This document shows positions 1-64,000 of a stretch of DNA of 64,000 nucleotides, piece by piece. The stretch's first letter is position 1; every line of letters starts with the position of its first letter. The DNA is from Halopseudomonas oceani (GTDB lineage: Bacteria; Pseudomonadota; Gammaproteobacteria; Pseudomonadales; Pseudomonadaceae). The DNA lies in contig NZ_PPSK01000019.1 of assembly GCF_002903165.1 (NCBI RefSeq), positions 1 to 64,000 of the forward strand, written 5' to 3'. The notes below the pieces were generated by a model that made no database searches, was not told the origin of the DNA, and saw only the letters and a list, made by a program, of their open reading frames with translations. The position numbers were made by a program, and so were the translations under genes.

Positions 1-22
1 GGTAGCCAAGATCATCGAGTGA
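1..22 (+). CDS. tuf: Elongation factor Tu, last codons only (partial)
   Basis: The first bases read VAKIIE followed by TGA (stop at 20-22), the usual C-terminal residues of EF-Tu, the GTPase that delivers aminoacyl-tRNA to the ribosome. A tuf gene directly before rpsJ is the normal arrangement in Pseudomonas. Only six codons are present, so the call rests on this tail and on position; a terminator follows within 20 bases. Confidence 0.8.
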
Positions 23-39
23 TGGTCTGAAGTAAAAGC

Positions 40-71
40 AAAAGCCCCCGCTGAGCGGGGGCTTTTGTCTT
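40..71 (+). terminator. Rho-independent terminator after tuf
   Basis: A perfect 12-bp stem (40-51 pairs with 55-66, sequence AAAAGCCCCCGC and its complement) has a 3-base TGA loop and a T-rich 3' side (TTTTGTCTTTT). It separates tuf from the S10 operon, whose own promoter begins five bases downstream. Confidence 0.9.
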
Positions 72-75
72 TTGG

Positions 76-104
76 TTGACAGTGGGGAAGCGCATCAGTA
101 GAAT
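76..104 (+). promoter_or_regulatory. Sigma-70 promoter of the S10 operon
   Basis: TTGACA at 76-81 and TAGAAT at 99-104 are separated by exactly 17 bases, a near-consensus housekeeping promoter. Transcription should start near 111, giving a leader of about 65 bases before rpsJ. Its strength fits a ribosomal protein operon. Confidence 0.85.
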
Positions 105-120
105 TGCGCCTCCCTTGGAC

Positions 121-146
121 AGGCGTACCTGAAGTTGGGTGTGCCT
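121..146 (+). promoter_or_regulatory. Leader hairpin of the S10 operon
   Basis: AGGCGTACC (121-129) pairs along its full length, with two G-U pairs, with GGTGTGCCT (138-146) around an 8-base loop, inside the short rpsJ leader. S10 leaders in gammaproteobacteria are targets of L4 autoregulation. That this hairpin is such a target is inference; the leader is much shorter than in E. coli. Confidence 0.45.
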
Positions 147-175
147 GAAAACAGTTACTTGGAGTTTCTGGTCAA

Positions 176-487
176 ATGCAGAACCAACAGATTCGTATTC
201 GGTTGAAGGCTTTTGACCATCGCCTGATCGATCAGTCTACCCAGGAAATCGTGGATACCGCGAAACGTACTGGGGCTCAGGTGCGTGGTCCGATCCCTTT
301 GCCGACGCGCAAAGAGCGTTTTACTGTACTGATTTCTCCGCACGTCAACAAAGACGCGCGCGATCAGTACGAAATCCGTACCCATAAGCGGGTGCTGGAT
401 ATCGTTCAGCCCACCGACAAAACTGTCGATGCGCTGATGAAGCTGGACCTTGCCGCTGGCGTTGAGGTTCAGATCAGCCTCGGCTGA
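176..487 (+). CDS. rpsJ: 30S ribosomal protein S10
   Basis: A 103-residue protein (starting [19 protein letters not shown]) of the full S10 length. S10 sits in the 30S head and also acts with NusB in transcription antitermination; nusB is at 42379. The start ATG follows a GGAG at 161-164. It is the first gene of the S10 operon behind the promoter at 76-104 and is followed by 91 bases before rplC, the longest gap in the operon. Confidence 0.98.
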
Positions 488-507
488 TAGCCCCAAAACG
501 GGGGCTA
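488..507 (+). other. Small stem-loop after rpsJ
   Basis: TAGCCCC (488-494) and GGGGCTA (501-507) form a 7-bp stem immediately after the rpsJ stop codon. No T-run follows, so it is not a standard terminator; it may be an mRNA processing or stabilising structure between rpsJ and rplC. Confidence 0.35.
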
Positions 508-578
508 AAGGTCGTGTAACGCCCTGTGTTGGGCGGCCATAGCGGGTAATAGCCCCGTGCACTCATGAGGTTTACAAA

Positions 579-1217
579 ATGACTATTGGTTTAGTCGGCC
601 GGAAATGCGGTATGACCCGCATTTTCACTGAAGATGGTGTTTCCATTCCGGTTACGGTTGTAGAAGTTGAACCGAACCGCGTCACTCAGGTTAAAACCCT
701 GGAGACTGATGGCTATCAAGCCATTCAGATCACTGTGGGTGAGCGTCGCGCCAACCGCGTTACCAAGCCGATGGCTGGGCATTTTGCCAAAGCCAGCACC
801 GCGGCTGGTCGCCAGGTCTGCGAATTCCGCATCGAAGACGGTTCCCAGTATGAAGCTGGGGCAGAGCTCACTGTAGCCCTGTTCGAAGCCGGTCAGAAGG
901 TGGATGTAACTGGTCAATCCAAGGGTAAAGGCTTTGCCGGTACCATCAAGCGCTGGAATTTCCGCGGCCAGGACGCAACTCACGGTAACTCTGTATCCCA
1001 CCGTGTACCCGGTTCCATCGGTCAATGTCAGACCCCGGGCCGTGTATTCAAGGGCAAAAAGATGTCTGGTCACATGGGTGCCGAACAGGTGACCGTCCAG
1101 ACTCTCGAGGTCGTTCGCGTAGACGCTGAGCGCAATCTGCTGCTCATCAAGGGCTCCGTGCCTGGCGCTACCGGCAGCGACGTCGTTGTTCGCCCGGCGG
1201 TCAAGGCCAAGGGTTAA
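579..1217 (+). CDS. rplC: 50S ribosomal protein L3
   Basis: 212 residues, full length for L3, an early 23S rRNA binder whose long loop reaches towards the peptidyl transferase centre. The loop is seen as [20 protein letters not shown] around residues 145-164; the E. coli loop carries a methylated Gln, and Gln149 and Gln151 are the candidates here. A GAGG lies about 9 bases before the ATG. rplD follows 12 bases downstream. Confidence 0.98.
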
Positions 1218-1229
1218 GGGGGAGTTACC

Positions 1230-1832
1230 ATGAATCTGAATGTAGCTGGTGCAAGCGCGATCGAAGTTTCCGATCTGACCTTTGCTACCGAGTTTAACGA
1301 GACCCTCGTTCACCAGGCCGTTGTTGCATACATGGCTGGTGCTCGTCAGGGTACCAAGCAGCAGAAAAATCGTTCCGACGTCTCCGGTGGCGGCAAGAAG
1401 CCCTGGCGTCAGAAAGGCACCGGCCGTGCCCGTGCCGGTACTATCCGCAGCCCGATCTGGCGCTCCGGTGGTACTACTTTTGCTGCCCGTCCGCAAAATC
1501 ACGAGCAGAAGCTGAACCGCAAGATGTATCGCGGTGCTATGCGCTCCATCCTGTCCGAACTGGTTCGCCTGGATCGCCTGGTAGTTGTCGAGAGCTTCTC
1601 TGTTGATGCACCGAAAACCAAGGCTCTGGCTGGCAAGCTGAAGGATCTCGATCTGCAGAATGTGCTGATCGTTACCGAAGGCGTTGATGAGAACCTGTAC
1701 CTGGCAGCACGTAACCTGCCGCACGTCGACGTTCGCGACGTTCAAGGTTCCGACCCGGTTAGCCTGATCGCTTACGACAAGGTGCTGATTACCGTACCTG
1801 CTGTTAAGAAGTTCGAGGAGATGCTGGGATGA
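1230..1832 (+). CDS. rplD: 50S ribosomal protein L4
   Basis: 200 residues with the conserved tunnel loop [18 protein letters not shown] near residues 51-70, which lines the nascent peptide exit tunnel and is a known site of macrolide resistance mutations. In E. coli L4 also represses its own S10 operon. GGGGGAG before the ATG is a strong ribosome-binding site. The end overlaps the rplW start by 4 bases, suggesting coupled translation. Confidence 0.98.
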
Positions 1833-2125
1833 ACCAAGAGCGCATTTTCAAAGTACTGCTTGGCCCGCATGTTTCCGAGAAGGCAACTGTGCTGGCTGAC
1901 AGCCAGAACCAGTTCGTGTTCAAAGTAGACACTACTGCGACCAAGCTGGAAATCAAGAAAGCCGTTGAGCAGCTGTTCAACGTCAAGGTCAAGGCTGTTT
2001 CGACCTTGAATGTAAAAGGCAAGACCAAGCGAACCGTTCGCGGCCTGGGCAAGCGTAATGACTGGAAGAAGGCGTACGTCAGCCTGCAGCCCGGTCAAGA
2101 CATCGACTTCGCCAGCGCTGAATAA
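1829..2125 (+). CDS. rplW: 50S ribosomal protein L23
   Basis: 98 residues ([20 protein letters not shown]...). L23 lies at the tunnel exit and docks trigger factor and SRP. The ATG is embedded in the rplD stop as ATGA, and a GAGG within rplD serves as its ribosome-binding site. rplB follows 14 bases later. Confidence 0.98.
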
Positions 2126-2139
2126 GACAGGGGTACATC

Positions 2140-2964
2140 ATGGCTATTGTTAAATGTAAACCTACTTCCGCTGGCCGCCGCTTCGTCGTTAAGGTCGTTA
2201 ACGCTGACCTGCACAAAGGTGCTCCTTACGCGCCTCTGGTGGAGAAGCAAGGCAAGTCTGGTGGTCGTAACAACAACGGCCGCATCACCACGCGTCATCG
2301 TGGGGGCGGTCACAAGCAGCACTACCGCATCGTGGATTTTCGTCGCAACAAGGACGGCATCCCCGCTGTTGTAGAGCGCGTCGAGTACGATCCGAATCGT
2401 ACCGCTCATATTGCTCTGCTGAAGTATGCCGACGGTGAGCGTCGCTACATCATCGCCCCGAAGGGCGTTGTTGCTGGCGATCAACTGGTCTCCGGTGCCG
2501 ATGCGCCGATCAAGGCCGGTAACACTCTGCCGCTGCGCAACATTCCGGTAGGTAGCACTATCCACGCGATCGAACTGAAGCCTGGTAAAGGCGCTCAGGT
2601 AGCTCGCAGTGCTGGTGCCGCTGTCCAGCTGGTTGCTCGCGAAGGTGCCTATGTCACCGTTCGTCTGCGCTCCGGCGAAATGCGCAAAGTCCTTGGCGAA
2701 TGCCGCGCGACTCTGGGTGAAGTGTCCAACGGTGAGCACAGTTTGCGCTCGCTGGGTAAGGCTGGTGCCAAGCGCTGGCGTGGTGTTCGTCCGACCGTTC
2801 GTGGTGTTGCCATGAACCCGGTAGATCACCCGCATGGTGGTGGTGAAGGTCGTACCTCCGGTGGTCGTCATCCGGTTTCCCCGTGGGGCTTCCCGACTAA
2901 GGGTGCCAAGACTCGGTCCAACAAGCGCACTGACAAGATGATTGTCCGTCGCCGCAGCAAGTAA
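2140..2964 (+). CDS. rplB: 50S ribosomal protein L2
   Basis: 274 residues, the largest core 50S protein, needed for subunit association and peptidyl transfer. The C-terminal signature [21 protein letters not shown] contains the conserved His implicated in activity (His229 in E. coli). The protein ends in the usual basic tail [12 protein letters not shown]. It is in tight operon order with rplW and rpsS. Confidence 0.99.
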
Positions 2965-2981
2965 TTAGAGGGGATACGACA

Positions 2982-3257
2982 GTGCCGCGTTCTCTGAAGA
3001 AAGGTCCTTTTATCGATCTTCACCTGTTGAAGAAGGTCGAAGTGGCAGTAGAAAAGAACGACCGTAAGCCGATCAAGACCTGGTCGCGCCGTTCCATGAT
3101 TCTGCCGCAGATGGTCGGTCTGACCATCGCTGTACACAACGGTCGTCAGCATGTGCCGGTTATCGTTACCGAAGACATGGTCGGTCACAAGTTGGGCGAA
3201 TTCTCTGCTACGCGTACCTACCGTGGTCACGTAGCAGACAAGAAAGCCAAGCGCTAA
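2982..3257 (+). CDS. rpsS: 30S ribosomal protein S19 (GTG start)
   Basis: 91 residues starting [18 protein letters not shown], which is exactly the usual S19 N-terminus, so GTG at 2982 is the start; AGAGGGG precedes it by about 9 bases. S19 forms a complex with S13 (rpsM, 10891) in the 30S head near the A and P sites. Confidence 0.98.
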
Positions 3258-3268
3258 GGGGTTAGAAG

Positions 3269-3601
3269 ATGGAAGTAGCCGCTACTCATAAGGGCGCCCG
3301 ACTCTCTGCCCAGAAAGCGCGTTTGGTCGCCGACCAGATCCGCGGTAAGAAGGTGGATGAGGCCCTGAACCTGCTGGCATTCAGCAACAAGAAGGCCGCT
3401 GCCGTCATCAAGAAAGTGCTGGAGTCGGCTATTGCCAACGCTGAGCACAATGATGGCGCAGACGTGGATGACCTGAAGGTCTCCACCGTGTTTGTCAACG
3501 AAGGTCGCTCTCTGAAGCGCATCATGCCACGTGCCAAAGGCCGTGCTGATCGCATCATCAAGCGGTCTTGCCACATCACGGTCAAGGTTGCTGACAAGTA
3601 G
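3269..3601 (+). CDS. rplV: 50S ribosomal protein L22
   Basis: 110 residues starting [26 protein letters not shown] in family fashion. The extended beta-hairpin near the C-terminus ([13 protein letters not shown]) lines the exit tunnel beside L4. It sits 11 bases after rpsS and 11 before rpsC. Confidence 0.98.
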
Positions 3602-3612
3602 GAGTCGATCAA

Positions 3613-4293
3613 ATGGGTCAGAAAGTACATCCGGTAGGCATTCGCCTCGGTATCGTTAAACAACACACTTCGGTGTGGTATGCAGACGGCCGCAACTATG
3701 CGGACTATCTGAACACTGACCTGAAGGTACGTGCGTACATTCAGGAAAAACTGAAAAGTGCCTCTGTCAGCCGCGTTGATATTCAGCGTCCGGCACAGAC
3801 AGCCCGCATTACCATTCACACCGCTCGTCCGGGCATCGTGATTGGCAAGAAGGGTGAGGACGTTGAGAAGCTGCGTCAGGAACTGACCAGCCAGATGGGC
3901 GTGCCGGTGCACATCAACATCGAAGAGATCCGCAAGCCGGAGCTCGACGGTGCCCTGGTTGCACAAAGCGTTGCTCAGCAGCTCGAGCGTCGTGTGATGT
4001 TCCGTCGTGCCATGAAGCGCGCTGTACAGAACGCCATGCGTATTGGTGCCAAGGGTATCAAGATCCAGGTTAGCGGCCGTCTGGGCGGCGCCGAGATCGC
4101 CCGTACCGAGTGGTATCGCGAAGGTCGTGTGCCGCTGCACACCCTCCGTGCCGACATTGACTACGCGACAGCTGAAGCCCACACCACCTACGGTGTGATC
4201 GGTGTGAAGGTTTGGATCTTCAAGGGTGAGATCATTGGTGGTCTCCCGGAAGAAACCAAAGCCGTCGCGGCCAAGAAAAAAGCTGCTAAGTAA
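3613..4293 (+). CDS. rpsC: 30S ribosomal protein S3
   Basis: 226 residues. The N-terminal KH domain is visible with its GxxG loop ([16 protein letters not shown], about residues 72-87), followed by the S3 C-terminal domain and a Lys/Ala-rich tail. S3 lines the mRNA entry tunnel with S4 and S5. Operon position between rplV and rplP is standard. Confidence 0.98.
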
Positions 4294-4304
4294 GGGGTAC
4301 GCAC

Positions 4305-4718
4305 ATGTTACAACCTAAGCGTACGAAGTTCCGCAAGCAGATGACCGGCCACAACCGTGGTCTGGCGCATCGTGGTAGCAAGGTGAGCTTCGGTGAGTTC
4401 GCTCTCAAAGCCGTAAGTCGTGGTCGTCTGACTGCTCGTCAGATCGAAGCGGCTCGTCGCGCCCTGACTCGTCACGTTAAGCGTGGCGGTAAAATCTGGA
4501 TTCGGGTCTTCCCGGACAAGCCTATCTCCAAGAAGCCTCTCGAGGTGCGGATGGGTAAAGGTAAGGGTAACGTCGAGTACTGGGTAGCCCAGATTCGTCC
4601 GGGTAAGGTCCTTTACGAGATTGAAGGTGTTTCCGAAGAGCTGGCCCGCGAAGCATTCGCACTGGCCGCAGCCAAGCTGCCTCTCGCTACCACCTTTGTT
4701 AAGCGGACGGTGATGTAA
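4305..4718 (+). CDS. rplP: 50S ribosomal protein L16
   Basis: 137 residues starting [20 protein letters not shown]16 binds near the A-site tRNA elbow. The [19 protein letters not shown] region contains the Arg that is hydroxylated in E. coli L16. The stop overlaps the rpmC start by one base (TAATG). Confidence 0.98.
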
Positions 4719-4909
4719 TGAAAGCGACAGAACTTCGTGAAAAATCTGCTGAGCAGCTGAATGAGCAGCTGCTCACCCTGCTGCGCGATCAGTTCAACCT
4801 GCGCATGCAGAAGGCAACCGGTCAGCTCGGTCAATCGCATCTGCTGAACCAGGTAAAGCGCGACATCGCTCGCGTCAAGACCGTGCTCAATCAGAAAGGT
4901 GGTAACTGA
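4718..4909 (+). CDS. rpmC: 50S ribosomal protein L29
   Basis: 63 residues forming a two-helix protein at the tunnel exit next to L23. The start ATG shares a base with the rplP stop. The C-terminus [11 protein letters not shown] is typical. Two bases separate it from rpsQ. Confidence 0.97.
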
Positions 4910-4911
4910 TC

Positions 4912-5175
4912 ATGGCCGAGAACAAAACAGTTCGTACCGTTACTGGCCGTGTTGTCAGTGACAAGATGGATAAAACCATCACTGTGCTCATCGAGCGTCA
5001 GGAAAAGCACCCTCTGTACGGTAAGTACGTGAAGCGCTCTACCAAGCTCAAGGCGCACGACGAGAACAACGAATGCCGCATCGGCGATCTGGTGACCATT
5101 CGTGAGACCCGCCCCTTGGCCAAAACCAAGAGCTGGGCCCTGGTTCAGATCGACGAGCGCGCGGCGCAAGTTTAA
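4912..5175 (+). CDS. rpsQ: 30S ribosomal protein S17
   Basis: 87 residues with an OB-fold; the motif [15 protein letters not shown] at the N-terminus is diagnostic. S17 is a primary 16S rRNA binder. It is the last gene of the S10 operon; 42 bases follow before rplN, in which I see no terminator, so spc genes can be reached by read-through. Confidence 0.98.
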
Positions 5176-5217
5176 GCCCGCGCAACTTAGCGGATTATTT
5201 AAGGGTCGGAGAAAGTT

Positions 5218-5586
5218 ATGATTCAGACTCAATCCATGCTGGATGTGGCTGACAACAGTGGTGCACGTCGCGTTATGTGTATCAAGGTTCTGGGCGGTTC
5301 TCACCGTCGCTACGCCGGCATTGGCGATATCATCAAAGTGACCGTGAAGGAAGCGATTCCGCGCGGCAAAGTAAAGAAAGGCCAGGTGCTCAACGCGGTC
5401 ATCGTGCGTACCCGTCACGGCGTACGCCGTACTGACGGTTCGCTGATCCGTTTCGATGGCAACGCTGCCGTTCTGCTCAACAACAAGAATGAGCCGATCG
5501 GTACCCGCATCTTTGGGCCGGTGACTCGTGAACTGCGTAATGAGCAGTTCATGAAGATCGTTTCCCTCGCGCCCGAAGTGCTGTAA
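5218..5586 (+). CDS. rplN: 50S ribosomal protein L14
   Basis: 122 residues starting [27 protein letters not shown], the classic L14 N-terminus. L14 lies at the subunit interface, forms bridge contacts with 16S rRNA and is the target of the silencing factor RsfS in other bacteria. First gene of the spc block. Confidence 0.99.
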
Positions 5587-5597
5587 GGAGCCCGGTC

Positions 5598-5912
5598 ATG
5601 CAAAAGATCAAACGCGACGACGACGTTATCGTCATTGCCGGTAAAGACAAGGGCAAGCGCGGCAAAGTCCTGAAAGTTGGTGACGATGCCCGCCTGCTGG
5701 TTTCCGGTGTCAACATTATCAAGCGCCACACCAAGCCGAACCCGATGGCTGGTGCACAGGGCGGTATTGTTGAGAAGGAGGCGCCAATCCACGTCTCCAA
5801 CGTGGCAATCTTCAACCCCGAGACCAACAAAGCCGATCGCGTCGGCTTCAAGGTCGAAGACGGTAAGAAGGTTCGTATTTTCAAGTCGACCCAAAAAGCC
5901 GTCGACGCTTGA
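5598..5912 (+). CDS. rplX: 50S ribosomal protein L24
   Basis: 104 residues with the N-terminal KOW motif ([20 protein letters not shown], about residues 9-28). L24 initiates 50S assembly by binding the 5' end of 23S rRNA. AAGGAG precedes the ATG. Confidence 0.98.
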
Positions 5913-5929
5913 GAATCTAGGTGCTTACC

Positions 5930-6466
5930 ATGGCGAGATTGAAAGAAACCTACCGCACTACTATCGCTCCGAAGCTCCAGGCTGAACTGGGTCTGAACGC
6001 GATGGAAGTGCCGAAAATCACCAAGATCACCCTGAACATGGGCCTTGGCGAAGCTGTTGGTGACAAAAAGGTCATCGAAAACGCACTGGCTGACCTCGAG
6101 AAGATCACTGGCCGTAAAGGCATCGTGACCTATGCTCGCAAGTCCATTGCAGGCTTCAAGATTCGTGACGGCTGGCCGATTGGCGTTAAGGTAACCCTGC
6201 GCCGCGAGCAGATGTACGAATTCCTGGATCGTCTGCTGTCGATTTCCCTGCCGCGCGTTCGAGACTTCCGTGGCCTGAATGCCAAGTCCTTTGACGGTCG
6301 TGGCAACTACAGCATGGGCGTCAAGGAACAGATCATTTTCCCGGAAATCGATTACGACAAGATCGATGCCCTGCGTGGTCTGGACATCACCTTGACTACT
6401 ACTGCGCGAACCGACGACGAAGGTCGTGCGCTGCTGCGCGCGTTCAACTTCCCGTTCCGTAACTAG
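5930..6466 (+). CDS. rplE: 50S ribosomal protein L5
   Basis: 178 residues when started at ATG 5930 ([17 protein letters not shown]), the usual L5 N-terminus. An in-frame GTG at 5921 would add three residues, but TAGGTG at 5918-5923 is better placed for 5930. L5 binds 5S rRNA and contacts the P-site tRNA and S13. In E. coli the rplX-rplE junction is where S8 represses translation. Confidence 0.97.
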
Positions 6467-6477
6467 GAGTCAGGACA

Positions 6478-6783
6478 ATGGCAAAAGTCAGTATGAAGAA
6501 CCGCGAAGCCAAGCGCGCCCGCCTGGTTGCCAAGTTTGCTGCAAAGCGTGCAGCTCTCAAGGACACCATCGGTAACGTTAACGCTTCCGTTGAAGATCGC
6601 TGGGCAGCTCAAGTTGCCCTGCAGAAACTGCCGCGCGATTCCAGCCCGGTCCGTCAGCGTAACCGCTGCCGCGTCACCGGTCGTCCGCACGGCGTATACC
6701 GCAAGTTTGGACTGAGCCGCATCAAGCTGCGTGAAGCAGCAATGCGCGGCGATGTGCCCGGCCTGGTCAAGGCCAGCTGGTAA
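6478..6783 (+). CDS. rpsN: 30S ribosomal protein S14, long zinc-free form
   Basis: 101 residues, the long C-minus type of S14: the region [20 protein letters not shown] lacks the two CxxC pairs of the short zinc-binding form. This contrasts with L36 in the same operon, which keeps its zinc ligands. S14 is a late-assembling 30S head protein. Confidence 0.97.
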
Positions 6784-6822
6784 ACCAGACTTTTATTACT
6801 CAGTTTCAGGAGCACATAGCCC

Positions 6823-7215
6823 ATGAGTATGCAGGACCCGTTGGCAGATATGCTGACCCGTATCCGTAATGCCCAGATGGCTGAGAAGTCCAGCGTCAGC
6901 ATGCCTTCGGCAAAGCTGAAGGTGGCTGTCGCCAAGGTACTTAAGGAAGAAGGCTACGTTGCGAGCTACGAAGTAGTTGGCGACGTCAAGCCCACTCTGT
7001 CTATCGAACTCAAGTACTTCGAAGGCAAGCCGGTAATTGAAGAGCTCAAGCGCGTAAGCCGTCCCGGCCTGCGTCAGTACAAGTCCGCTGACCAACTTCC
7101 GAAGGTCAAGGGCGGTCTGGGCGTTTCCATCGTCTCCACCAATAAAGGTGTGATGACTGATCGCGCTGCTCGCGCTGCCGGTATCGGCGGCGAAGTTCTC
7201 TGCACCGTATTCTGA
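6823..7215 (+). CDS. rpsH: 30S ribosomal protein S8
   Basis: 130 residues ([18 protein letters not shown]...). S8 binds helix 21 of 16S rRNA and in E. coli represses the spc operon by binding a similar fold in its mRNA. The C-terminal motif [23 protein letters not shown] is diagnostic. A CAGGAGC lies about 12 bases before the ATG. Confidence 0.98.
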
Positions 7216-7227
7216 TAGGGGGTCACG

Positions 7228-7758
7228 ATGTCTCGCGTCGCTAAGAACCCTGTCAAGCTGCCGCAGGGTGTTGAAGTAAAACTGGACGGTCAGGAACTGT
7301 CGATCAAGGGCGCTAAAGGCACCTTGAATCTGAACCTGCACCCAACTGTTGAAGTTGTTCAGGAAGACGGCGAGCTGCGCTTTGCAGCCCGTGCCGGCAG
7401 CCCGAACATGGCTATGGCCGGTACTACCCGCGCCCTGGTCAACAACATGGTTATCGGCGTCAGCCAAGGCTTTGAGCGTAAGCTCCAGCTGGTCGGTGTT
7501 GGTTATAAGGCCCAGGCCAAAGGTCAGGTTCTGAACCTGGCTCTGGGTTACTCGCACCCGATCGACTACCAGCTGCCCGAGGGCGTTTCTGCTGAAACCC
7601 CCAGCCAGACTGACATCATTATCAAAGGCATCGACAAGCAACTGGTCGGCCAAGTAGCAGCGGAAATCCGTGATTTCCGTCGTCCGGAGCCCTATAAGGG
7701 CAAGGGTGTACGCTACGCCGATGAGGTAGTGCGTCGTAAAGAAGCCAAGAAGAAGTAG
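7228..7758 (+). CDS. rplF: 50S ribosomal protein L6
   Basis: 176 residues made of two similar beta-sheet domains; the C-terminal [27 protein letters not shown] motif is characteristic. L6 lies near the elongation factor binding site and the sarcin-ricin loop. It begins 12 bases after rpsH. Confidence 0.98.
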
Positions 7759-7768
7759 GGCATAGCAA

Positions 7769-8119
7769 ATGAGCGATAAAAAAGTTATTCGTCTCCGTCG
7801 CGCTCGCCGTACGCGCCTGAAGCTGCGTGAACTGGAAGCCGTTCGTCTCTGCGTGCACCGCTCTTCGCAGCACATGTACGCGCAGGTTATCTCGGCAGAT
7901 GGCAGCCAAGTGCTGGCCAGCGCCTCCACTCTGGATGCTGAACTGCGTGCTGGTAGTACCGGCAACATGGAAGCAGCCAAGAAGGTAGGTCAGCTGGTTG
8001 CTGAGCGTGCCAAGGCCGCCGGTGTAACTCAGGTCGCCTTCGACCGTTCCGGCTTCAAGTACCATGGTCGCGTAAAAGCGCTGGCCGATGCCGCTCGTGA
8101 AGGCGGGCTGGAATTCTAA
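7769..8119 (+). CDS. rplR: 50S ribosomal protein L18
   Basis: 116 residues ending in the usual [18 protein letters not shown]18 binds 5S rRNA together with L5 and L25 and links it to the 50S central protuberance. A basic N-terminus ([13 protein letters not shown]) is as expected. Confidence 0.98.
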
Positions 8120-8129
8120 GGGTAGAGTT

Positions 8130-8633
8130 ATGGCTAATTTCGATCAAAAGCGCGACGAAGGTTACATCGAGAAGCTGGTCCAGGTGAACCGCGTTGCCAA
8201 AGTAGTAAAAGGCGGCCGTATCTTCGCTTTCACTGCGTTGACCGTTGTCGGTGACGGCAAAGGTCGCGTGGGCTTCGGTCGCGGCAAGGCACGTGAAGTG
8301 CCTGCCGCCATCCAGAAAGCTATGGAAGCGGCTCGTCGTAACATGATCCAGGTAGATCTGGACGGTACCACTCTGCAGTACCCGGTTCGTGCAGCTCATG
8401 GCGCCTCCAAGGTGTTCATGCAGCCGGCTTCCGAAGGTACTGGTGTTATCGCCGGTGGTGCAATGCGCGCCGTCCTGGAAGCGGCTGGCGTGCACAACGT
8501 ACTGGCCAAGTGTTACGGTTCCACCAACCCGGTTAACGTCGTTCAGGCTACCTACAAGGGTCTGAAGTCGATGCAGTCTCCTGAGTCTGTAGCGGCCAAG
8601 CGCGGCAAGACCGTCGAAGACATCACGGGGTAA
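8130..8633 (+). CDS. rpsE: 30S ribosomal protein S5
   Basis: 167 residues from ATG 8130 ([22 protein letters not shown]), preceded by GGGTAGAG; a longer reading from 8088 would run through the rplR stop region and is not needed. The double-stranded RNA-binding domain and the loop [16 protein letters not shown] are seen. S5 with S4 controls decoding accuracy (ram mutations). Confidence 0.97.
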
Positions 8634-8639
8634 GCGGAC

Positions 8640-8822
8640 ATGGCAAACGCAAAAATCAAGGTGACTCTGTTCAAGAGCGTCGCTGGTCGTCTGCCGAAGC
8701 ACCAGGCCTGTGTTAAGGGTCTGGGTCTGCGCCGCATCGGCCACACCGTCGAAGTCGAAGACACTCCGTCGGTTCGTGGGATGATCAACAAGGTCTCCTA
8801 CATGGTTCGGGTAGAGGAATAA
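8640..8822 (+). CDS. rpmD: 50S ribosomal protein L30
   Basis: 60 residues ([21 protein letters not shown]...), close to the usual 58. The motif [25 protein letters not shown] is diagnostic. L30 is present in most but not all bacteria; it binds 23S rRNA near 5S rRNA. Three bases separate it from rplO. Confidence 0.97.
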
Positions 8823-8825
8823 GAC

Positions 8826-9260
8826 ATGAAACTGAATGATCTGCGTTCCGCACCGGGTGCACGCCGTGAAAAGCTGCGCGTCGGTCGTGGTATCGGTAGC
8901 GGTCTGGGTAAGACCGCTGGCCGCGGTCACAAGGGTCTGACCTCGCGTTCCGGTGGCACTGTTGCCCCCGGTTTCGAGGGTGGTCAGCAGCCGCTGCACC
9001 GTCGTCTGCCGAAGTTTGGCTTTACTTCCAAACTGGCTATGGTCACTGCTGAGATTCGCACTAGCGAACTGAACGCAGTTGACGCTGAGGTCATCGACCT
9101 GCAGGCACTGAAAGATGCCAACGTAATTGGCAACAAGTTTGTACGAGCCAAGATCGTGCTGTCCGGCGACGTAACCAAAGCGGTTACCGTCAAGGGTCTG
9201 GCCGTCACCAAAGGTGCTCGTGCAGCGATCGAAGCAGCTGGTGGCAAGATCGAGGACTAA
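8826..9260 (+). CDS. rplO: 50S ribosomal protein L15
   Basis: 144 residues. The Gly/Arg-rich N-terminal extension ([18 protein letters not shown]) threads into 23S rRNA. L15 is a late assembly protein. Its TAA is directly followed by the secY ATG, so the two are probably translationally coupled, as in other spc operons. Confidence 0.98.
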
Positions 9261-10589
9261 ATGGCTAAGCAAGGCGCTCTTTCTGGAATGAATCAAGGTG
9301 GCTTGAGTGAACTCTGGGGGCGCCTGCGCTTTCTGTTCCTCGCGATCATCGTTTACCGTATCGGGGCGCATATTCCGGTTCCCGGGATAAACCCTGATCG
9401 TCTGGCCGATCTGTTCAATCAGAATTCAGAGACGATCCTTAGCCTGTTCAACATGTTCTCCGGCGGTGCCCTGGAGCGGATGAGTATCTTCGCTCTGGGC
9501 ATCATGCCGTACATCTCTGCATCCATCATCATGCAGCTGATGACCGCGGTAACGCCGTCGCTTGAGCAGTTGAAGAAGGAAGGGGAGTCCGGACGCCGGA
9601 AGATTAGTCAGTACACGCGTTATCTAACGCTGGTGCTGGCATGCGTACAAGCCATCGGTATGTCCGTTGGCCTGGCCAGTCAGGGCGTTGCGTTCGACAC
9701 CGGTTTCAGCTTCTATTTTGTTGCTGTTACCACGTTTGTCGCTGGCGCGATGTTCATGATGTGGCTTGGTGAGCAGATCACCGAGCGGGGTGTCGGCAAC
9801 GGCATCTCGATGCTGATTTTTGCCGGTATTGTCGCCGGTCTACCAGCAGCCATTGGTCAGTCCTTCGAAGGTGCCCGTTTGGGTACCATCAACATTTTTG
9901 CGCTAATTGGTGTTGGTCTGGTGGCCATTGCCATGATCGCGTTCGTCGTTTTCGTCGAGCGTGGCCAGCGCAGAATTACGGTCAACTATGCCAAGCGTCA
10001 GCAAGGTCGCAAGGTATTTGCCGCTCAGACCAGTCATTTGCCCCTCAAGGTCAACATGGCAGGTGTGATTCCGGCGATCTTTGCCAGCAGTATTCTGTTG
10101 TTCCCGGCGTCGCTGGGTACCTGGTTTGCCCAGGGTGACAACATGGAATGGCTGCAGACTCTGGCTCAGGCTATTGGGCCGGGTAAGCCGCTGAATATCA
10201 TTCTGTTTAGTGCAGGGATTATCTTCTTCTGCTTCTTCTATACAGCGTTGATGTTCAACCCGAAGGATGTTGCGGAAAATCTCAAGAAGTCCGGTGCGTT
10301 CATTCCGGGTATCCGCCCCGGTGAGCAATCGGCTCGTTACATTGATAGCGTGCTGACTCGTCTCACTTTGTTCGGTGCTCTGTACATGACCGCGGTCTGC
10401 TTGCTGCCGCAGTTTCTGGTGGTATCGGCGAATGTGCCCTTCTATCTGGGTGGGACTTCGCTGCTGATCGTCGTAGTGGTTGTTATGGACTTCATGTCCC
10501 AAGTACAATCGCACCTCGTTTCTCAGCAGTACGAGTCTCTTTTGAAGAAATCTAACCTGAAGGGTTACGGCAGCGGCATGCTCCGCTGA
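9261..10589 (+). CDS. secY: Preprotein translocase subunit SecY
   Basis: 442 residues with about ten hydrophobic transmembrane segments, the channel-forming subunit of SecYEG in the inner membrane. Signature segments seen include [14 protein letters not shown] at the N-terminus, [16 protein letters not shown] in the middle and [24 protein letters not shown] near residues 330-355, the cytosolic loop used by SecA and the ribosome. The start is immediately after the rplO stop. Confidence 0.99.
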
Positions 10590-10613
10590 GTATTCGGGTT
10601 ATAGGAGTCGGCT

Positions 10614-10730
10614 ATGAAAGTTGCAGCATCAGTTAAGAAGCTTTGCCGTAACTGCAAGGTTATCCGTCGCAACGGTTGCGTACGTGTAATTTGCAGTGCT
10701 GAGCCCCGTCATAAGCAGCGCCAGGGTTAA
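10614..10730 (+). CDS. rpmJ: 50S ribosomal protein L36, zinc-binding form
   Basis: A 38-residue protein beginning [19 protein letters not shown]. The zinc ribbon ligands Cys11, Cys14, Cys27 and His33 are all present, so this is the C-plus form. TAGGAG precedes the ATG by 8 bases. It closes the spc block; the smallest protein of the ribosome, it bridges 23S rRNA domains near L6 and L16. Confidence 0.97.
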
Positions 10731-10769
10731 TTCCCGGTTCTGAATTAAGACTACGTCTCAGGATAACCG

Positions 10770-10813
10770 CCACCTGGCCAAATTTTGGTCAGGTGGTTGA
10801 ATTTTGTTTTTGT
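10770..10813 (+). terminator. Terminator-like hairpin between spc and alpha blocks
   Basis: CCACCTGGCC (10770-10779) pairs over 10 bp, with one G-U, with GGTCAGGTGG (10787-10796) around a 7-base loop and is followed by the T-rich stretch TTGAATTTTGTTTTTGTT. The tail is interrupted, so it may end only part of spc transcription. Confidence 0.7.
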
Positions 10814-10825
10814 TAGCGCTACCCT
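10797..10825 (+). promoter_or_regulatory. Possible promoter of the alpha operon
   Basis: TTGAAT (10797-10802) and TACCCT (10820-10825) are 17 bases apart, right after the hairpin that could end spc transcription. The -10 element is poor, so the assignment is tentative; the 65-base leader that follows would be where S4 autoregulation acts in E. coli. Confidence 0.35.
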
Positions 10826-10890
10826 ACTGCACCCTTTTTCGAGCAACCTCTTTGGGTTGAGTCAGGTAGCTGTCAGACGGAGTAAATTGG

Positions 10891-11247
10891 ATGGCCCGTA
10901 TTGCAGGCGTCAACATCCCGGATAACAAGCACACTGTTATCTCTCTGACCTATATCTTTGGTATTGGTCAGACCAAGGCACAACAGATCTGTGCCGCCAC
11001 TGGCATTGAGCCCAGTGTCAAGATCAAGGATCTGAACGAAGAGCAGATTGATACCCTGCGTAATGAAGTCGCCAAGAGCACCACTGAAGGCGATCTGCGC
11101 CGCGCGATCAATATGAACGTCAAGCGCCTCATGGATCTCGGCTGCTATCGTGGCCTGCGTCACCGTCGTGGCCTGCCGGTCCGCGGTCAGCGCACCAAGA
11201 CCAATGCCCGCACCCGTAAGGGTCCGCGCAAGCCGATCCGTAAGTAA
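10891..11247 (+). CDS. rpsM: 30S ribosomal protein S13
   Basis: 118 residues ([34 protein letters not shown]...), with the helix-two-turn-helix region and the basic C-terminal tail [21 protein letters not shown] that reaches the P site. S13 contacts L5 in the intersubunit bridge. First gene of the alpha block. Confidence 0.99.
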
Positions 11248-11267
11248 TTGCGAGGGAATCTACAGAT

Positions 11268-11657
11268 ATGGCTAAGCCAGCTGCTCGTGTACGTAAAAAA
11301 GTAAAAAAGACGGTCGTTGATGGGGTCGCCCACATCCACGCGTCTTTCAATAACACCATCATCACCATCACTGACCGTCAGGGTAACGCCCTGAGCTGGG
11401 CAACTTCTGGCGGCTCCGGCTTCCGTGGTTCCCGTAAGAGCACTCCGTTCGCTGCCCAGGTAGCTGCTGAGCGCGCCGGTCAGGCTGCTCTTGAGTATGG
11501 CCTGAAGAACCTCGACGTTTGCGTTAAAGGCCCCGGCCCAGGTCGTGAGTCGGCAGTTCGTGCACTGAATTCTTGTGGTTACAAGATCAGCAGCATCACC
11601 GATGTCACCCCTATTCCCCACAACGGCTGCCGCCCGCCCAAGAAGCGTCGCGTTTAA
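11268..11657 (+). CDS. rpsK: 30S ribosomal protein S11
   Basis: 129 residues with the conserved [20 protein letters not shown]-like segment (here [16 protein letters not shown]) and the C-terminal [21 protein letters not shown]11 lies in the 30S platform near the E-site mRNA. Confidence 0.99.
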
Positions 11658-11672
11658 TCAGGAGACGGTAAA

Positions 11673-12293
11673 ATGGCTCGTTATATTGGTCCCAAGTGCA
11701 AGCTGTCTCGTCGCGAAGGTACTGACCTGTTCCTGAAAAGCGGCGTGCGCGCTCTCGACTCCAAGTGCAAACTGGAAACCCCTCCGGGTGTTCACGGTCA
11801 GCGCCGCGGTCGTCTTTCAGAATACGGTACTCAGCTGCGCGAGAAGCAGAAAGTCCGTCGTATGTATGGCGTTCTTGAGCGTCAGTTCCGCAACTATTAC
11901 AAGGAAGCTGCCCGTCTGAAAGGCGCTACCGGTGAGAACCTGCTGCAACTGCTCGAGCGTCGTCTGGACAACGTTGTTTACCGCATGGGTTTCGGTGCTA
12001 CTCGCGCTGAAGCACGTCAGCTGGTATCCCACAAGTCCATCAGTGTTAATGGCAAGACTGTCAATATCGCGTCCTACCTGGTTTCCCCGGGTGACGTAGT
12101 TGCTGTCCGTGAAAAAGCCAAGAACCAGCTGCGCATCAACAGCGCACTGGAGCAGGCTGCTCAACGCGGTGGTGCGGAGTGGGTAGATGTAGACGCCGGC
12201 AAGAAAGAAGGTGTCTTCAAAGCCCTGCCTGCACGCAGCGACCTGTACGCCGACATCAACGAAAACCTGATCGTCGAGCTGTACTCCAAGTAA
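11673..12293 (+). CDS. rpsD: 30S ribosomal protein S4
   Basis: 206 residues. The N-terminal domain and the S4 RNA-binding domain ([36 protein letters not shown], about residues 92-128) are visible. S4 starts 30S assembly and in E. coli represses the alpha operon. The N-terminal half has a single CKLSR-type Cys rather than a zinc-binding cluster. Confidence 0.98.
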
Positions 12294-12320
12294 GCGACAG
12301 ACAGCATAAAGGTGCCCCAC

Positions 12321-13322
12321 ATGCAGAGTTCGGTTACCGAGTTTCTAACACCGCGTCACATTGACGTTCAGGAAACTTCACCCACGCGCGCCAAGATCAC
12401 TCTTGAGCCGCTGGAGCGTGGTTTCGGTCACACCCTGGGCAATGCGCTACGTCGCATTTTGCTCTCGTCCATGCCCGGCTGCGCCGTGGTAGAGGCCGAA
12501 ATCGACGGCGTGTTGCACGAATACAGCGCCATCGAAGGCGTTCAGGAAGACGTCATCGAGATCCTGCTCAACCTGAAAGGGTTGGCGATCAATATGCACG
12601 GTCGCGATCAGGTAACCCTGAACCTTTCCAAGAAAGGCCCGGGTGTTGTTACTGCCGCCGACATTCAGCTGGACCACGAAGTCGAAATCGTCAACCCGGA
12701 ACACGTGATTGCCACGCTGTCCGACAATGGCGAACTGAACATGAAGCTCACCGTAGCTCGTGGTCGTGGTTATGAGCCGGCCGACGCGCGCCAGTCCGAT
12801 GAGGACGAGACGCGCTCTATCGGTCGGTTGCAGCTGGATGCCACTTACACTCCCGTACGCCGCGTTGCGTACGTGGTAGAGAGTGCGCGTGTCGAGCAGC
12901 GTACCAACCTGGATAAGCTGGTCATCGATCTCGAGACCAACGGCACCCTGGATCCGGAAGAGGCGATTCGTCGCGCTGCAACCATTCTCCAGCAGCAACT
13001 GGCTGCCTTCGTTGATCTGAAGGGCGACCAGGAGCCGGTGGTAGAGCAGCAGGAAGATGAGATCGACCCCATCCTGCTGCGCCCGGTGGATGATCTTGAG
13101 CTGACTGTCCGTTCGGCCAACTGCCTGAAGGCTGAAAATATCTATTACATTGGCGATCTGATCCAGCGTACCGAAGTAGAGCTGCTGAAGACCCCGAACC
13201 TGGGCAAGAAGTCTCTGACCGAGATCAAAGACGTTCTGGCCTCTCGTGGTCTGTCTCTGGGTATGCGTCTGGACAACTGGCCGCCTGCAAGCTTGAAGAA
13301 GGACGATAAGGTTTCGGCCTGA
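12321..13322 (+). CDS. rpoA: RNA polymerase alpha subunit
   Basis: 333 residues from ATG 12321 ([17 protein letters not shown]), the normal length in Pseudomonas. A GTG at 12312 would add MPH, but AAAGGTG at 12308-12314 fits the ATG. The N-terminal dimerisation domain contains [26 protein letters not shown]; the C-terminal domain (about 250-325), which binds UP elements and activators, contains [33 protein letters not shown]. Confidence 0.99.
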
Positions 13323-13348
13323 TCGTCTCGACACCGAGGAATTGAGAG

Positions 13349-13729
13349 ATGCGTCATCGTAAAAGTGGTCGTCACCTGAGTCGGACCAGCGCACACCGTA
13401 AGGCCATGTTCCAGAACATGGCAGTGTCGCTGTTCGAGAACGAACTGATCAAAACTACTCTGCCGAAAGCCAAGGAGCTGCGTCGCGTTGCCGAGCCGCT
13501 GATCACCCTGGCCAAGGAAGACACCGTTGCCAACCGTCGTCTGGCATTTGACCGTACTCGCAGCAAGTCTGCAGTCGGCAAACTGTTCAACGATCTGGGC
13601 AAGCGTTATGCAACCCGTCCGGGCGGCTACGTTCGCATCCTCAAGTGCGGTTTCCGCGCTGGCGATGCAGCCCCGATGGCTTACGTTGAGCTGGTTGACC
13701 GCCCTGAAGCGGCAACAGCTGAAGAGTAA
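13349..13729 (+). CDS. rplQ: 50S ribosomal protein L17
   Basis: 126 residues starting [25 protein letters not shown], diagnostic for L17. It binds 23S rRNA at the solvent side near the tunnel exit. Last gene of the alpha block, followed by a strong terminator. Confidence 0.99.
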
Positions 13730-13743
13730 GTATCAGGCTCTAC

Positions 13744-13771
13744 AAAAAAACCGGCTCAGGCCGGTTTTTTT
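13744..13771 (+). terminator. Rho-independent terminator of the ribosomal gene run
   Basis: AAAAAAACCGGC (13744-13755) pairs with GCCGGTTTTTTT (13760-13771) around a TCAG loop. The A-run on the 5' side makes it able to act in both directions. It ends transcription 15 bases after rplQ. No gene is visible from here to 13904. Confidence 0.93.
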
Positions 13772-13904
13772 GTGCCTGCAGTTCGTCGCTCATTGCACCA
13801 CGAGAGCTCCGAATGCGCGCTGTTGGTGCTTCGGCTGAGCAGGTTCATGCAAGGGCGCAGGCAAAAGTCGGAGGTTTAGTATGTTTTACGCCCTGTAAAT
13901 AAAG

Positions 13905-13920
13905 TTGCACGATTTTTGCT
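13905..13920 (+). promoter_or_regulatory. Sigma-54 (RpoN) type promoter before the chemoreceptor
   Basis: TTGCACGATTTTTGCT matches the -24/-12 consensus TGGCACGNNNNTTGCW at every fixed position but one (T instead of G at the second base). The -24 and -12 dinucleotides have correct spacing. A start near 13931 would leave a leader of about 29 bases before the ATG at 13960. An upstream enhancer for a partner activator was not identified. Confidence 0.7.
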
Positions 13921-13959
13921 TGTTGTTCCCCAGAGTTCATCCTTGTGGAGCGGCACCTA

Positions 13960-15918
13960 ATGTCCCTGCGTTTCAAGTTGGCAATGACCTACCTGATCAT
14001 CGGGCTGGTACCTGTAATGGTAATGGCGGCGACGGTGTACTCGCAGGCCAGCGCCGCATTACGCGACCAGACGCTTAATACGTTGCAGGCGGTTGCCAGT
14101 ATCAAGCAGCATCAACTGCAAGCCGGCTGGGATGAGCGCCGCAATCAGCTCGACACCTTGAGTCGGACGCTGAGTAACAGCTATCTGGGGCTGGACGCGG
14201 TTTCTCTGGTCAGTGCCAGCAGTTATGACAAGCCGACATTCGAGTATTTTATCGATACCTATGGATACCGTGATCTGAAGCTTGTCAGCCCGGATGGCTT
14301 GGTGTTCTTCAGTGTCGCGCGTGGCGCAGACTATCAAGCGCTGCTGACCGGCTCCGAGTGGGCGACTACGCCCCTAGGTCGGGCCGTTACGTCGGGGCTG
14401 TCCGACCGGCAAATACATATCAGTGACCTCGTTACCGACCCGGTCAGCGGTGAACCTACTCAGTATCTGATTGCACCGGTCGGGACGGGGGATCAGTTGC
14501 AGGCGCTGTTGGTGCTCGAGCTGCCGCTCGATTCGTTGAACGCGTTGATGCACTCCCGCCAGGGATTGGGCGAAAAGGGGGAGACCTATCTAGTCGGCGG
14601 CGATGGGCGGCTGCGGTCCGATTCGGTTCGCTTTTCAGGTATGCGCGTTGCTCGCGCCGGAGACGGCGGCGAGCTTGTTGCCGGCGCGGCCGTCTCGAGA
14701 GCCATGGCGGGAGAAGCGGGACGTGTAAGCGAGCCGGGGCTGGATGGTGCGCTGGCGTTGAAGGCATACGCACCGCTTGAGTTTGATGGCCAGCGTTGGG
14801 CGCTGATCGCGGAAGTTGATGCCAGCCAGGCATACGCACCGGTTCGTGCTCTGATGTGGCAGGTTTTGCTGCTGGGGATTGCGACTGTTGTTGCGGTGAT
14901 CCTGGCAACCTTGCTGGTCAGCCGTAGCGTTATGCGCCCGCTGGGTGGCGAGCCGGTGGAGATGGTCGGCCTTGCCAAGAGCCTTGCACAGGGGGAGCTT
15001 CATTCGGCTGGTGGTCCAGTGCGGTCGGGTGGTCTGTTGCAGGCGCTGCATGATATGGCGACAGCCTGGCGCGAAGTGGTTCAGCAACTGCGTGCTTCCA
15101 GCGAGGCTGTGGGGGGCGCCAGTGATGACATTCTTGATGCTGCTGGGCGCACCAGTGCCCGACTGGAGCAACAGCAGCAGGCGGTAGAACTGGTGGTTAC
15201 CGCAGTGGACGAAATGTCGGCGACGGTGCAGGAGATTGCCAGCTCCGCGGCCGCTAGCGCCGAAAGCACTGCCAGTGCCCGCGAGGTATTCGGCGCGATG
15301 CAGAACACGTTGAAGGACATGATCGGGCGCCAGGATCAATTGCTCGGGGGGCTGCGAGGCGCAGACGCCATGGTGCATACCCTGGCGGACGACAGCCGGC
15401 AGATTAGTGCGGTTTTGCAGGTGATCAACGGGATTGCGGAGCAGACCAACCTGCTTGCGCTCAACGCAGCGATTGAAGCTGCTCGAGCGGGCGAGCAGGG
15501 ACGTGGATTCGCAGTGGTTGCCGACGAGGTACGCCAGCTCGCGTTGCGCACCCGGACTGCGACTGAAGAGGTGGTTGCCATCGTTGGGGCGCTGGACCAG
15601 TCATCGCTGCAGGCATTGGACCGCATGCAACAGGCGTCATCGCAGGCGCAGTCTCTCGAGCAGGAAACGCAGCGCGTGCTTGACCGTCTTGGCGATCTGG
15701 ATGGGGCACTGCATTCGGTTCAAAGCTTGGCGTTTCAGATAGCAACTGCGGCGGAACAGCAGGCAACGACTACGGCGGAAGTGAACCAGCATATGCATCA
15801 ACTGCAGGATATGACGGGTGAAAACCGTGATACAGCTGCTCACACCCGCGACTGCGGCCAGCGGCTGCAGCTGATGGCGGGCAGTCAGCTGGAGCTGGTC
15901 GCACACTTCCAGCTATAG
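13960..15918 (+). CDS. Methyl-accepting chemotaxis protein
   Basis: 652 residues. A transmembrane segment at about 6-26, a periplasmic ligand domain of about 270 residues (probably double Cache), a second transmembrane segment near 295-320, a HAMP-like linker and a cytoplasmic coiled-coil signalling domain are seen. The receptor tip [37 protein letters not shown] (about 489-525) is the conserved site that contacts CheA and CheW. There is no CheR-binding pentapeptide at the C-terminus (ends VAHFQL). ATG 13960 is chosen because GGAG lies 10 bases upstream; a GTG at 13945 has none. In P. aeruginosa katA lies after rplQ (from memory), so the position is lineage specific. The ligand is unknown. 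Confidence 0.93.
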
Positions 15919-15920
15919 GT

Positions 15921-18752
15921 TCAGGCGCGGTCCCGCTCCAGCAGCGGTCCCAGGAAGCGGCCGGTATGTGACGCCGGTTCGGCGGCGATCTGCTCAGGTG
16001 TGCCGGCGGCAATGATCTGGCCACCGCGCGAGCCGCCCTCCGGGCCCAGGTCGACAATCCAGTCGGCGGTCTTGATTACATCGAGGTTGTGCTCGATAAC
16101 CACCACGGTGTTGCCGTGATCGCGTAGACGGTGCAGCACGTCCAGCAGTTGCTGGATATCAGCGAAGTGCAGACCCGTGGTTGGTTCGTCCAGAATGTAC
16201 AGGGTCTTGCCGGTGTCGCGCTTGGACAGTTCGCGGGCTAGTTTGACCCGCTGGGCTTCACCACCGGACAGCGTGGTGGCGGATTGCCCAAGGCGGATAT
16301 AGGAGAGTCCGACGTCGATCAGGGTCTGCAGTTTGCGGGCAAGAGCGGGAACCGGATCGAAGAATTCGCGCGCTTCCTCGATGGTCATCTCCAGCACTTC
16401 GTGGATGTTCTTGCCCTTGTATTTGATCTCCAGGGTTTCGCGGTTGTAACGCTTGCTTTTGCAGACGTCGCAAGGCACGTAGATATCCGGCAGGAAATGC
16501 ATCTCTACCTTGATCAGGCCGTCGCCCTGACAGGCCTCGCAGCGCCCGCCCTTGACGTTGAACGAAAAGCGCCCGGCCTTGTACCCGCGCGAACGGGCTT
16601 CCTGGGTGCCGGCGAACAGTTCGCGGATCGGGGTGAACAGGCCGGTGTAGGTTGCCGGGTTCGAGCGCGGGGTGCGGCCGATCGGGCTTTGGTCAATGTC
16701 GACAACCTTGTCGAGATGCTGGAGCCCGTCGAAGCTGCCATAGGGCGCGGTCTCCAGCGTGGTCGCTCCGTTCAGGGCTGTGGCGGTGATCGGGAACAGG
16801 GTGTTGTTTATCAGTGTCGACTTTCCCGAGCCGGACACGCCGGTCACACAGGTCAGTAGTCCGACCGGTATGTCCAGGTTGACCTTCTGCAGGTTGTTGC
16901 CACAGGCTCCCTTGAGGCGCAGCCAATCCTTGCGCAGTGGCGTGCGTTCCGCCGGAACGGCAATTTTTACCTTGCCGGACAGATACTTGCCGGTCAGCGA
17001 GGCCGGATCATCCATCACCTCCTGTGGGGTGCCATGGGAAACCACCTGGCCGCCGTGAACGCCCGCGCCAGGGCCGATATCGACGACGTAGTCGGCAAGG
17101 CGAATAGCGTCTTCGTCATGCTCGACAACGATAACGGTGTTGCCCAGATCGCGCAGGTGTACCAGGGTGGCGAGTAGCCGCTCGTTGTCACGCTGGTGCA
17201 AGCCGATGGAAGGTTCGTCAAGGATGTACATCACGCCCACCAGGCCCGCGCCGATCTGGCTGGCCAGACGGATCCGCTGGGCTTCGCCGCCGGAGAGGGT
17301 GTCGGCGCTACGATCCAGGGTCAGATAGTCGAGGCCAACGTTGACCAGAAACATCAGGCGAGCACGGATTTCCTTGAGGATTTTCTCCGCAATCTCGCCG
17401 CGACTGCCGTCGAGCGTGAGCTGTTCGAAGTACTCGGCGGCACTGCCAACGGGCAGCGTGGTGACGCCGGGCAGGTTGCGCCCATCAATCATCACGTGGC
17501 GGGCCTCGCGGCGCAGACGGGTACCGTGGCAGTCCGGGCACGGCTGGGTGCTCAGGTACTTGGCCAGCTCCTCGCGTACGCTCTGTGATTCGGTTTCGCG
17601 GTAGCGGCGCTCCAGATTTGGCAGAATGCCTTCGAAGGGGTGCTCGCGACGGACCACGTCACCACGATCGTTGAGGTAGCGGAAGGGCACGTTGTCCTTA
17701 CCTGTACCGCTCAGGATCAGCTTGCGGTGTGGCTCCTGCAGCTTCTCAAACGGTTGGTCGAGGTCGATACCGTAGTGCTCGGCCAGTGAGCTGAGCATCT
17801 GAAAATAGTAGACGTTGCGGCGGTCCCAGCCGCGGATAGCGCCTTCGGCCAGGGTCAGCTCGCCGTTAACCAGGCGACGGGCGTCAAAGAACTGTTTTAC
17901 GCCGAGGCCGTCGCAGCCGGGACAGGCCCCGGCCGGATTGTTGAAGGAAAACAGGCGCGGCTCGAGCTCGCTGATCGAGTGGCCGCATTCCGGGCAGGCA
18001 AATCGGGCGCTGAAGGTGATTTCTTCACCATCCTCACCGTCCATGGGGGCGACAATGGCAATGCCGTCCGCCAACCCGATGGCGGTCTCGAATGACTCGG
18101 CCAGCCGTTGTTGCAGGTCCGCGCGGACCTTGAAGCGGTCAACCACCACTTCGATTGTGTGCTTGCGCTTCTTGTCCAGTGCCGGCGCTTCGTCCAGTTC
18201 ATGGATGCGGCCGTCGATGCGGGCGCGGACGAAACCCTGGGCACGCAGTTCCTCGATCAGCGCCAGGTGCTCACCCTTGCGCTCACGCATGACCGGTGCC
18301 AGCAGCATCAGCTTGCTGCCTTCGGGCAGCGCCAGAACCTGGTCAACCATCTGGCTGATGGTCTGGGCGGCCAGCGGCAGATTGTGATCCGGACACATGG
18401 GTGTGCCCACTCGGGCGAACAGCAGGCGAAGGTAGTCGTATATTTCGGTGATGGTGCCGACCGTGGAGCGCGGGTTGTGCGAGGTGGACTTCTGTTCGAT
18501 CGAGATGGCCGGCGAGAGGCCTTCAATATGATCTACATCGGGTTTTTCCATCATCGACAGAAATTGTCGCGCGTAGGCCGACAGCGATTCGACATAGCGG
18601 CGCTGACCTTCTGCGTAGAGCGTATCGAAAGCCAGTGACGATTTGCCGGAGCCGGACAAGCCTGTGATCACGATTAGCTTGTCGCGCGGCAGATCAAGGT
18701 CGACGTTCTTCAGGTTGTGCGTGCGCGCACCACGTATCTGGATGGTATCCAC
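15921..18752 (-). CDS. uvrA: Excinuclease ABC subunit UvrA (GTG start)
   Basis: 943 residues from GTG 18752 (reading [19 protein letters not shown]), preceded by GAGGTGAG. UvrA recognises helix-distorting DNA lesions and loads UvrB. Two ABC modules are seen: Walker [10 protein letters not shown] and GVSGSGKST, two LSGGEAQR signatures, and Walker B sites ending YILDEP. Zinc-finger CxxC pairs appear as [15 protein letters not shown] and [16 protein letters not shown]. It converges on the chemoreceptor with only two bases between stops. I saw no convincing LexA box upstream. Confidence 0.98.
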
Positions 18753-18785
18753 AGTACTCTCACCTCGCGGCCGACAAAGCAGGCA

Positions 18786-18815
18786 AGTATACGTGCTGCG
18801 CAGGCCCGGCGGCAA
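18786..18815 (-). promoter_or_regulatory. Probable uvrA promoter
   Basis: On the - strand TTGCCG (18815-18810) and TATACT (18791-18786) are 18 bases apart, placing the transcript start about 28 bases before the uvrA GTG. No CTG-N10-CAG LexA site overlaps it, so SOS control is not supported by what I can see. Confidence 0.5.
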
Positions 18816-18872
18816 AGTTGTGGGGGCGCGATACGCTCTGTCCGGATGGCCGTCCCGGTTATTGGAAAGGCG

Positions 18873-18881
18873 TGATAAAAT
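18873..18881 (+). promoter_or_regulatory. Possible extended -10 promoter for the MFS gene
   Basis: TGATAAAAT fits an extended -10 element (TG-N-TAAAAT) 24 bases before the start codon at 18905. No good -35 element is visible at the right distance, as is common for extended -10 promoters. Confidence 0.4.
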
Positions 18882-18904
18882 CCGCGCTTTTACCCGGAGC
18901 TGTC

Positions 18905-20275
18905 ATGCATCAGGTTGACTCAATGAGTCCGCAAGAACGCCGTGCCTCGGTATCGCTGGCGTTGGTCTTTGCCTTCCGCATGCTGGGGTTGTTCATGGTG
19001 CTGCCGGTGCTGGCCACCTATGGTCAGCAACTGGAGGGTGCGACCCCGCTACTGATCGGCATGGCAATTGGTGCCTACGGTCTGACCCAGGCGTTTCTGC
19101 AAATCCCTTTTGGCATGTTGTCGGATCGGGTCGGACGCAAGCCGGTTATTGTTGTCGGTCTGCTTCTGTTTGCTGCCGGTGGCTTGCTCGCAGCCGGCGC
19201 CGATAACATTCAGCAGGTCATTGCCGGCCGTATTTTGCAGGGGGCGGGCGCCATTGCCGCGGCGGTCATGGCGCTGGTAGCCGACTCCACTCGCGAGCAG
19301 CATCGGACCAAGGCCATGGCGATGATCGGCATGAGTATTGGCCTCGCGTTCGCGGTGGCGATGGTAGCGGGCCCTGTCGTGGCGCGGCTGGCCGGGCTGG
19401 GTGGTGTGTTCATGTCCACATCGGTGCTGGCACTGGTTGGCATTGCGCTCGTATTGCTGGTGGTGCCTACACCGCAACAAACCCAGCGTCACCGGGATGC
19501 AGGCATCGTTGGCGGTGCGCTCTGGCCGGCAATCAGTAACCCCGAACTGTTACGTCTGAACTACGGCATTGCCTGTTTGCACGCGATCCTGATGGCAACC
19601 TTTCTGGCTATTCCTCTGGCGTTGGCACGAGAGGCCGGTTTGCCCAAGGAAGAGCACTGGTGGGTCTACCTGGCGGCACTGCTGCTGTCGTTTTTCGGTA
19701 TGGTGCCGTTCATCATCTATGCTGAGCGCCAACGTCAGATGAAACGGGTGTTGCTCGGTGCCGTTGCGCTGTTGGCCCTGGTGCAGCCGCTGTTCTGGTT
19801 GACTGAGCATTCGCTGCCCTGGCTGGTAACCTGCATCATTCTCTTTTTTGTCGGCTTCAATCTGCTGGAGGCGACGCTGCCCTCGCTGTTGAGCAAGATT
19901 GCACCGGCCGGCGGCAAGGGCACGGCCATGGGGGTGTACTCCACCAGCCAGTTTGCCGGTGCCGCGCTGGGCGGCATGTTTGGCGGCTGGCTGTTTGCCC
20001 ATTTCGGGCTTGGCGGGGTATTCGTCGGATGCGGGCTGCTGGCGCTGTCGTGGCTGGCTATTGGTGTTACCATGCGCGAACCGCCTTACGTAACCAGCTA
20101 TCGGCTGGCCGTGTCCCCCGAACGGGTGCAGGACGCCGGCCTGGCCGCCAGCCTGCTTGCTGTTGCAGGTGTGACCGACGTCGTGATTGTTGCCGACGAA
20201 GCGGCCGCCTACTTGAAAGTTGACAGCAAATTGCTGGATCGTGAGGCGTTGGACCGGGTCGCAGCACCCGTTTGA
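18905..20275 (+). CDS. YajR-like major facilitator superfamily transporter
   Basis: 456 residues from ATG 18905 (GGAG five bases upstream). About twelve hydrophobic segments span the first 400 residues, with the MFS loop motif [13 protein letters not shown] between helices 2 and 3. After the last helix a soluble tail (roughly residues 405-456, with [20 protein letters not shown]) resembles the C-terminal YAM domain of E. coli YajR. The substrate is not known. It is followed by ssb after 26 bases, the Pseudomonas order uvrA / MFS / ssb, so the two are likely cotranscribed. Confidence 0.88.
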
Positions 20276-20301
20276 TCACCCAGGCATATCAGGAGAGTGG
20301 A

Positions 20302-20790
20302 ATGGCCAGAGGCGTCAACAAGGTAATTTTGATCGGTAATGTCGGTGGTGATCCGGAAGTGCGCTACCTGCCCAACGGCAATGCAGTCGCCAACGTCACT
20401 CTGGCGACCTCAGACAGCTGGAAAGACAAGCAGACCGGCCAGATGCAGGAGCGTACCGAATGGCACCGTGTGGTGTTCTTTGGTCGTATCGCCGAGGTGG
20501 TTGGCGAGTACGCGCGCAAGGGCTCCAAGCTCTACGTCGAAGGTCGCCTGCAGACCCGCGAATGGGAGAAGGACGGCGTCAAGCGTTACACCACCGAGGT
20601 TGTTGTTGATATGGGTGGCCAGATGCAGCTGCTGGACAGCCGTCAGGCTGGTGGTGGTGAGCAAGGCATGGGGCAGTCCCGTCCGCAACGCCCCGCTGCT
20701 CAGCCGCAGGCTGCCGCGCAACCGCAGCAGGCAGCGCCGCAGCAGTCGGCGCCGGATTACGACAGCTTTGATGATGACATTCCTTTCTAG
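20302..20790 (+). CDS. ssb: Single-stranded DNA-binding protein
   Basis: 162 residues from ATG 20302 ([22 protein letters not shown]), with AGGAG upstream. The OB fold covers about 1-110, followed by a Gln/Ala/Pro-rich linker, and the protein ends in the acidic tip DDDIPF that recruits repair and replication proteins. It works with UvrA and many other genome maintenance proteins; the neighbouring uvrA is transcribed divergently. Confidence 0.98.
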
Positions 20791-20836
20791 AATGTAGCTG
20801 TCGCCGCGACCCGGCATGACCTAGGATCCTGGTATC

Positions 20837-20857
20837 CCCGGTCTGCCGGGTTTTTTT
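20837..20857 (+). terminator. Terminator after ssb
   Basis: CCCGG (20837-20841) pairs with CCGGG (20846-20850) around TCTG and is followed by seven T. The stem is short but pure G-C, enough for an intrinsic terminator. Confidence 0.7.
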
Positions 20858-20924
20858 ATGGCTCGTGAAAGCTCCTGTGTCGCTGTTGATGCCGGGCAGC
20901 GGGTTACAGCACAAGGGTATCAAG

Positions 20925-21602
20925 ATGTCAGAGGTGTACTTCGTTCGTCACGGTCAGGCTTCATTTGGCAGCGACAACTACGATCAGCTGTCCGGAAAGG
21001 GGCACCAGCAGGCGCGTATGCTGGGCGAGTACTTTGCTACCCAGCAGCTGCAGTTTGACCATATTCTGACTGGAGATATGGTTCGCCATCGTGAAACCGC
21101 GGAGGGGATTTGCGCGGGGATGGGGATCGAGGCCGCCAATTTTCAGGTATTTCCCGAGCTGAACGAGTTCGACTTTCATTCTATTCTGCACGCCTTTCTC
21201 GCCCAGCACCCGGAGCAGGCATTGCCGGACAAACCCTCCGTGGCCGATTTCTTCAAGCGCTTGAAGCAGGGGATCGTGCTCTGGTCGGAAGGGGCGCTGC
21301 AGGGCGATCTGCCGGAAACCTGGGCCAGCTTCGAAGACCGTATCCTCACCGTGCGAGAGCACATAATGCAAAACTTCAAGGGCAGCAAGGTTCTGGCAGT
21401 CAGTTCCGGCGGAGCGATTGCCATGCTGGTGCGTCAGCTGCTTGAGGCGCCCAGCCGCACCATGGTTGAGCTGAATCTGCAGACGCGCAATACCGGGATC
21501 ATTCAGTGTGTTTTCAATCAGCACAACATGCGGCTGAGCAGCTTCAACAGCATCCCGCACCTGGATGGGCTGCAGCACCGTGATCTGATTACCTATACCT
21601 GA
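20925..21602 (+). CDS. Histidine phosphatase family protein
   Basis: 225 residues starting MSEVYFVRHGQASFGSDNYDQLS, with AAGGG upstream; a longer reading from 20865 has no ribosome-binding site. The RHG motif at residues 8-10 holds the catalytic His that is phosphorylated in this superfamily (phosphoglycerate mutase-like and broad-range phosphatases). A second conserved region, VLAVSSGGAIAMLV near residues 155-170, has Ser-Ser-Gly where many members have a His (SHGG). That substitution makes the precise activity uncertain. Substrate unknown. Confidence 0.85.
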   Translation: MSEVYFVRHGQASFGSDNYDQLSGKGHQQARMLGEYFATQQLQFDHILTGDMVRHRETAEGICAGMGIEAANFQVFPELNEFDFHSILHAFLAQHPEQALPDKPSVADFFKRLKQGIVLWSEGALQGDLPETWASFEDRILTVREHIMQNFKGSKVLAVSSGGAIAMLVRQLLEAPSRTMVELNLQTRNTGIIQCVFNQHNMRLSSFNSIPHLDGLQHRDLITYT

Positions 21603-21751
21603 AGTTTGTTGCCGCTTCGTTCGCCGGTCTGTGGCGGCCAGTACAGCTGCCAATGAAGGCGTGGCGGCGAACGGCGGTTTTACTGGTGCAATTCGCAGAG
21701 GATGGGTGGAATTAGTCAGTGCTTCCCCTAACTCGACAGGTGACGTAATCG

Positions 21752-21784
21752 ACCCGAGCCTGCACAATACAGGCTGTCTCGGGT
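21752..21784. other. Imperfect hairpin in the gap before the RmlD-like gene
   Basis: ACCCGAGCCTG and CAGGCT-GT-CTCGGGT form a long stem with a small bulge. It lies in a 207-base gap without a gene. No T-run follows on either strand, so a terminator is not supported; it may be a leader structure of the gene at 21810. Confidence 0.4.
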
Positions 21785-21809
21785 AATCAGGTTTAAGGGT
21801 CATCAAAGC

Positions 21810-22679
21810 ATGCGGATGCGGGTGTTGCTGCTGGGCAAGTCGTCACTCCTTGGACGCGCACTGAACGTGCAGGCGGCAGCGGAAGATATCGAATTCCTGA
21901 CACTGGATGATGAACCCGCGCAGTGGCAGCCCGAAGAGATCGCTGGTTGGCTTGAATACTTGAGCCCGGATGCGGTTGTCGATCTGTCCTTTTATCATCA
22001 GCAGTTTCAAGTGCTGGCGCCTGCTGCCGAGGCGCTGGCGCAGCATACCCGGTTCGCTGAGCAACTGATTGCCGAGTGCAGGCAGCGTGACCTGTTGCTG
22101 TGCATGCTGTCCAACACCCGCGTTTTTGATGGCAGCAAGGGACAGCCTTATACCGAGAAGGACCCGCTGCAGCCGATTGGTCTGCACGGTGAGCAGCAGG
22201 CTGCGCTTGATACCCTGCTTGAGCAGCGTTGTCGCCGTCATCTGCTGCTGCGTTTCAGCTGGGTTCTGGATGCCTCGGAAGGCGGGATGCTGCAGCGCCT
22301 GGTCAGCCAGTTATGCAGTGAGCAGACCGTGGTGCTGGCAGAGGAGTGGCGGGGCAATCCGACCACGGTGGCGGATGCCGCGCGAGTGGTGTTGAGTGCG
22401 CTGAAACAGCTGGATTGCAACGCTGAACTCTACGGTTGTTACCATTACGCCAGCGGTGAAATGGCCAGCTGGATCAGCTTTGCCCGGACGCTGGCGCAGG
22501 AGCTGGTTTCCTGCGGACAGATCGAGCGTGAGCCCGGCATCGAGCCGGTCGCCTTTGAAACGCAGCCTGCGGCTGCACTGGAGCCGCGCAATGCGGTACT
22601 CAGCGGACGCCGGCTGCTCTACACCTTTGGTATCAAACCACGCACTTGGCGTATCGGCCTACCCGAATTGCTTAACTAA
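21810..22679 (+). CDS. RmlD-like sugar-nucleotide-binding family protein with a degenerate active site
   Basis: 289 residues resembling dTDP-4-dehydrorhamnose reductase: an N-terminal Rossmann start (VLLLGKSSLLGRAL), SNTRVFDG at 101-108 in place of the usual STDYVFDG, and a C-terminal region with WRGNPTTVADAARVVLSAL. In the reductase the catalytic YxxxK lies in a YG(E/R)(S/T)K segment; the aligned segment here is HGEQQ, giving His126 and Gln130 instead of Tyr and Lys. The protein may bind a nucleotide sugar without reducing it, or do something else. AAGGGT precedes the ATG. It is not next to other rml genes. Confidence 0.75.
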   Translation: MRMRVLLLGKSSLLGRALNVQAAAEDIEFLTLDDEPAQWQPEEIAGWLEYLSPDAVVDLSFYHQQFQVLAPAAEALAQHTRFAEQLIAECRQRDLLLCMLSNTRVFDGSKGQPYTEKDPLQPIGLHGEQQAALDTLLEQRCRRHLLLRFSWVLDASEGGMLQRLVSQLCSEQTVVLAEEWRGNPTTVADAARVVLSALKQLDCNAELYGCYHYASGEMASWISFARTLAQELVSCGQIEREPGIEPVAFETQPAAALEPRNAVLSGRRLLYTFGIKPRTWRIGLPELLN

Positions 22680-22711
22680 AAAAGCCCTGAGATCACGGAG
22701 GATCCCAGGGC
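22678..22711 (-). terminator. Terminator of the OmpW/OprG gene
   Basis: Read on the - strand, GCCCTGGGATC pairs with GATCTCAGGGC (one mismatch) across 22684-22711 and is followed by six T (22683-22678). It lies just past the stop of the convergent + strand gene. Confidence 0.75.
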
Positions 22712-22745
22712 GAAGTGCAGCCGTGAGTGAGATTGAGATCGGGGC

Positions 22746-23441
22746 TTAGAACTTGTAGCCCAGGCCAACCATGTAAACGAAGGGATCGACATCAACGTCA
22801 ACGTTGAGTCGGCCAACCCCAGCCAGATTGGTGTGGCCAGTGGTTTCGATGTCGATATAACGAGCCTGGGCGTTCAGCATGACCTTGTCAGTCAGCATGT
22901 AGTCAAAGCCAAGCTGTGCCGCGAGGCCCCAAGAGTTGTCAAGGCTAAGGCTGTTGAAGCCTTTTGCTTTCGCAGAGCTGCTAACTTCCTCATCGAAGAA
23001 CCAAGTGAAGTTAACGCCAGCACCAACATAGGGTTGGAATGCCGAGCTGCTGGCCATCGGATACCATACCGCGCTCAGCGTCGGCGGCAGGTGTTTGATG
23101 GAACCCAGTTTTCCGTTCAGTGCAGGGGCTCCTGCTGGTGAGCCGGCAACGCCGACATCATGGCTGAAGGGAGTTGCTGCAAGCAGTTCAACACCGACGT
23201 GGTCGGTCAGCATATACGCGAAGTTCAGGCCGAGCTGAGTATCGCTGTCGAGGGTAGCATTGCCGCCCAGATTAGCGCCGCCCAGCTTGATGCCGGAACT
23301 GTCTTCATGCGGGTCAACGGTGACCGCGCCAGCGCGAACGATGATGTCACCTGCTTGGTGGGCCTGAGCGGTAACCGAAACGGCCAGCAGTGCAGGGGCA
23401 AAAAGGGCTGCAAGGCCAAGACGGGATGCGAAAGCTGACAT
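22746..23441 (-). CDS. oprG: OmpW/OprG family outer membrane protein
   Basis: 231 residues with a signal peptide (MSAFASRLGLAALFAPALLAVSVTAQA, cut before HQAGD). The family is an 8-stranded beta-barrel that passes small hydrophobic molecules; the N-terminal GDIIVRAGAVTVDP and the C-terminal MVGLGYKF with final Phe are typical. The start at 23441 is supported by AGGAGA. OmpW in E. coli and OprG in P. aeruginosa are controlled by FNR/Anr, and a matching site is present upstream (23501-23514). Whether it is the strict orthologue of OprG was not tested. Confidence 0.9.
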   Translation of the reverse strand: MSAFASRLGLAALFAPALLAVSVTAQAHQAGDIIVRAGAVTVDPHEDSSGIKLGGANLGGNATLDSDTQLGLNFAYMLTDHVGVELLAATPFSHDVGVAGSPAGAPALNGKLGSIKHLPPTLSAVWYPMASSSAFQPYVGAGVNFTWFFDEEVSSSAKAKGFNSLSLDNSWGLAAQLGFDYMLTDKVMLNAQARYIDIETTGHTNLAGVGRLNVDVDVDPFVYMVGLGYKF

Positions 23442-23472
23442 GTTCTGTCTCCTAGTGTGTTGGACAGGTGTC

Positions 23473-23514
23473 ACTTTACGAGCGAGGCTGCAGCGGTCTA
23501 TTGATCTGGAGCAA
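23473..23514 (-). promoter_or_regulatory. Anr/FNR-dependent promoter of oprG
   Basis: TTGATCTGGAGCAA (23501-23514) matches the FNR/Anr consensus TTGAT-N4-ATCAA at nine of ten fixed bases. On the - strand TAAAGT (23478-23473) is a -10 element. If transcription starts at 23466, the site is centred at exactly -41.5, the class II activator position, and the leader is about 25 bases. This geometry makes oxygen-limited induction likely. Confidence 0.7.
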
Positions 23515-23569
23515 GTTGCTGGTCTGAACGGGTGCGGCAGGCTGACGCAGCATTGCATAGTCGTCATGG

Positions 23570-23598
23570 TTGCTCGCGGACGGCGCAGCAAAGACAAT
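23570..23598 (+). promoter_or_regulatory. Possible sigma-70 promoter of the TonB2-type operon
   Basis: TTGCTC (23570-23575) and GACAAT (23593-23598) are 17 bases apart and would start transcription about 44 bases before the DUF3450 gene. No Fur box is apparent in the interval, which is unusual if the operon serves iron uptake. Confidence 0.4.
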
Positions 23599-23648
23599 GT
23601 CGCTCCTATGTCTGGCTGGCGCTGCCAGCGCGTGTTGAGGGGAGAGGG

Positions 23649-24410
23649 ATGAAATCAGTATGGCTGACGGTACTGTTGCTGCTGCCATTGAGTCTGCAGG
23701 CCGAGCAATTGCTGGAGCAGGCGCAGCAACAGAGCGAGGCGCTGACCAGCGAAGCGGTGGCAGCACAGCAGCGCATTGACCTGCTCGACGATGCCACCCG
23801 CGCGGCGCTCACCGAATACCGGCAGGCCAGCACGCAGGCAGAGGCGCTGACCGAATACAGCGAGCGGATGCAGCAGTTGGTCCAGACCCAGGCGGCCGAG
23901 ATCGCCAGTCTGCAACAACAGATTGACAGCGTTGCCGACACCCAGCGCGAGATGGTGCCGCTGATTCGGCGCATGATCGAGTCGTTGGATGCCTTTGTTG
24001 CACTGGATCTGCCTTTCCTGCTGGAAGAGCGCGAGGAGCGGATCGCCCGTTTGCAAGCGTTGCTGGTTGAGCCGGAGGTCAGCGTTGCCGAGTTGTATCG
24101 CCGGGTCCTGGAGGCCTACCAGATCGAGAGTGATTACGGCCGCACGCTGGAGGCCTGGCGCGGCCCGTTGGGCGAAGGCGAGCAACAACGGGTCGTCGAG
24201 TTCCTGCGTGTTGGTAGGCTGATGCTGTTCTACCAAAGCCTGGACGGGCAGCAGCAGGGTTATTGGGACACCGCCCAGGGGCAGTGGCAGGCGCTGCCCT
24301 CCAGCTACCGGCGGGCGCTGGATCAGGGCATGGCGATTGCCCGCAATGAGCAGACGCCGCAGTTGTTGCGCTTGCCGATGCCCGTGGTCAGTGCGGAGGT
24401 GACGCCATGA
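23649..24410 (+). CDS. DUF3450 periplasmic coiled-coil protein of the TonB2-type operon
   Basis: 253 residues: a signal peptide (MKSVWLTVLLLLPLSLQA), then a long Gln/Glu/Ala-rich coiled coil (about 20-110) and an alpha-helical C-terminal half. This is the DUF3450 family, found at the head of TonB2/TtpC operons in Vibrio and related marine bacteria. GGGGAGAGGG just before the ATG is a strong ribosome-binding site. The stop overlaps the next start (ATGA), so the proteins are probably made in fixed ratio. Its exact role is unknown; a periplasmic partner of the TtpC extension is a reasonable inference. Confidence 0.88.
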   Translation: MKSVWLTVLLLLPLSLQAEQLLEQAQQQSEALTSEAVAAQQRIDLLDDATRAALTEYRQASTQAEALTEYSERMQQLVQTQAAEIASLQQQIDSVADTQREMVPLIRRMIESLDAFVALDLPFLLEEREERIARLQALLVEPEVSVAELYRRVLEAYQIESDYGRTLEAWRGPLGEGEQQRVVEFLRVGRLMLFYQSLDGQQQGYWDTAQGQWQALPSSYRRALDQGMAIARNEQTPQLLRLPMPVVSAEVTP

Positions 24411-25747
24411 AGTGGATTATTCCACTGCTGATCTGTGCGATCGCGCCGCTGGCACAGGCACAGACGCTGAACAAGGAAGCGCTGCTGCAGAGCATTCGTG
24501 ATACCCGCAATGCCGAGCAGGCGGCGATGCAGGCGCGTGAGCAACAATTCCTGCGCGAGCGTGATCAGCAACAACAGCGGCTGGCGCAGGCCCGTACACG
24601 ACTGGCACGGGCGCAGGCCAGAGCAGACCAGCTGGACGCGCAGTTCAAGGCTCAGGGTGACCAGTTGGCCGCATTGAGAGAAGAGCTGACGCAGCGCAGC
24701 GGCAATCTTGGGGAGCTGTTTGGGGTCGTCCGTCAGGGAGCTGGTGATACCCTCGGGCAGTGGCAGGACTCGCAGCTTAACCGTCGTTATCCCGAGCGGC
24801 GCGACGAACTGGAAGCGCTGGCGCAAAGCAGCAGAATTCCCAGCGTCGAGACGCTGGAGCAGTTCTGGTATCGGTTGCAGCAGGACATAACCGCCAGTGG
24901 CGAGGTGGCGCAGATCAGTGCGCCTGTGGTTGATCGCCAGGGCCTCAGCACCGCGATGCCGGTGGTGCTGGTCGGCCCCTTCGTTGCCCTTGCCGAGCCG
25001 GGGTATCTGCTTTATCAGCCTGACAGCAACAGCCTGGAGTTGGCCGCTCGCCAGCCGGGCAGTAGCGGGCTGGTCGGCGACTTTCTCGCGCCGCGTGAGG
25101 CACCTGCCGATCTTTTGGTCGACCCCGCTGGTGGACAGGTCATCGCGCAACTGCAGCGCACGCCGGATCTGCTGACCCGGCTGTCTCAGGGCGGCATCGT
25201 TGGCTATGTGATTGTCGCGCTGGGTGTGTTGGGTGTACTGCTGGCGCTGGCACGACTGGTTTGGCTGCAGCGGGTGCAGCGCGGTGTGGATCGTCAGATC
25301 GACGACCTCAACGCGCTGCGCAGCGACAACCCGCTGGGGCGGGTGCTGAGCGTGATCGGCAGCAAGCCGCGGCTGGAGGAACTGGACACCCTCGAACTCA
25401 AGCTGGATGAGGCCATTCTGCGCGAAACGCCGGCGCTGGAGCGCTGGCAGGGACTGGTCAAACTGCTCGCCGCAGTTGCGCCGCTGCTCGGGCTGTTAGG
25501 TACCGTGACCGGTATGATTGCGACCTTTCAGGCGATTACCCAGTACGGCAGTGGCGACCCGAAGCTGATGGCAGACGGTATTTCGCAGGCGCTGGTAACC
25601 ACCGTTCTGGGGCTGCTGGCGGCGATTCCGCTGCTGTTTCTGCACAGCCTGGTCGCGGCGCGCAGTAAGGCGCTGATTCAGTTGCTGGAGCAGCAGAGTG
25701 CAGGGTTGATCGCGCTGCATCTGGGTGGCGGAGAGTCGCGTGACTGA
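24407..25747 (+). CDS. ttpC: TtpC-like MotA/TolQ/ExbB proton channel protein with periplasmic extension
   Basis: 446 residues. A signal peptide (MKWIIPLLICAIAPLAQA) is followed by a coiled coil (about 25-110), a periplasmic domain, a transmembrane segment near 265-288 (GGIVGYVIVALGVLGVLLALARLVWL) and the C-terminal ExbB/TolQ channel region with two further segments (LLAAVAPLLGLLGTVTGMIATF and VTTVLGLLAAIPLLF). It is thus an ExbB with a large N-terminal extension, as in TtpC of the Vibrio TonB2 system, where it is needed beside ExbB2-ExbD2-TonB2. The gene symbol is given by analogy. Confidence 0.85.
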   Translation: MKWIIPLLICAIAPLAQAQTLNKEALLQSIRDTRNAEQAAMQAREQQFLRERDQQQQRLAQARTRLARAQARADQLDAQFKAQGDQLAALREELTQRSGNLGELFGVVRQGAGDTLGQWQDSQLNRRYPERRDELEALAQSSRIPSVETLEQFWYRLQQDITASGEVAQISAPVVDRQGLSTAMPVVLVGPFVALAEPGYLLYQPDSNSLELAARQPGSSGLVGDFLAPREAPADLLVDPAGGQVIAQLQRTPDLLTRLSQGGIVGYVIVALGVLGVLLALARLVWLQRVQRGVDRQIDDLNALRSDNPLGRVLSVIGSKPRLEELDTLELKLDEAILRETPALERWQGLVKLLAAVAPLLGLLGTVTGMIATFQAITQYGSGDPKLMADGISQALVTTVLGLLAAIPLLFLHSLVAARSKALIQLLEQQSAGLIALHLGGGESRD

Positions 25748-26255
25748 TCTGCTTTGGCGCCTGCTGGCGTTTCTCGACAGCGGCGGCTGGGTGCTGTGGA
25801 CCATTCTGGGGGCCACTGTACTGCTGTGGACGTTGATGCTGGAGCGACTGTGGTATCTCGCGCTGGTGTTCCCGCAGCAGGCGCAGGCGTTGCAGCAGCG
25901 TTGGCTGGCGCGCGGTGAACGCCGCAGCAGTGCTGCACGCCATATTCGTACTGCCTGGCTGGCACAGGCGCAGGCGCAGCTGGCGCGTTTCATGCCGCTG
26001 GTACGGGTGCTGATTGCGCTGTGTCCACTGCTCGGGTTGCTGGGCACGGTCAGCGGCATGATTCAGGTGTTTGATGTGATGTCGATCAGCGGGAATGGCA
26101 ACCCGCGGGCGATGGCCGCCGGCGTGTCGCGCGCGACAGTCCCGACCATGGCCGGTATGGTGATCGCGATCAGCGGTCTGTTTTGTCTGGCGCGGCTGGA
26201 TCAGCAGGCGCGAAGGGCGCTGCAGCGCCTGTCCGATCGTCTGCAGCAGGATTAG
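25740..26255 (+). CDS. exbB: ExbB-type proton channel subunit (GTG start)
   Basis: 171 residues from GTG 25740, which overlaps the ttpC end by 8 bases and has GGAGAG just upstream; GTG 25725 is an alternative adding five residues. Three transmembrane segments are seen: WVLWTILGATVLLWTLMLERLWYL, VLIALCPLLGLLGTVSGMIQVF and VPTMAGMVIAISGLFCLARL. The short form matches ExbB2. It forms the proton channel with ExbD that energises TonB. Confidence 0.9.
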   Translation: MTDLLWRLLAFLDSGGWVLWTILGATVLLWTLMLERLWYLALVFPQQAQALQQRWLARGERRSSAARHIRTAWLAQAQAQLARFMPLVRVLIALCPLLGLLGTVSGMIQVFDVMSISGNGNPRAMAAGVSRATVPTMAGMVIAISGLFCLARLDQQARRALQRLSDRLQQD

Positions 26256-26265
26256 GAGAGCACCG

Positions 26266-26676
26266 ATGCGCATGCGCAGACATCACGCTGGTAGCGACGA
26301 GGAAGCGGGTATCGACCTGACGCCGATGCTCGACATCGTTTTTATCATGCTTATCTTCTTTATTGTGACCAGTTCCTTTGTGCGCGAAGCCGGTATCGAC
26401 GTGTTGCGCCCGAGTGCTGACAGCGCGGTGAGCAAGCCGCGAGCGAGCATTCTTATTGCTGTCAGCGCGGATGGTGAGATCTGGATGGATGGTAAGGCTA
26501 TTGATATCCGTGCTGTACGTGCAGCCGTCGAGCGTATGCGTGTCGATCAGCCGGACAGTACCGTTGTAGTGCAGGCCGACCGTGATGCGCGCACCGGATT
26601 GGTGGTGCGCGTGATGGATCAGGCCAAGCTGGCTGGCATCGAGGATGTGGCGCTGGCGGCGACGGCGGGGCCGTGA
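26266..26676 (+). CDS. exbD: ExbD-type biopolymer transport protein
   Basis: 136 residues with a short basic cytoplasmic start, a single transmembrane helix (IDLTPMLDIVFIMLIFFIVTSSF) and a periplasmic domain. Asp23 in LTPMLD corresponds to the proton-carrying Asp25 of E. coli ExbD. TAGGAG precedes the ATG, and the TGA overlaps the tonB ATG. Confidence 0.95.
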   Translation: MRMRRHHAGSDEEAGIDLTPMLDIVFIMLIFFIVTSSFVREAGIDVLRPSADSAVSKPRASILIAVSADGEIWMDGKAIDIRAVRAAVERMRVDQPDSTVVVQADRDARTGLVVRVMDQAKLAGIEDVALAATAGP

Positions 26677-27368
26677 TGCGGCTGCTGGGCAGTTTTTTTC
26701 TGGCCCTGCTGGTGGCGTTGGCGCTGTTCGGTCTGATGCTGGCGCTGGTGATGCCGCCAGAGCGGGTCGAGCAGCCCGAGCGCGAGGTGCTGCGTATCGG
26801 GGTTACCCGTAGCGTGGCCGACACCCCCAGCGAGCGTAACCAGCCACAGCAGGCGCCGGAGCGTCCGACTCCGCCACAACGGCCGCGAGTGCAGCCACCG
26901 ACGCCTGTTGCCCCGCCATTGCCAACGCCGACGTTGAAGATTGAAGTCCCGCAACTGCAAAGCGATCTCACGACCAGTGCCGCCCCAGCGCAACCGGTGC
27001 TGGAACCCGCTGCGGTGGCCGCCGCGCCGAGTGAAGCGAGCAGCAATTCGGCGCATCAGGCTGCAGCGCACGGTGCCCCCGAGAGTGATGCACAAGAGCT
27101 GGTAGCGCTGAATCTGGTCGAGCCGGAGTACCCGGAGCGGGCGCAAAGGGCAGGTATCGAGGGAGCGGTTACTCTGCAGTTTGTGGTGAACGCCGAGGGG
27201 CGTGTCGAGAATATCAGAGTGCTGAGTTCCGAGCCGCCCGGTGTGTTTGACCGCGCTGCCCGCAGAGCGGTCAGCCGCAGCCGATTTGTGCCTCGGCAGG
27301 AAAACGGTATCGCGGTCGCGCGGGAGGCAACCAAGGAGTTCCAATTCGTTCTTCCGGGGCGGCACTGA
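26676..27368 (+). CDS. tonB: TonB energy transducer
   Basis: 230 residues from ATG 26676, which shares a base with the exbD stop. An N-terminal transmembrane anchor (LLGSFFLALLVALALFGLMLALVM), a Pro-rich periplasmic spacer (about 50-95, with PTPPQRPRVQPPTPVAPPLP) and a TonB C-terminal domain (EPEYPERAQRAGIEGAVTLQFVVNAEGRVENIRV) are clear. It transmits energy to TonB-dependent receptors such as the btuB product at 56448. The spacer is short, as in TonB2 proteins. Confidence 0.93.
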   Translation: MRLLGSFFLALLVALALFGLMLALVMPPERVEQPEREVLRIGVTRSVADTPSERNQPQQAPERPTPPQRPRVQPPTPVAPPLPTPTLKIEVPQLQSDLTTSAAPAQPVLEPAAVAAAPSEASSNSAHQAAAHGAPESDAQELVALNLVEPEYPERAQRAGIEGAVTLQFVVNAEGRVENIRVLSSEPPGVFDRAARRAVSRSRFVPRQENGIAVAREATKEFQFVLPGRH

Positions 27369-28435
27369 TGCGCGCCTGGATTTTCAGCTGTTTGCTGCTG
27401 GCGGCGCCGGTGTTGGCCGAGCAGATCGACCCGAGGGTCTACAGGGCGCTGGATGATGTACGGGCGGCCGAGCAGGGTGGTGATCAGGCTGCCGCTCGCC
27501 TGCAGCTACAGGCGGCATTGCCGGCGAGCGCCGAGGGTAGTCTGGAGCGTGCGCTGTTACAGCAGCGATTGGCCTACATGGCGATTGATGCCGGTGATGC
27601 CGAACATGCGATTCACTGGTTGCGCGAGTCGCTCAATCAGCACGCGCTGGGCGCTGAGGTTGAAGCGCAGGATCGGGCCAACCTGGCCCGTTTACTGATG
27701 CAACAGCAGCGTTACCGGCAGGCCGTCATGGAGCTGGAGCAACTGCCGACAAGCGATGCCAGCCGCGAGTTGCTGGTCCAGGCCTACCGCGAGCTGGGTG
27801 AGTTCAGCAAGGCCCTGCCGCTGGCCGAACAGGTGGTGCGCCGGCGCCCGGAGGCCGGGGATATCTGGTATCAGTTGCTGGTCGGCATGAACTACGAAAT
27901 CAAGCGCTACTCTGAGGCCGCGCGCTGGCAGCAGGTATTGCTGACCCGCGCGCCGGACAATCGGGCCAATTGGCGTCAACTGGCCAGTCTGCAGAGCTTG
28001 GCCGGTCAGCAGGCCAAGGCGGCGGCGACCATGCGGCTGGCACAGCTGGCGGGTGTCGGGCTGACGCCCGGCGATATGGAAACACTGGTCGCGCTGCATA
28101 CCCGTGCGGGCGCACCCTGGCAAGCAGCCCGCCTGCTTGAGCAGTTGTTGAGTGATCGCCTGCTGGACAGCACGCTCGAGCGTCAACGTCAGTTGGCCCA
28201 GTTGTGGCAAGCGGCGCGGGATTATCCGCAGGCCCTGCAGCTTTGGCTGCGGGTGGCGGCGGCTTCAGGGCAATCGGCGGACCGCCTGCAGGTGGCCTGG
28301 TTGCAGTATCAGCAAGAGCAGTGGCAGGCGTTGCAGGCTACCTTGCGAGGGTTCCAGCCATCCGGAACGGTACAGCGCAATCAGGTCAACCTGCTTCGCA
28401 CGCTGGCGGAGCAGGCGCTGGAAGTTGCTCAGTAG
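27368..28435 (+). CDS. TPR-repeat periplasmic protein ending the TonB2-type operon
   Basis: 355 residues: a signal peptide (MRAWIFSCLLLAAPVLA), then helix-pair repeats throughout, rich in Ala, Leu, Gln and Arg, of the tetratricopeptide type (for example AEHAIHWLRESLNQHALGAEVEAQDRANLARLL). A TPR protein closes the TonB2 operon in Vibrio too. It probably acts as a periplasmic scaffold; the partner is not known. One-base overlap with tonB (TGATG). It converges on the DUF3299 gene with a 7-base overlap of the 3' ends. Confidence 0.85.
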   Translation: MRAWIFSCLLLAAPVLAEQIDPRVYRALDDVRAAEQGGDQAAARLQLQAALPASAEGSLERALLQQRLAYMAIDAGDAEHAIHWLRESLNQHALGAEVEAQDRANLARLLMQQQRYRQAVMELEQLPTSDASRELLVQAYRELGEFSKALPLAEQVVRRRPEAGDIWYQLLVGMNYEIKRYSEAARWQQVLLTRAPDNRANWRQLASLQSLAGQQAKAAATMRLAQLAGVGLTPGDMETLVALHTRAGAPWQAARLLEQLLSDRLLDSTLERQRQLAQLWQAARDYPQALQLWLRVAAASGQSADRLQVAWLQYQQEQWQALQATLRGFQPSGTVQRNQVNLLRTLAEQALEVAQ

Positions 28436-28935
28436 GCAAACTCCTCAATCCCGCTGGCGTCCAGGCGATAACCCGCGTTTGCCAGCTCGCTTTCACTCTG
28501 CTCGACCCGCAAGGTGCCGGTGATCCAGTACGGCACCCAGGTTGCGTCCAGAGCGATGCCGATTTCACTGTGAACCAGCACGATCTGGTTCGAGGGGGGC
28601 GGTGGTACGTGGATGCAGGCACCGAAGTAGGGTACCAGCAGAAACTCGGTGACGCGCTGGTTTGGGTCGACATTGAGCGGAACCACATAGCCCGGCAATT
28701 TAACCTCCTGGCCGTCCAGTTCTGCGACTGTGGGCGCGTTGGTCATGCTTTGGGTTAGCGGATCGGCAGGGGGCTGATCTTCCGACTGGAGGCCGTCATG
28801 GCGTGCCGGCGGCATCCCGTACAGGTAGCCGGTACCGGCGGGCACCAGTTCCTCCCAGCTAAGCTCGCGGGCGGCTTCAGCTGGCAGGGCAAGCAGACCC
28901 AGGGTCAGAGCAAGCAGGCGGGTGAGGCGGGTCAT
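28429..28935 (-). CDS. DUF3299 family periplasmic protein of the zinc-type operon
   Basis: 168 residues with a signal peptide (MTRLTRLLALTLGLLALPAEA). The family core LDGQEVKLPGYVVPLNVDPNQRVTEFLLVPYFGACIHVPPPPSNQIVLV is seen at about 72-120; it includes Cys and His residues (CIHVPPPPSNQ) that could bind metal. DUF3299 proteins often travel with MacB/FtsX-type ABC transporters, as here. Last gene of the operon starting at 31581. Function not established. Confidence 0.85.
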   Translation of the reverse strand: MTRLTRLLALTLGLLALPAEAARELSWEELVPAGTGYLYGMPPARHDGLQSEDQPPADPLTQSMTNAPTVAELDGQEVKLPGYVVPLNVDPNQRVTEFLLVPYFGACIHVPPPPSNQIVLVHSEIGIALDATWVPYWITGTLRVEQSESELANAGYRLDASGIEEFAY

Positions 28936-28950
28936 GGTATGTGCAGATTC

Positions 28951-30213
28951 CTAAAGTCGAATGGATAAGCCGTCGAGCAACGCCTGTCGATAGGCACGCC
29001 AGGCTGGAATGCATCCCATCAGCACGCTGGCGCCGACGATGCCGGCAAGCAGCGCCAACTCGTTGCCGGTTGGCCAGCCGAGCGGCAGGAACAGACCGTA
29101 TTGCTGTTCCAGCCAGGGCCGGGCCACAGCAATGCCGGCGTACAGCAGGCCCAGGCCGAGCGCGATACCGGCGATGGTCAGGCTGACAGCCTCCAGCAAC
29201 AGCAAGCCGAAGATATGCAGCGGCCGCGCACCGACCGAGCGCAGTACGGCCATTTCCCGGCGTCGCTCGTTCAGGCCACTGAGAATCGCGGTCAGCATGC
29301 CTACCAGTCCGGTCAGTACGACAAATACGGACACCAGCAGCAATGCTTTTTCCGCCACGCTAAGCAGCCCCCAGAGTTCCTGCAGGGCAACGCCGGGCAG
29401 GATGGCCAGCAGCGGCTCACCCGTGAACTCGTTGATCTGACGCTGCAAGGCAAAGGTATCGATGCGGCGATTGAGGCCAAGCATAAACGCGGTAATGGCG
29501 TGCGGCGTCAGGTCCAGCTCACGCGCCTGCTCGGCGCTAATCCTGCCGGCGCCGCGCGCGGGCATGCCCTGCTGCCAGTCCACGTGCAGGGCTTCGATGC
29601 CTTGCAGACTAACATGGATAGTGCGATCAACCGGGGTGCCGGTCTTGGCCAGGATGCCGACTACGTGGAAGGGTTTGTCCGCATGTTTGACGAAGCTGAC
29701 CGCGCCGGCGCCGTGGGCCAGCACCAGCTCGGTGCCGAGCTGATACCCGAGTTCCTGTGCGACGTCCGCGCCGAGCACCGCATCATAGAGATCGGAAAAC
29801 GGCTGGCCCTGGCTGAAGCTCAGGCTGCGATTGCGGCCAAAGTGGTAATGCTCGAAATAGGCCTGACTGGTGCCGAGTACGCGGAAGCCGCGGTGTGAGT
29901 CACCAAGCGACAACGGGATAGCCCATTTGACCTGCGGCTGACTGCTGATCTGCTGGAAGCTGTCCCAGCGAATATTGTTAGTGGCGTTGCCGATACGAAA
30001 AACGGAATACAGCAGCAACTGAACCGAGCCGGAACGGGCTCCGACGATCAGGTCAGTGCCGCTGACGGTGCTGGCAAAGCTGCTGCGAGCCTCGGTGCGA
30101 ACCCGCTCAACGGCGAGCAGCAGGGTGACGCTCAGGGCAATTGCAAGCACGGTAAGCAGGGCAGAAAAACGGCGGTTGGCCAGACTCTGGATAGCAAGGC
30201 GCAGCAGATACAT
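28951..30213 (-). CDS. ABC transporter permease, FtsX/MacB type
   Basis: 420 residues. One N-terminal transmembrane helix (about 12-33), a large periplasmic domain (about 35-275) and three C-terminal helices (LLVSVFVVLTGLVGMLTAILSGL, LLLEAVSLTIAGIALGLGLLYAGIAV, ELALLAGIVGASVLMGCIPAW) give the FtsX/MacB fold. Such permeases usually do not import solutes but move or release envelope substrates by mechanical transmission. The stop-start overlap with the ATPase gene (one base at 30213) supports a single transporter. Confidence 0.87.
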   Translation of the reverse strand: MYLLRLAIQSLANRRFSALLTVLAIALSVTLLLAVERVRTEARSSFASTVSGTDLIVGARSGSVQLLLYSVFRIGNATNNIRWDSFQQISSQPQVKWAIPLSLGDSHRGFRVLGTSQAYFEHYHFGRNRSLSFSQGQPFSDLYDAVLGADVAQELGYQLGTELVLAHGAGAVSFVKHADKPFHVVGILAKTGTPVDRTIHVSLQGIEALHVDWQQGMPARGAGRISAEQARELDLTPHAITAFMLGLNRRIDTFALQRQINEFTGEPLLAILPGVALQELWGLLSVAEKALLLVSVFVVLTGLVGMLTAILSGLNERRREMAVLRSVGARPLHIFGLLLLEAVSLTIAGIALGLGLLYAGIAVARPWLEQQYGLFLPLGWPTGNELALLAGIVGASVLMGCIPAWRAYRQALLDGLSIRL

Positions 30214-30923
30214 CAGAATGTCTCCGGCTGACTGGCGCGGTTCAACTCGGCCAGCGACAGGGCGCGATCAAAGCGCGTGGCGAGGCTGGTGTCGTGGCTG
30301 ACAAACAGCAGGCTGCTGCCCATCTGTGCGCACTCGTCGAACAGCAGCTTGAGAAAGGCGTCGCGGCTGTCGGCATCCAGTGCCGAGGTTGGCTCGTCCG
30401 CGATGACCAGTTCAGGGCTGCCGATCAGTGCGCGGGCGGCGGCCACGCGCTGTTGCTGGCCGATCGACAGGGCGCTGGCGCTGCGTTGTTGCAGGGTAGT
30501 ATCGCTTAGCCCGAGTTCTCGCAGCAGATGTTCGGCGGCGGCGTTCAGGCTGGGATGTTGACGCAGTGCACGTTCGCGGCGCAGGGCTGAAAAGCGGCAG
30601 GGCAGGGTAACGTTGTCGAGTACCGACAGGTACGGCAGCAGGTTGAACTGCTGAAACAGGTAACCGGTGTGGTCAGCGCGAAAGCGGTCTCTGCGCAGGG
30701 CGGAGAGTTGACCCAGTGACTGGCCCAGCAGGTTGATCTCGCCCCTCTGCGGCTGGTGCACTCCGCCGAGCAGCCCGAGCAGCGTGGTCTTGCCGCTGCC
30801 GGACGGGCCCTTGAGAAACAGCCGCTCTCCCGGCTGAAGGGTGAAGGCCGGAATGTCCAGCAAGGTCGGCTGGCCCGGCCAGGCGAACTGCAGGTCAGTG
30901 ACCTGCAGCAGAGGTGTGGTCAT
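30213..30923 (-). CDS. ABC transporter ATP-binding protein
   Basis: 236 residues with Walker A GPSGSGKTT (39-47), Q-loop FQQFNLLPYLSV, signature LSIGQQQRV and Walker B LVIADEPTSALD. It belongs to the MacB/LolD-like class that pairs with FtsX-type permeases. It begins 7 bases after the ZrgA-like gene and overlaps the permease gene by one base. Confidence 0.93.
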   Translation of the reverse strand: MTTPLLQVTDLQFAWPGQPTLLDIPAFTLQPGERLFLKGPSGSGKTTLLGLLGGVHQPQRGEINLLGQSLGQLSALRRDRFRADHTGYLFQQFNLLPYLSVLDNVTLPCRFSALRRERALRQHPSLNAAAEHLLRELGLSDTTLQQRSASALSIGQQQRVAAARALIGSPELVIADEPTSALDADSRDAFLKLLFDECAQMGSSLLFVSHDTSLATRFDRALSLAELNRASQPETF

Positions 30924-30930
30924 GTTGGCT

Positions 30931-31581
30931 TTAGTCCAATGACAGCGTGGGTTGGTCGGCGGTCAGCACGGCGCCATGCTGGCCGCTGGTGGTGATGGCC
31001 TGCACCTGAATGCGCTGCATCGCCGGAAAGCTATTGAACAACGGCAGGGTCAGCGCTTCAAGTCGCTCGGGAGTCGAGCAGTTGAAGTCAAAGCGGCCCT
31101 CGATATCGGCGTGTTCACCGTGTTCATGGTCGTGATGATCGTCGTGGTCATCATGCTGTTCATGTTCGCCCGATGCGTGATCGTCATGATGCTCATGCTC
31201 ATGCTCATGCTCATGCTCATGCTCATGCTCATCCGAGTCTTCGTCCTCGTGTGCGGCAAACAGAGGGCTCTCCAGCTCGACTTGCTGCAGTGTGCAGCCG
31301 GCTGCCGGGGTGAAACTGAACAGTGTGTCAGCCTGTTCGAGTGCCGCTTTGACGCGGGCGACGGTAGCGCGATCCTCGTCATTGCTTGGCAGGTGCTCGA
31401 AGCCAACCAGATTGGCTGCGGGGCTGTCGAGCTCAAGGCTCACGAGGCTGCCATCCACCACCAGGTTGAGGCTTGCAACGCCGTGCTCATGGGCGCCGAG
31501 GCTGGCGTGCTGGTGTTCTTCGGCAAGGACGGACTGGCTGACGGACAGGGCGACGCTCAGGGCAAGCAGGGTACGGCGCAT
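30931..31581 (-). CDS. zrgA: ZrgA-like (DUF2796) histidine-rich periplasmic zinc protein
   Basis: 216 residues: a signal peptide (MRRTLLALSVALSVSQSVLA), an N-terminal domain beginning EEHQHASLGAHEHGVASLNLVVDG, a long His/Asp/Glu stretch (about 113-157) and a C-terminal domain. This is the DUF2796/ZrgA family, which in Vibrio cholerae takes part in zinc acquisition with neighbouring ABC genes. The His-rich stretch is an obvious metal-binding region and is encoded by a perfect hexanucleotide repeat. A Zur-like operator sits directly upstream. The symbol is by family resemblance. Confidence 0.87.
   Translation of the reverse strand: MRRTLLALSVALSVSQSVLAEEHQHASLGAHEHGVASLNLVVDGSLVSLELDSPAANLVGFEHLPSNDEDRATVARVKAALEQADTLFSFTPAAGCTLQQVELESPLFAAHEDEDSDEHEHEHEHEHEHEHHDDHASGEHEQHDDHDDHHDHEHGEHADIEGRFDFNCSTPERLEALTLPLFNSFPAMQRIQVQAITTSGQHGAVLTADQPTLSLD
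31191..31232. repeat. Perfect hexanucleotide tandem repeat (seven copies)
   Basis: GCTCAT is repeated seven times without error inside the ZrgA-like gene; on the coding strand it gives alternating His-Glu. Because the unit is six bases, slippage would change the number of His-Glu pairs without shifting the frame. Confidence 0.95.
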
Positions 31582-31597
31582 GGGTAAGCTCCTGGTT

Positions 31598-31638
31598 GAA
31601 ATAAAATGTTATCTTATTTCATTTTTGCGATAAGGCAA
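31598..31638 (-). promoter_or_regulatory. Zur-like operator over the promoter of the zrgA operon
   Basis: The segment 31603-31625 follows the zinc-uptake-regulator pattern GAAATGTTATA-N-TATAACATTTC at most positions (best part AAATGTTAT...CATTT). A second, perfect dyad GAAATAA-N9-TTATTTC covers 31598-31620. On the - strand TTGCCT (31638-31633) and TAAGAT (31616-31611) form a promoter with a 16-base spacer, so a bound repressor would cover the -10 region, 22-44 bases before the ATG. Consensus is quoted from memory. Confidence 0.6.
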
Positions 31639-31651
31639 CCCCGCATTTATC

Positions 31652-31685
31652 GCTCCCGGTCATGCACTGTCGCCGACGCGGGAGC
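31652..31685. other. Inverted repeat after the cnoX-like gene
   Basis: GCTCCCG (31652-31658) and CGGGAGC (31679-31685) can pair around a 20-base loop in the gap between cnoX and the zrgA operon. No T-run follows on the - strand, so it is only a weak terminator candidate. Confidence 0.3.
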
Positions 31686-31696
31686 AATTGATTGAA

Positions 31697-32575
31697 TCAG
31701 TAGAGGGCCTGGTACAGCTTGCGGCGGTACTGCACCGTGAGTGGGTGATCGCCCCCCAGCAGATCAAAGACCTGCAGCAGGGTCTTCTGCGCTGCTCCGT
31801 CATTCCAGCTGCGGTCGCGCTGCAGCAGGTCAAGCAGCGATGCCAGGGCGCTGTCGCCATGGCCATCAGTGAGGTCGTGCAGGGCCAGCTGGTAGCGTGC
31901 CTCGCTGTCACCTGCGTCGGCGTTCAGGCGTGCTTGCAGTTGCTCGCGGGAGGGGATGCCGCTGGTCTGGCGGGCGAAATTCAGTTGCGCCTTGAGTGCG
32001 CTCAAAGTTTGTTTGTGGCTGTCTTGCTGTTGGACGGCGCTGATGACTTGCTCGGCGTCGTCCAGTTGGTTGTCGGCCAGCAGTGCGCGAGCCAATACCA
32101 ACAGCAACGCATCATCCGGCTCCGCCTGCAGGGCCGATTGCAACAGGGTGATCGCCTGCTGCGGCTGGCCAGCATCGATCAGCGCCTGTGCCTGGCTGGC
32201 CAGATCTTCTCCGGGCTGCTCGGCAACGGGTGCGGGCTCGTTGACGTGCGGCGTCAGCAGTTCACGAATGGCACTCTCGGTTTGTACGCCGGCGAAGCCC
32301 TCGACCGGCTGGCCGTCCTTGAATAGTACGACGGTCGGCAGACTGCGGATGCCGAAGCGCTCGGTCAGGCCTGGCTCTGCGTCGCAGTTGACCTTGGCCA
32401 GCAGCAGTTCGCCTTCGTAGCTGTCGACAATTTTCTCCAGTACTGGAAACAGCGCTTTGCAGGGCGCGCACCAGTCGGCCCAGAAGTCCACCAACACGGG
32501 TTTGTGGAAGGAGTTTTCGAGCACGTAGCGATCGAAGGTATCGGTGGTGGCGTCGAACAGATAGGGCGATGACAT
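31697..32575 (-). CDS. cnoX: CnoX/YbbN-type thioredoxin with TPR domain
   Basis: 292 residues. A thioredoxin fold (about 1-110) carries the redox-active motif WCAPCK (Cys36, Cys39) and the cis-Pro SLPTVVLF, followed by a TPR-rich helical region (about 125-290). This is the CnoX family, chaperones that protect proteins from oxidative aggregation and hand them to GroEL or DnaK. E. coli CnoX has lost the catalytic Cys pair; this one keeps it and so can probably also reduce disulfides. Follows the methyltransferase and LysR genes on the same strand. Confidence 0.9.
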   Translation of the reverse strand: MSSPYLFDATTDTFDRYVLENSFHKPVLVDFWADWCAPCKALFPVLEKIVDSYEGELLLAKVNCDAEPGLTERFGIRSLPTVVLFKDGQPVEGFAGVQTESAIRELLTPHVNEPAPVAEQPGEDLASQAQALIDAGQPQQAITLLQSALQAEPDDALLLVLARALLADNQLDDAEQVISAVQQQDSHKQTLSALKAQLNFARQTSGIPSREQLQARLNADAGDSEARYQLALHDLTDGHGDSALASLLDLLQRDRSWNDGAAQKTLLQVFDLLGGDHPLTVQYRRKLYQALY

Positions 32576-32633
32576 GGACTATTCCGCTGCGGTGATATCG
32601 AGTTTGGCTTATATGGTGGCGATGGCGCCAAGG

Positions 32634-33287
32634 TCAAGGGGTAAGCTGGTACAGGCTGACATCGCGAAACTCGAGCGGCTCACCCAGATCGGGCCAGGTA
32701 CGCCCCGACAGGATGGCGCTGCGCTGGTAACGGGGGTGGGTCAGGTTACGTACCCGCGAGTCGGCAATCAGTACGTTGCCGGCGCGCTCGGCGAAGTGGT
32801 CCAGCAGCGGACGGTTCTCGATGTCGTAGAGCACGTCAGCGGCGATAAGCAGATCGATCTCGCCTTCAACGGCGAAGTAGTTGTCAGACAGCACGATCTG
32901 CATGTCATTGAGCCGGGCGTTGAGTGCGCAGGCCAGCAGGGCGGGGCGGTCGAGGTCACAGGCGATAGCCTGTTCGGCGCCCGCCATGCGGCAGGCCAGG
33001 GCGACCACACCGGAACCCGCGCCGAAATCCAGTACCCGCTTGCCGCGCACCTGTTCTGGGTGATCCAGCACCCAACGCGCCAGCGCCAGACCGCTGCCCC
33101 AACAGAATCCCCAGTAGGGCGGGTGCTCCAACAGACGACGGGTTTCATCGCTAGCGAAGGCACGATCGAGATTGCGCGGATCGAGCAACCACAGCTCCAG
33201 TTCCGGCAGGCCGGGCAGGCGGCTCGGCACAAGCTGGGCATCGGGCAGAACCTGATGCAGTTCAGCGGTAAGGGCGTCGAGTGTCAT
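32634..33287 (-). CDS. Class I SAM-dependent methyltransferase
   Basis: 217 residues from ATG 33287 (MTLDALTAELHQVLPDAQ), with AGGAA upstream. The SAM-binding motif VLDFGAGSGVVALACRMAG (about 84-102) is followed by the acidic loop ACDLDRPALLACALNARLN. The N-terminal PPYWGFCWGSGLALARWVL matches the family of protein lysine methyltransferases related to ETF-beta and L11 methyltransferases. The substrate cannot be read from the sequence. It lies 16 bases downstream of the LysR gene. Confidence 0.82.
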   Translation of the reverse strand: MTLDALTAELHQVLPDAQLVPSRLPGLPELELWLLDPRNLDRAFASDETRRLLEHPPYWGFCWGSGLALARWVLDHPEQVRGKRVLDFGAGSGVVALACRMAGAEQAIACDLDRPALLACALNARLNDMQIVLSDNYFAVEGEIDLLIAADVLYDIENRPLLDHFAERAGNVLIADSRVRNLTHPRYQRSAILSGRTWPDLGEPLEFRDVSLYQLTP

Positions 33288-33303
33288 GGTCGGGTTCCTG
33301 AAG

Positions 33304-34251
33304 TCAGGCGGGCATTGTAGCGAGTTCACTCGCTGTCGGGTGTTGCGGTGTCAGCGGTATGTCGGCCAGCCGGGTGCGCAGGAACTCGATCAGTGCCCGG
33401 GTGGCCAGGGTTGGATAGAGGTTGGGCGCGGTCAGCAGGTATAGGTGATCGCCCCAGGCATCGACTCGCGCGCGGTAGCCAGGCAGCACGGCTTTCAGGC
33501 TGCCGGCATTCAGCTCCTCGCGCACCGCGTAGTAGGGCAGCAAAGCGCAACCCAGCCCCTGCAGTGCGGCGCGCCGCAGGAACAGCATGTCCTCTGTCTG
33601 CAAGCGTGGGCGCAGGGTCAGCTGCTGGCTGTGCTTGCCATCGGACAGCTCCAGCGGCAGGCGCAGATCCGGCACCTTGACGCTCACGACATCACAGCGC
33701 AGCAGGTCCTCTGGCGCCGCTGGTGTACCGATGCGTTGCAGGTAGCTGGGGCTGGCGCACAGCACCCATTCGATGGGGCCCAGATCGCGGGCGACCAGCG
33801 TATCCGGCGGGGTGTTGGTGACGCGAATGGCGACGTCAATTTCCTCGGCTACCAGATCGAAGATGCGGTTGCTGAAGGTCAGCTGCAGGGTCACATCCGG
33901 ATAGGTGTCGGCAAACTCCAGCAGCAGCGGGCCGATGATCTGCTGGCCAAGCGCCGAGGGTACGCTCAGGCGCAAATGGCCGCGCAGGTTGCGCCCGAGG
34001 TTGTCGACCGTCGATTGCAGCGCGCTCAGCTCCTGGCTAATACGGGCGGCGTGTTCATATAACGCCCAGCCGATCTGGGTCGGCTCGACCCGCCGGGTAG
34101 TGCGGCGCAGCAGCTGCACCTGCAGATCCTGCTCCAGTGCCTTGAGGCGCCGGCTGATATGCGAACGCGAGGTGCCAAGCCGACGAGCTGCACCGCTCAT
34201 GCTGCCGGCTTCGACGATGGCGCTGAAGTACTGCAGGGTTTTGATATCCAT
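33304..34251 (-). CDS. LysR-family transcriptional regulator
   Basis: 315 residues from ATG 34251. The N-terminal winged helix-turn-helix is MDIKTLQYFSAIVEAGSMSGAARRLGTSRSHISRRLKALEQDL, followed by a LysR effector-binding domain. It is divergent from the nitronate monooxygenase/acyl-CoA synthetase pair with a 103-base shared control region, the usual sign that it regulates that pair and itself. The effector is unknown. Confidence 0.93.
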   Translation of the reverse strand: MDIKTLQYFSAIVEAGSMSGAARRLGTSRSHISRRLKALEQDLQVQLLRRTTRRVEPTQIGWALYEHAARISQELSALQSTVDNLGRNLRGHLRLSVPSALGQQIIGPLLLEFADTYPDVTLQLTFSNRIFDLVAEEIDVAIRVTNTPPDTLVARDLGPIEWVLCASPSYLQRIGTPAAPEDLLRCDVVSVKVPDLRLPLELSDGKHSQQLTLRPRLQTEDMLFLRRAALQGLGCALLPYYAVREELNAGSLKAVLPGYRARVDAWGDHLYLLTAPNLYPTLATRALIEFLRTRLADIPLTPQHPTASELATMPA

Positions 34252-34256
34252 AATTG

Positions 34257-34308
34257 TTGCCGATTGGTAAACAGTTTGGGCATTGAGTGTGTGCATTGTA
34301 GATCAATG
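34257..34308. promoter_or_regulatory. Candidate LysR-binding dyads in the divergent control region
   Basis: TTGCCGATTGGTAA (34257-34270) is an imperfect dyad of the T-N11-A type. CATTGA (34281-34286) and TCAATG (34303-34308) are perfect inverted arms that straddle the -35 of the + strand promoter. Either could be the recognition or activation site of the adjacent LysR protein. Confidence 0.4.
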
Positions 34309-34324
34309 GCGGCGCTTCTATAGT
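34296..34324 (+). promoter_or_regulatory. Promoter of the nitronate monooxygenase-like gene
   Basis: TTGTAG (34296-34301) and TATAGT (34319-34324) are 17 bases apart; the transcript would start near 34331, 24 bases before the ATG. The imperfect -35 lies inside a dyad, which fits a LysR-activated promoter. Confidence 0.65.
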
Positions 34325-34354
34325 CGGTCAACCACAACTACAAGGAATGCACGC

Positions 34355-35341
34355 ATGAGTATGCCCGCCGTACTGCAAGGCAATCTGAGCCTGCCGGTCA
34401 TCTGTTCGCCGCTGTTTATCATCTCCAACCCGGACCTGGTTATTGCCCAGTGCAAGGCCGGTGTTGTCGGCTCGTTTCCGGCCCTCAACGCGCGCCCGGC
34501 CGAAGTGCTGGACGAATGGCTGCAACGCATTACCACCGAGCTGGCGGACTACAAGGCGGCAAACCCGGATGCTGTGGTGGCGCCGTTTGCGGTCAACCAG
34601 ATCGTGCACAGCAGCAACGACCGTCTGCAGCACGACGTCGAGCTGTGCGTGAAGTACAAGGTGCCGATCATCATCACCAGCCTGCGCGCACCCAATGAAG
34701 TGGTTGGCCCGATTCACAGCTATGGTGGCCTGGTGTTCCATGACGTGATCAACGTCAAGCACGCCAAAAAGGCTATCGAAGCCGATGTCGATGGCCTGAT
34801 CCTGGTGTGCGCTGGCGCCGGAGGGCATGCCGGTCAGCTCAGCCCGTTCGCGCTGGTGTCGGAAATTCGCGCTTTTTACGACGGCCCGATCATTCTTTCT
34901 GGCTCGATTACCAAGGGTGAGCAGATCCTTGCTGCGCAGGCGATGGGCGCGGATCTGGCCTATATGGGCACGCGCTTTATTGCCACCCATGAAGCTAACG
35001 CCGATGCGGCTTACAAGCAGATGTTGGTCGATACGACGGCTGACGACATCGTTTACAGCAACCTGTTTACCGGCGTGCACGGCAATTATCTGAAACCGAG
35101 CATTGTCAATTCCGGCATGGACCCGGACAACCTGCCCGAAGGCGACAAGAGCAGCATGAAGTTCGGTTCCGGTGGCAGCAGCAAGACCAAGGCTTGGCGC
35201 GATATCTGGGGCGCAGGTCAGGGCGTTGGCAGCATTGGCGCGGTCACCTCGACAGCGGAAGCGGTCAGCACGCTGGAGCGCGAGTACCACGAGGCACAGG
35301 AGCGCATGGCGCGTATTACCCAACCCTTTGGAGCGCGCTGA
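34355..35341 (+). CDS. NAD(P)H-dependent flavin oxidoreductase, nitronate monooxygenase family
   Basis: 328 residues from ATG 34355 (AAGGA upstream). The FMN-binding TIM-barrel family is indicated by ICSPLFIISNPDLVIAQCKAGVVGSFPALNARP, the GLILVCAGAGGHAGQLSPFALVSEIR segment near residues 150-175 with the conserved His, and GPIILSGSITKGEQILAAQAMGADLAYMGTRFI. Members oxidise nitronates or act as NADH:quinone or 2-enoyl oxidoreductases. It is followed by an acyl-CoA synthetase after one base, so the natural substrate may be a CoA ester or acid; that is inference. Confidence 0.85.
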   Translation: MSMPAVLQGNLSLPVICSPLFIISNPDLVIAQCKAGVVGSFPALNARPAEVLDEWLQRITTELADYKAANPDAVVAPFAVNQIVHSSNDRLQHDVELCVKYKVPIIITSLRAPNEVVGPIHSYGGLVFHDVINVKHAKKAIEADVDGLILVCAGAGGHAGQLSPFALVSEIRAFYDGPIILSGSITKGEQILAAQAMGADLAYMGTRFIATHEANADAAYKQMLVDTTADDIVYSNLFTGVHGNYLKPSIVNSGMDPDNLPEGDKSSMKFGSGGSSKTKAWRDIWGAGQGVGSIGAVTSTAEAVSTLEREYHEAQERMARITQPFGAR

Positions 35342-35342
35342 T

Positions 35343-36824
35343 ATGACGGCCGAGCTGGTTTGCGGCGAGCTGCAGCGCAGCGGTGACGAGCTGGAGCTAC
35401 GCGCGCAGCGTCTGGCTGGTGGTCTTGCGCGCATGGGGGTGGAGGATGGAGACGTCATCGCCGTGATGCTGCGCAATGGCCCGGTGTTTATCGACGCTAT
35501 TCAGAGCTGTCAGACCGCGGGATGCTACTACTGTCCGATCAACTGGCACTTCAAGAGCGACGAGGTGGCTTATTTGCTGAACGACTCGGCGGCCAAGGTG
35601 CTGCTTGTCGAGGCTGATCTGCTGGCGACGCTTGACGGTGCCATTCCGGCGGGTGTGCATGTGCTGGTAGTTGGTGGCGGGGCAGAGGATGCACGCGACT
35701 ACGAGCGCTGGCTGGCGCAGCAGGCACCCTATGACGGTCCCGAGCGTACGCCGCGAGCTCACATGGCGTACACCTCCGGCACCACCGGGCGCCCCAAGGG
35801 GGTCGTGCGGCTGGCGCCGCCGCCAGAGGCGCGCGCGCAGATGGCCGAGCATATGCGCGAGCTGTGCCGGATTGCCTGGGGCATAACCCCCGGCACGCGC
35901 GCTCTGGTGACCGCGCCGCTGTATCACAGCGCGCCAACCTCCTATGCCCAGCAGGCGATCCAGCAGGCCGAAACACTGGTGGTCATGCCGCGCTTCGACG
36001 CCGAGCAGACGCTGGCGCTGATCGAACAGCACCGGATCGAAACCGTTTATCTGGTGCCGATCATGTACGTCCGGCTGTTGCGTCTGCCGGCTGAGGTGCG
36101 GGCCAAGTACGATATTTCGTCCGTGCGCTTTGTTGCCTCGACCGGCGCGCCCTGCGCTCCGGACGTTAAGCAGGCGATGCTCGACTGGTGGGGCGACGTG
36201 ATTTTTGAAACCTACGCCTCCAGTGAGACCGGCATGATCACCCTGCAAGACCCCCAGTCGGCCCGGCGCAAGCCGGGTAGCGTAGGGCGACCGATCGGTG
36301 ATACGCGGATCCGTATCGTTGCTGAGGATGGCAAGGTGTGCGGTGTCGGTGAGCCCGGCGTGATCTACGTGCGTCAGCCGCTGGTGCCGGATTTTACCTA
36401 CCTGAACAACGACGCGGCTCGTAGCAAGGCCGGACTCGACGACCTGGCAACCGTTGGTGATATCGGCTACCTCGATGCCGACGGCTACCTCTATGTCTGT
36501 GACCGCCAGTCCGACATGGTGATCTCCGGTGGTGTGAACATCTATCCGGCGGAAATTGAACACGTGCTGATCACCTTGCCCGGTGTGCGCGACTGCGCGG
36601 TATTCGGTATGCCGGACGCCGAGTATGGCGAGTCTTTGATGGCGGTGGTCGCCGTCTCCGACCCGGATCTGGATGAAGCTGCCGTTCAGGCGTTTATCCG
36701 CAGCAACATGGCCGGTTACAAGGTTCCCCGGCGCGTCGAGCTGGTGGATGTGCTGCCCCGTGACGACAACGGCAAGGTGGCCAAGCGCAGGTTGCGTGAT
36801 AGCTATCTGAGCGCCAGCGCCTGA
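35343..36824 (+). CDS. AMP-forming acyl-CoA synthetase
   Basis: 493 residues from ATG 35343, one base after the preceding stop. The AMP-binding motif MAYTSGTTGRPKGVV (about 140-154), the adenylation motif FETYASSETGMITL and the C-terminal hinge DRQSDMVISGGVNIYPAEIE with the final Lys region DDNGKVAKRRLRD are all present. It activates a carboxylic acid as acyl-AMP then acyl-CoA; the acid is unknown. Relative to many family members the N-terminus is short. Forms an operon with the flavin oxidoreductase under the LysR-controlled promoter. Confidence 0.88.
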   Translation: MTAELVCGELQRSGDELELRAQRLAGGLARMGVEDGDVIAVMLRNGPVFIDAIQSCQTAGCYYCPINWHFKSDEVAYLLNDSAAKVLLVEADLLATLDGAIPAGVHVLVVGGGAEDARDYERWLAQQAPYDGPERTPRAHMAYTSGTTGRPKGVVRLAPPPEARAQMAEHMRELCRIAWGITPGTRALVTAPLYHSAPTSYAQQAIQQAETLVVMPRFDAEQTLALIEQHRIETVYLVPIMYVRLLRLPAEVRAKYDISSVRFVASTGAPCAPDVKQAMLDWWGDVIFETYASSETGMITLQDPQSARRKPGSVGRPIGDTRIRIVAEDGKVCGVGEPGVIYVRQPLVPDFTYLNNDAARSKAGLDDLATVGDIGYLDADGYLYVCDRQSDMVISGGVNIYPAEIEHVLITLPGVRDCAVFGMPDAEYGESLMAVVAVSDPDLDEAAVQAFIRSNMAGYKVPRRVELVDVLPRDDNGKVAKRRLRDSYLSASA

Positions 36825-36952
36825 ACACGGTGTTTCCATTTAGGCTCTGCTGCTGTTTCAGCCTGCCCGGCTTGGTGATCAGGCAGCCTCTCTGGTCCGG
36901 CGCCGGGCGGCTGAAACGCTGGCAGCCCGGTCGGGTGCGACAATGTGGTAGT

Positions 36953-36974
36953 TGAAATGTAATGACACATTTCA
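36953..36974. promoter_or_regulatory. Perfect inverted repeat upstream of nrdR
   Basis: TGAAATGT (36953-36960) and ACATTTCA (36967-36974) are exact 8-base arms 6 bases apart, of the size of a dimeric repressor site. It lies in a 208-base gap without a gene, 59 bases before nrdR. It resembles half-sites of Zur boxes, but the spacing is wrong. No confident promoter could be placed here. Confidence 0.45.
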
Positions 36975-36978
36975 TCCG

Positions 36979-37012
36979 CGGCCTACAAAAGGTAAGATGT
37001 AGGCCGTTTTTT
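36979..37012 (+). terminator. Terminator just before nrdR
   Basis: CGGCCTACA (36979-36987) pairs perfectly with TGTAGGCCG (36998-37006) and is followed by six T. It can end the acyl-CoA synthetase transcript; being only 20 bases before nrdR, it could instead act as an attenuator if the nrdR promoter lies upstream. Confidence 0.85.
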
Positions 37013-37032
37013 ATTCGCCTGGGAAAACCTGC

Positions 37033-37506
37033 ATGCACTGTCCATTCTGTGGCGCACATGACACCAAGGTGATCGACTCTCGTCTTGTGGCTGAGGGCGA
37101 TCAGGTACGTCGGCGCCGCGAATGTCTGGCCTGCCAGGAGCGCTTCACCACCTTTGAGACCGCCGAGCTGGTCTTGCCCCGTGTCATCAAGCAGGACGGC
37201 CGTCGCCAGCCCTTTGATGAAGACAAGCTGCGTGCCGGTTTCCAGCGCGCGTTGGAAAAGCGTCCGGTGAGCGTCGAACAGATCGAGGCCGCGATCGGTC
37301 ATATCAAGCACCGCTTGCGGGCGACCGGCGAGCGTGAGGTCAAGGCCCTGGCTGTCGGTGAGATGGTCATGCGCGAGCTCAAACAGCTCGACGAGGTGGC
37401 CTATATCCGATTTGCGTCTGTTTACCGCCGCTTCCAGGACCTCAATCAGTTCCGCGAAGAGATCGAGCGGCTTGCGCGCCGCGATCAGGATGAAACGGAT
37501 GCCTGA
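37033..37506 (+). CDS. nrdR: Transcriptional repressor NrdR
   Basis: 157 residues. A zinc ribbon with Cys3, Cys6, Cys31 and Cys34 (MHCPFC...ECLAC) is followed by an ATP-cone domain ([30 protein letters not shown], about 48-136). NrdR senses ATP/dATP and represses ribonucleotide reductase genes. It heads the riboflavin cluster and overlaps ribD by 8 bases, as in other Pseudomonas. Confidence 0.97.
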
Positions 37507-38629
37507 TTGGAGCACGGCTGACCGGGAGTGGATGAGTCGAGCATTGATGCTCGCTGAGCGGGGTGTCTTTACCACCGAACCCAATCCGCGCGTTGGTTGT
37601 GTCCTGGTCGCAGACGATCAGGTTGTCGGCGAAGGCTGGCACGTACGTGCCGGCGAAGGCCACGCTGAAGTCAACGCGCTGGCGCAGGCCGGCGACCGGG
37701 CGCGCGGCGCCACTGCCTACGTTACCCTCGAACCCTGCAGTCATTTTGGTCGCACGCCACCCTGCGCCGAGGCGTTGGTCAAGGCAGGTGTCCGCCGCGT
37801 GGTTGCGGCCATGCAGGACCCGAATCCCCTGGTTGCCGGTAACGGCCTGAATCGGCTGCGCGAGGCGGGTATCGAGGTCAGTTGCGGCCTGCTTGAGGCA
37901 CAGGCTCAGGCGGTCAACCCCGGGTTTATCAAGCGTATGCAGCAAGGCCTGCCGTGGGTGCGGGTGAAGCTGGCGATGAGCCTTGATGGTCGTACCGCCA
38001 TGGCCAGCGGTGAGAGCAAGTGGATTACCGGGCCCGCAGCCCGTGCCGATGTGCAGCGCCTGCGCGCGCGTAGTGGGGCGGTTGTCAGCGGTGCCGACAG
38101 CGTGCTGCTGGATGATTCTGCGCTGACCGTACGTGCTTCCGAATTGGGGTTGCCCGAAGACGAAGCCGCGTCAGCAGCCGCGCGTCAGCCGCTGCGCGTG
38201 TTGATCGACAGTCTGCGCCGGGTGCCGCTGGATCAGCGTTTTTTCCGAGAAACGGGGCCGACATTGGTCATAAGTACCAGTGCAGAACAGGCCGCCGATG
38301 ATTATCGTGCTGCTGGCAGTGAGCTGCTGGCGGTCCCCGGTGCAGACGGCAAAGTCGATCTGCACGCGGTGCTGCAGACCCTCGCCGGGCGAGGCTGCAA
38401 TGAGGTGCTGGTGGAAGCTGGCGCCGGCCTGTCTGGTGCCTTCTGGCGCGCCGGGCTGGTTGATGAACTGATTGTGTATATGGCGCCGCGTCTGCTCGGA
38501 AGTCAGGCGCGGCCGTTGATGCAATTGCCCTTCGAAAGCATGAGTGAGGCGATGGACGTAGACATCGTCGACATGCGCGCAATAGGCCAGGACTGGCGCA
38601 TCACAGCACGACCGATTTTCCCTTCCTGA
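37499..38629 (+). CDS. ribD: Bifunctional diaminohydroxyphosphoribosylaminopyrimidine deaminase/reductase
   Basis: 376 residues from ATG 37499, placed 8 bases after AGGA; ATG 37490 is possible. The N-terminal deaminase has the zinc site HAEVNAL and [11 protein letters not shown]; the C-terminal reductase has [24 protein letters not shown] and the NADPH-binding end. It carries out the second and third steps of riboflavin synthesis from the GTP cyclohydrolase II product. The next gene, nhaD, is not a riboflavin gene. Confidence 0.97.
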
Positions 38630-38641
38630 GAGTGTAAGACA

Positions 38642-39898
38642 ATGCAAAGTAGTGTGCAGATACTGCTGTGGATAATGGCGGTAGTGGCCTTTTTGGGGGT
38701 CGTGCTGGAAGAAGTCATTCACGTCAACAAGGCCAAGGTGGTGCTGCTGTTCGGGGCACTTTCCTGGCTGGTGCTGTTTATCGCGGCGCCGAGCGATGCG
38801 GTACGGGAGCATGTGCAGGAGGCACTCAACGAGAACATCACCGATATCGCCAGCCTCTGGCTGTTCCTGCTGGCAACCATGACCTTCGTCGCCTATCTCA
38901 ACAAGAAGGGGCTGATCGAAAACGTTATCTATCGCATCCTTCCCGGGCGGATTACCGAGCGCAAGTTGCTGTTTCTGACCGGCGCATTCTGTTTTGTCTT
39001 TTCCTCCATCGCCGATAACATCACCGCCACCCTGGTGTCGGTGGCGTTGGTATTGAGCCTCAATCTGGAGCTGCGCAAGATGCTTCGCTTCGCCACGTTG
39101 GTGGTGTTTGCGGTCAACTCCGGCGGTGTCGCGATGATCACGGGTGACGTGACCACCCTGATGATCTTTATGGCTGACAAGGTCGAGATCACCAACTTGC
39201 TGCTGCTCAGTGCGCCGGCACTGATAGCGGTGCTGCTGCTGGCCGGGTTGCTGTCGATCGGTATGAGCAACGAAGTGATCATCGAGAAGAACCAGTTGCA
39301 CGAGTTGCGTGGGGTGGATCAGGTCATCGGCGGGCTGTTCCTGCTGACCATTGTCTCCACCATTCTGCTCAGCCTGTTCTTTGCTATTCCGCCGGTGCTG
39401 ACCTTCCTGACCGGCCTGGCGCTGATGTTTTTGATTGCACGGTTCTTCAACGAAGACATCGATGCGGACCCGATTCTGGAGTACATCCGCGTTATCGAGT
39501 TCGAGACGCTGCTGTTCTTCCTTGGCGTGCTGCTGCTGGTTGGCATGCTTCAGTACATTGGCACCCTGCAGAACCTGACCGCGCTGTATGACGTTATGCC
39601 GACCCTGCTGGCCAACTTCCTGATGGGTATGCTGTCGGCCTTGATTGATAACGTACCGCTGACCGCTGCGCTGCTGAAAGCTGACCTGCATATGAACGTC
39701 GCCGAGTGGATGGGGCTGACCTACGCTGTCGGTGTGGGCGGTTCCCTGCTTATAATTGGCTCCGCTGCCGGCATCGTCGCCATGAGCAAGATGCCCGGCC
39801 TGACATTCATGACCTACCTGCGCAGCTTTGGCTTGTTGCTGATGGCCTTTGCCTTCGGCTTCATCGCTGTCTACGGTCTGGGTCTGCTGGTTTCCTGA
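38642..39898 (+). CDS. nhaD: NhaD-type sodium:proton antiporter
   Basis: 418 residues with about a dozen transmembrane segments. Typical NhaD segments are seen: VLEEVIHVNKAKVVLLFGALSW, FSSIADNITATLVSVALVLSL, NSGGVAMITGDVTTLMIF and SALIDNVPLTAALL, with conserved Asp/Asn/Thr residues used for ion binding. NhaD expels Na+ or Li+ at alkaline pH and is typical of marine and haloalkaliphilic bacteria. It sits between ribD and ribE with 12 and 27 base gaps and no terminator, so it appears to be part of the riboflavin operon. Confidence 0.92.
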   Translation: MQSSVQILLWIMAVVAFLGVVLEEVIHVNKAKVVLLFGALSWLVLFIAAPSDAVREHVQEALNENITDIASLWLFLLATMTFVAYLNKKGLIENVIYRILPGRITERKLLFLTGAFCFVFSSIADNITATLVSVALVLSLNLELRKMLRFATLVVFAVNSGGVAMITGDVTTLMIFMADKVEITNLLLLSAPALIAVLLLAGLLSIGMSNEVIIEKNQLHELRGVDQVIGGLFLLTIVSTILLSLFFAIPPVLTFLTGLALMFLIARFFNEDIDADPILEYIRVIEFETLLFFLGVLLLVGMLQYIGTLQNLTALYDVMPTLLANFLMGMLSALIDNVPLTAALLKADLHMNVAEWMGLTYAVGVGGSLLIIGSAAGIVAMSKMPGLTFMTYLRSFGLLLMAFAFGFIAVYGLGLLVS

Positions 39899-39925
39899 CC
39901 GGCATAGGCGAAAGCGAGGCAATTC

Positions 39926-40588
39926 ATGTTTACCGGCATTATCGAAGCGGTTGGTCAGATTCAGAGCATGCAGCCCAAGGGCGGCGACGTACGTCTGTAT
40001 GTGCGCACCGGCAAGCTGGATCTCGGGGACGTCAAACTGGGCGACAGCATTGCAGTCAACGGTGTCTGCCTGACTGCCGTCGAATTGCCGGGTGACGGCT
40101 TCTGGGCTGACGTCAGCCAGGAGACTATTCGCCGCACCGCGCTTGCCGCCCTCAAGCCCGGTAGCCGGGTCAATCTGGAAAAGGCGCTGACACCGACTAC
40201 CCGGCTAGGTGGTCACCTGGTCAGCGGTCATGTCGATGGCGTCGGCAAGGTGCTGTCGCTGCAGCAGGACGCTCGCTCATGGCACTTCCGCGTGGAAGCC
40301 CCGGCCGAGCTGGCCAAGTACATTGCCCACAAAGGCTCTATTACTGTTGACGGCACCAGCCTGACCGTCAACGCGGTGGAAGGCGCGGTCTTCCATCTCA
40401 ACATCGTTCCGCACACCCTGCAGGAAACCGTCATGGGCGATTACCAGCCCGGCACCACCGTCAATCTGGAAGTGGATCTGATCGCCCGTTATCTGGAGCG
40501 TCTGCTGTTGGGCGAAAAAGCCGCCGAGCCGACATCTACTGGCATCAGCATGGCCTTTCTGGCGGAAAACGGGTTCCTCAAGTCTTGA
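39926..40588 (+). CDS. ribE: Riboflavin synthase alpha chain
   Basis: 220 residues starting MFTGIIEAVGQI, the hallmark of this enzyme. Two similar lumazine-binding repeats are visible (each with a GDSIAVNGVCLTA- or GTSLTVNAVEG-like segment). It converts two 6,7-dimethyl-8-ribityllumazine molecules into riboflavin. The name ribC is used for the same gene in some annotations. Confidence 0.97.
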   Translation: MFTGIIEAVGQIQSMQPKGGDVRLYVRTGKLDLGDVKLGDSIAVNGVCLTAVELPGDGFWADVSQETIRRTALAALKPGSRVNLEKALTPTTRLGGHLVSGHVDGVGKVLSLQQDARSWHFRVEAPAELAKYIAHKGSITVDGTSLTVNAVEGAVFHLNIVPHTLQETVMGDYQPGTTVNLEVDLIARYLERLLLGEKAAEPTSTGISMAFLAENGFLKS

Positions 40589-40612
40589 TATAACCAGCCC
40601 TTGGAGGGCCGG

Positions 40613-41707
40613 ATGAAACTGAACAGCATTGAAGAACTGATCGACGATATTCGCGCTGGCAAGATGGTCATCCTGATGGATGACGAAGACCGCGAGAATG
40701 AAGGCGACCTGATCATGGCCGCCGAGGTCTGCCAGGCCGAGCACATCAACTTCATGGCGCGCTACGGCCGGGGTCTGATCTGCATGCCGATGAGCCTGGA
40801 GCGCTGCGAGCGTTTGAAGCTGCCACTGATGGTGCAGCGCAACGGTTCCGGTTTCGGCACCAAGTTCACCGTCTCCATCGAGGCCGCTGTTGGTGTCAGC
40901 ACCGGTATTTCTGCGGCTGATCGTGCGCGCACCGTACAGGCTGCCGCCGCACCTGAAGCGACTGCCGATGATATCGTCAGTCCCGGGCACATCTTCCCGC
41001 TGATGGCGCAGCCTGGTGGCGTGCTGGCGCGTGCCGGGCATACCGAGGCGTCCTGCGATCTGGCGCGCATGGCGGGTTTTGGCGAGTCTGCGGTGATCTG
41101 CGAGATCATGAACGACGATGGCAGCATGTCTCGTCGCCCTGAGCTGGAAGAATTCGCCAAACAGCACAACATCAAGATCGGCACCATTGCCGACCTGATC
41201 CACTACCGGCTGCTCAACGAGCGCACGGTCGAGCGGGCGGACGAGAAAGTGCTGAGCAGTGAGCTGGGCCAGTTTAATCTGGTTGCTTACCGCGACCGTA
41301 CCGCCGACGTGGTGCATCTGGCGTTGACGCTGGGTGACATCGAGCCGGAAGAGCCGACCCTGGTTCGCGTCCACAACGTCGACCCGCTGCGTGACCTGTT
41401 TCTGGTACCGGAGGCTGGTCGCTGGAGCCTGCAGGAAGCGATGCGCCGGGTAGCGGCCGAAGGCCGTGGCGTGGTGCTGATGCTGGGTAATCAGGTCGAC
41501 TCCGAAGCATTGCTGGAGCACGTCAGCAACCTGGGTACCGGCAAGTCGGCACCACGCCGTCCCTCGACCTATAATACCGTTGGTGCCGGTTCACAGATTC
41601 TGCGTGATCTGGGTGTGCGCAAGATGCGCCTGCTGTCGGCACCGATGAAGTTCAATGCCATATCCGGCTTTGACCTGGAAGTAGTAGAATACTTGCCCTG
41701 CGACTGA
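40613..41707 (+). CDS. ribB: 3,4-dihydroxy-2-butanone-4-phosphate synthase fused to a degenerate RibA domain (RibBX type)
   Basis: 364 residues from ATG 40613 (GGAGG upstream). The N-terminal RibB domain (about 1-200) has the active-site loop [16 protein letters not shown] and [13 protein letters not shown]. The C-terminal domain looks like GTP cyclohydrolase II, but where an active enzyme has the zinc-binding Cys residues ([10 protein letters not shown]...RCDCG) this one reads [18 protein letters not shown], with none. A functional ribA is separate at 45161. This is the RibBX hybrid known from Proteobacteria. Confidence 0.95.
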
Positions 41708-41717
41708 CTAATTTTTT

Positions 41718-41839
41718 AGAAAACGTAGGCGAGGCAGCCAGCGCAAGGCAAAAACAGGCGAAGAAGCGGAGTTTACGAGTTGTAAATGAGCATTCTAAGC
41801 CTGTTTTTAACGCAGCGATGGCAACGCAGGTAGTTTTCT
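41718..41839. repeat. 122-base palindromic element between ribBX and ribH
   Basis: Outer arms AGAAAAC (41718-41724) and GTTTTCT (41833-41839) and inner arms AAAAACAGGC (41750-41759) and GCCTGTTTTT (41799-41808) are perfect inverted repeats; the stretches between are partly complementary. A small central hairpin TTTAC...GTAAA lies at about 41772-41786. It resembles interspersed intergenic repeats that I have seen in gammaproteobacteria (memory, not checked), or it may be an RNA structure in the rib transcript. Confidence 0.7.
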
Positions 41840-41902
41840 TCATTCATTTGATTTACGGCAGCGCCTGGCGCGTTGCCGGTTCTTTATACAGAGAGACTGT
41901 TC

Positions 41903-42379
41903 ATGACTGCTATCCGTACCATCGAAGGTGATTTTGTAACTGGCCAAGGCCGCTATGCACTGGTCGTTGGCCGGTTCAACAGCTTTGTGGTGGAAAGCCT
42001 GGTCGAGGGCGCAGTTGACGCGCTCAAACGTCACGGCGTCAAGGAGTCAGACATCACCATCGTGCGTGTTCCCGGCGCTTTTGAAATTCCGCTGATGGTC
42101 AAGAAGGTTGCCGACCTGAAGCAGTACGACGCTATTGTTACCCTGGGCGCCGTTATTCGTGGCGGTACCCCGCACTTCGAATACGTTGCTGGCGAGTGCG
42201 TCAAAGGCGTGGGTGCGGTATCTCTGGAGTACGGCATCCCGGTTGCTTTCGGCGTACTGACCGTCGATAGCATCGAGCAGGCTATCGAGCGCTCCGGCAC
42301 CAAGGCTGGCAACAAGGGCGCGGAAGCGGCCATGTCGGCCTACGAAATGGTCAGCGTGATCAAGCAGCTGGAGGCCTGA
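41903..42379 (+). CDS. ribH: 6,7-dimethyl-8-ribityllumazine synthase
   Basis: 158 residues from ATG 41903 ([26 protein letters not shown]), with AGAGAGA upstream; an in-frame start at 41873 is unlikely. The loop [16 protein letters not shown]-like segment ([20 protein letters not shown]) is the phosphate- and substrate-binding site. It condenses the RibB product with the pyrimidine. The stop overlaps nusB by one base. Confidence 0.98.
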
Positions 42380-42855
42380 TGGACGCTCAGCAGAGTTCTG
42401 GCGCTGCCGGTCGCCCCAAGGCGTCGGCCCGCCGCAAGGCGCGTAGCCTGGCGATGCAGGCCCTGTATTCCTGGCACATGGCTGATCTGCCGGTGTCGGA
42501 TATTGAAGCGCAGTTTCGCACTGATAACGACTTCAGCAAGGTTGATAGCGCCTATTTCCACGAGTTGCTGACCGGCGTGCCGCGCAACCTCGGCGATATC
42601 GACGACGAGCTGAGCCGTGTGCTGGATCGCGACATCAAGGATGTCGATCCGGTCGAGCTGAGCGTGCTGCGCATCGGCGTATATGAACTGCTCAAGCGCA
42701 TCGACGTACCCTACCGGGTGGTTATCAACGAGGCCATCGAGATGGCTAAGTCGTTTGGTGCGACTGACGGTCACAAGTACGTCAACGGCATTCTCGATAA
42801 GCTAGCGCCGCGTCTGCGTGCGGCCGAAGTCGGTGCTGCCCGCAAGGGGCGCTGA
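42379..42855 (+). CDS. nusB: Transcription antitermination factor NusB
   Basis: 158 residues (basic N-terminus [21 protein letters not shown]-terminal [30 protein letters not shown]). NusB binds boxA RNA with S10 to prevent premature termination in rRNA operons. The TGATG overlap with ribH is the usual order in Pseudomonas. The roughly 20-residue N-terminal extension is Ala/Gly-rich. Confidence 0.97.
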
Positions 42856-42865
42856 TCGACCGGCC

Positions 42866-43861
42866 ATGGCGCTGGACGAGTTTGAACTCATTGCCCGTTA
42901 CTTTCGCACTGCGCGTCTGGAGCGGGCTGGCGAGGCCAGCGCTACCGTCCTCGGCATCGGTGACGATGCCGCGGTACTGCAGCCTGCTGCTGGGCAGCAA
43001 CTGGTCGTTTCCACTGACACCCTGGTCGAGGGTGTGCACTTCCCTAAAGAGGGTCCCGCCGCAGAGTTGGGATACCGTGCTCTGGCGGTTGCGGTCAGCG
43101 ATCTGGCGGCGATGGCCGCGTCTCCCCTTGGTTTTACTCTTGCGCTGACCTTGCCGCAGGCGACGCCCTGCTGGTTGCAGGCGTTTTCCAGCGGGCTAGC
43201 AGACGCGGCGCGTGACGCTGGGATCAATCTCATTGGTGGCGACACCACCCGTGGTCCGCTGAATATCGGTGTGACCGTGCTTGGTCAGGTACCCGCTGGC
43301 CAGGCGCTGACTAGGTCTGGCGCTCGCCCCGGCGACTTGCTCTGCGTTGGCGGCAACCTGGGCGATGGCGCTGCCGGCCTTGACGTCGTGCTGGGCAATC
43401 AGCTGCCAGTGGGATTGCCGATGGCAGCACAGGATTATCTGTACCAGCGTTTCTGGCGGCCTATGCCGCAGTTGGCGCTGGGGCAACGGCTACGGGGCGT
43501 TGCCAGCGCCGGACTGGATGTGTCTGACGGGCTGCTGGCCGACGCCGCGCATATCGCCTCAGCCAGCGGCGTGCGGCTGCTGATCAATGGGCCGCAGCTG
43601 CCGATGTCGGATGCGCTGCGCAGCTGGTCCGAACGGCAGCGGCTCGACTGGATGCTGCGCGGTGGCGACGATTACGTTTTGCTGTTCACCTTGCCGCGCG
43701 CTGCCCGCCGGTGGTTGGAGCAATGGCGTGCTGCCGGGCTTGCGGTGAGCGTGATCGGCGAGGTGCAGGGCGGCAAGGGGGTTCAGCTGGACCTCGGGCT
43801 TGGCCCGCAGAACGTCGACGGCCCGGCGGGATATCAACATTTCAGGAGCACGGATGACTGA
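42866..43861 (+). CDS. thiL: Thiamine-monophosphate kinase
   Basis: 331 residues from ATG 42866 (MALDEFELIARYF). The family motifs VLGIGDDAAVLQP, VEGVHFP, ALAVAVSDLAAMAASP and GGDTTRGPLNIGVTVLG are present. It phosphorylates thiamine monophosphate to the coenzyme TPP, needed for example by Dxs at 58672. The ribosome-binding site is poor, suggesting coupling with nusB, which ends 10 bases earlier. Overlaps pgpA by 8 bases. Confidence 0.96.
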   Translation: MALDEFELIARYFRTARLERAGEASATVLGIGDDAAVLQPAAGQQLVVSTDTLVEGVHFPKEGPAAELGYRALAVAVSDLAAMAASPLGFTLALTLPQATPCWLQAFSSGLADAARDAGINLIGGDTTRGPLNIGVTVLGQVPAGQALTRSGARPGDLLCVGGNLGDGAAGLDVVLGNQLPVGLPMAAQDYLYQRFWRPMPQLALGQRLRGVASAGLDVSDGLLADAAHIASASGVRLLINGPQLPMSDALRSWSERQRLDWMLRGGDDYVLLFTLPRAARRWLEQWRAAGLAVSVIGEVQGGKGVQLDLGLGPQNVDGPAGYQHFRSTDD

Positions 43862-44348
43862 CGCGCGCGAGACCACGCCACCTTCGGTGTGGCGCAACCC
43901 GATCCATTTTCTGGCCTTTGGTTTCGGCAGCGGCGCGATTCGCCCTGCGCCGGGTACTTGGGGCACGCTGGCGGCATTGCCCTTTGTGTTGCTGTGGCAG
44001 CAACTGCCCTTAGGCGGCTACAGCCTGGTGATCGTACTGTCGACCCTGCTCGGCATCTGGCTGTGCCATCGGACCGCTGAAGACCTGGGCGTGCACGACC
44101 ACGGTGGCATCGTCTGGGACGAGTTCGTCGGGCTGTGGATTGCGCTCTGGCTGGCGCCGACCGGCTGGCTCTGGTTGCTGGCCGGTTTTGTGTTATTCCG
44201 CCTGTTCGACATATGGAAGCCCTGGCCGATTCGCTGGGTTGATCGTCAGGTTGGCGGAGGGTTCGGCATCATGCTCGACGACATCATTGCGGGCTTTATG
44301 GCGTTGCTGGTGCTGTTGCTGGCTGAAACCCTGTTGGCTATGGTGTAA
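43854..44348 (+). CDS. pgpA: Phosphatidylglycerophosphatase A
   Basis: 164 residues from ATG 43854 (AGGAG upstream). The membrane protein family signature FGSGAIRPAPGTWGTLAALP near residues 24-43 and the acidic segment GGIVWDEFVGLW are seen, with several hydrophobic helices. It removes phosphate from phosphatidylglycerophosphate in phosphatidylglycerol synthesis. Confidence 0.96.
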   Translation: MTDARETTPPSVWRNPIHFLAFGFGSGAIRPAPGTWGTLAALPFVLLWQQLPLGGYSLVIVLSTLLGIWLCHRTAEDLGVHDHGGIVWDEFVGLWIALWLAPTGWLWLLAGFVLFRLFDIWKPWPIRWVDRQVGGGFGIMLDDIIAGFMALLVLLLAETLLAMV

Positions 44349-44381
44349 ATCTCGCCGGCTGTCGCACAAAGGAAACTCCGC

Positions 44382-45038
44382 ATGGGCCGTATCGCTTCTC
44401 TCTCTGCTGTACTGCTGGGCGTTGGACTGGCGGCGACCTCGCTGGTATCGGCGGCAACCCAGGTGCGGGTAGTCGGGCTGTTCGCCAACGCGGCAGTGGT
44501 TAATATCGATGGCCAGCGGCACATGCTGCGGGTGGGCAGGCCGCCGGTGAACGGGGTCGAGTTGATCGCCGCCGACAGCCGGACTGCAACCCTGAGAGTG
44601 GATGGTCAGACGCGCCAGTTCGGTCTGCAGCGTGAATATACCGAAGGGTTTGCCCAGGCCGAGCGGCAGCAGGTGAGCATCCCCCGCGGCGAGGGCGGGC
44701 ACTATCGGATTACCGGCTCAATCAACGGCCAAGCCGTGGGCTTTATGGTCGACACCGGGGCGACCAGTGTTTCAATGAGTTCCGCCCAGGCGCGACGTCT
44801 CGGTATTGATTATCGAATGGATGGTACTCCGGTTCGGGCGGCGACGGCGTCGAGCGCAGTGGAAGGCTATCAGGTTAATCTGGCCCGGGTGAAAGTGGGC
44901 GACATTGAGTTGAGCAATGTGCAGGCATTGGTGCTGGAGGGCCGTTTCCCGCTCGAAGTGCTGCTGGGCATGAGCTGGTTGAGCCGTGTCCGTATGGATG
45001 AGCAGGACAACCTGCTGTTGCTCCAGCGCAAATACTGA
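44382..45038 (+). CDS. Retropepsin-like aspartic protease, TIGR02281 type
   Basis: 218 residues with a signal peptide (MGRIASLSAVLLGVGLAATSLVSAA) and an N-terminal SH3-like region. The catalytic motif is VDTGATSVSMS with Asp124; the C-terminal LEVLLGMSWLSRVRMDEQDNLLLL is typical of the single-domain clan AA family. Active enzymes would be dimers. Targets are unknown. It is 33 bases after pgpA and may be cotranscribed; a terminator-like hairpin follows. Confidence 0.85.
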   Translation: MGRIASLSAVLLGVGLAATSLVSAATQVRVVGLFANAAVVNIDGQRHMLRVGRPPVNGVELIAADSRTATLRVDGQTRQFGLQREYTEGFAQAERQQVSIPRGEGGHYRITGSINGQAVGFMVDTGATSVSMSSAQARRLGIDYRMDGTPVRAATASSAVEGYQVNLARVKVGDIELSNVQALVLEGRFPLEVLLGMSWLSRVRMDEQDNLLLLQRKY

Positions 45039-45101
45039 CTCCCTGGCGCTCAGATCAGGGCATTCACCACGGCTATCAAGGCGTCTTGCAGATCGCCCGC
45101 A

Positions 45102-45136
45102 GCCGCTTCAGCTGATAATATAGCGGCCCCTTTTTT
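45102..45136 (+). terminator. Terminator before ribA
   Basis: GCCGCT (45102-45107) and AGCGGC (45122-45127) pair around a 14-base loop and are followed by CCC and six T. It can end the protease gene transcript. Confidence 0.6.
45113..45121 (+). promoter_or_regulatory. Possible extended -10 promoter of ribA
   Basis: TGATAATAT (45113-45121) is a good extended -10 element 40 bases before the ribA start, lying in the loop of the terminator hairpin. No convincing -35 is present. Confidence 0.4.
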
Positions 45137-45160
45137 GCAAAGGTCGTACAGGAGACCGGT

Positions 45161-45790
45161 GTGACTGTCACCTTTATTGCGTCATCCCAGCTGCCCACCA
45201 AGTGGGGCACGTTCACTATGCACGGCTTCCTGGAAGAAGCGACCGGCAAGGAGCATGTGGTGCTGACGATGGGCGATGTGTCCGATGGCGAGCCCGTGCT
45301 TGGCCGTCTGCACTCCGAATGTCTGACCGGCGACGCCCTGTTCAGCCTGCGCTGCGATTGTGGCTTCCAGCTGGAAGCGGCGCTCAAGGCCATTGCTGAG
45401 GAAGGTCGCGGCGCGCTGCTGTACCTGCGTCAGGAAGGTCGCGGCATTGGCCTGATGAACAAGATCCGCGCCTACCACCTGCAGGATGGTGGTGCCGATA
45501 CCGTTGAAGCCAACGAACTGCTCGGCTTTGGTGCGGATCAGCGCGATTACGGCATCTGCAAGCCGATGCTCGATCATCTGGGCATCAAAAGCCTCAAGTT
45601 GCTGACCAATAACCCGCGCAAGGTCAAGGCCATGCAGGGCTTTGGCGTACTGGTCGCCGAACGTCTGCCGCTGCAATTCGGCAAGAACCCGCACAACACC
45701 AAGTATCTGGAAACCAAGGCCGGCAAGTTGGGCCATATGCTCGGTCAGCTGCATCAGGCAGAAGCCGAGGCTGAGTCTGGCGATGTTTGA
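45161..45790 (+). CDS. ribA: GTP cyclohydrolase II (GTG start)
   Basis: 209 residues from GTG 45161 (GGAG six bases upstream). The zinc-binding Cys residues are present in [21 protein letters not shown] (about 48-68), followed by [18 protein letters not shown]. It opens the GTP ring as the first step of riboflavin synthesis. It supplies the activity that the RibA-like half of RibBX has lost. Overlaps the next gene by 8 bases. Confidence 0.98.
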
Positions 45791-46208
45791 TCCCAAGCCC
45801 CATTGGCGCGCACTGCGCAGTGTCTGGCGGATGCTGAGTCTGGCCGTTCTGCTGCTGCCGATCCTGCTGGTTGTGGTGCTGGGCGACTGGACCGGCTTGT
45901 TTGACGAGGCTGCCGTCCCGCTGTTTGGCGTGGGCATGGCCAGTCTGATGCTGACCCTCTGGCGCTTCCGGCTCTACAAACGCGCTCTTATTCGCGCCGA
46001 AGGCTTGGGTGAGAGCCACGAGGCCGCCAGTGCTTGGGCAGTCTTGCACCGCAATCAGAGTCTGGGCCTGGCTGCCGCCGCGCTACCGGCGCTGATTGCG
46101 CTGGTGCATTACTTCTGCGTGGGTGAGGTCATCCCGCTGGTGCTGCTGATGATCGTCAGCCTTGGCGTTATGCTGCTGTATCGCCCGCCGGCTGCCTGGG
46201 TCGACTGA
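45783..46208 (+). CDS. Small integral membrane protein of unknown function
   Basis: 141 residues with four hydrophobic segments (about 18-38, 46-62, 95-112, 116-134) and a polar cytoplasmic loop [24 protein letters not shown] do not recognise a functional family. A gene like it follows ribA in P. aeruginosa (from memory). It overlaps ribA at its start and its stop directly precedes the next GTG start, so the three genes form a tight unit. Confidence 0.8.
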
Positions 46209-47021
46209 GTGCGCCAACTGCTGGCGCTGCTGCTGGCGCTATCGCTCAACGCACTTCCCGTTCAGGCTGCCGAGCGCATCGTCAGCCTGGCTCCTTTCCT
46301 GACCGACATGACCCTGCAGCTGGGCGCTGGTGCCCGGCTGGTCGGTGTACTGGATGATGGTCAGCTGCCTGCCGAGCTGAGCGACCGGCAAACCGTCGGC
46401 AGCTATCAGAGCCTCTCTGCCGAGCGGATCGTGTCCGTCCAGCCTGATCTGATCCTCGCCTGGACCTCAGGCAATCCCCCCGAACTGCTTGAGCGCCTTC
46501 GTGGCTGGGGCATTCGCGTCGAACAGTTCGACCCGCAACGGCTTGATGACATCGCCAGCATGACCCTGCAGCTCGGTGAACTGCTTGATCAGACAGCCGA
46601 AGCCCAAGCGCTGGAAGCCGACTTCCGCGCCCAGCTGGACCGGCTCCGCGCTGCACCCTCGGCAACCCGGCCCAAGGTCTTCCTGCAGCTCTGGGACAAC
46701 CCGCTCTACACCGTCGCCGGTGACCAGCTATTGTCCGATGTCCTGACTCTGTGCGGTGCTGACAATGTCTTCGCCGACCTTGCCGGCCTCGCCCCGCAAG
46801 TCGGCCGCGAAGGTGTGCTGGCCGCCAACCCCGACATCATCATCGCGTTGGCCGATCAGGGCGTCACCGCCGAAGGCTGGCTTGACGACTGGCGTCGTTT
46901 TCCGCGAATGAGCGCGGTGCAGCACAACCGCCTCCATGTACTCGACAGTGACCTACTGGTCCGCCCGACCCCGGCGATTATTGGTGGGGTAGAGCAGTTG
47001 TGCGGGTTGGTGCGTTTCTAG
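46209..47021 (+). CDS. BtuF-like periplasmic substrate-binding protein (GTG start)
   Basis: 270 residues with a signal peptide (MRQLLALLLALSLNALPVQA). The class III binding-protein fold used for cobalamin, haem and siderophores is indicated by ERIVSLAPFLTDMTLQLGAGARLVGV, ERIVSVQPDLILAW and GREGVLAANPDIII. GTG 46209 follows the preceding stop directly. No permease or ATPase gene is adjacent. With btuB at 56448 a role in B12 uptake is plausible but unproven; other ligands cannot be excluded. Confidence 0.82.
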   Translation: MRQLLALLLALSLNALPVQAAERIVSLAPFLTDMTLQLGAGARLVGVLDDGQLPAELSDRQTVGSYQSLSAERIVSVQPDLILAWTSGNPPELLERLRGWGIRVEQFDPQRLDDIASMTLQLGELLDQTAEAQALEADFRAQLDRLRAAPSATRPKVFLQLWDNPLYTVAGDQLLSDVLTLCGADNVFADLAGLAPQVGREGVLAANPDIIIALADQGVTAEGWLDDWRRFPRMSAVQHNRLHVLDSDLLVRPTPAIIGGVEQLCGLVRF

Positions 47022-47086
47022 ACAGGGTTGTTCACCAGCCCTATTGCCTGCCAAGATGACCGCTACCTGTACAGGAGAGTTAGGCT

Positions 47087-47974
47087 ATGGCAGCACAGAT
47101 GGAGCCAACACGGTTGGCCGTGTTGATTGATGCCGACAACGCCAATCCGGCGATTGTTGAAGGGCTGCTGGCCGAGGTGGCCAAGTTGGGTGTGGCGAGC
47201 GTAAAGCGTATTTATGGCGACTGGACTACGCCGAGTCTGGGCAAGTGGAAAGCGTCGCTGCTGGAACACTCGATTCAGCCGATCCAGCAGTTTGCCTACA
47301 CCTCCGGCAAGAACGCGACCGACAGCGCGATGATCATCGATGCCATAGACCTGCTGTACTCGGCGGACCTTGGCGGCTTCTGCATTGTTTCCAGCGACAG
47401 TGATTTCACCCGTCTGGCCGCGCGCCTGCGTGAGTCGGGCAAGGTGGTGTATGGCTTTGGTGAGCAGAAAACACCCAAGCCTTTTGTTGCCGCCTGCGAC
47501 CGCTTTATCTACACCGAAATCTTTACCCAGCATCCGGAGAACGCCGAAACGGTTATTCAGCGTCGCTCTGCTCAGGAGCTGCGACAGGACGCCAAGCTCT
47601 GCACTCTGTTGCGTCAGGCAATCGAAGCGGCCTCCGACGATGATGGCTGGGCCAACCTCGGCCCGGTTGGCAGCCAGCTGGCCAAGCAGATGCCGGAATT
47701 TGACCCGCGCAACTATGGCTACAGCAAGTTCAGTGGGCTAGTGGAAGGTATTGGCCTGTTCACCCTGCGACGGGAAAACAACCTGCTGCTGGTCAAGGAC
47801 CAGCGCCCGGGCAAGAAGGGCTGCCCCCAGCGGTTACCAGCTCCCGAATGGTATGCCGTGGGTGTCGATATAGTGCTGGGCGTTGGGGCTGGGTGGGCGG
47901 TAGAACTCGCCGTTGGATTCACCGTTGTAGGGGCCGACGGGGTTGATTTCGCCTTCCACTCGTCCTATTTCTAG
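47087..47974 (+). CDS. NYN-domain protein with LOTUS-like region and an aberrant 3' end
   Basis: 295 residues. The NYN (PIN-like) domain runs from LAVLIDADNANPAIVEGLL to about residue 150 with the acidic residues of a ribonuclease fold (IDADN, TDSAMIIDAIDLL, SSDSDFTRLA). A LOTUS/OST-HTH-like region follows (about 165-240, ending FTLRRENNLLLVKDQ). The remaining 50 or so residues, from about 47825, are antisense to the convergent DUF2931 gene and look unrelated to the family, so the original stop seems lost. The real domain architecture probably ends near residue 245. AGGAG precedes the ATG. Confidence 0.8.
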   Translation: MAAQMEPTRLAVLIDADNANPAIVEGLLAEVAKLGVASVKRIYGDWTTPSLGKWKASLLEHSIQPIQQFAYTSGKNATDSAMIIDAIDLLYSADLGGFCIVSSDSDFTRLAARLRESGKVVYGFGEQKTPKPFVAACDRFIYTEIFTQHPENAETVIQRRSAQELRQDAKLCTLLRQAIEAASDDDGWANLGPVGSQLAKQMPEFDPRNYGYSKFSGLVEGIGLFTLRRENNLLLVKDQRPGKKGCPQRLPAPEWYAVGVDIVLGVGAGWAVELAVGFTVVGADGVDFAFHSSYF

Positions 47975-48508
47975 TGGCTCCAGGCAAGTGCCCAAAAGCC
48001 AGAATTTCGCGATGCCGCCGGGCGCGACGCCGATGGCGATGAACTTTCGATATTGATACACATAATCGTTGTCGTACCGGCAGAAGACCCGCCTTTCAGC
48101 GCGCATTTCATCTCGGACCCACTGCGGTATGTCGATGGATGCCCGATAGGCTTCTGGTTCTGCGAGTGATTGCCAGCGTACAGTGATCTTTTCGGGCAAG
48201 TCTATTCCGGACATTGGAAAGCTTGAACCGGGGCCAGGGCGCTCTGGCCAGCCGCGTGGGTCGCCTTTGTTGTCCGGAGGTGTTCTTGTGGAGGCGATTC
48301 CGCCAAACACATCTTCGTACATCAAGTCATTCACATCCGTTAGGTCTACCTGCTCTACCCAGGCCTCCATATAGTCGGGAGCTCCCAAGCCTATGTACCA
48401 GGCGCGGTACGGTAGATCCGGCTTGGGCGGAAATACTTCAATTGGTTTGCTGTGCTGGCAACCGCCAAGGACTAGCGCTGTGAGTATGATCAGAGTGCGC
48501 ACAATCAT
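47834..48508 (-). CDS. DUF2931 lipoprotein, probable immunity partner of the Tle1 lipase
   Basis: 224 residues with a lipoprotein signal (MIVRTLIILTALVLGGC, lipobox LGGC, lipidated Cys17). The rest is of the DUF2931 type, with RAWYIGLGAPDYMEAWVEQVDLTD and KFWLLGTCLEPLEIGRVEG. Such lipoproteins are commonly encoded next to DUF2235 phospholipase effectors, and a periplasmic lipoprotein is where a Tle1 toxin would have to be blocked. Its start overlaps the effector stop by 4 bases. The 3' end overlaps the NYN gene by 141 bases. Confidence 0.78.
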   Translation of the reverse strand: MIVRTLIILTALVLGGCQHSKPIEVFPPKPDLPYRAWYIGLGAPDYMEAWVEQVDLTDVNDLMYEDVFGGIASTRTPPDNKGDPRGWPERPGPGSSFPMSGIDLPEKITVRWQSLAEPEAYRASIDIPQWVRDEMRAERRVFCRYDNDYVYQYRKFIAIGVAPGGIAKFWLLGTCLEPLEIGRVEGEINPVGPYNGESNGEFYRPPSPNAQHYIDTHGIPFGSW

Positions 48509-50391
48509 ACTGGGTACCCTGTCTGTGGTTTATCTGGGTAGATGGCGCGGATAAAATCATGGCGCGGTTTGTTGGCCATAAAGCCTTTTACCGGCACCCA
48601 GTTGGCCGAGCTGTGGATATAGCGGCTATGCAGGAAGCGCTTTTCCTCGTCGCTTAGGTTCGGGTTGTGTCCGGCCATGCACGCGGAAAATACCTTATCT
48701 GCGATTGGACCAAGGTCTGACGGAATAGCGAAGCGCTTATCCGTGGCGTTTATCTGATTGAGCGGCACGCCAGAGCTTGACGCCTTGGCATGCATGACCT
48801 TGAGGGATACACGAGACAGCTCACCCCGGACGCTGCGGATAATCGACAGAGTCAGCAGCACTTTGGCGTTCGGGCGGCTACCAACCACTTCTTCATGTCG
48901 CTCAAAGTGCCCGTCGCCCGGTAGTCCACGTGTCCGGAAGCGCTCTTCCTCCTGCTGCCTGACCCGCCAGGCCCGGGAGCGAATCAGTTGCTGGCGCGCC
49001 GGGCCGTCCAATGGGTAGTGATTGCTGAGAAAGAAGACCGGTCTGCCGATCACCAAGCGCTCGTAGGACAGCGTTGGATAGCCGCCACCGAGGTTGGAAT
49101 GGACGCCGGGTAGCACCAGTTCCTCATGGGCTTCGTCTACTCGGTTCAGGCTGAAGTTATGGCGGTGTTCATCGGCTGCGGTGAGATGCACCACCTTGCG
49201 GGCGCAGTCGGGTGGCAGGTATAGATTCACGCCTGGATTATAGTCGTCACCGACGCTGAGGTGTCCTTGAGCTGGGTCGCCGATGGCCGCGACAGTATCG
49301 AACAGGCCGATAAAGTTTATGCTGATGCACTCCTCAATGGAAAAGCCGCCAGCAAACACAGGGCTCTTGGTATCAAGGTTGTTTGTGAGTATGCCGTGAT
49401 TGGCTTTCAGCACCTCATTTGCGAAGTGTCGAGCCGCGGCGGCGCCGCGACTGAAGCCGAAGATATCGAACTCGATTTTCTCAACACATATGGACGGGTT
49501 GTTAGTAGCCAGCACCTGTAGGCTCTCAACTATCCGTTCAGGACTCTGCTCAACCCGCTCAACAACCCCTGTCTCGCCTTGCCCAAATGCCATGCCCATG
49601 GTGGCGTCTTCCTCGCCTGCTTTGCTGCCAGCACCTTCAATGTAAACCTTCACTGCGGCTTGCTTGGCATTAGCTTGTAACTGCTGCCGCGAGTCGTCGC
49701 GGTACAACCGAAACAACAACGCCACATTACTCAACTCATTCCCGTAACTGTTATCCGGGCGTTGATCAAAAAAAACGTCACCGTTGCTGTCGTTATAACC
49801 GTGGGACTGGCAGAAGCGGGTGACGGCCTCCAGACCGTCGGGGCCGAGTTGGGCGAGGTCTTCGCGGCGGCATTGGGCGGTGAGCGAAGCATTGGGCAGG
49901 TTGTTGAGGGTGCCGTCGAAGAACATGCCGACGCGCAGGGTGATGCGTTGCTTCTGCGGCAGTTCGGTTTCTTCTTCCTCCTCTTCTTCCTCGCGCTCCA
50001 GCGGCACGGCGTTGCTGGCGCCGTGCTGCACTGGAACGTCAAAAAGCGCCCGCAGGGCGCGCACCAGGCCGGTGATGATCATGGCTTGAGCCGCGCGGCT
50101 ATCGGCGCTGCCGGGTTGATTGCCAATAAGAACGGTCGGGGAGCCGGCGGTGATGGAGTCGCCGTGGGCGCCAACGCTACCGAGCACGGCGGTGGGGCGG
50201 CCGTTGATGAGCACGTTGCTGATCAACTGGCTGCTGAGCGGGCTGCCGCACTGGGTGATGTCACCCTGACGGGCAGCGGGCTTGCCGTTGATCAGTACGT
50301 CAGCGGCGCCGCTGATCAGGCGCTGGCTACCGTGGCCGGTCTGCGGGCATTGTGTGGGGTCGCCGAGTCGGGCGGCGGGTTTGCCGGACAT
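48505..50391 (-). CDS. PAAR-domain Tle1-family (DUF2235) type VI secretion phospholipase effector
   Basis: 628 residues. An N-terminal PAAR domain (about 1-92, MSGKPAARLGDPTQCPQTGHGS... with repeated VLINGKPAARQGD) would sharpen a VgrG spike. A Glu-rich linker (133-142) leads to the DUF2235/Tle1 catalytic domain: nucleophile motif GFSRG with Ser314, then NFIGLFDTVAA with Asp365 and PGVHSNLGGGY with His431 as the likely triad. Such enzymes cleave phospholipids of rival cells. No VgrG or other secretion gene is in the window, so this is an orphan module. Base composition of the catalytic part appears less G+C rich than the PAAR part. Confidence 0.88.
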   Translation of the reverse strand: MSGKPAARLGDPTQCPQTGHGSQRLISGAADVLINGKPAARQGDITQCGSPLSSQLISNVLINGRPTAVLGSVGAHGDSITAGSPTVLIGNQPGSADSRAAQAMIITGLVRALRALFDVPVQHGASNAVPLEREEEEEEEETELPQKQRITLRVGMFFDGTLNNLPNASLTAQCRREDLAQLGPDGLEAVTRFCQSHGYNDSNGDVFFDQRPDNSYGNELSNVALLFRLYRDDSRQQLQANAKQAAVKVYIEGAGSKAGEEDATMGMAFGQGETGVVERVEQSPERIVESLQVLATNNPSICVEKIEFDIFGFSRGAAAARHFANEVLKANHGILTNNLDTKSPVFAGGFSIEECISINFIGLFDTVAAIGDPAQGHLSVGDDYNPGVNLYLPPDCARKVVHLTAADEHRHNFSLNRVDEAHEELVLPGVHSNLGGGYPTLSYERLVIGRPVFFLSNHYPLDGPARQQLIRSRAWRVRQQEEERFRTRGLPGDGHFERHEEVVGSRPNAKVLLTLSIIRSVRGELSRVSLKVMHAKASSSGVPLNQINATDKRFAIPSDLGPIADKVFSACMAGHNPNLSDEEKRFLHSRYIHSSANWVPVKGFMANKPRHDFIRAIYPDKPQTGYPV

Positions 50392-50493
50392 GCCATTTCC
50401 CTTTGGCTGCAGGTGTTCCTGCGCTGATCCTGCGGGGGCGGTGGCGGGTTGGACAATCGACTATTGGGGGGAATGTGCGGTGCTTGGCATCTG

Positions 50494-50538
50494 CCGGTGC
50501 AATGCGTTGCCGGGGTGGCCGGCAACGCATTGCACCGG
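50494..50538. repeat. Perfect 20-bp inverted repeat at the end of the jetC-like gene
   Basis: The arms 50494-50513 (CCGGTGCAATGCGTTGCCGG) and 50519-50538 are exact reverse complements, separated by GGTGG. The right arm ends at the base next to the jetC stop codon. No T-run flanks it on either strand, so it is not a standard intrinsic terminator. It would form an extremely stable RNA hairpin. Confidence 0.9.
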
Positions 50539-53500
50539 TCAGATCACGTCTTCCATAAACTCCAGCGCACCCTGCTGACGAATCACCCGGCGATGCTGGG
50601 CCCACAGCTCGGCCACGCGTTCGCGGTTGAGCTGCTGGCGGTCGAGCAGCACGCGGGTGTTCAGCTCGCCGACCGGTTGGCTGCTGGGCACCTTGCTGAA
50701 CACAAACTGGTTGCTCACCAGCTCCAGGAAGGGGCCAGCCTTGCTGGTCGGCATGATGAAGATCAGCTGCAGGCCGAGGGTTTCGGTCAGGTAGGCGATA
50801 ACTTCACGCGAACGGATTTCATCCATGTGCATGAAGGCTTCGTCGACGATCACCATACGCAGGTGGCTGTCGCCCTCGTTGAAGCGGAAGGCGCTGGTCA
50901 CGGCGGCGGCGCGGATGATGTAAGCCGGGGTTTCCAGCTGACCACCGGAGCCGGTGCCGTATTCGCTCAGTCGGATCGGCGACTTGCCTTCCGGGTGCTT
51001 GAGGATGTCGTAGCGGCGGTAGCGACGGTAGTCGCTGATGCGCTCCAGTTCGCGCAGAGCCTGCTGTTCGTCGCCATCAAGCAGCAACGCCAGCAGCTGA
51101 TCGCGCACCGCGGCCGAACGCTCGGACAGGGCGTCGTCGAACAGGCTGGTGCCGTCGCCCAGGTTCGGCATCTGGATCAGTTCGCGGAAGAAATCCCAGT
51201 AGGCCTTGTACTCGGGCAGCCAGTCCCAGTCGAACTGGAAGCGCTCGCGGTCGGCACCGAAGCGGTGGTGCTCCAGCTCCTTGTTCAGTTGCTCGAGCGT
51301 TCGACGGCCGTCGTTGATGGCCTGATGAATCTCGTGGCAAAGGTCGCTGACGAAGGTCGTGTTGAAGCTGTCGCGCAGGCTCGCGAGCTGTTCCTGCTTG
51401 GCCAGCAACACGTTGTTGCGCAGGCGGTTGTGCAGGTTGTCGAGCTGTTGATGCAGCGCGCCGACATGGCGGAAGAAGGCCAGGCTGTGCAGTTCCGCCG
51501 GGGTGTCGGCGAGTACCTGATCGGCGGGCTGGGCCTGCTCGTTGTAGTGCTCGATGGCGCGCTGCAGGTCGGCAACCTGACGGTGCAGGCTGCTGGTCAG
51601 CGCCTGGGCGTCGGCAATGAAGTCGAACTGGCCGCCACGCTGTTCGAGCATGGTGTCGAGCTGCTCCAGCCGCGCCTGCGGGTCGAGCCCCGGCACTTGG
51701 GCGGCAGCATCCAGAAGATACTGCTCGGCCTTGTCGCGGGCGTCGAGCAGGGCATCGCTCTGGTCGGCGAAGTGGGTAATGCGTTGGCCGATGCTGACCT
51801 GCTTCTCCTGCAGACGGCCAAGTTGCACGTCCAGCTCCTTGCCGTGCAGTTCCAGCTCGCGGTGGCGCAGGGTCACGCGCTGTTGTTCGGATTCCAGATC
51901 GTGGTGCGCGCCTAGGTCAAGCGCTTCCAGTTGCTGTTCGACTTCGCGCAGCTGGCGCTGGCTGTCGAGCAGCTCGCTGGCGCGGGCGGCGTAGTCGAGC
52001 GGCGCGATCTGACCTAATTGACGGGCCAGTTCGCGCAGGGCTTCCAGTTCGCGGCGCAGTTGATGCTGCTGCAGATCCAGATCGTGCAGGCGCTGCTCCT
52101 GCGCGCGCAGGTTGCGTTCGCGGGCGGCGGCGCCGAATACCAGCTGGCTGTCGTCGATGTCGCAGCGAAACAGCGCGTAGTTGCCCGAGCCCATACCGTC
52201 GCGGGTGATGCCGCGGCGGGTTTGGCGCAGGGCACCGGCGTCGGCAACCCGGGCCACGGTGGCGTATGACGCCTGCAGGTAGTATTCGGCGACGCGATGG
52301 CTGAAGCGCATGACCTGCAGGATCGAGTCGTTCGGCAGGCTGATGCGTTCGGCGTCCTGCTTGGCCTTGCTGCCCTGAATCACCCGCGCGCGGTTGCGCT
52401 CGCGGCTGTTCATCTGGCGTACGATGCGGATCGCTTCGGCTTCATATTCGGGCTCGACCAGAATGGCGTAGCGGCTGCCGCCGATGTAGCCCTCGATCGC
52501 CATCTGCCAATCCGGGTCGAGTACCTCGACGTGGTCGCAGAGTACCCGCGGATCGGCCTGCGGGCATTGTTTGCGGATCGCCAGCAGCGCTTCCTCGACA
52601 TACGCCGGATACGTCACACGGCTGCTCTGCAGGGTGCTGATCTGGTGGCGAATCTGGCTGACCTGGCGATCAAGATTGTTCAGCGCGCTGGTGCGTTCCT
52701 GCACCAGCCGGTCGACCCGCTGCAGCAGGCTGGCGCCTTCACTGTCCTGCTCGCGCAGGCGCTCAGCCAGCTGGTTGTGTGCGCGCTGCTGACTGCGAAT
52801 GGCATCCAGACCGGCGTCCAGCGGGGTCAGGTCGATCCAGTCGCGGGCCAGCAGTTGATTGAGGTCGGCAACCGGCTCGCGCTCGGCGGCCAGCACTGCG
52901 GCGCTGGCCTCGCGCCAGCCACGGCTGGCCAGCTGTGGAATGGCCTGACTCAGGCTGTGCTGGGCCAGCAGCGCACCGGCGGATTGCAGCGCCACCAGGT
53001 TACGGTCGCGCTGATGGGCCTGGGTCAGCAGGCCGGGTACGGCGCTGCGCAGTTGCTCGCTCAGCTGGCGCTGGCGCTGCTCCAGTTGGTCCTTGTTCTG
53101 CAGCGCCGGAATGCCCTGACGGCGGGCTTCCAGTTGCACCAGTTCGTGGTGGGCCTGGGCCAGGCGCTCGGTGGTCAGGCGCTGGTCTTCCTGCAGCGCT
53201 TCGAGCTGACTGGCGAGCTGTTGCTGTTCTTGTTTGGCCGCCAGATAGCCCTGCTGGTTGTTCTGCCAGGCTTGCGCGGCGGCGGCGTACTCCAGCCCGG
53301 TGCGCTCCAGCCAGCTGTCCAGATACTGCGTGGTCTGGCTGGTGGTCAGCGACAGCAGCTCAACCGCCTGACGCACGCGCGCCGCTTCCTGCTCCATGCC
53401 ATGCACGGTGCGCAGCAGCTCGCGGATGCGCTTGATGGTGTCGCCAAACTCGCGCGGCTCCAGCACTTCCTCGGCGACAAACTGGTCGATGGATTTAACC

Positions 53501-54174
53501 GGTTTGTAGGCCATGAAGTTGGCAAAGGTGCGCGCGGCGTTCTTCGCTTCGCGGGTCGACAGCGCATCGCGGCGGCCGCGCAGGGCGGCGTACAGGCGGG
53601 CCAGGTAGGCGCTCTTGCGGTCGTAGACTTCGATCTGCTGGGCGCTGAACTGCTTGCGCAGCAGGCCCGGCAGCTCGGTCACGGCGATCACGTGGCGGCC
53701 GTCATCCTGCTCGCGCAGAAAGTGCGACAGCGACAGCATCTCGCCGGGGATGATCATCAGCAGCAGTTCGTCCTGCCGTGCCTGCCGGCTGCTGCCGGCG
53801 GCGTCGAGATGGGCGCGTACGCCGATCACCGCGGTAAAGGGTTCGGCGGTCTCGCCACGGGTCGGATGGAACACCCCGGCGATGTAGCCGTCGGTGTCCC
53901 AGGGTCGGGCGTAGGCGCCATCGTCACAGCCGAGCACGTAGGAGGCGAGGGTGCGCACCTGCTTGCCGCCACGGCCACGCTGGGTGGTTTCGTCCTGTCC
54001 CGGGTTGTAGTTGAACAGGTTGTCGTGGGCGGCGGTCATCAGCGTCTGCAGGGCATCCGCTGCGGTGGTCTTGCCGGAGCCGTTGCCGCCGGAGAACAGG
54101 TTGACCGGGCCGTATTCCAGTTCTTCGACCGGCAGGTTGCCCCAGTTGACGGTAATCGAACGCTTCAGATACAT
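50539..54174 (-). CDS. JetC-like SMC ATPase of a Wadjet/Mks-type complex
   Basis: 1211 residues. Walker A GGNGSGKTT (Lys35) at the N-terminus, long coiled coils (about 240-500 and 690-1000) around a central hinge-like domain, an ABC signature region YGTGSGGQLETPAY near 1073-1083 and Walker B MVIVDEAFMHMD with Asp1111-Glu1112. This is a MukB/MksB/JetC class SMC motor. With JetA and JetB partners it would extrude DNA loops. Its start overlaps the jetB stop by one base. MksB in P. aeruginosa is shorter (from memory), so the Jet name is used, with caution. Confidence 0.85.
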   Translation of the reverse strand: MYLKRSITVNWGNLPVEELEYGPVNLFSGGNGSGKTTAADALQTLMTAAHDNLFNYNPGQDETTQRGRGGKQVRTLASYVLGCDDGAYARPWDTDGYIAGVFHPTRGETAEPFTAVIGVRAHLDAAGSSRQARQDELLLMIIPGEMLSLSHFLREQDDGRHVIAVTELPGLLRKQFSAQQIEVYDRKSAYLARLYAALRGRRDALSTREAKNAARTFANFMAYKPVKSIDQFVAEEVLEPREFGDTIKRIRELLRTVHGMEQEAARVRQAVELLSLTTSQTTQYLDSWLERTGLEYAAAAQAWQNNQQGYLAAKQEQQQLASQLEALQEDQRLTTERLAQAHHELVQLEARRQGIPALQNKDQLEQRQRQLSEQLRSAVPGLLTQAHQRDRNLVALQSAGALLAQHSLSQAIPQLASRGWREASAAVLAAEREPVADLNQLLARDWIDLTPLDAGLDAIRSQQRAHNQLAERLREQDSEGASLLQRVDRLVQERTSALNNLDRQVSQIRHQISTLQSSRVTYPAYVEEALLAIRKQCPQADPRVLCDHVEVLDPDWQMAIEGYIGGSRYAILVEPEYEAEAIRIVRQMNSRERNRARVIQGSKAKQDAERISLPNDSILQVMRFSHRVAEYYLQASYATVARVADAGALRQTRRGITRDGMGSGNYALFRCDIDDSQLVFGAAARERNLRAQEQRLHDLDLQQHQLRRELEALRELARQLGQIAPLDYAARASELLDSQRQLREVEQQLEALDLGAHHDLESEQQRVTLRHRELELHGKELDVQLGRLQEKQVSIGQRITHFADQSDALLDARDKAEQYLLDAAAQVPGLDPQARLEQLDTMLEQRGGQFDFIADAQALTSSLHRQVADLQRAIEHYNEQAQPADQVLADTPAELHSLAFFRHVGALHQQLDNLHNRLRNNVLLAKQEQLASLRDSFNTTFVSDLCHEIHQAINDGRRTLEQLNKELEHHRFGADRERFQFDWDWLPEYKAYWDFFRELIQMPNLGDGTSLFDDALSERSAAVRDQLLALLLDGDEQQALRELERISDYRRYRRYDILKHPEGKSPIRLSEYGTGSGGQLETPAYIIRAAAVTSAFRFNEGDSHLRMVIVDEAFMHMDEIRSREVIAYLTETLGLQLIFIMPTSKAGPFLELVSNQFVFSKVPSSQPVGELNTRVLLDRQQLNRERVAELWAQHRRVIRQQGALEFMEDVI

Positions 54175-54848
54175 CAGTTGTTCTCCTCGGCGGACGGCTG
54201 GTCTTCGCTGTTTTCAATCTCGGGGCTGGCGAGCTGGGCCAGCGCGCTGTCGGTCACCAGGCTGATGATGCCCGGGCGGATGGTCAGCCAGGCTTCGCCG
54301 CTGTCCAGTTCGGCATCGCTGGGGCTGCGGATCAGCCGCAGCTGGCGCAGGCGGCGCAGCAGGTTGCGGCGCTCGCTCTGCTGTTCCGGCAGTGAACGGC
54401 CGAGCAGGTTGCGACTGCTCAGGTTGAGCGCTTCGAGCGACAGCATGACCTGACCAAACTCGTCGACCTGACCTTCGCGCAGGGCCTTGTCGTACTCGGC
54501 GCGCAGCACCAGAATCAGCGCCACTTCCTGCTGGTTCAGGCGCTCGCGCAGGCCGCTGCCGAAGCTGTTGTCGGCGTCGACCAGGCCGGGCACTTCCGCG
54601 CCCGGCGGGAACACCCGGACCAGATTGAAGCGCGGCTCGTGCAGCACGCGGATGCGCAGCACCGAGAGATAGTCCTCGACCAGTTCGGCGGCCTGCAGGT
54701 AGCGGTCGTAGAGCTCGGCCTCGCGGTTGCTTTCGTCGCGGCAGAGCACGCCGCGGTCGAGCAGGCGGATCATCAGCTCGGAAAAGTCCTCGGCACTCAG
54801 GCCGCGTTCGTTGAGGTGGTGGTCCAGCGCGTCACGCATGTTCGTCAT
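54174..54848 (-). CDS. JetB-like DUF4194 protein (MukE/MksE-type kite subunit)
   Basis: 224 residues if started at ATG 54848 (MTNMRDALDHHL); ATG 54839 and 54884 are alternatives, and only a weak GGAA is nearby. The DUF4194 family is indicated by LIRLLDRGVLCRDESNREAELYDRYLQAAELVEDYLSVLRIRVLHEPRFNLVRVFPPG-like sequence. Kite proteins bridge the kleisin and DNA in Mks/Jet complexes. Its start lies inside the end of the jetA gene, so expression is coupled. The C-terminal tail is acidic. Confidence 0.82.
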   Translation of the reverse strand: MTNMRDALDHHLNERGLSAEDFSELMIRLLDRGVLCRDESNREAELYDRYLQAAELVEDYLSVLRIRVLHEPRFNLVRVFPPGAEVPGLVDADNSFGSGLRERLNQQEVALILVLRAEYDKALREGQVDEFGQVMLSLEALNLSSRNLLGRSLPEQQSERRNLLRRLRQLRLIRSPSDAELDSGEAWLTIRPGIISLVTDSALAQLASPEIENSEDQPSAEENN

Positions 54849-56271
54849 GTTCCAGATCGATGATGAAGCCGTCACGGCGATCAAAATAGGTTTCGTTGCT
54901 GATGGTCTCGCCGCTGGGCTCGATGCGCACGCGCAGGCCGCTGGCGGCGTGCTCGGCGCTGGCCAGCGCGATCACATGGCTGAGCGCGAGCAGGTCGTTG
55001 GCGCTGTTGACCGGCAGGTCGCGGGTGTTGAGCTGGCTGCCGTTGCCGAGGGCGGCGCGCAGGTAGGTGCGCAGGCCACTGGCGTTGACGTTGAAGGCCT
55101 TGTCGAGCAACTGATTGACTGCCAGCGTGCGCAAGGTGTCGCCTTCCGGCGCGTCGAGGGTTTCCATCAGGCTGTGCACCGGCGGGCGCTCGCGGCGTTC
55201 GCGCAGCTTCACCTGGCCGGGATCGACCAGCGCCAGATTGACCACCGCCATCTCTTCACCTGCAGCGCTCAGACGTTTGGCCTGCTCTTCGGCGGGCAGG
55301 GCGGACAGCTCGCGGCACAGGCCGACGATGTCGCTGTGCTTCTGGCTGTGCAGGTAGCTGAGCTGACGGATGATGATATCGGCGCGCTGGGTGAAGCTCT
55401 GCAGGGTGCGGCGAAGGGCTGGCAGCATGATGTCGGCGGCGTTGCGCAGGCAGCCTTCGATGCCGTCCAGCAACTGCCAGAGAATCGAGCTGCGCTCGTC
55501 AACGAGAAGGTCCGGCGCCAGGCGGCGCAGCTCGCGCTCGGCCTCGGCCTTCCACTCGCGTGGCTTGCGGCGAATACGGGCGATCACATCCTGAATGCGC
55601 TCGCGGTGTTTTTCGACGCTGTCGGCCGACAGGCGCACTGCCAGATCGGGCTGGAAGCGCCGCTCCATAAAGTCGAAAAACTGATCGCTGGCCTGCTGCA
55701 CCAGTTGCTGCGCTTCGACCTCGCGTACCAGCTGGCGCTTGCGCTCTTCCAGCTCCGCGATGATGTCGGTGAAGTCGGCAATGATCCGCTCGGCGTATTC
55801 GTGGGCATCGAGCAGGTCATACACCTCGCCGTGCTCGGCAAACGCCGACAGCGCGTTGAGGGTGTTGCGGGTGTTGCGGTGGCGGGTACGGGTGTTGTGC
55901 CCGTGCGCCTCGGCCAGCGACTGGGCAAACAGCCGGCCCATGCGGCTGAAAGGGTAGGTTGATTGGAAGGTGGCCTGATCCACCTGACGTTCCAGCCAGC
56001 CGTTTTCAATCAGGCTGGTGAGAATCCAGCTGGCCTGCTCGCGGTTGCTCTTGAAGCGGCTGGCGTCTTCGTCGTCGCTTTCCAGCAGCGGCGCGCGTTC
56101 CAGCGCTTCACTGAAGATATCCAGTACTTGTTCGCGCTTGAGTGATTCGCCGTAATCGGCCCGGGCGCTGTACAGCCGCTCGTGCAGCAGGCGCAGGCAC
56201 TCGACAATCTGTTCGCGGTATTTGCTGGTGAGCGGGCGGAAGAACTGCAGTCGCTCGTTGGTAAAAAACAT
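54832..56271 (-). CDS. JetA-like kleisin (DUF5716/MukF-type subunit)
   Basis: 479 residues starting MFFTNERLQFFRPLTSKYREQIVECL. A winged-helix N-terminal part is followed by helical, coiled-coil-rich sequence (for example DIIAELEERKRQLVREVEAQQLVQQAS) as in kleisins of the JetA family. It would link JetC heads and hold JetB. First gene of the three-gene unit; the ribosome-binding site is weak. No JetD (toprim nuclease) gene follows JetC in the window. Confidence 0.83.
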   Translation of the reverse strand: MFFTNERLQFFRPLTSKYREQIVECLRLLHERLYSARADYGESLKREQVLDIFSEALERAPLLESDDEDASRFKSNREQASWILTSLIENGWLERQVDQATFQSTYPFSRMGRLFAQSLAEAHGHNTRTRHRNTRNTLNALSAFAEHGEVYDLLDAHEYAERIIADFTDIIAELEERKRQLVREVEAQQLVQQASDQFFDFMERRFQPDLAVRLSADSVEKHRERIQDVIARIRRKPREWKAEAERELRRLAPDLLVDERSSILWQLLDGIEGCLRNAADIMLPALRRTLQSFTQRADIIIRQLSYLHSQKHSDIVGLCRELSALPAEEQAKRLSAAGEEMAVVNLALVDPGQVKLRERRERPPVHSLMETLDAPEGDTLRTLAVNQLLDKAFNVNASGLRTYLRAALGNGSQLNTRDLPVNSANDLLALSHVIALASAEHAASGLRVRIEPSGETISNETYFDRRDGFIIDLEHDEHA

Positions 56272-56395
56272 AGGGCGTCGAATTCCGGTTCGGACAAGGA
56301 CGCATTATGCCTGATCAGCAGGGCCGGGCGGCAAGTTGGAGCGACGGGCTGTGCTGGAGTTCATGCGGGTGAGGATCGGATGCCGGAACCAAAAC

Positions 56396-56418
56396 AACCC
56401 CCGCACGGGGCGGGGGTT
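56396..56418 (-). terminator. Terminator of btuB
   Basis: AACCCCCGC (56396-56404) pairs perfectly with GCGGGGGTT (56410-56418). On the - strand the stem is followed by TTGTTTTGG, so it ends btuB transcription 30 bases after its stop, before the jetA-like gene. Confidence 0.8.
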
Positions 56419-56447
56419 ATTGGCACGGCGCTGGCTGTGGGTGGTGC

Positions 56448-58301
56448 TTACAGCTGCGGGGTCCAGGTCACGCTCAGCAGTGCCGCGCGGCCTTGCTCCT
56501 TATAGCTGTAGTCGATAGATGGAGCGGGCCAAGGGCCGGTGGCCCGCTGATAGGTGCCAAGATGGTAGTCGCGGTCGAGCACATTGTTGATCTTCAGATC
56601 CAGGCGGGTTGAAGCGGTCGCCTGCCAGTTGGCGCGCAGGTCGAGCGTGCCGTAACCAGCCAGCGTGCTGCTGTTGGCAGCATCGGCAAAGCGCTCGCTG
56701 AATAGCGCCCAGGTTGCGCCCACGCCGAAGTCACCAAACTGACGATCCAGGTCGCTGGTCAGTGTGCGTTTTGCACGCAGTTGCAGGGTTTTGCCTGTCT
56801 GGCGGTCGCGCGGGTCGATGAAGCTGGCGGCGGTCCGCGAGGCCCAGCCCATGACGTCGGTGCTCATGGCCAGCTCCAGGCCGTTGATGCGCGCTTCGTC
56901 GACGTTGTTCATCTGGAACGTGCTGGAGTCCCAGACAATCAGATCCTTGATGTCGGTGCGATAAAGAGAGGCTTCCCACTGGCTGTTCAGCAAGTCTCCA
57001 CGCCATTGCAGCTCGAAGGTACGAGAGTGTTCAGGGTCCAGGTCTGGGTTGCCACCCCAGCCCGGCGGCGCGTAGAGGTCGTTGAACGTCGGTGCACGGA
57101 AGGCGGTGGCATAGCTGACAATCCATTGCTGGCTGTCTCCGCTGGGGATGGCCAGTGCGGCGTTCCAGGTGTTGTGCTCACCAAAATGCTGATTGTCGTC
57201 GTGGCGCACGCCCAGCTCGGTGCTGATGCGTTCCCCAGTCCAGCTGTGCTGCGCGAACAGGCCGATGTTTTCGCGACGGTCCTTGGTGTAGGCGTTGGTA
57301 GAGTCCAGTTTGTCGCGTTGCCAGTCAGCCCCTACGTTGAGCTGCTGGTCAGCAGACAGGTCGATGTAGTTCAACCAACTGACAGAGTGGCGCTCGGTTT
57401 TAATCTGGCCGTCATTGAAGCGAGAGCCGACGGTTTTGTTACGGTCTTCGCTGCTGCCCAGCTCCAGGCGGCTGCGCCAGCCGGTGGTCAGCTGGCCTTG
57501 CAGGTAGGCAGCATAGCCGCGTACGCGGAACTGGTTTTCCGGGTTGGCCGGGTTGAACTCGTAGGCGTCGTCAAACTCGCTTTTGCCATTCTGTTCGTTG
57601 ACGCTGAGACCTGCGCTCCAGTCCTCGTTGAAGGAGTGATCAAAGCGGGCGAAATAGCTCTTGGTGCGCTGGCTGTCCTCATCGCGGTCGTTGCCAAGGT
57701 TATCCTCGGTGAGGTCAAAGCCTTCTGTTTCATTCAGGGTTGCGCCGAGGATGAAGCGGCTGTTGTCGTTGCCGCCGCTGATATCAATGCTGCGCTCGAA
57801 TGTGTGGTTGCTACCAACTCCCAGTCGAATGGTTGGCTGCAGGCCTGTTTGACCCTGCCGGGTGAATATCTGGATTACGCCGCCGATGGCGTCGGCGCCA
57901 TAGACCGCCGAGCGTGGACCGCGTACCACTTCGACGCGCTCGATATTGTCGATGTTCAGGTAATCAAGCCGCGCGCCGCCCGTGGTTGCTGAGGCGATAC
58001 GTTGTCCGTCTACCAGTACCAGAGTCTGGTCAGTTTTGCCGCCGCGAACGAAGTACGACAGCACGCCGCCATTGCTGTTTAGCTGAACACCCGGAACGCG
58101 GCGAAGCAGTTCCGGCACGCTGCGTGCCTGCAGGCGCTCGATGTCGTCCCGGTCAAAGACGGTGTTGGCTGCCAGCGCCGATTCGCGTGGTTGCTCAAGG
58201 CGGGACGCAGTGATGATGGTTTCAGGCAGATTGAGAGCATCGTTGGCCTGAGCAACAGCGCAGGCCAACAGGCCGGGGATGATCAGCAGTGACTTGTTCA
58301 T
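56448..58301 (-). CDS. btuB: TonB-dependent vitamin B12 receptor BtuB
   Basis: 617 residues with a signal peptide (MNKSLLIIPGLLACAVAQA). A TonB box (ETIITASR, 27-34), a plug domain (RLQARSVPELLRRVPGVQLNSNGGVLSYFVRGGKTDQTLVLVDG) and a 22-strand beta-barrel region ending AALLSVTWTPQL are seen. It takes cobalamin across the outer membrane using TonB energy. GAGGAAACC precedes the ATG and is part of a hairpin. Control by the cobalamin riboswitch upstream confirms the ligand class. Confidence 0.95.
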   Translation of the reverse strand: MNKSLLIIPGLLACAVAQANDALNLPETIITASRLEQPRESALAANTVFDRDDIERLQARSVPELLRRVPGVQLNSNGGVLSYFVRGGKTDQTLVLVDGQRIASATTGGARLDYLNIDNIERVEVVRGPRSAVYGADAIGGVIQIFTRQGQTGLQPTIRLGVGSNHTFERSIDISGGNDNSRFILGATLNETEGFDLTEDNLGNDRDEDSQRTKSYFARFDHSFNEDWSAGLSVNEQNGKSEFDDAYEFNPANPENQFRVRGYAAYLQGQLTTGWRSRLELGSSEDRNKTVGSRFNDGQIKTERHSVSWLNYIDLSADQQLNVGADWQRDKLDSTNAYTKDRRENIGLFAQHSWTGERISTELGVRHDDNQHFGEHNTWNAALAIPSGDSQQWIVSYATAFRAPTFNDLYAPPGWGGNPDLDPEHSRTFELQWRGDLLNSQWEASLYRTDIKDLIVWDSSTFQMNNVDEARINGLELAMSTDVMGWASRTAASFIDPRDRQTGKTLQLRAKRTLTSDLDRQFGDFGVGATWALFSERFADAANSSTLAGYGTLDLRANWQATASTRLDLKINNVLDRDYHLGTYQRATGPWPAPSIDYSYKEQGRAALLSVTWTPQL

Positions 58302-58307
58302 TGGTTT

Positions 58308-58330
58308 CCTCAAAAGTTCGGCTTTTGAGG
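58308..58330 (-). promoter_or_regulatory. Hairpin sequestering the btuB ribosome-binding site
   Basis: On the - strand CCTCAAAAG pairs over nine bases, without error, with CTTTTGAGG around a CCGAA loop. The 3' arm contains the GAGG Shine-Dalgarno sequence, ending seven bases before the ATG. It is the likely expression platform by which the cobalamin riboswitch blocks translation. Confidence 0.8.
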
Positions 58331-58439
58331 AGGGCGGGAAGTCAGGAGGCAGGCCACGGCGCGGCGACTGCACGCTGACCGGTGACGCCCTCCGCGACAC
58401 CTCAGCAGACAGCGGGCACGGCAGTGCCGTGGCTGTACT

Positions 58440-58625
58440 CGCGCTGGGCCGGTCTCCGGACTCGGAATCAGAGCATCATCGCCTTCCCATGCTGAGCACA
58501 GTGGCGTTGTCGATGATACTGGCAGGGCAGGCCTGCGATTCCTTACCGTTGCGGGGGCAGTGTCGGATTTGCACCGACTTCCCGTTTCACCCGGGCTGCA
58601 GAGCAGCCTCGGGCACCCAGGCGAC
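58440..58625 (-). ncRNA. Cobalamin (AdoCbl) riboswitch
   Basis: On the - strand the conserved core is clear: GGGTGAAACGGGAAGTCGG, GCAAATCCGACACTGCC, CCCGCAACGGTAA, and the B12 box GAGTCCGGAGACCGGCC (58463-58447). The order and distances match the B12 riboswitch family. Ends are approximate. It lies in the 330-base leader of btuB, downstream of a promoter at 58640-58668. No intrinsic terminator lies between the aptamer and btuB, so control is probably at translation. Confidence 0.93.
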
Positions 58626-58639
58626 TGGAAGTGGGGCGG

Positions 58640-58668
58640 ACTCTAGGGCTTTCGGCCCGGCGGGTCAA
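58640..58668 (-). promoter_or_regulatory. Promoter of the btuB leader
   Basis: On the - strand TTGACC (58668-58663) and TAGAGT (58645-58640) are 17 bases apart. The RNA would start near 58633, just 5' of the riboswitch. The promoter begins three bases after the dxs stop. Confidence 0.75.
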
Positions 58669-58671
58669 GTC

Positions 58672-60555
58672 TCAGCCAAGTCGGCTGAGACGGGTACGGA
58701 TTGCGTTTTCGATGCCGGCTGCATCAAGCCCGCACTCGGCGAGCATCTCAGCGGGCTTGGCGTGCTCGACATAGAGATCGGGCAGGCCGAGGTTGAGCAC
58801 CGGCAGGTTGATGCCTTCGGCCAGCAACCACTCGTTGACTGCGCTGCCGGCACCGCCCATGACTGCGTTTTCTTCGACGGTGACCAGCAGGTCATGGCTG
58901 GCGCTTAGCTCCGCAATCAGCTGGGTGTCCAGCGGTTTGACGAAGCGCATGTTGGCGACGGTCGCGTTGAGCGCCTCGGCGGCCTTGCTGGCGTGCTGGT
59001 GCAGGGTGCCGAAACACAAAATGGCGACCTGTTCACCCCGGCGGGTTACCGCGCCCTTGCCGATTGGCAACGGTTCCAGTGCCGGGTCAATCGGTACGCC
59101 GGGGCCGGTGCCACGCGGATAACGCACGGCGGCCGGGCCTTCGTGCAGGAACCCGGTGGTCAGCATTTGACGGGTTTCGTTCTCGTCGGCCGGTGCCATG
59201 ATCAGCATGTTCGGCAGGCAGCGCAGGTACGACAGATCAAAGCTGCCGGCGTGGGTCGGGCCGTCCTCGCCAACCAGGCCGGCTCGGTCGATGGCGAACA
59301 GCACATCCAGATTTTGTACCGCAACGTCGTGGATCAGCTGATCGTAGCCGCGCTGCAGGAAGGTCGAGTAGATGGCAACCACCGGCTTGGCACCTTCGCA
59401 AGCCATGCCAGCTGCGAGGGTGACAGCGTGCTGCTCGGCGATGGCAACATCGAAGTAGCGCTTGGGAAAACGTTCGGAGAAGGCGATCAGATCCGAGCCT
59501 TCCTTCATTGCCGGGGTAATGCCGATCAGGCGCTCGTCCTGCTCGGCCATGTCGCACAGCCACTGGCCAAAGATGTTGGAGAACTTGGGTTTGCTGACGC
59601 CATTGCTCGGGGCCTTGGGTTCCAGCTTGGTGATCGCATGGTAGCCGATCGGGTCCGCCTCAGCGGGCGAGAAGCCCTTGCCCTTCTGGGTGATTACATG
59701 GAGGAACTGCGGGCCCTTGAGCTCGCGCATGTTCTTCAGGGTGCGCACCAGGGTTGGCAGGTCGTGGCCATCGATCGGGCCGATATAGTTCCAGCCCAGT
59801 TCCTCGAACAGGGTGCCCGGCACCAGCATGCCCTTGGCGTGCTCTTCGGTCTTGCGTGCCAGCTCCCAGGCCGGCGGGATCTTCGCCAGTACCTTTTTGC
59901 TGCCTTCACGCATGTGCGAGTAGGTGCGGCTGGAGAGAATTTTGGCCAAGTAGTTGGACAGGCCGCCGACGTTGCGTGAGATCGACATGTCGTTGTCGTT
60001 CAGCACCACCAGCATGTTGGCCTCGACTTCCGAGGCGTGGTTCAGTGCTTCAAAAGCCATGCCTGCGGTCAGCGCGCCATCGCCGATTACTGCGACGGTG
60101 CGGCGGTCCAGCCCCTGCAGCCCGGCAGCGATAGCCATGCCCAGGCCGGCGCTGATCGAGGTGCTGGAGTGGCCGACGCCAAAGGTGTCGTAGGGGCTTT
60201 CGCTGCGGCGCGGAAAGGCCGCGAGGCCGTTTTTCTGGCGCAGGCTGGCCATCTGTTCGCGGCGGCCGGTGAGGATCTTGTGCGGGTAGGCCTGATGGCC
60301 TACGTCCCACAGCAGGCGATCATCCGGCGTGTGGTAGACATAGTGCAATGCAATGGTCAGCTCAATGACGCCGAGGCCAGCACCAAAATGACCGCCGGTC
60401 TGGCCCACACTCCAGAGCAGAAAGGCGCGCAGTTCATCGGCCAGTTCTGGCAACTGACTTTCGTCGAGCGCGCGCAGCGACTCGGTGTCGTCGACACAGT
60501 CCAGCAGCGGTGTGCTGGGGCGATGGAGCGGGATTTCGTGGAAAGTGCTGGGCAT
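58672..60555 (-). CDS. dxs: 1-deoxy-D-xylulose-5-phosphate synthase
   Basis: 627 residues from ATG 60555 ([16 protein letters not shown]), the length usual in Pseudomonas. The thiamine diphosphate site is seen as [17 protein letters not shown]...NDNDMSIS, with the transketolase-like central domain ([18 protein letters not shown]) and C-terminal domain. It makes DXP from pyruvate and glyceraldehyde-3-phosphate for isoprenoids, thiamine and pyridoxal. It follows ispA by 94 bases and was next to the BtuF-like gene in the ancestral order. Confidence 0.98.
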
Positions 60556-60649
60556 CAAACAAGGCTCTGGGTGCCACTGTCGGTGGCGGGAAAACAAGGG
60601 CGCAGTTTAACCGATGCAGGGCAATAGCCCAACTGCGCGCAGGGGTATC

Positions 60650-61537
60650 TCAGAAGCGGCGCTGAACGGTGTAGTCAGCCAACTGGCGCAAGCGCTCTGC
60701 CGCAGGACCGAACTCAGCGACGGCGGTGAGCGCCTGGTCGCGCAGCTCAGCGGCCAGGCGATGGGCACCGTCCAGCCCGAGCAGTGCCGGGTAGGTCGGT
60801 TTGTCACGGGCCAGGTCGGCGCCCTGCTGCTTGCCCAGCACGCTGGTGTCGCTCTCGATATCGAGGATGTCGTCCTGCACCTGAAACGCCAAACCGACGC
60901 TGTCGGCATAGCGGCCCAGGGCGGCCAGTTGGGCGGGGTTGATGCGCTCGCTGGCCAGCGCGCCCAATTGCACGCTGGCGCGAATCAGGGCACCGGTTTT
61001 GTGCCGATGCATGGATTCCAGCGTGGCCTGATCCAGTTTTTCGCCGACCGCGCCCAGATCGATTGCCTGCCCGCCAACCATACCTTGCGGGCCGGCGGCG
61101 TGGCCGAGCAGTTGGACCATGCGCAGGCGGGTTTCTGCCTGCGAGAGCGGCGCAGATGCCAGCAGCTCAAAGGCCAGCGCCTGCAAGCCGTCACCGGCAA
61201 GTATCGCGGTGGCCTCATCGAAGGCACGGTGGCAGGTGGGCTGACCGCGGCGCAGGTCGTCGTTGTCCATGGCGGGCAAGTCGTCGTGTATCAGCGAGTA
61301 GGCGTGAATCAGCTCGACGGCCCCGGCAGCGTGATCTGCCTGCCCCGGCTTGCCGCCGGCGGCCTCGCAACTCGCATAGGCCAGCAGCGGCCGCATCCGT
61401 TTGCCGCCAATCACGACGCTGTAGCGCATGGCGCTGTAGAGGCGATCGAGGCGAGGCTGAGGGGTATCCAGCTGGCTACTCAAAAAGGCGTTGATACGTT
61501 GCTGGCAGGATTCGAGGTACTGCTGAAAGTCGCTCAT
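60650..61537 (-). CDS. ispA: Farnesyl diphosphate synthase
   Basis: 295 residues. The first Asp-rich motif is [21 protein letters not shown] and the second [12 protein letters not shown], which bind the Mg-diphosphate substrates. It condenses IPP with DMAPP and GPP to give FPP. Overlaps xseB by 4 bases and supplies the same pathway as dxs downstream. Confidence 0.98.
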
Positions 61538-61773
61538 TCGCCAGCGCCGTCAAAAGGCTCGGTGCCTAGCTCGCCATTATTTTCGATCAACTGCTGGACC
61601 TTCTGCTCAGCCTGCGCGAGTGCTTGCTGGCACTCGCGGGTCAGGGCGACGCCCTGCTCAAAGGCGCTGAGTGACTCTTCCAGACTGAGGTCTGCGCTTT
61701 CCAGGCGTTCTACCAGTGCCTGCAGCGAGCCTAGCGACTGCTCGAAATCTACGGCAGTTTTCTTCCGGGCCAT
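61534..61773 (-). CDS. xseB: Exodeoxyribonuclease VII small subunit
   Basis: 79 residues with the family core [43 protein letters not shown]. It assembles with XseA (not in the window) to degrade single-stranded DNA. GAGGTAACGC before the ATG is a good ribosome-binding site. First gene of the xseB-ispA-dxs operon. Confidence 0.96.
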
Positions 61774-61808
61774 GCGTTACCTCATCCGGCGGTGATTCAA
61801 ACGGCTGA

Positions 61809-61837
61809 ACATTACCCAAGGGGCAGGGGCGGGTCAA
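61809..61837 (-). promoter_or_regulatory. Sigma-70 promoter of xseB-ispA-dxs
   Basis: On the - strand TTGACC (61837-61832) and TAATGT (61814-61809) are 17 bases apart, giving a transcript start near 61802 and a leader of about 29 bases. Confidence 0.7.
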
Positions 61838-61870
61838 TTGGTGTGGCGTGGTGCAGGGGGGGTGGTAGCA

Positions 61871-61884
61871 TTGATACAGATCAG
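61871..61884 (+). promoter_or_regulatory. Anr/FNR-like box upstream of the small unknown gene
   Basis: TTGATACAGATCAG matches TTGAT-N4-ATCAA at nine of ten fixed bases. Downstream, TACAAT at 61936-61941 could be the -10 element; the box would then be centred near -70.5, a class I activator position. The site is palindromic and could also act on the xseB promoter 40 bases away. Confidence 0.45.
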
Positions 61885-61975
61885 CAAATGTGTCGCTTTT
61901 TTGACTCTGTTAATGTCTTTCAATGCGGTGTTGATTACAATTTGACATCACTCTTACTTCTTCTTCTGATCTGCC

Positions 61976-62281
61976 ATGACCGATGAATCCAAAGTGGTTG
62001 TTGCTGCTCCGGCGCAGCAGCGCGATCCGATTATTAAGGCGCTTCAGCAGGCCGGGCTTGATTGTGAGCTGATTTGCCAGCCGCAGGATTGCAGTGAAGC
62101 GCCGCTATGTCGTTGGCTTGCCCCTGACCAACTGAGCGAGCGCAGCCGCGTGCGCTTTGTTCTGGAAGATGCCATTGCCACGCTGGAGCAGACGCGTCAC
62201 GCCTTTCGTTCGCGCCAGTTGGCGGCGCTCCGCCATCGCTTACAAGGGCTATTGCAAAGCTTGTCAGAGGATGGGCTCTAG
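61976..62281 (+). CDS. Small protein of unknown function
   Basis: 101 residues (MTDESKVVVAAPAQQRDPIIKALQQAGLDC...), with an alpha/beta-looking first half and a long charged helix at the C-terminus (VRFVLEDAIATLEQTRHAFRSRQLAALRHRLQGLLQSL). I do not recognise the family. There is no Shine-Dalgarno sequence before the ATG (TTCTTCTGATCTGCC). Codon use resembles that of its neighbours. It lies between an Anr-like box and the globin-coupled c-di-GMP gene. Confidence 0.65.
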   Translation: MTDESKVVVAAPAQQRDPIIKALQQAGLDCELICQPQDCSEAPLCRWLAPDQLSERSRVRFVLEDAIATLEQTRHAFRSRQLAALRHRLQGLLQSLSEDGL

Positions 62282-62342
62282 GGTAGCGTGTTTCCTTACA
62301 AAGAGACGGCTTTGCCGGTCAGGACGCAAGGGCCTGAAAGAC

Positions 62343-62393
62343 AAGGCGCTGCAGGCCCGAGCTTTTTCAGCTTGGGGCTGCAGCGCCTTTTTT
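62343..62393 (+). terminator. Long terminator or attenuator before the globin-coupled gene
   Basis: AAGGCGCTGCAG (62343-62354) pairs perfectly with CTGCAGCGCCTT (62378-62389) with further pairing inside, followed by TTTT and GTT. An upstream segment GGGCCTG (62330-62336) is complementary to CAGGCCC (62352-62358) in the terminator's own 5' arm, so an alternative fold is possible. No good promoter is visible between here and 62458. Confidence 0.8.
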
Positions 62394-62457
62394 GTTGCCT
62401 GGACAAACCCGCATAACAACAGTCGGCTGCCGTCTGGAGGGTTGCCCATTCACTGTC

Positions 62458-64000
62458 ATGGATTTGATAACCGTGCTTAAACCGGTACTCGACAAGCTGG
62501 GGCTTGATGCCTGCGGCCTGCAACAGCGGCTGCATTTTCTCGATTGGACCGACGCAGATGGCGAGCGCTTACGCCGGGTTGCCAGTTTTGGCGAACGGAC
62601 CAGCCATGAATTTGTTGAGGCGCTCTATGAGCGCTTGAAACAGTATCCGGAAACGCAGGCGATTCTCCGCGGCGACGGCTTGGTCGAGCGCCTGAAGCAC
62701 AGCCAGCGGGGCTACTACAGCCGCCTGTTCTGTGGCGAGATTGATCAGCGCTATCTGGAAGAGCGTGTGCGCATCGGGCACATACACGAACAGGTTGGGG
62801 TTGAGCTCAAGTGGTATCTGGGCGCGTATCGGATGTACCTGAGTCGCATGCTCAGCAGTTGGTTCGACGATCTCAGTGTGGAACAGGAGTCAAGGCTGGC
62901 GGATTTCGACAGTCTGCTGAAGATTGTCTTTTTTGACATGAGCCTGGCCGCTGATGCCTATATCGACGCCGAGCACCGTGCCCTGGAAGCCAGCGAAGCC
63001 CGTTACGCCCATGCCCTGCGCGGTGCCAACGATGGTATCTGGGACTGGGATCTTCAGCATGATCAGCTGTACGTCTCCGAGCGCTGGGCCAGCATGCTTG
63101 GGTTGACTCAGGCGCAGGTCGGGCAGCGTTCGATGCATTGGTTTGAGCGCGTGCACCCGGACGATCAGGCTGAGTTGCAGGCGGCGATTCAGCAGCACCT
63201 CAAAGGTGGCTCGCCCTGGATTCGGCACGAGTATCGAATGCGTCGCAGCGACGGCAGCTATCTCTGGGTATTGACCCGGGGGGTGGTTGAGGTGGATGTC
63301 TCCGGCTGTCGCCGACTGGCCGGGTCGCAGACCGATATCAGCGAGCGCCAGCGCTTTCAGCGTGAGCTGGAGCATGCTGCACGGCACGATCCGCTGACCG
63401 GGCTGATCAATCGACACCAGCTCAACATTCAGCTGCAGCGCACCGCAGCCCAACTGAACCGCCCTGGTGCGCGTCACGCGGCTTTGCTGTTTATCGACCT
63501 GGACCGCTTCAAGCTGATTAACGACAGCCTCGGCCACGCCGCCGGTGATCGGGTATTGCTGATGGTGGCAGAGCGGCTGCGCACCTGCCTGCGGCCTGGC
63601 GATCAGCTCGCCCGTTTTGGCGGCGATGAGTTTGTCATGCTGCTGGATGATCTGGCGTGCGCTGAGGATGCCGAGACAGTGGCAACGCGGGTGCTCTCGG
63701 CGCTGCGTGAACCGCTGTGTTTTGGTGAGCGTTGCCTGGTGGTCAGCGCCAGTATCGGTGTTGCCCCGCTGTTGCCGGGGCAGGGACTGGAGGACGCCTT
63801 GCAGGCCGCCGACCTGGCACTTTACGGCGCAAAGGAGTCGGGAAAGGCGCGCTTCGAGCGGTTCGACCAGTCGATGCAGCAACGGGCGCGGCAGCGTTTG
63901 AGGCTGGAAAGTAATGTGCTGCAGGCGCTGCAGCGAGACGAGTTTACCCTGCACTATCAGCCGATCTTTGATCTGCGTACGCCAGATCAGCCACCGGTGG
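62458..64000 (+). CDS. Globin-coupled PAS-GGDEF-EAL protein (c-di-GMP turnover), 3' end outside the window
   Basis: 514 residues seen; the gene runs off the window. Residues 1-170 match the globin-coupled sensor fold: LFCGEIDQRYLEERVRIGHIHEQVG with proximal haem ligand candidate His110. A PAS domain follows (about 180-297, GANDGIWDWDLQHDQLYVSERWASMLGL...SQTDISERQRFQ), then a GGDEF domain (310-470) with an intact RFGGDEF (388-392) and an inhibitory RxxD site (Arg379-Asp382), and the start of EAL (FTLHYQPIFDL). It probably links oxygen or NO binding to c-di-GMP level. The GGAGG at 62436 is unusually far from the ATG. Confidence 0.87.
   Translation, partial: MDLITVLKPVLDKLGLDACGLQQRLHFLDWTDADGERLRRVASFGERTSHEFVEALYERLKQYPETQAILRGDGLVERLKHSQRGYYSRLFCGEIDQRYLEERVRIGHIHEQVGVELKWYLGAYRMYLSRMLSSWFDDLSVEQESRLADFDSLLKIVFFDMSLAADAYIDAEHRALEASEARYAHALRGANDGIWDWDLQHDQLYVSERWASMLGLTQAQVGQRSMHWFERVHPDDQAELQAAIQQHLKGGSPWIRHEYRMRRSDGSYLWVLTRGVVEVDVSGCRRLAGSQTDISERQRFQRELEHAARHDPLTGLINRHQLNIQLQRTAAQLNRPGARHAALLFIDLDRFKLINDSLGHAAGDRVLLMVAERLRTCLRPGDQLARFGGDEFVMLLDDLACAEDAETVATRVLSALREPLCFGERCLVVSASIGVAPLLPGQGLEDALQAADLALYGAKESGKARFERFDQSMQQRARQRLRLESNVLQALQRDEFTLHYQPIFDLRTPDQPPV

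Follow-up and report, generated by a model that had tools for sequence, protein, structure and literature searches.

A Zur-box operon of Halopseudomonas oceani with a MacB-like permease, and the alternation of ZrgA with a histidine-rich permease loop

How can a transporter with a MacB-like exporter fold serve a cell that is starved of zinc? The literature is unsettled on this point: published Vibrio work describes zinc import with ZrgA as the binding protein, whereas published Pseudomonas work reads the same machine as an exporter of pyochelin-cobalt. An operon of this kind lies in the window, by which we mean the whole 64,000-nucleotide stretch of the H. oceani genome analyzed here. The original prediction, made from the sequence, had correctly identified the family and the operator and had singled out zinc gain as the open question; Pfam assignments and Zur box data bear it out. 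The operon type is already known, as is the Zur control of its P. aeruginosa copy, according to the published accounts. In this report we describe a mutual exclusion between ZrgA and a His-rich loop of the permease, as well as the distribution of ZrgA compared to that of a pyochelin-type reductase, neither of which was met in the portions of the literature searched. The exclusion points to one permease segment as the site of zinc handling. Should ZrgA prove to be a detachable zinc trap for that segment, ZrgB and ZrgC would amount to a zinc-handling machine that has a MacB fold and binds zinc at a defined site; the versions without zrgA would then be complete in themselves, and import, gating and release of zinc could be told from one another in them.

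Gene content and relatives of the operon

Four genes lie in tight order on the minus strand, between positions 28429 and 31581. The first, zrgA (30931..31581), encodes a His-rich periplasmic zinc-binding protein (PF10986, 198.1 bits for a cut-off of 27.4) that is homologous to PA4063 and matches the structures 7ahw (E 4.5e-42) and 8ezw (E 1.3e-17). After a gap of 7 nt comes an ABC transporter ATPase gene of the zrgC/PA4064 type (30213..30923; ABC_tran, 107.3 bits), which overlaps by 1 nt the gene of a 420 aa permease of the zrgB/PA4065 type (28951..30213; MacB_PCD, 48.5 bits for a cut-off of 27, and FtsX, 66.6 bits for a cut-off of 25.5). A further 15 nt separate the permease gene from zrgE (28429..28935), which encodes a DUF3299 protein homologous to PA4066 (152 bits; 4hsp, E 1.9e-41) with a strongly conserved stretch, GACIHVPPPPxNQ. 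ABC_tran and DUF3299 also score above their Pfam cut-offs, and the predicted set of a His-rich periplasmic protein, a MacB/FtsX-type pair and a DUF3299 protein is thus borne out, at the same place and on the same strand. The genes zrgA-zrgC-zrgB-zrgE are presumably read as one transcript.

In ZrgA, residues H31, H33, E62 and H157 and the cysteine pair C96/C168 are conserved in 97% or more of the 110 aligned rows. Alignments to known structures, together with the published text as far as it describes the site, suggest that the four ligands are equivalent to H35, H37, E66 and H184 of V. cholerae ZrgA, which form zinc site 1/b. As expected, the permease falls outside the classic metal importer class, and the Pfam assignments (ZrgA, MacB_PCD and FtsX) place neither a cluster A-I binding protein nor a ZnuB-type permease in the operon. 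An AlphaFold model of the permease, built from 27 rows that are 70-90% identical to it, had a mean pLDDT of 55.3, too poor for a fold search.

The window operon is the Halopseudomonas counterpart of the already described PA4063-PA4066 and Vibrio zrg operons, that is, the form that a known zinc-starvation operon takes in a marine-type bacterium: it has a ZrgA family member with the zinc ligands and the disulfide cysteines, separate ATPase and permease genes, DUF3299 and a Zur box. The P. aeruginosa operon is reported to hold the same four kinds of protein with a Zur box at the promoter. In Vibrio cholerae and V. parahaemolyticus, homologues of ZrgA, the ATPase, the permease and DUF3299 are described under Zur in zrgABCDE, but zrgD (DUF2607) is absent among the window operon's genes, and the interval from zrgA to the next gene beyond the operon measures only some 115 nt. 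ZnuABC is likewise a Zur-controlled ABC system for zinc starvation; in contrast, ZrgA is described as no cluster A-I binding protein, and the window permease is of the MacB_PCD/FtsX type.

ZrgA and the histidine-rich permease loop

A loop with at least six histidines, a cut set after the loops had been seen, was found in the periplasmic domain of the permease at 27 of the 33 loci without a detected zrgA, and at none of the 161 loci with one. Its site corresponds to residues about 207-245 of the window permease. This segment holds one to three histidines where zrgA is present and 6 to 78 in the 27 loop loci (at most 78 in 278 residues). Six counter-cases, with neither zrgA detected nor a loop, have two to four, and no Zur box was found before the ATPase in any of the six.

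These counts take in related rows: the window, together with named Pseudomonadaceae loci closely related to it, supplies 80 of the 161 zrgA loci. The class draw took all listed matches outside the window's own genome (38 loci in 37 genomes). The order-level sample was enriched, joining 20 loci selected for a split permease match or a long frame to another 60 (in 59 genomes) hand-picked out of 140 matching genomes. Seven loci were left out of the loop count: L201, L222, L311 and L087 lay on truncated contigs or on a short MAG contig, L217 and L264 lacked anchors, and L218 had a broken frame. Among just five independent pairs, the loop and zrgA ran in opposite directions in an average of 3.2 and in the same direction in none (median p of 0.25).

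For most His-loop genomes, the absence of zrgA was judged near the operon: over some 9 kb each way at 22 of the 24 order-level loci with the loop (a shorter stretch where a contig ends), and within about 3.5-4.5 kb for the other two (L262 and L274). A genome-wide search of 13 genomes found no zrgA in six (G007, G021, G644, G384, G314 and G473, the last three with the permease at a contig edge) and found it in the other seven. The genus sample carries no such enrichment. Of its 37 genomes, 34 have the permease, and ZrgA scores above the cut-off in all but two of those 34, that is in 32; the remaining two, G007 and G021, both carry the His-loop. In these two a Zur box lies directly before the ATPase, so that some His-loop operons without zrgA are still under such a box. 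One genome (G934) has two systems, a His-poor permease near zrgA and a His-loop permease with no zrgA nearby.

The usual presence of a His-rich loop in operons that lack zrgA is a natural clue to how ZrgA and the permease cooperate: the exclusion suggests that ZrgA works at this part of the permease. We give even chances to the further proposal that ZrgA is a detachable zinc trap for one permease site, dispensable as a binding protein: in several lineages the operon has no zrgA and the permease carries the loop.

Proposed zinc handling by the MacB-like machine

We lean, with modest confidence, towards a Zur-repressed zinc-starvation operon in which ZrgA passes zinc to the MacB-like ZrgC-ZrgB machine. 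When zinc is plentiful, Zur would sit on the promoter box; as zinc falls, zrgA-zrgC-zrgB-zrgE would be transcribed. Exported ZrgA would gather Zn2+, using its folded site along with its His-rich tract, and would hand it directly to the periplasmic domain of a split MacB-like (type VII) ABC machine, ZrgC-ZrgB, where an ATP-driven movement of the ZrgB domain would pass the zinc onward. Handover probably takes place at the segment of ZrgB near residues 207-245, since most relatives without zrgA carry their His-loop there. Gene content, the conserved Zur box, the conserved zinc ligands and the ZrgA/loop exclusion in the loci examined speak for this scheme. Against it stand the six counter-cases, the small number of independent pairs and the mostly local search for zrgA in His-loop genomes; moreover, MacB-type folds are mostly exporters or mechanotransmitters. 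For orthologues, publications describe Zur binding, induction by zinc starvation and zinc binding by ZrgA, and V. cholerae is reported to need ZrgA for growth and survival in low zinc (PMC9820375). In the growth assays of the same work, ZrgA could do without its His-rich loop, so to equate the His tract with function is too simple. Two reports on P. aeruginosa also weigh against the scheme: the zinc affinity of PA4063 is only micromolar, weak for a collector (PMC8561739), and loss of PA4065 in a znuA zrmB background gave no relevant zinc difference by ICP-MS, with cobalt accumulating (PMC11481552).

The micromolar affinity, with the exposed sites of PA4063, has led to the proposal of a sensor (PMC8561739). 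ZrgA or the His-loop would then gate the machine, shutting off transport as periplasmic zinc rises; a His-loop within the permease would make a natural inhibitory switch, and the exclusion fits this equally well. We consider the sensor unlikely, given that the reported requirement for ZrgA in V. cholerae goes beyond a mere shut-off and that its tightest zinc site is reported to lie below 1 nM.

Metallophore export had been raised by the original prediction as a route of zinc gain; in this reading ZrgB-ZrgC would export pyochelin or pyochelin-cobalt and would relieve zinc starvation indirectly. The distribution argues against it as a general role: thiazolinyl-imide reductase (TIGR01761) passes its cut-off in 10 of the 298 Pseudomonadaceae genomes and reaches E 0.001 in 13, compared to ZrgA in 289 of 298, which makes pyochelin export, as proposed for P. 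aeruginosa, unlikely to be general. Makers of enantio-pyochelin may use a different reductase, and imported foreign metallophores may be the substrate. No TIGR01761 match occurs in this genus, and condensation domains of non-ribosomal peptide synthetases occur in 1 of its 37 genomes; unlike P. aeruginosa, the H. oceani genome has neither. The permease does bear a MacB-like periplasmic domain, and MacAB-TolC has the same MacB_PCD and FtsX domains, above Pfam cut-offs. In MacB, by contrast, the nucleotide-binding domain is fused to the permease, whereas the window ATPase is a separate gene, and the eight proteins scanned in and beside the operon include no MacA/HlyD protein, a zinc-binding partner being there instead. 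In P. aeruginosa, mutation of PA4065 in the znuA zrmB background is reported to raise intracellular pyochelin and cobalt, the cobalt effect being gone once pyochelin synthesis is removed (PMC11481552). Metallophore export leaves both ZrgA and the His-loops unexplained, and we regard it as improbable.

It is just as doubtful that a LolCDE-like machine releases zinc bound by proteins or lipoproteins of the envelope, the other route named by the original prediction, or shuttles it between periplasmic carriers, with no import of its own. Four-helix membrane folds of this class usually carry no small ions through the membrane, and the permease profile weakly matched several PDB entries (LolF best, and also YtrF, MacB, LolE, LolC and YbbP), with all best stretches in the C-terminal FtsX part shared with LolCDE and LolF. 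The window operon differs in its Zur box, its ZrgA partner and its single permease gene in place of a LolC/LolE pair.

The Zur box at the zrgA promoter

The handover scheme places the operon under Zur. Its operator, TGTTATCTTATTTCA (plus strand, 31607-31621; TGAAATAAGATAACA on the coding strand, minus), has three mismatches to what we take to be the Zur consensus. On the coding strand, the right half is intact and the left half reads GAAAT for GTTAT. As a bare pattern it is weak, with 0.27 matches expected per window, at least one match in 25 of 100 shuffles and, genome-wide at up to three mismatches, 10 matches for the real pattern and 28 for the reversed control. Since the bare match is weak, we rely on position and conservation, by which the operator is judged a real but imperfect Zur box.

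A search at other Zur targets, as the original prediction proposed, found five better boxes in the same genome, at zur/znuA, folE2, cobW and two TonB-dependent receptor genes. The first lies between a FUR-family gene and znuA (PF01297), and zur is flanked on its far side by an ABC ATPase gene. A scoring matrix built from these five, which score 23.8-25.3, gives the window box 13.9. In each of 109 zrgA upstream regions (30 from the genus and 79 from the named loci, with some genomes counted twice), the best match to the matrix scores 10.7-25.3 and lies 33 to 106 nt upstream of the start codon used; the window box is at the orthologous position. In the eight closely related genomes compared (a set that leaves out G023, a partial genome whose permease is close), the left half always reads GAAAT and the right half always retains ATAAC. 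Each genome has two to five other sites at up to two mismatches (one to two for the reversed control), including one that resembles the zur/znuA box, and similar half-degenerate boxes precede zrgA in L090 and L120. The degenerate half-site may set the window operator apart from that of the P. aeruginosa operon.

That the dyad is no Zur site in this clade, control having been lost or passed to another regulator, would fit the shared GAAAT, a mismatch level without genome excess over the control, and the Zur control of PA4063 that a review describes as apparently missing in the putida and syringae groups (PMC10393844), but the constant right half, the other sites of the eight genomes and the boxes of L090 and L120 make it very improbable. 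For the orthologous PA4063 promoter, gel shifts are reported to show complete Zur binding only with zinc (PMC8531726), and RNA-seq a 45.1-fold rise of PA4063 in a znuA deletion strain (PMC4542158). Induction by zinc limitation through Zur, published for P. aeruginosa, may by extension hold in Halopseudomonas. A consensus scan of 28300-31720 found no sigma-70-type promoter; the predicted overlap of the operator with a -10 element is plausible.

An outer dyad, TGAAATAA..TTATTTCA, was also considered as a separate element and dropped, as it is not conserved among close relatives: its arm spacing is unchanged in G002, G008 and G011 have an extra 3 nt between the arms, and G001, G010, G017 and G018 lack the second arm altogether. 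Of the Zur-like dyad operator first proposed, the part that stands is the Zur box, which is the conserved element although one half of it is degenerate here, while the outer spacing is kept only in the window and G002. In the genome search, the window site was the only zero-mismatch match to the outer dyad.

The zrg operon and its Zur box

The operon lies on the minus strand and comprises, from first to last gene, zrgA (30931-31581), an ABC ATPase gene (zrgC, 30213-30923), a MacB_PCD/FtsX permease gene (zrgB, 28951-30213) and a DUF3299 gene (zrgE, 28429-28935), separated by 7, -1 and 15 nt. The genome is 4.16 Mb long, in 64 contigs, and by permease it is closest, among named organisms, to Halopseudomonas pachastrellae and Pseudomonas abyssi (90% identity; the genome's own record is possibly absent). 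The gene identities originally proposed were confirmed by sequence matches of ZrgA to the solved PA4063 (E 4.5e-42) and to V. cholerae ZrgA (E 1.3e-17), and of the DUF3299 protein to 4hsp, that is, PA4066 (E 1.9e-41). Given these matches, and since the shared zinc site and disulfide residues are conserved in at least 97% of 110 ZrgA rows, the zrg system belongs to a known family, and the operon is a known kind of system. A perfect tandem repeat of the 6-bp unit ATGCTC, in 7.3 copies, codes for the His/Glu tract of zrgA (31189-31232), so the length of the tract could shift by slippage in two-residue steps.

The DUF3299 gene overlaps by 7 nt the 3' end of a convergent TPR gene, part of a plus-strand cluster (23532-28435) of ExbB-like, ExbD-like, TonB and TPR genes of the TtpC/TonB type. 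Of 80 named loci, 7 (L050, L051, L052, L110, L114, L115 and L124) have the five tested genes of this cluster (24407-28435) beside the zrg operon.

As a bare consensus match, the 15-bp operator at 31607-31621 is weak: it has three mismatches to the Zur consensus used, such matches are expected 0.27 times per window, and allowing up to three mismatches yields 10 of them genome-wide compared to 28 with the reversed control pattern. The window has no other Zur-like site at that level. At up to two mismatches, the genome contains five sites compared to one in the control, located between a FUR-family gene (the genome encodes two FUR-family proteins) and the ZnuA gene, and upstream of FolE2, of CobW and of each of two TonB-dependent receptor genes; the search at znu and other targets suggested with the original prediction thus yielded better sites. 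A matrix built from these five sites, excluding the window's own, placed its best match 33-106 nt upstream of the zrgA start in 109 of 109 regions (scores 10.7-25.3), drawn from 110 loci (L020-L129) of which L087 lacks zrgA and in which several genomes occur twice. For the orthologue PA4063, published gel shifts (EMSA) show that Zur binding is complete only when zinc is present (PMC8531726), and a second study describes a Zur site and induction under zinc limitation (PMC4542158). Because of the genomic sites, the constant promoter position and these orthologue data, 31607-31621 is a Zur box; the predicted Zur-like operator is real and was correctly interpreted. In the same genome, a TonB-dependent receptor downstream of a good Zur box (locus L012, 1500-3015) has a His-rich loop and presumably resembles ZnuD.

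A feature missed in the first reading is a half-site change common to eight relatives. The left half-site is GAAAT, not GTTAT, in the window and in genomes G001, G002, G008, G010, G011, G017 and G018. These eight genomes rank first in the genus by full-length permease identity (79-100%); G023, close but partial, lies outside this comparison. None of 23 other genus loci examined has GAAAT, and four have GTAAT. At no more than two mismatches, each of the eight genomes holds 2-5 further sites (1-2 for the reversed control), one of them resembling the window genome's zur/znuA box; genes downstream were identified in the window genome only. One-sided boxes of a similar kind precede zrgA in loci L090 and L120. 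On the simplest reading, a half-degenerate operator would be weaker and derepressed earlier.

ZrgA and a histidine-rich permease loop

Permease was found in 34 of 37 genus genomes, 32 of these with ZrgA over cut-off. The other two, G007 and G021, lack ZrgA genome-wide, and their permease carries a His-rich stretch between conserved EAIH and ITA-like motifs, at window residues ~207-245, where the window permease reads GMPARGAGRISAEQARELDLTP. With a His-loop counted as at least six His, none of 161 loci with zrgA has one (range 1-3 His). Where zrgA was not detected, 27 of 33 loci have one (up to 78 His), and the remaining six have 2-4 His. Fisher's exact p of 1.4e-27 overstates the contrast, since the loci compared are related and the order set is enriched. 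In the loci examined, ZrgA and the permease His-loop are mutually exclusive.

Among the 161 loci, zrgA is nearby in 156 and elsewhere in the genome in 5; the window together with closely related named loci makes up 80 of them. A gammaproteobacterial profile search found the permease in 38 of 369 genomes, our own included. The resulting class draw, not enriched (38 loci from 37 genomes), contains 33 loci with zrgA and a His-poor segment, three not assessable, one (G384) with a His-loop and no zrgA, whose contig begins inside the permease, and one (G644) without zrgA, whose permease frame is broken within the His tract. In the order of one zrgA-less genome, the permease was found in 140 of 394 genomes; among the matches listed, 20 genomes had the match interrupted at residues 211-233, 18 of them with open frames of 452-666 aa and two with shorter ones. 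The order draw (80 loci) is enriched, 20 having been selected for split matches or long frames. Wider flanks were obtained for 40 loci, and ZrgA was checked genome-wide in 13 genomes.

On a tree of 129 permeases, built after removal of the loop and carrying long-branch warnings for L202/L215 and L260/L284, the His-loop label requires 9 changes, of which starred branches force at least 5; the zrgA label requires 7. Gains are indistinguishable from losses. In independent pairs the loop never changes in the same direction as zrgA (five pairs only, median p 0.25). The G007/G021 pair lies beside zrgA-bearing L124, inside Pseudomonadaceae, and L296, which has the loop and no nearby zrgA, adjoins L302, a locus of the same genus that has zrgA and lacks a His-rich loop. 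Genome G934 has two ZrgBC systems, one of each type (L279/L350 and L280/L339): one has a nearby zrgA and a His-poor permease, the other a His-loop permease with neither zrgA nor zrgE nearby.

Of 26 His-loop operons on the tree, 15, including those of G007 and G021, have a Zur-type box directly upstream of the ATPase gene (score at least 16.8, a value that no more than 1 of 200 shuffles attained); none was found in the stretch scanned for the other 11, nor at any of the six zrgA-less, loop-less loci. These six are the main counter-cases, and may have no His tract or a zrgA elsewhere.

Two zrgA-less permeases, L218/L359 (the G644 locus above) and L264/L361 (G768), have frame interruptions in or close to the variable segment, within a His-coding repeat in G644; assembly error and slippage both fit. 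L087, a 5.1-kb Pseudomonas MAG contig, has ATPase, permease and DUF3299 genes with neither zrgA nor a His-rich loop, behind a presumably patatin-like gene.

What the transporter may handle

Most simply, ZrgA and the His-loop would do the same job in the same place, holding zinc beside the periplasmic domain of ZrgB. This account favours a machine acting on zinc itself, be it by import, hand-over or gating, and the exclusion offers a concrete place to test zinc handling. Vibrio reports assign ZrgA to a zinc importer as its binding protein (PMC9820375), and ZrgA aids zinc acquisition in V. parahaemolyticus (PMC9817125). In a V. cholerae znuA-minus background zrgA was required and its His-rich loop was not (PMC9820375), so the folded site of ZrgA can suffice, a caution on His tracts. 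The parts seen of these two papers make no mention of a permease His-loop; subscription literature being mostly outside our scope, the novelty of the exclusion is provisional. For P. aeruginosa, published work proposes a chaperone or sensor role for PA4063 (PMC8561739), and pyochelin-cobalt export by PA4064/PA4065, modelled as a split MacB (PMC11481552); a review reports PA4063-PA4066 homologues as widely retained in Pseudomonas (PMC10393844).

Our distribution data add an argument against pyochelin as a general substrate. Among 298 Pseudomonadaceae genomes, ZrgA matched in 289 (287 over cut-off) and in every one of the 19 genera, whereas TIGR01761 (thiazolinyl-imide reductase), which marks pyochelin/yersiniabactin-type synthesis, matched in 13 and passed cut-off in 10; both searches used the same draw, as judged by size and handles. 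TIGR01761 had no match in the 37 genus genomes of the draw, NRPS condensation domains occurred in one of the 37, and none was found in the window genome. Enantio-pyochelin makers may escape this marker. The operon is therefore retained nearly everywhere without that pyochelin route, and pyochelin is unlikely as a general substrate of ZrgBC, which does not contradict the P. aeruginosa results.

Against the PDB, the permease profile matched LolF, YtrF, MacB, LolE/LolC and YbbP, the best stretches all being C-terminal FtsX, which places it in the wider type VII group. The relation to MacB is likeness more than membership, as the ATPase is separate here and no MacA gene adjoins. A predicted permease model was too poor in quality for use. 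Of 81 rows of the DUF3299 protein, at least 97% share C107 and H109 (in GACIHVPPPPSNQ), as do the distant homologues aligned; the protein may have a metal or thiol role.

Follow-up and report, generated by a model that had tools for sequence, protein, structure and literature searches.

The locus described here raises the question of which function can be served by a Wadjet-like SMC complex whose operon contains no nuclease gene. The window, that is the whole stretch of DNA analysed, consists of 64,000 nt of Halopseudomonas oceani (NZ_PPSK01000019.1, assembly GCF_002903165.1, positions 1-64,000); ORF analysis and reading of the sequence revealed in it a jetA-jetB-jetC operon at 50539-56271 on the minus strand, with complete, overlapping genes and intact frames. 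The three genes and their upstream neighbours are the following.

54832-56271, minus strand: jetA, kleisin subunit, 479 aa (PF18982 JetA, 98 bits; PADLOC JetA1, 761 bits).
54174-54884, minus strand: jetB, KITE subunit, 236 aa from a TTG start (PF13835 DUF4194, 107 bits; PADLOC JetB1, 298 bits).
50539-54174, minus strand: jetC, SMC ATPase, 1211 aa (Pfam SbcC_Walker_B; PADLOC JetC1, 1810 bits).
56448-58400, minus strand: TonB-dependent receptor gene, neighbour upstream of the jet operon and outside it.
58672-60597, minus strand: dxs, upstream, identity read from the sequence and not from a library scan.

The products of all three jet genes matched the type I models of PADLOC (JetA1, JetB1 and JetC1). 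The stop codon of jetB and the start of jetC overlap as TGATG; for jetB itself, the ATG at 54839, suggested by alignment and overlapping the jetA stop by 8 nt, is probably to be preferred over the TTG. In JetC the ATPase motifs are intact: Walker A GGNGSGKT (29), signature SGGQ (1076) and Walker B VIVDEA (1108). Searches of the PDB with a single JetC or JetA sequence gave no useful match, and profiles were needed for JetC to detect the E. coli JetC 8as8 (E 3e-9), a value that marks the window as distant in sequence from the solved type I Wadjets. The AlphaFold model of JetA (mean pLDDT 67) matches solved MukF and Wadjet JetA chains, and the best matches of the JetB model (mean pLDDT 78) are the Wadjet JetBs of P. 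aeruginosa PA14 and E. coli, followed by MukE. Motifs and predicted structures thus identify an SMC-kleisin-KITE complex, with an ATPase JetC, a kleisin fold in JetA and a KITE fold in JetB; together with the gene order and the PADLOC matches, these are the features shared with the type I Wadjets of E. coli GF4-3 and P. aeruginosa PA14. JetC proteins 98-99% identical to that of the window are found in H. pachastrellae, H. aestusnigri and H. abyssi, and, of the Halopseudomonas loci whose upstream sequence is long enough, most have dxs beside the jet operon, a neighbourhood that fits a fixed chromosomal site and vertical inheritance of jetABC.

However, type I Wadjet requires the TOPRIM nuclease JetD in the operon, and here a hairpin and then a lipase gene come after jetC, with no jetD in the locus or in the genome. 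JetD was sought by sequence profiles only, and Pfam JetD_C misses some JetDs (e.g. that of genome G287): PF09983 (JetD_C) had no match in the H. oceani assembly (4.16 Mb, rated 100% complete), and a profile built from 14 JetDs of the same JetABC family found nothing in this genome at E<=0.1. The preliminary description had reported complete, overlapping jetABC genes without a jetD downstream; the intact frames, the Pfam and PADLOC matches and the missing JetD profile match bear this out, and the whole-genome search that it had proposed, carried out with PF09983 and the family profile, located no jetD elsewhere. Because the defining part of the system was looked for and is missing, the JetABC of the window is classed here, on sequence criteria, as a JetABC core of Wadjet descent and not as a Wadjet system. 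The region after jetC contains the following elements.

50494-50538, minus strand: perfect 20-bp hairpin (5-nt loop) immediately adjoining the jetC stop and lacking a U-tract, z -4.55.
48505-50391, minus strand: PAAR-Tle1 phospholipase gene, putative T6SS effector (PF05488 and PF09994), at the jetD position.
47834-48508, minus strand: DUF2931 lipoprotein-like gene (PF11153, 101 bits).
47087-47974, plus strand: NYN and OST-HTH (LOTUS) gene, convergent, found directly after jetC in some other JetD-less relatives.

The hairpin occupies the place where jetD begins in relatives; it is present in a single copy in the window and is kept with small changes across the window's clade. The pair formed by the Tle1 lipase and the DUF2931 gene, the latter probably the immunity partner of the former to judge from its position, is found after jetC specifically in this clade, where it separates jetC from the NYN/LOTUS gene. 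The latter comes directly after jetC in H. formosensis and Pseudomonas sp. WN033. Between close species this likely T6SS effector-immunity pair diverges much faster than jetABC (dN 0.12-0.23 and 0.002-0.011, respectively).

Within this JetABC family the usual start of jetD is at the stop codon of jetC, as seen in Alcanivorax, Halieaceae, Cellvibrionaceae, H. pelagia and H. pertucinogena; a JetD HMM derived from the ORFs beside jetC places it there in more than 20 relatives. It is an ORF of 370-400 aa with a Pfam JetD_C match, whose start often overlaps the jetC stop as ATGA, and the TOPRIM acidic residues E242, D305 and D307 (H. pelagia numbering) are invariant in the JetD alignment. Within Halopseudomonas, jetC of this family is present in 24 of 37 genomes; jetD follows it in 5 and is absent in the other 19. 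The loss of jetD, one of the possibilities raised earlier, is therefore upheld for the window, since relatives have the gene at the jetC stop and H. oceani has none elsewhere. No remnants of jetD were found in the JetD-less loci when all frames were searched with the JetD HMM.

The absence is recurrent. A tree of the concatenated JetABC of 53 loci requires 10 changes in the presence or absence of JetD, at least 9 of them being forced by supported branches, with gains and losses not fully separable; a loss-only model would need 12 losses in a clade of 44 rows. Even close sisters differ, P. neustonica (L051) being without jetD and G017 (L008) with it. The JetDs of loci L064 and L073 are nearly alike (tree distance about 0.11), more so than their JetABCs, which are not sister groups (about 0.23); from the sequences, jetD seems to have been exchanged between loci, so that some of the JetD-less states may have arisen recently. 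Five further Wadjet loci of the genus (in G001, G005 and G036, and two in G031) have all kept JetD, so that the loss belongs to this JetABC family and not to the genus.

Some arrangements are of a different kind. Two Bermanella MAGs carry a distant JetD-like gene after jetC, on the opposite strand (L057, 5894-6898, minus; L071, 13709-14728, minus; PF09983 34-35 bits). In G287 (L115) a JetD-like ORF (7130, minus; 222 bits to the family HMM), not reported by Pfam JetD_C, lies upstream of and divergent from jetA (8377, plus). Further JetABC loci of the family elsewhere in the class, L113 (G198) and L118 (G441), have no adjacent jetD; G441 has a weak JetD_C match about 300 kb from its JetABC locus. 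The class-wide count of JetB loci without JetD_C is a rough base rate only, given contig ends and the JetDs missed by this model.

The sequence immediately 3' of the jetC stop differs among JetD-less lineages, and the genes found there are unrelated: MFS transporter, Mrp antiporter subunits, AraC, NADAR, SDR, FGE-sulfatase, Tle1 and others. A shared replacement effector was sought across the JetD-less loci and none was found, no gene being common to all of them. Thus the suggestion in the preliminary description that the complex uses a different effector finds no support locally, and a loss of jetD caused by insertion of the toxin module is not supported either, since many JetD-less lineages have no toxin and carry other genes after jetC. 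Because these genes differ between lineages, the toxin module is at most one of several things that replaced jetD.

The lipase gene and the DUF2931 gene stand at precisely the point at which jetD starts in relatives, and the operon could therefore also be read as what is left of a defence system that the arrival of the T6SS lipase module put out of action and that is now decaying. This is very improbable: besides the many JetD-less lineages in which the lipase is missing, the reading is largely refuted by the state of jetABC, which is intact in every JetD-less locus with full sequence. Pairwise Nei-Gojobori estimates, for which the ORF starts of some relatives are approximate, gave dN/dS values between the window and four JetD-less members of its clade of 0.016-0.035 for jetA, 0.029-0.068 for jetB and 0.019-0.024 for jetC, which do not exceed those of JetD-bearing pairs (0.058-0.063, 0.07-0.29 and 0.05-0.11, respectively). 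Hence, jetABC without JetD is under strong purifying selection, with no sign of relaxed constraint. Synonymous divergence between the window and the nearest species is lower in jetABC (0.07-0.35) than in dxs (0.46-0.67), perhaps by recombination or codon constraint. A scan for changes specific to JetD-less branches gave only a marginal excess, at JetA 115-129 (p 3e-5 among 1594 tests), on which no claim is based, and revealed no clear loss of a JetD-contact surface. A conserved LYDR of JetB is present both with and without JetD; the IFDR motif of JetB, a reported JetD contact, could not be placed by sequence, as the JetB profiles matched no solved JetB.

A nuclease-free operon of kleisin, KITE and SMC genes is also the plan of the P. 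aeruginosa-type MksBEF, and jetABC might accordingly be an ordinary ortholog of that condensin which never had a JetD. Of all the explanations considered this is the least credible. The canonical MksB is shorter (944 aa in G119 and G133; a 917-aa ORF after MksE in G013 and G020) than the 1211-aa JetC and far from it in a head-domain tree, where both 944-aa MksBs fall in a clade of their own on long branches, the exact depth being unsure; conversely, JetC of the window clusters in the trees with JetC of JetD-bearing relatives. The comparison with housekeeping MksB, proposed together with the first description of the locus, therefore shows no grouping of the two, and the complexes are not orthologous. 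Canonical MksE (PF21980) is found in 97 of 148 Pseudomonadaceae genomes, mostly with E about 1e-41, and has no match in the H. oceani genome, in which Smc is present. Close JetC homologs are confined to Halopseudomonas among the same 148 genomes. Within the genus strong MksE matches occur only in G013, G020 and G024, all three without this jetC, and the weaker matches in G005, G031 and G036 coincide with the JetBs of their other Wadjets. The mutual exclusivity of JetC and MksE is weak (Fisher p 0.037, uncorrected for phylogeny; 0.085 in high-quality genomes only), and ten genomes of the genus have neither this JetC nor a strong canonical MksE, so that the function is dispensable.

The two main rival explanations keep the complex in defence. 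In one, JetABC would recruit another nuclease, encoded elsewhere in the genome, for which the intact and conserved complex would still be available. The NYN/LOTUS gene, a possible RNase, is a neighbour of jetC or of the lipase at 8 of the JetD-less loci, and the JetD-bearing loci of Halopseudomonas were not seen to have it in their flanks; however, it is convergent and outside the operon, it is missing beside jetC in other JetD-less lineages, which makes it a weak partner lead, the JetD-less loci share no common gene, and the searches of the H. oceani genome turned up no kind of JetD. Recruitment in trans is therefore rather unlikely. In the other, JetABC alone would restrict plasmids or phages without cutting, for instance by trapping or compacting small circles. 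Precedents are the JetABC of Wadjet, the motor by which a circle is recognised before JetD comes into play (PMC10586767, PMC12647877), and human Smc5/6, which silences circles without a nuclease (PMC10586767); however, restriction in B. subtilis needed all four subunits (PMC10586767) and no genomic result obtained here speaks in favour, which leaves this an unlikely explanation as well. The MksBEFG/EptABCD systems of Corynebacterium and Mycobacterium belong to the same complex type, MksG corresponding to JetD; unlike the JetABC of the window, these systems have kept their nuclease, MksG, and are active in plasmid restriction (PMC10123090).

Repeated loss of the nuclease, together with a motor kept under strong selection, is most simply explained by a DNA-loop extruder that is useful in itself. 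The reading preferred here, with a probability of roughly 60%, is that the nuclease was lost in place from a type I Wadjet core, which has remained as a stand-alone, MksBEF-like loop extruder with a condensin-like role. Two JetC ATPases, the kleisin JetA and the KITE protein JetB would form a dimeric complex, which would load onto DNA and extrude loops as MukBEF and MksBEF do; without JetD, no cut would be made once a circle has been fully reeled in, and the activity would help to organise and segregate the chromosome alongside Smc-ScpAB. Loop extrusion, the condensin role and the loss of plasmid cleavage are thus predicted by analogy with these relatives. A more far-reaching version, in which the Halopseudomonas complex was converted in place several times into a condensin replacing the missing MksBEF, so that the genus would offer matched pairs of the states before and after, is put forward only tentatively.

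An origin of MksBEF by loss of JetD was proposed earlier for P. aeruginosa, and MksBEF is the only studied precedent; compared with it, the loss in Halopseudomonas is younger, recurrent and placed inside a JetD-bearing family. A literature search found no paper naming both Halopseudomonas and Wadjet, and no functional data for the genus in the papers searched.

The pattern in these marine bacteria suggests a defence system turning into a chromosome organiser. Both MukBEF and MksBEF are said to have arisen from plasmid-defence complexes, and to our knowledge only the ancient end points of this process were known before; what is new here is that intermediates of JetD loss survive within one genus. 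Tools that call Wadjet from jetABC alone would count systems that are probably unable to cut plasmids. Since close relatives carry nuclease-free and nuclease-bearing forms at one and the same site of the chromosome, the transition is open to experiment: the role of JetABC without JetD, the restoration of plasmid cleavage by the JetD of a relative, and the reason why the motor was kept can all be tested.
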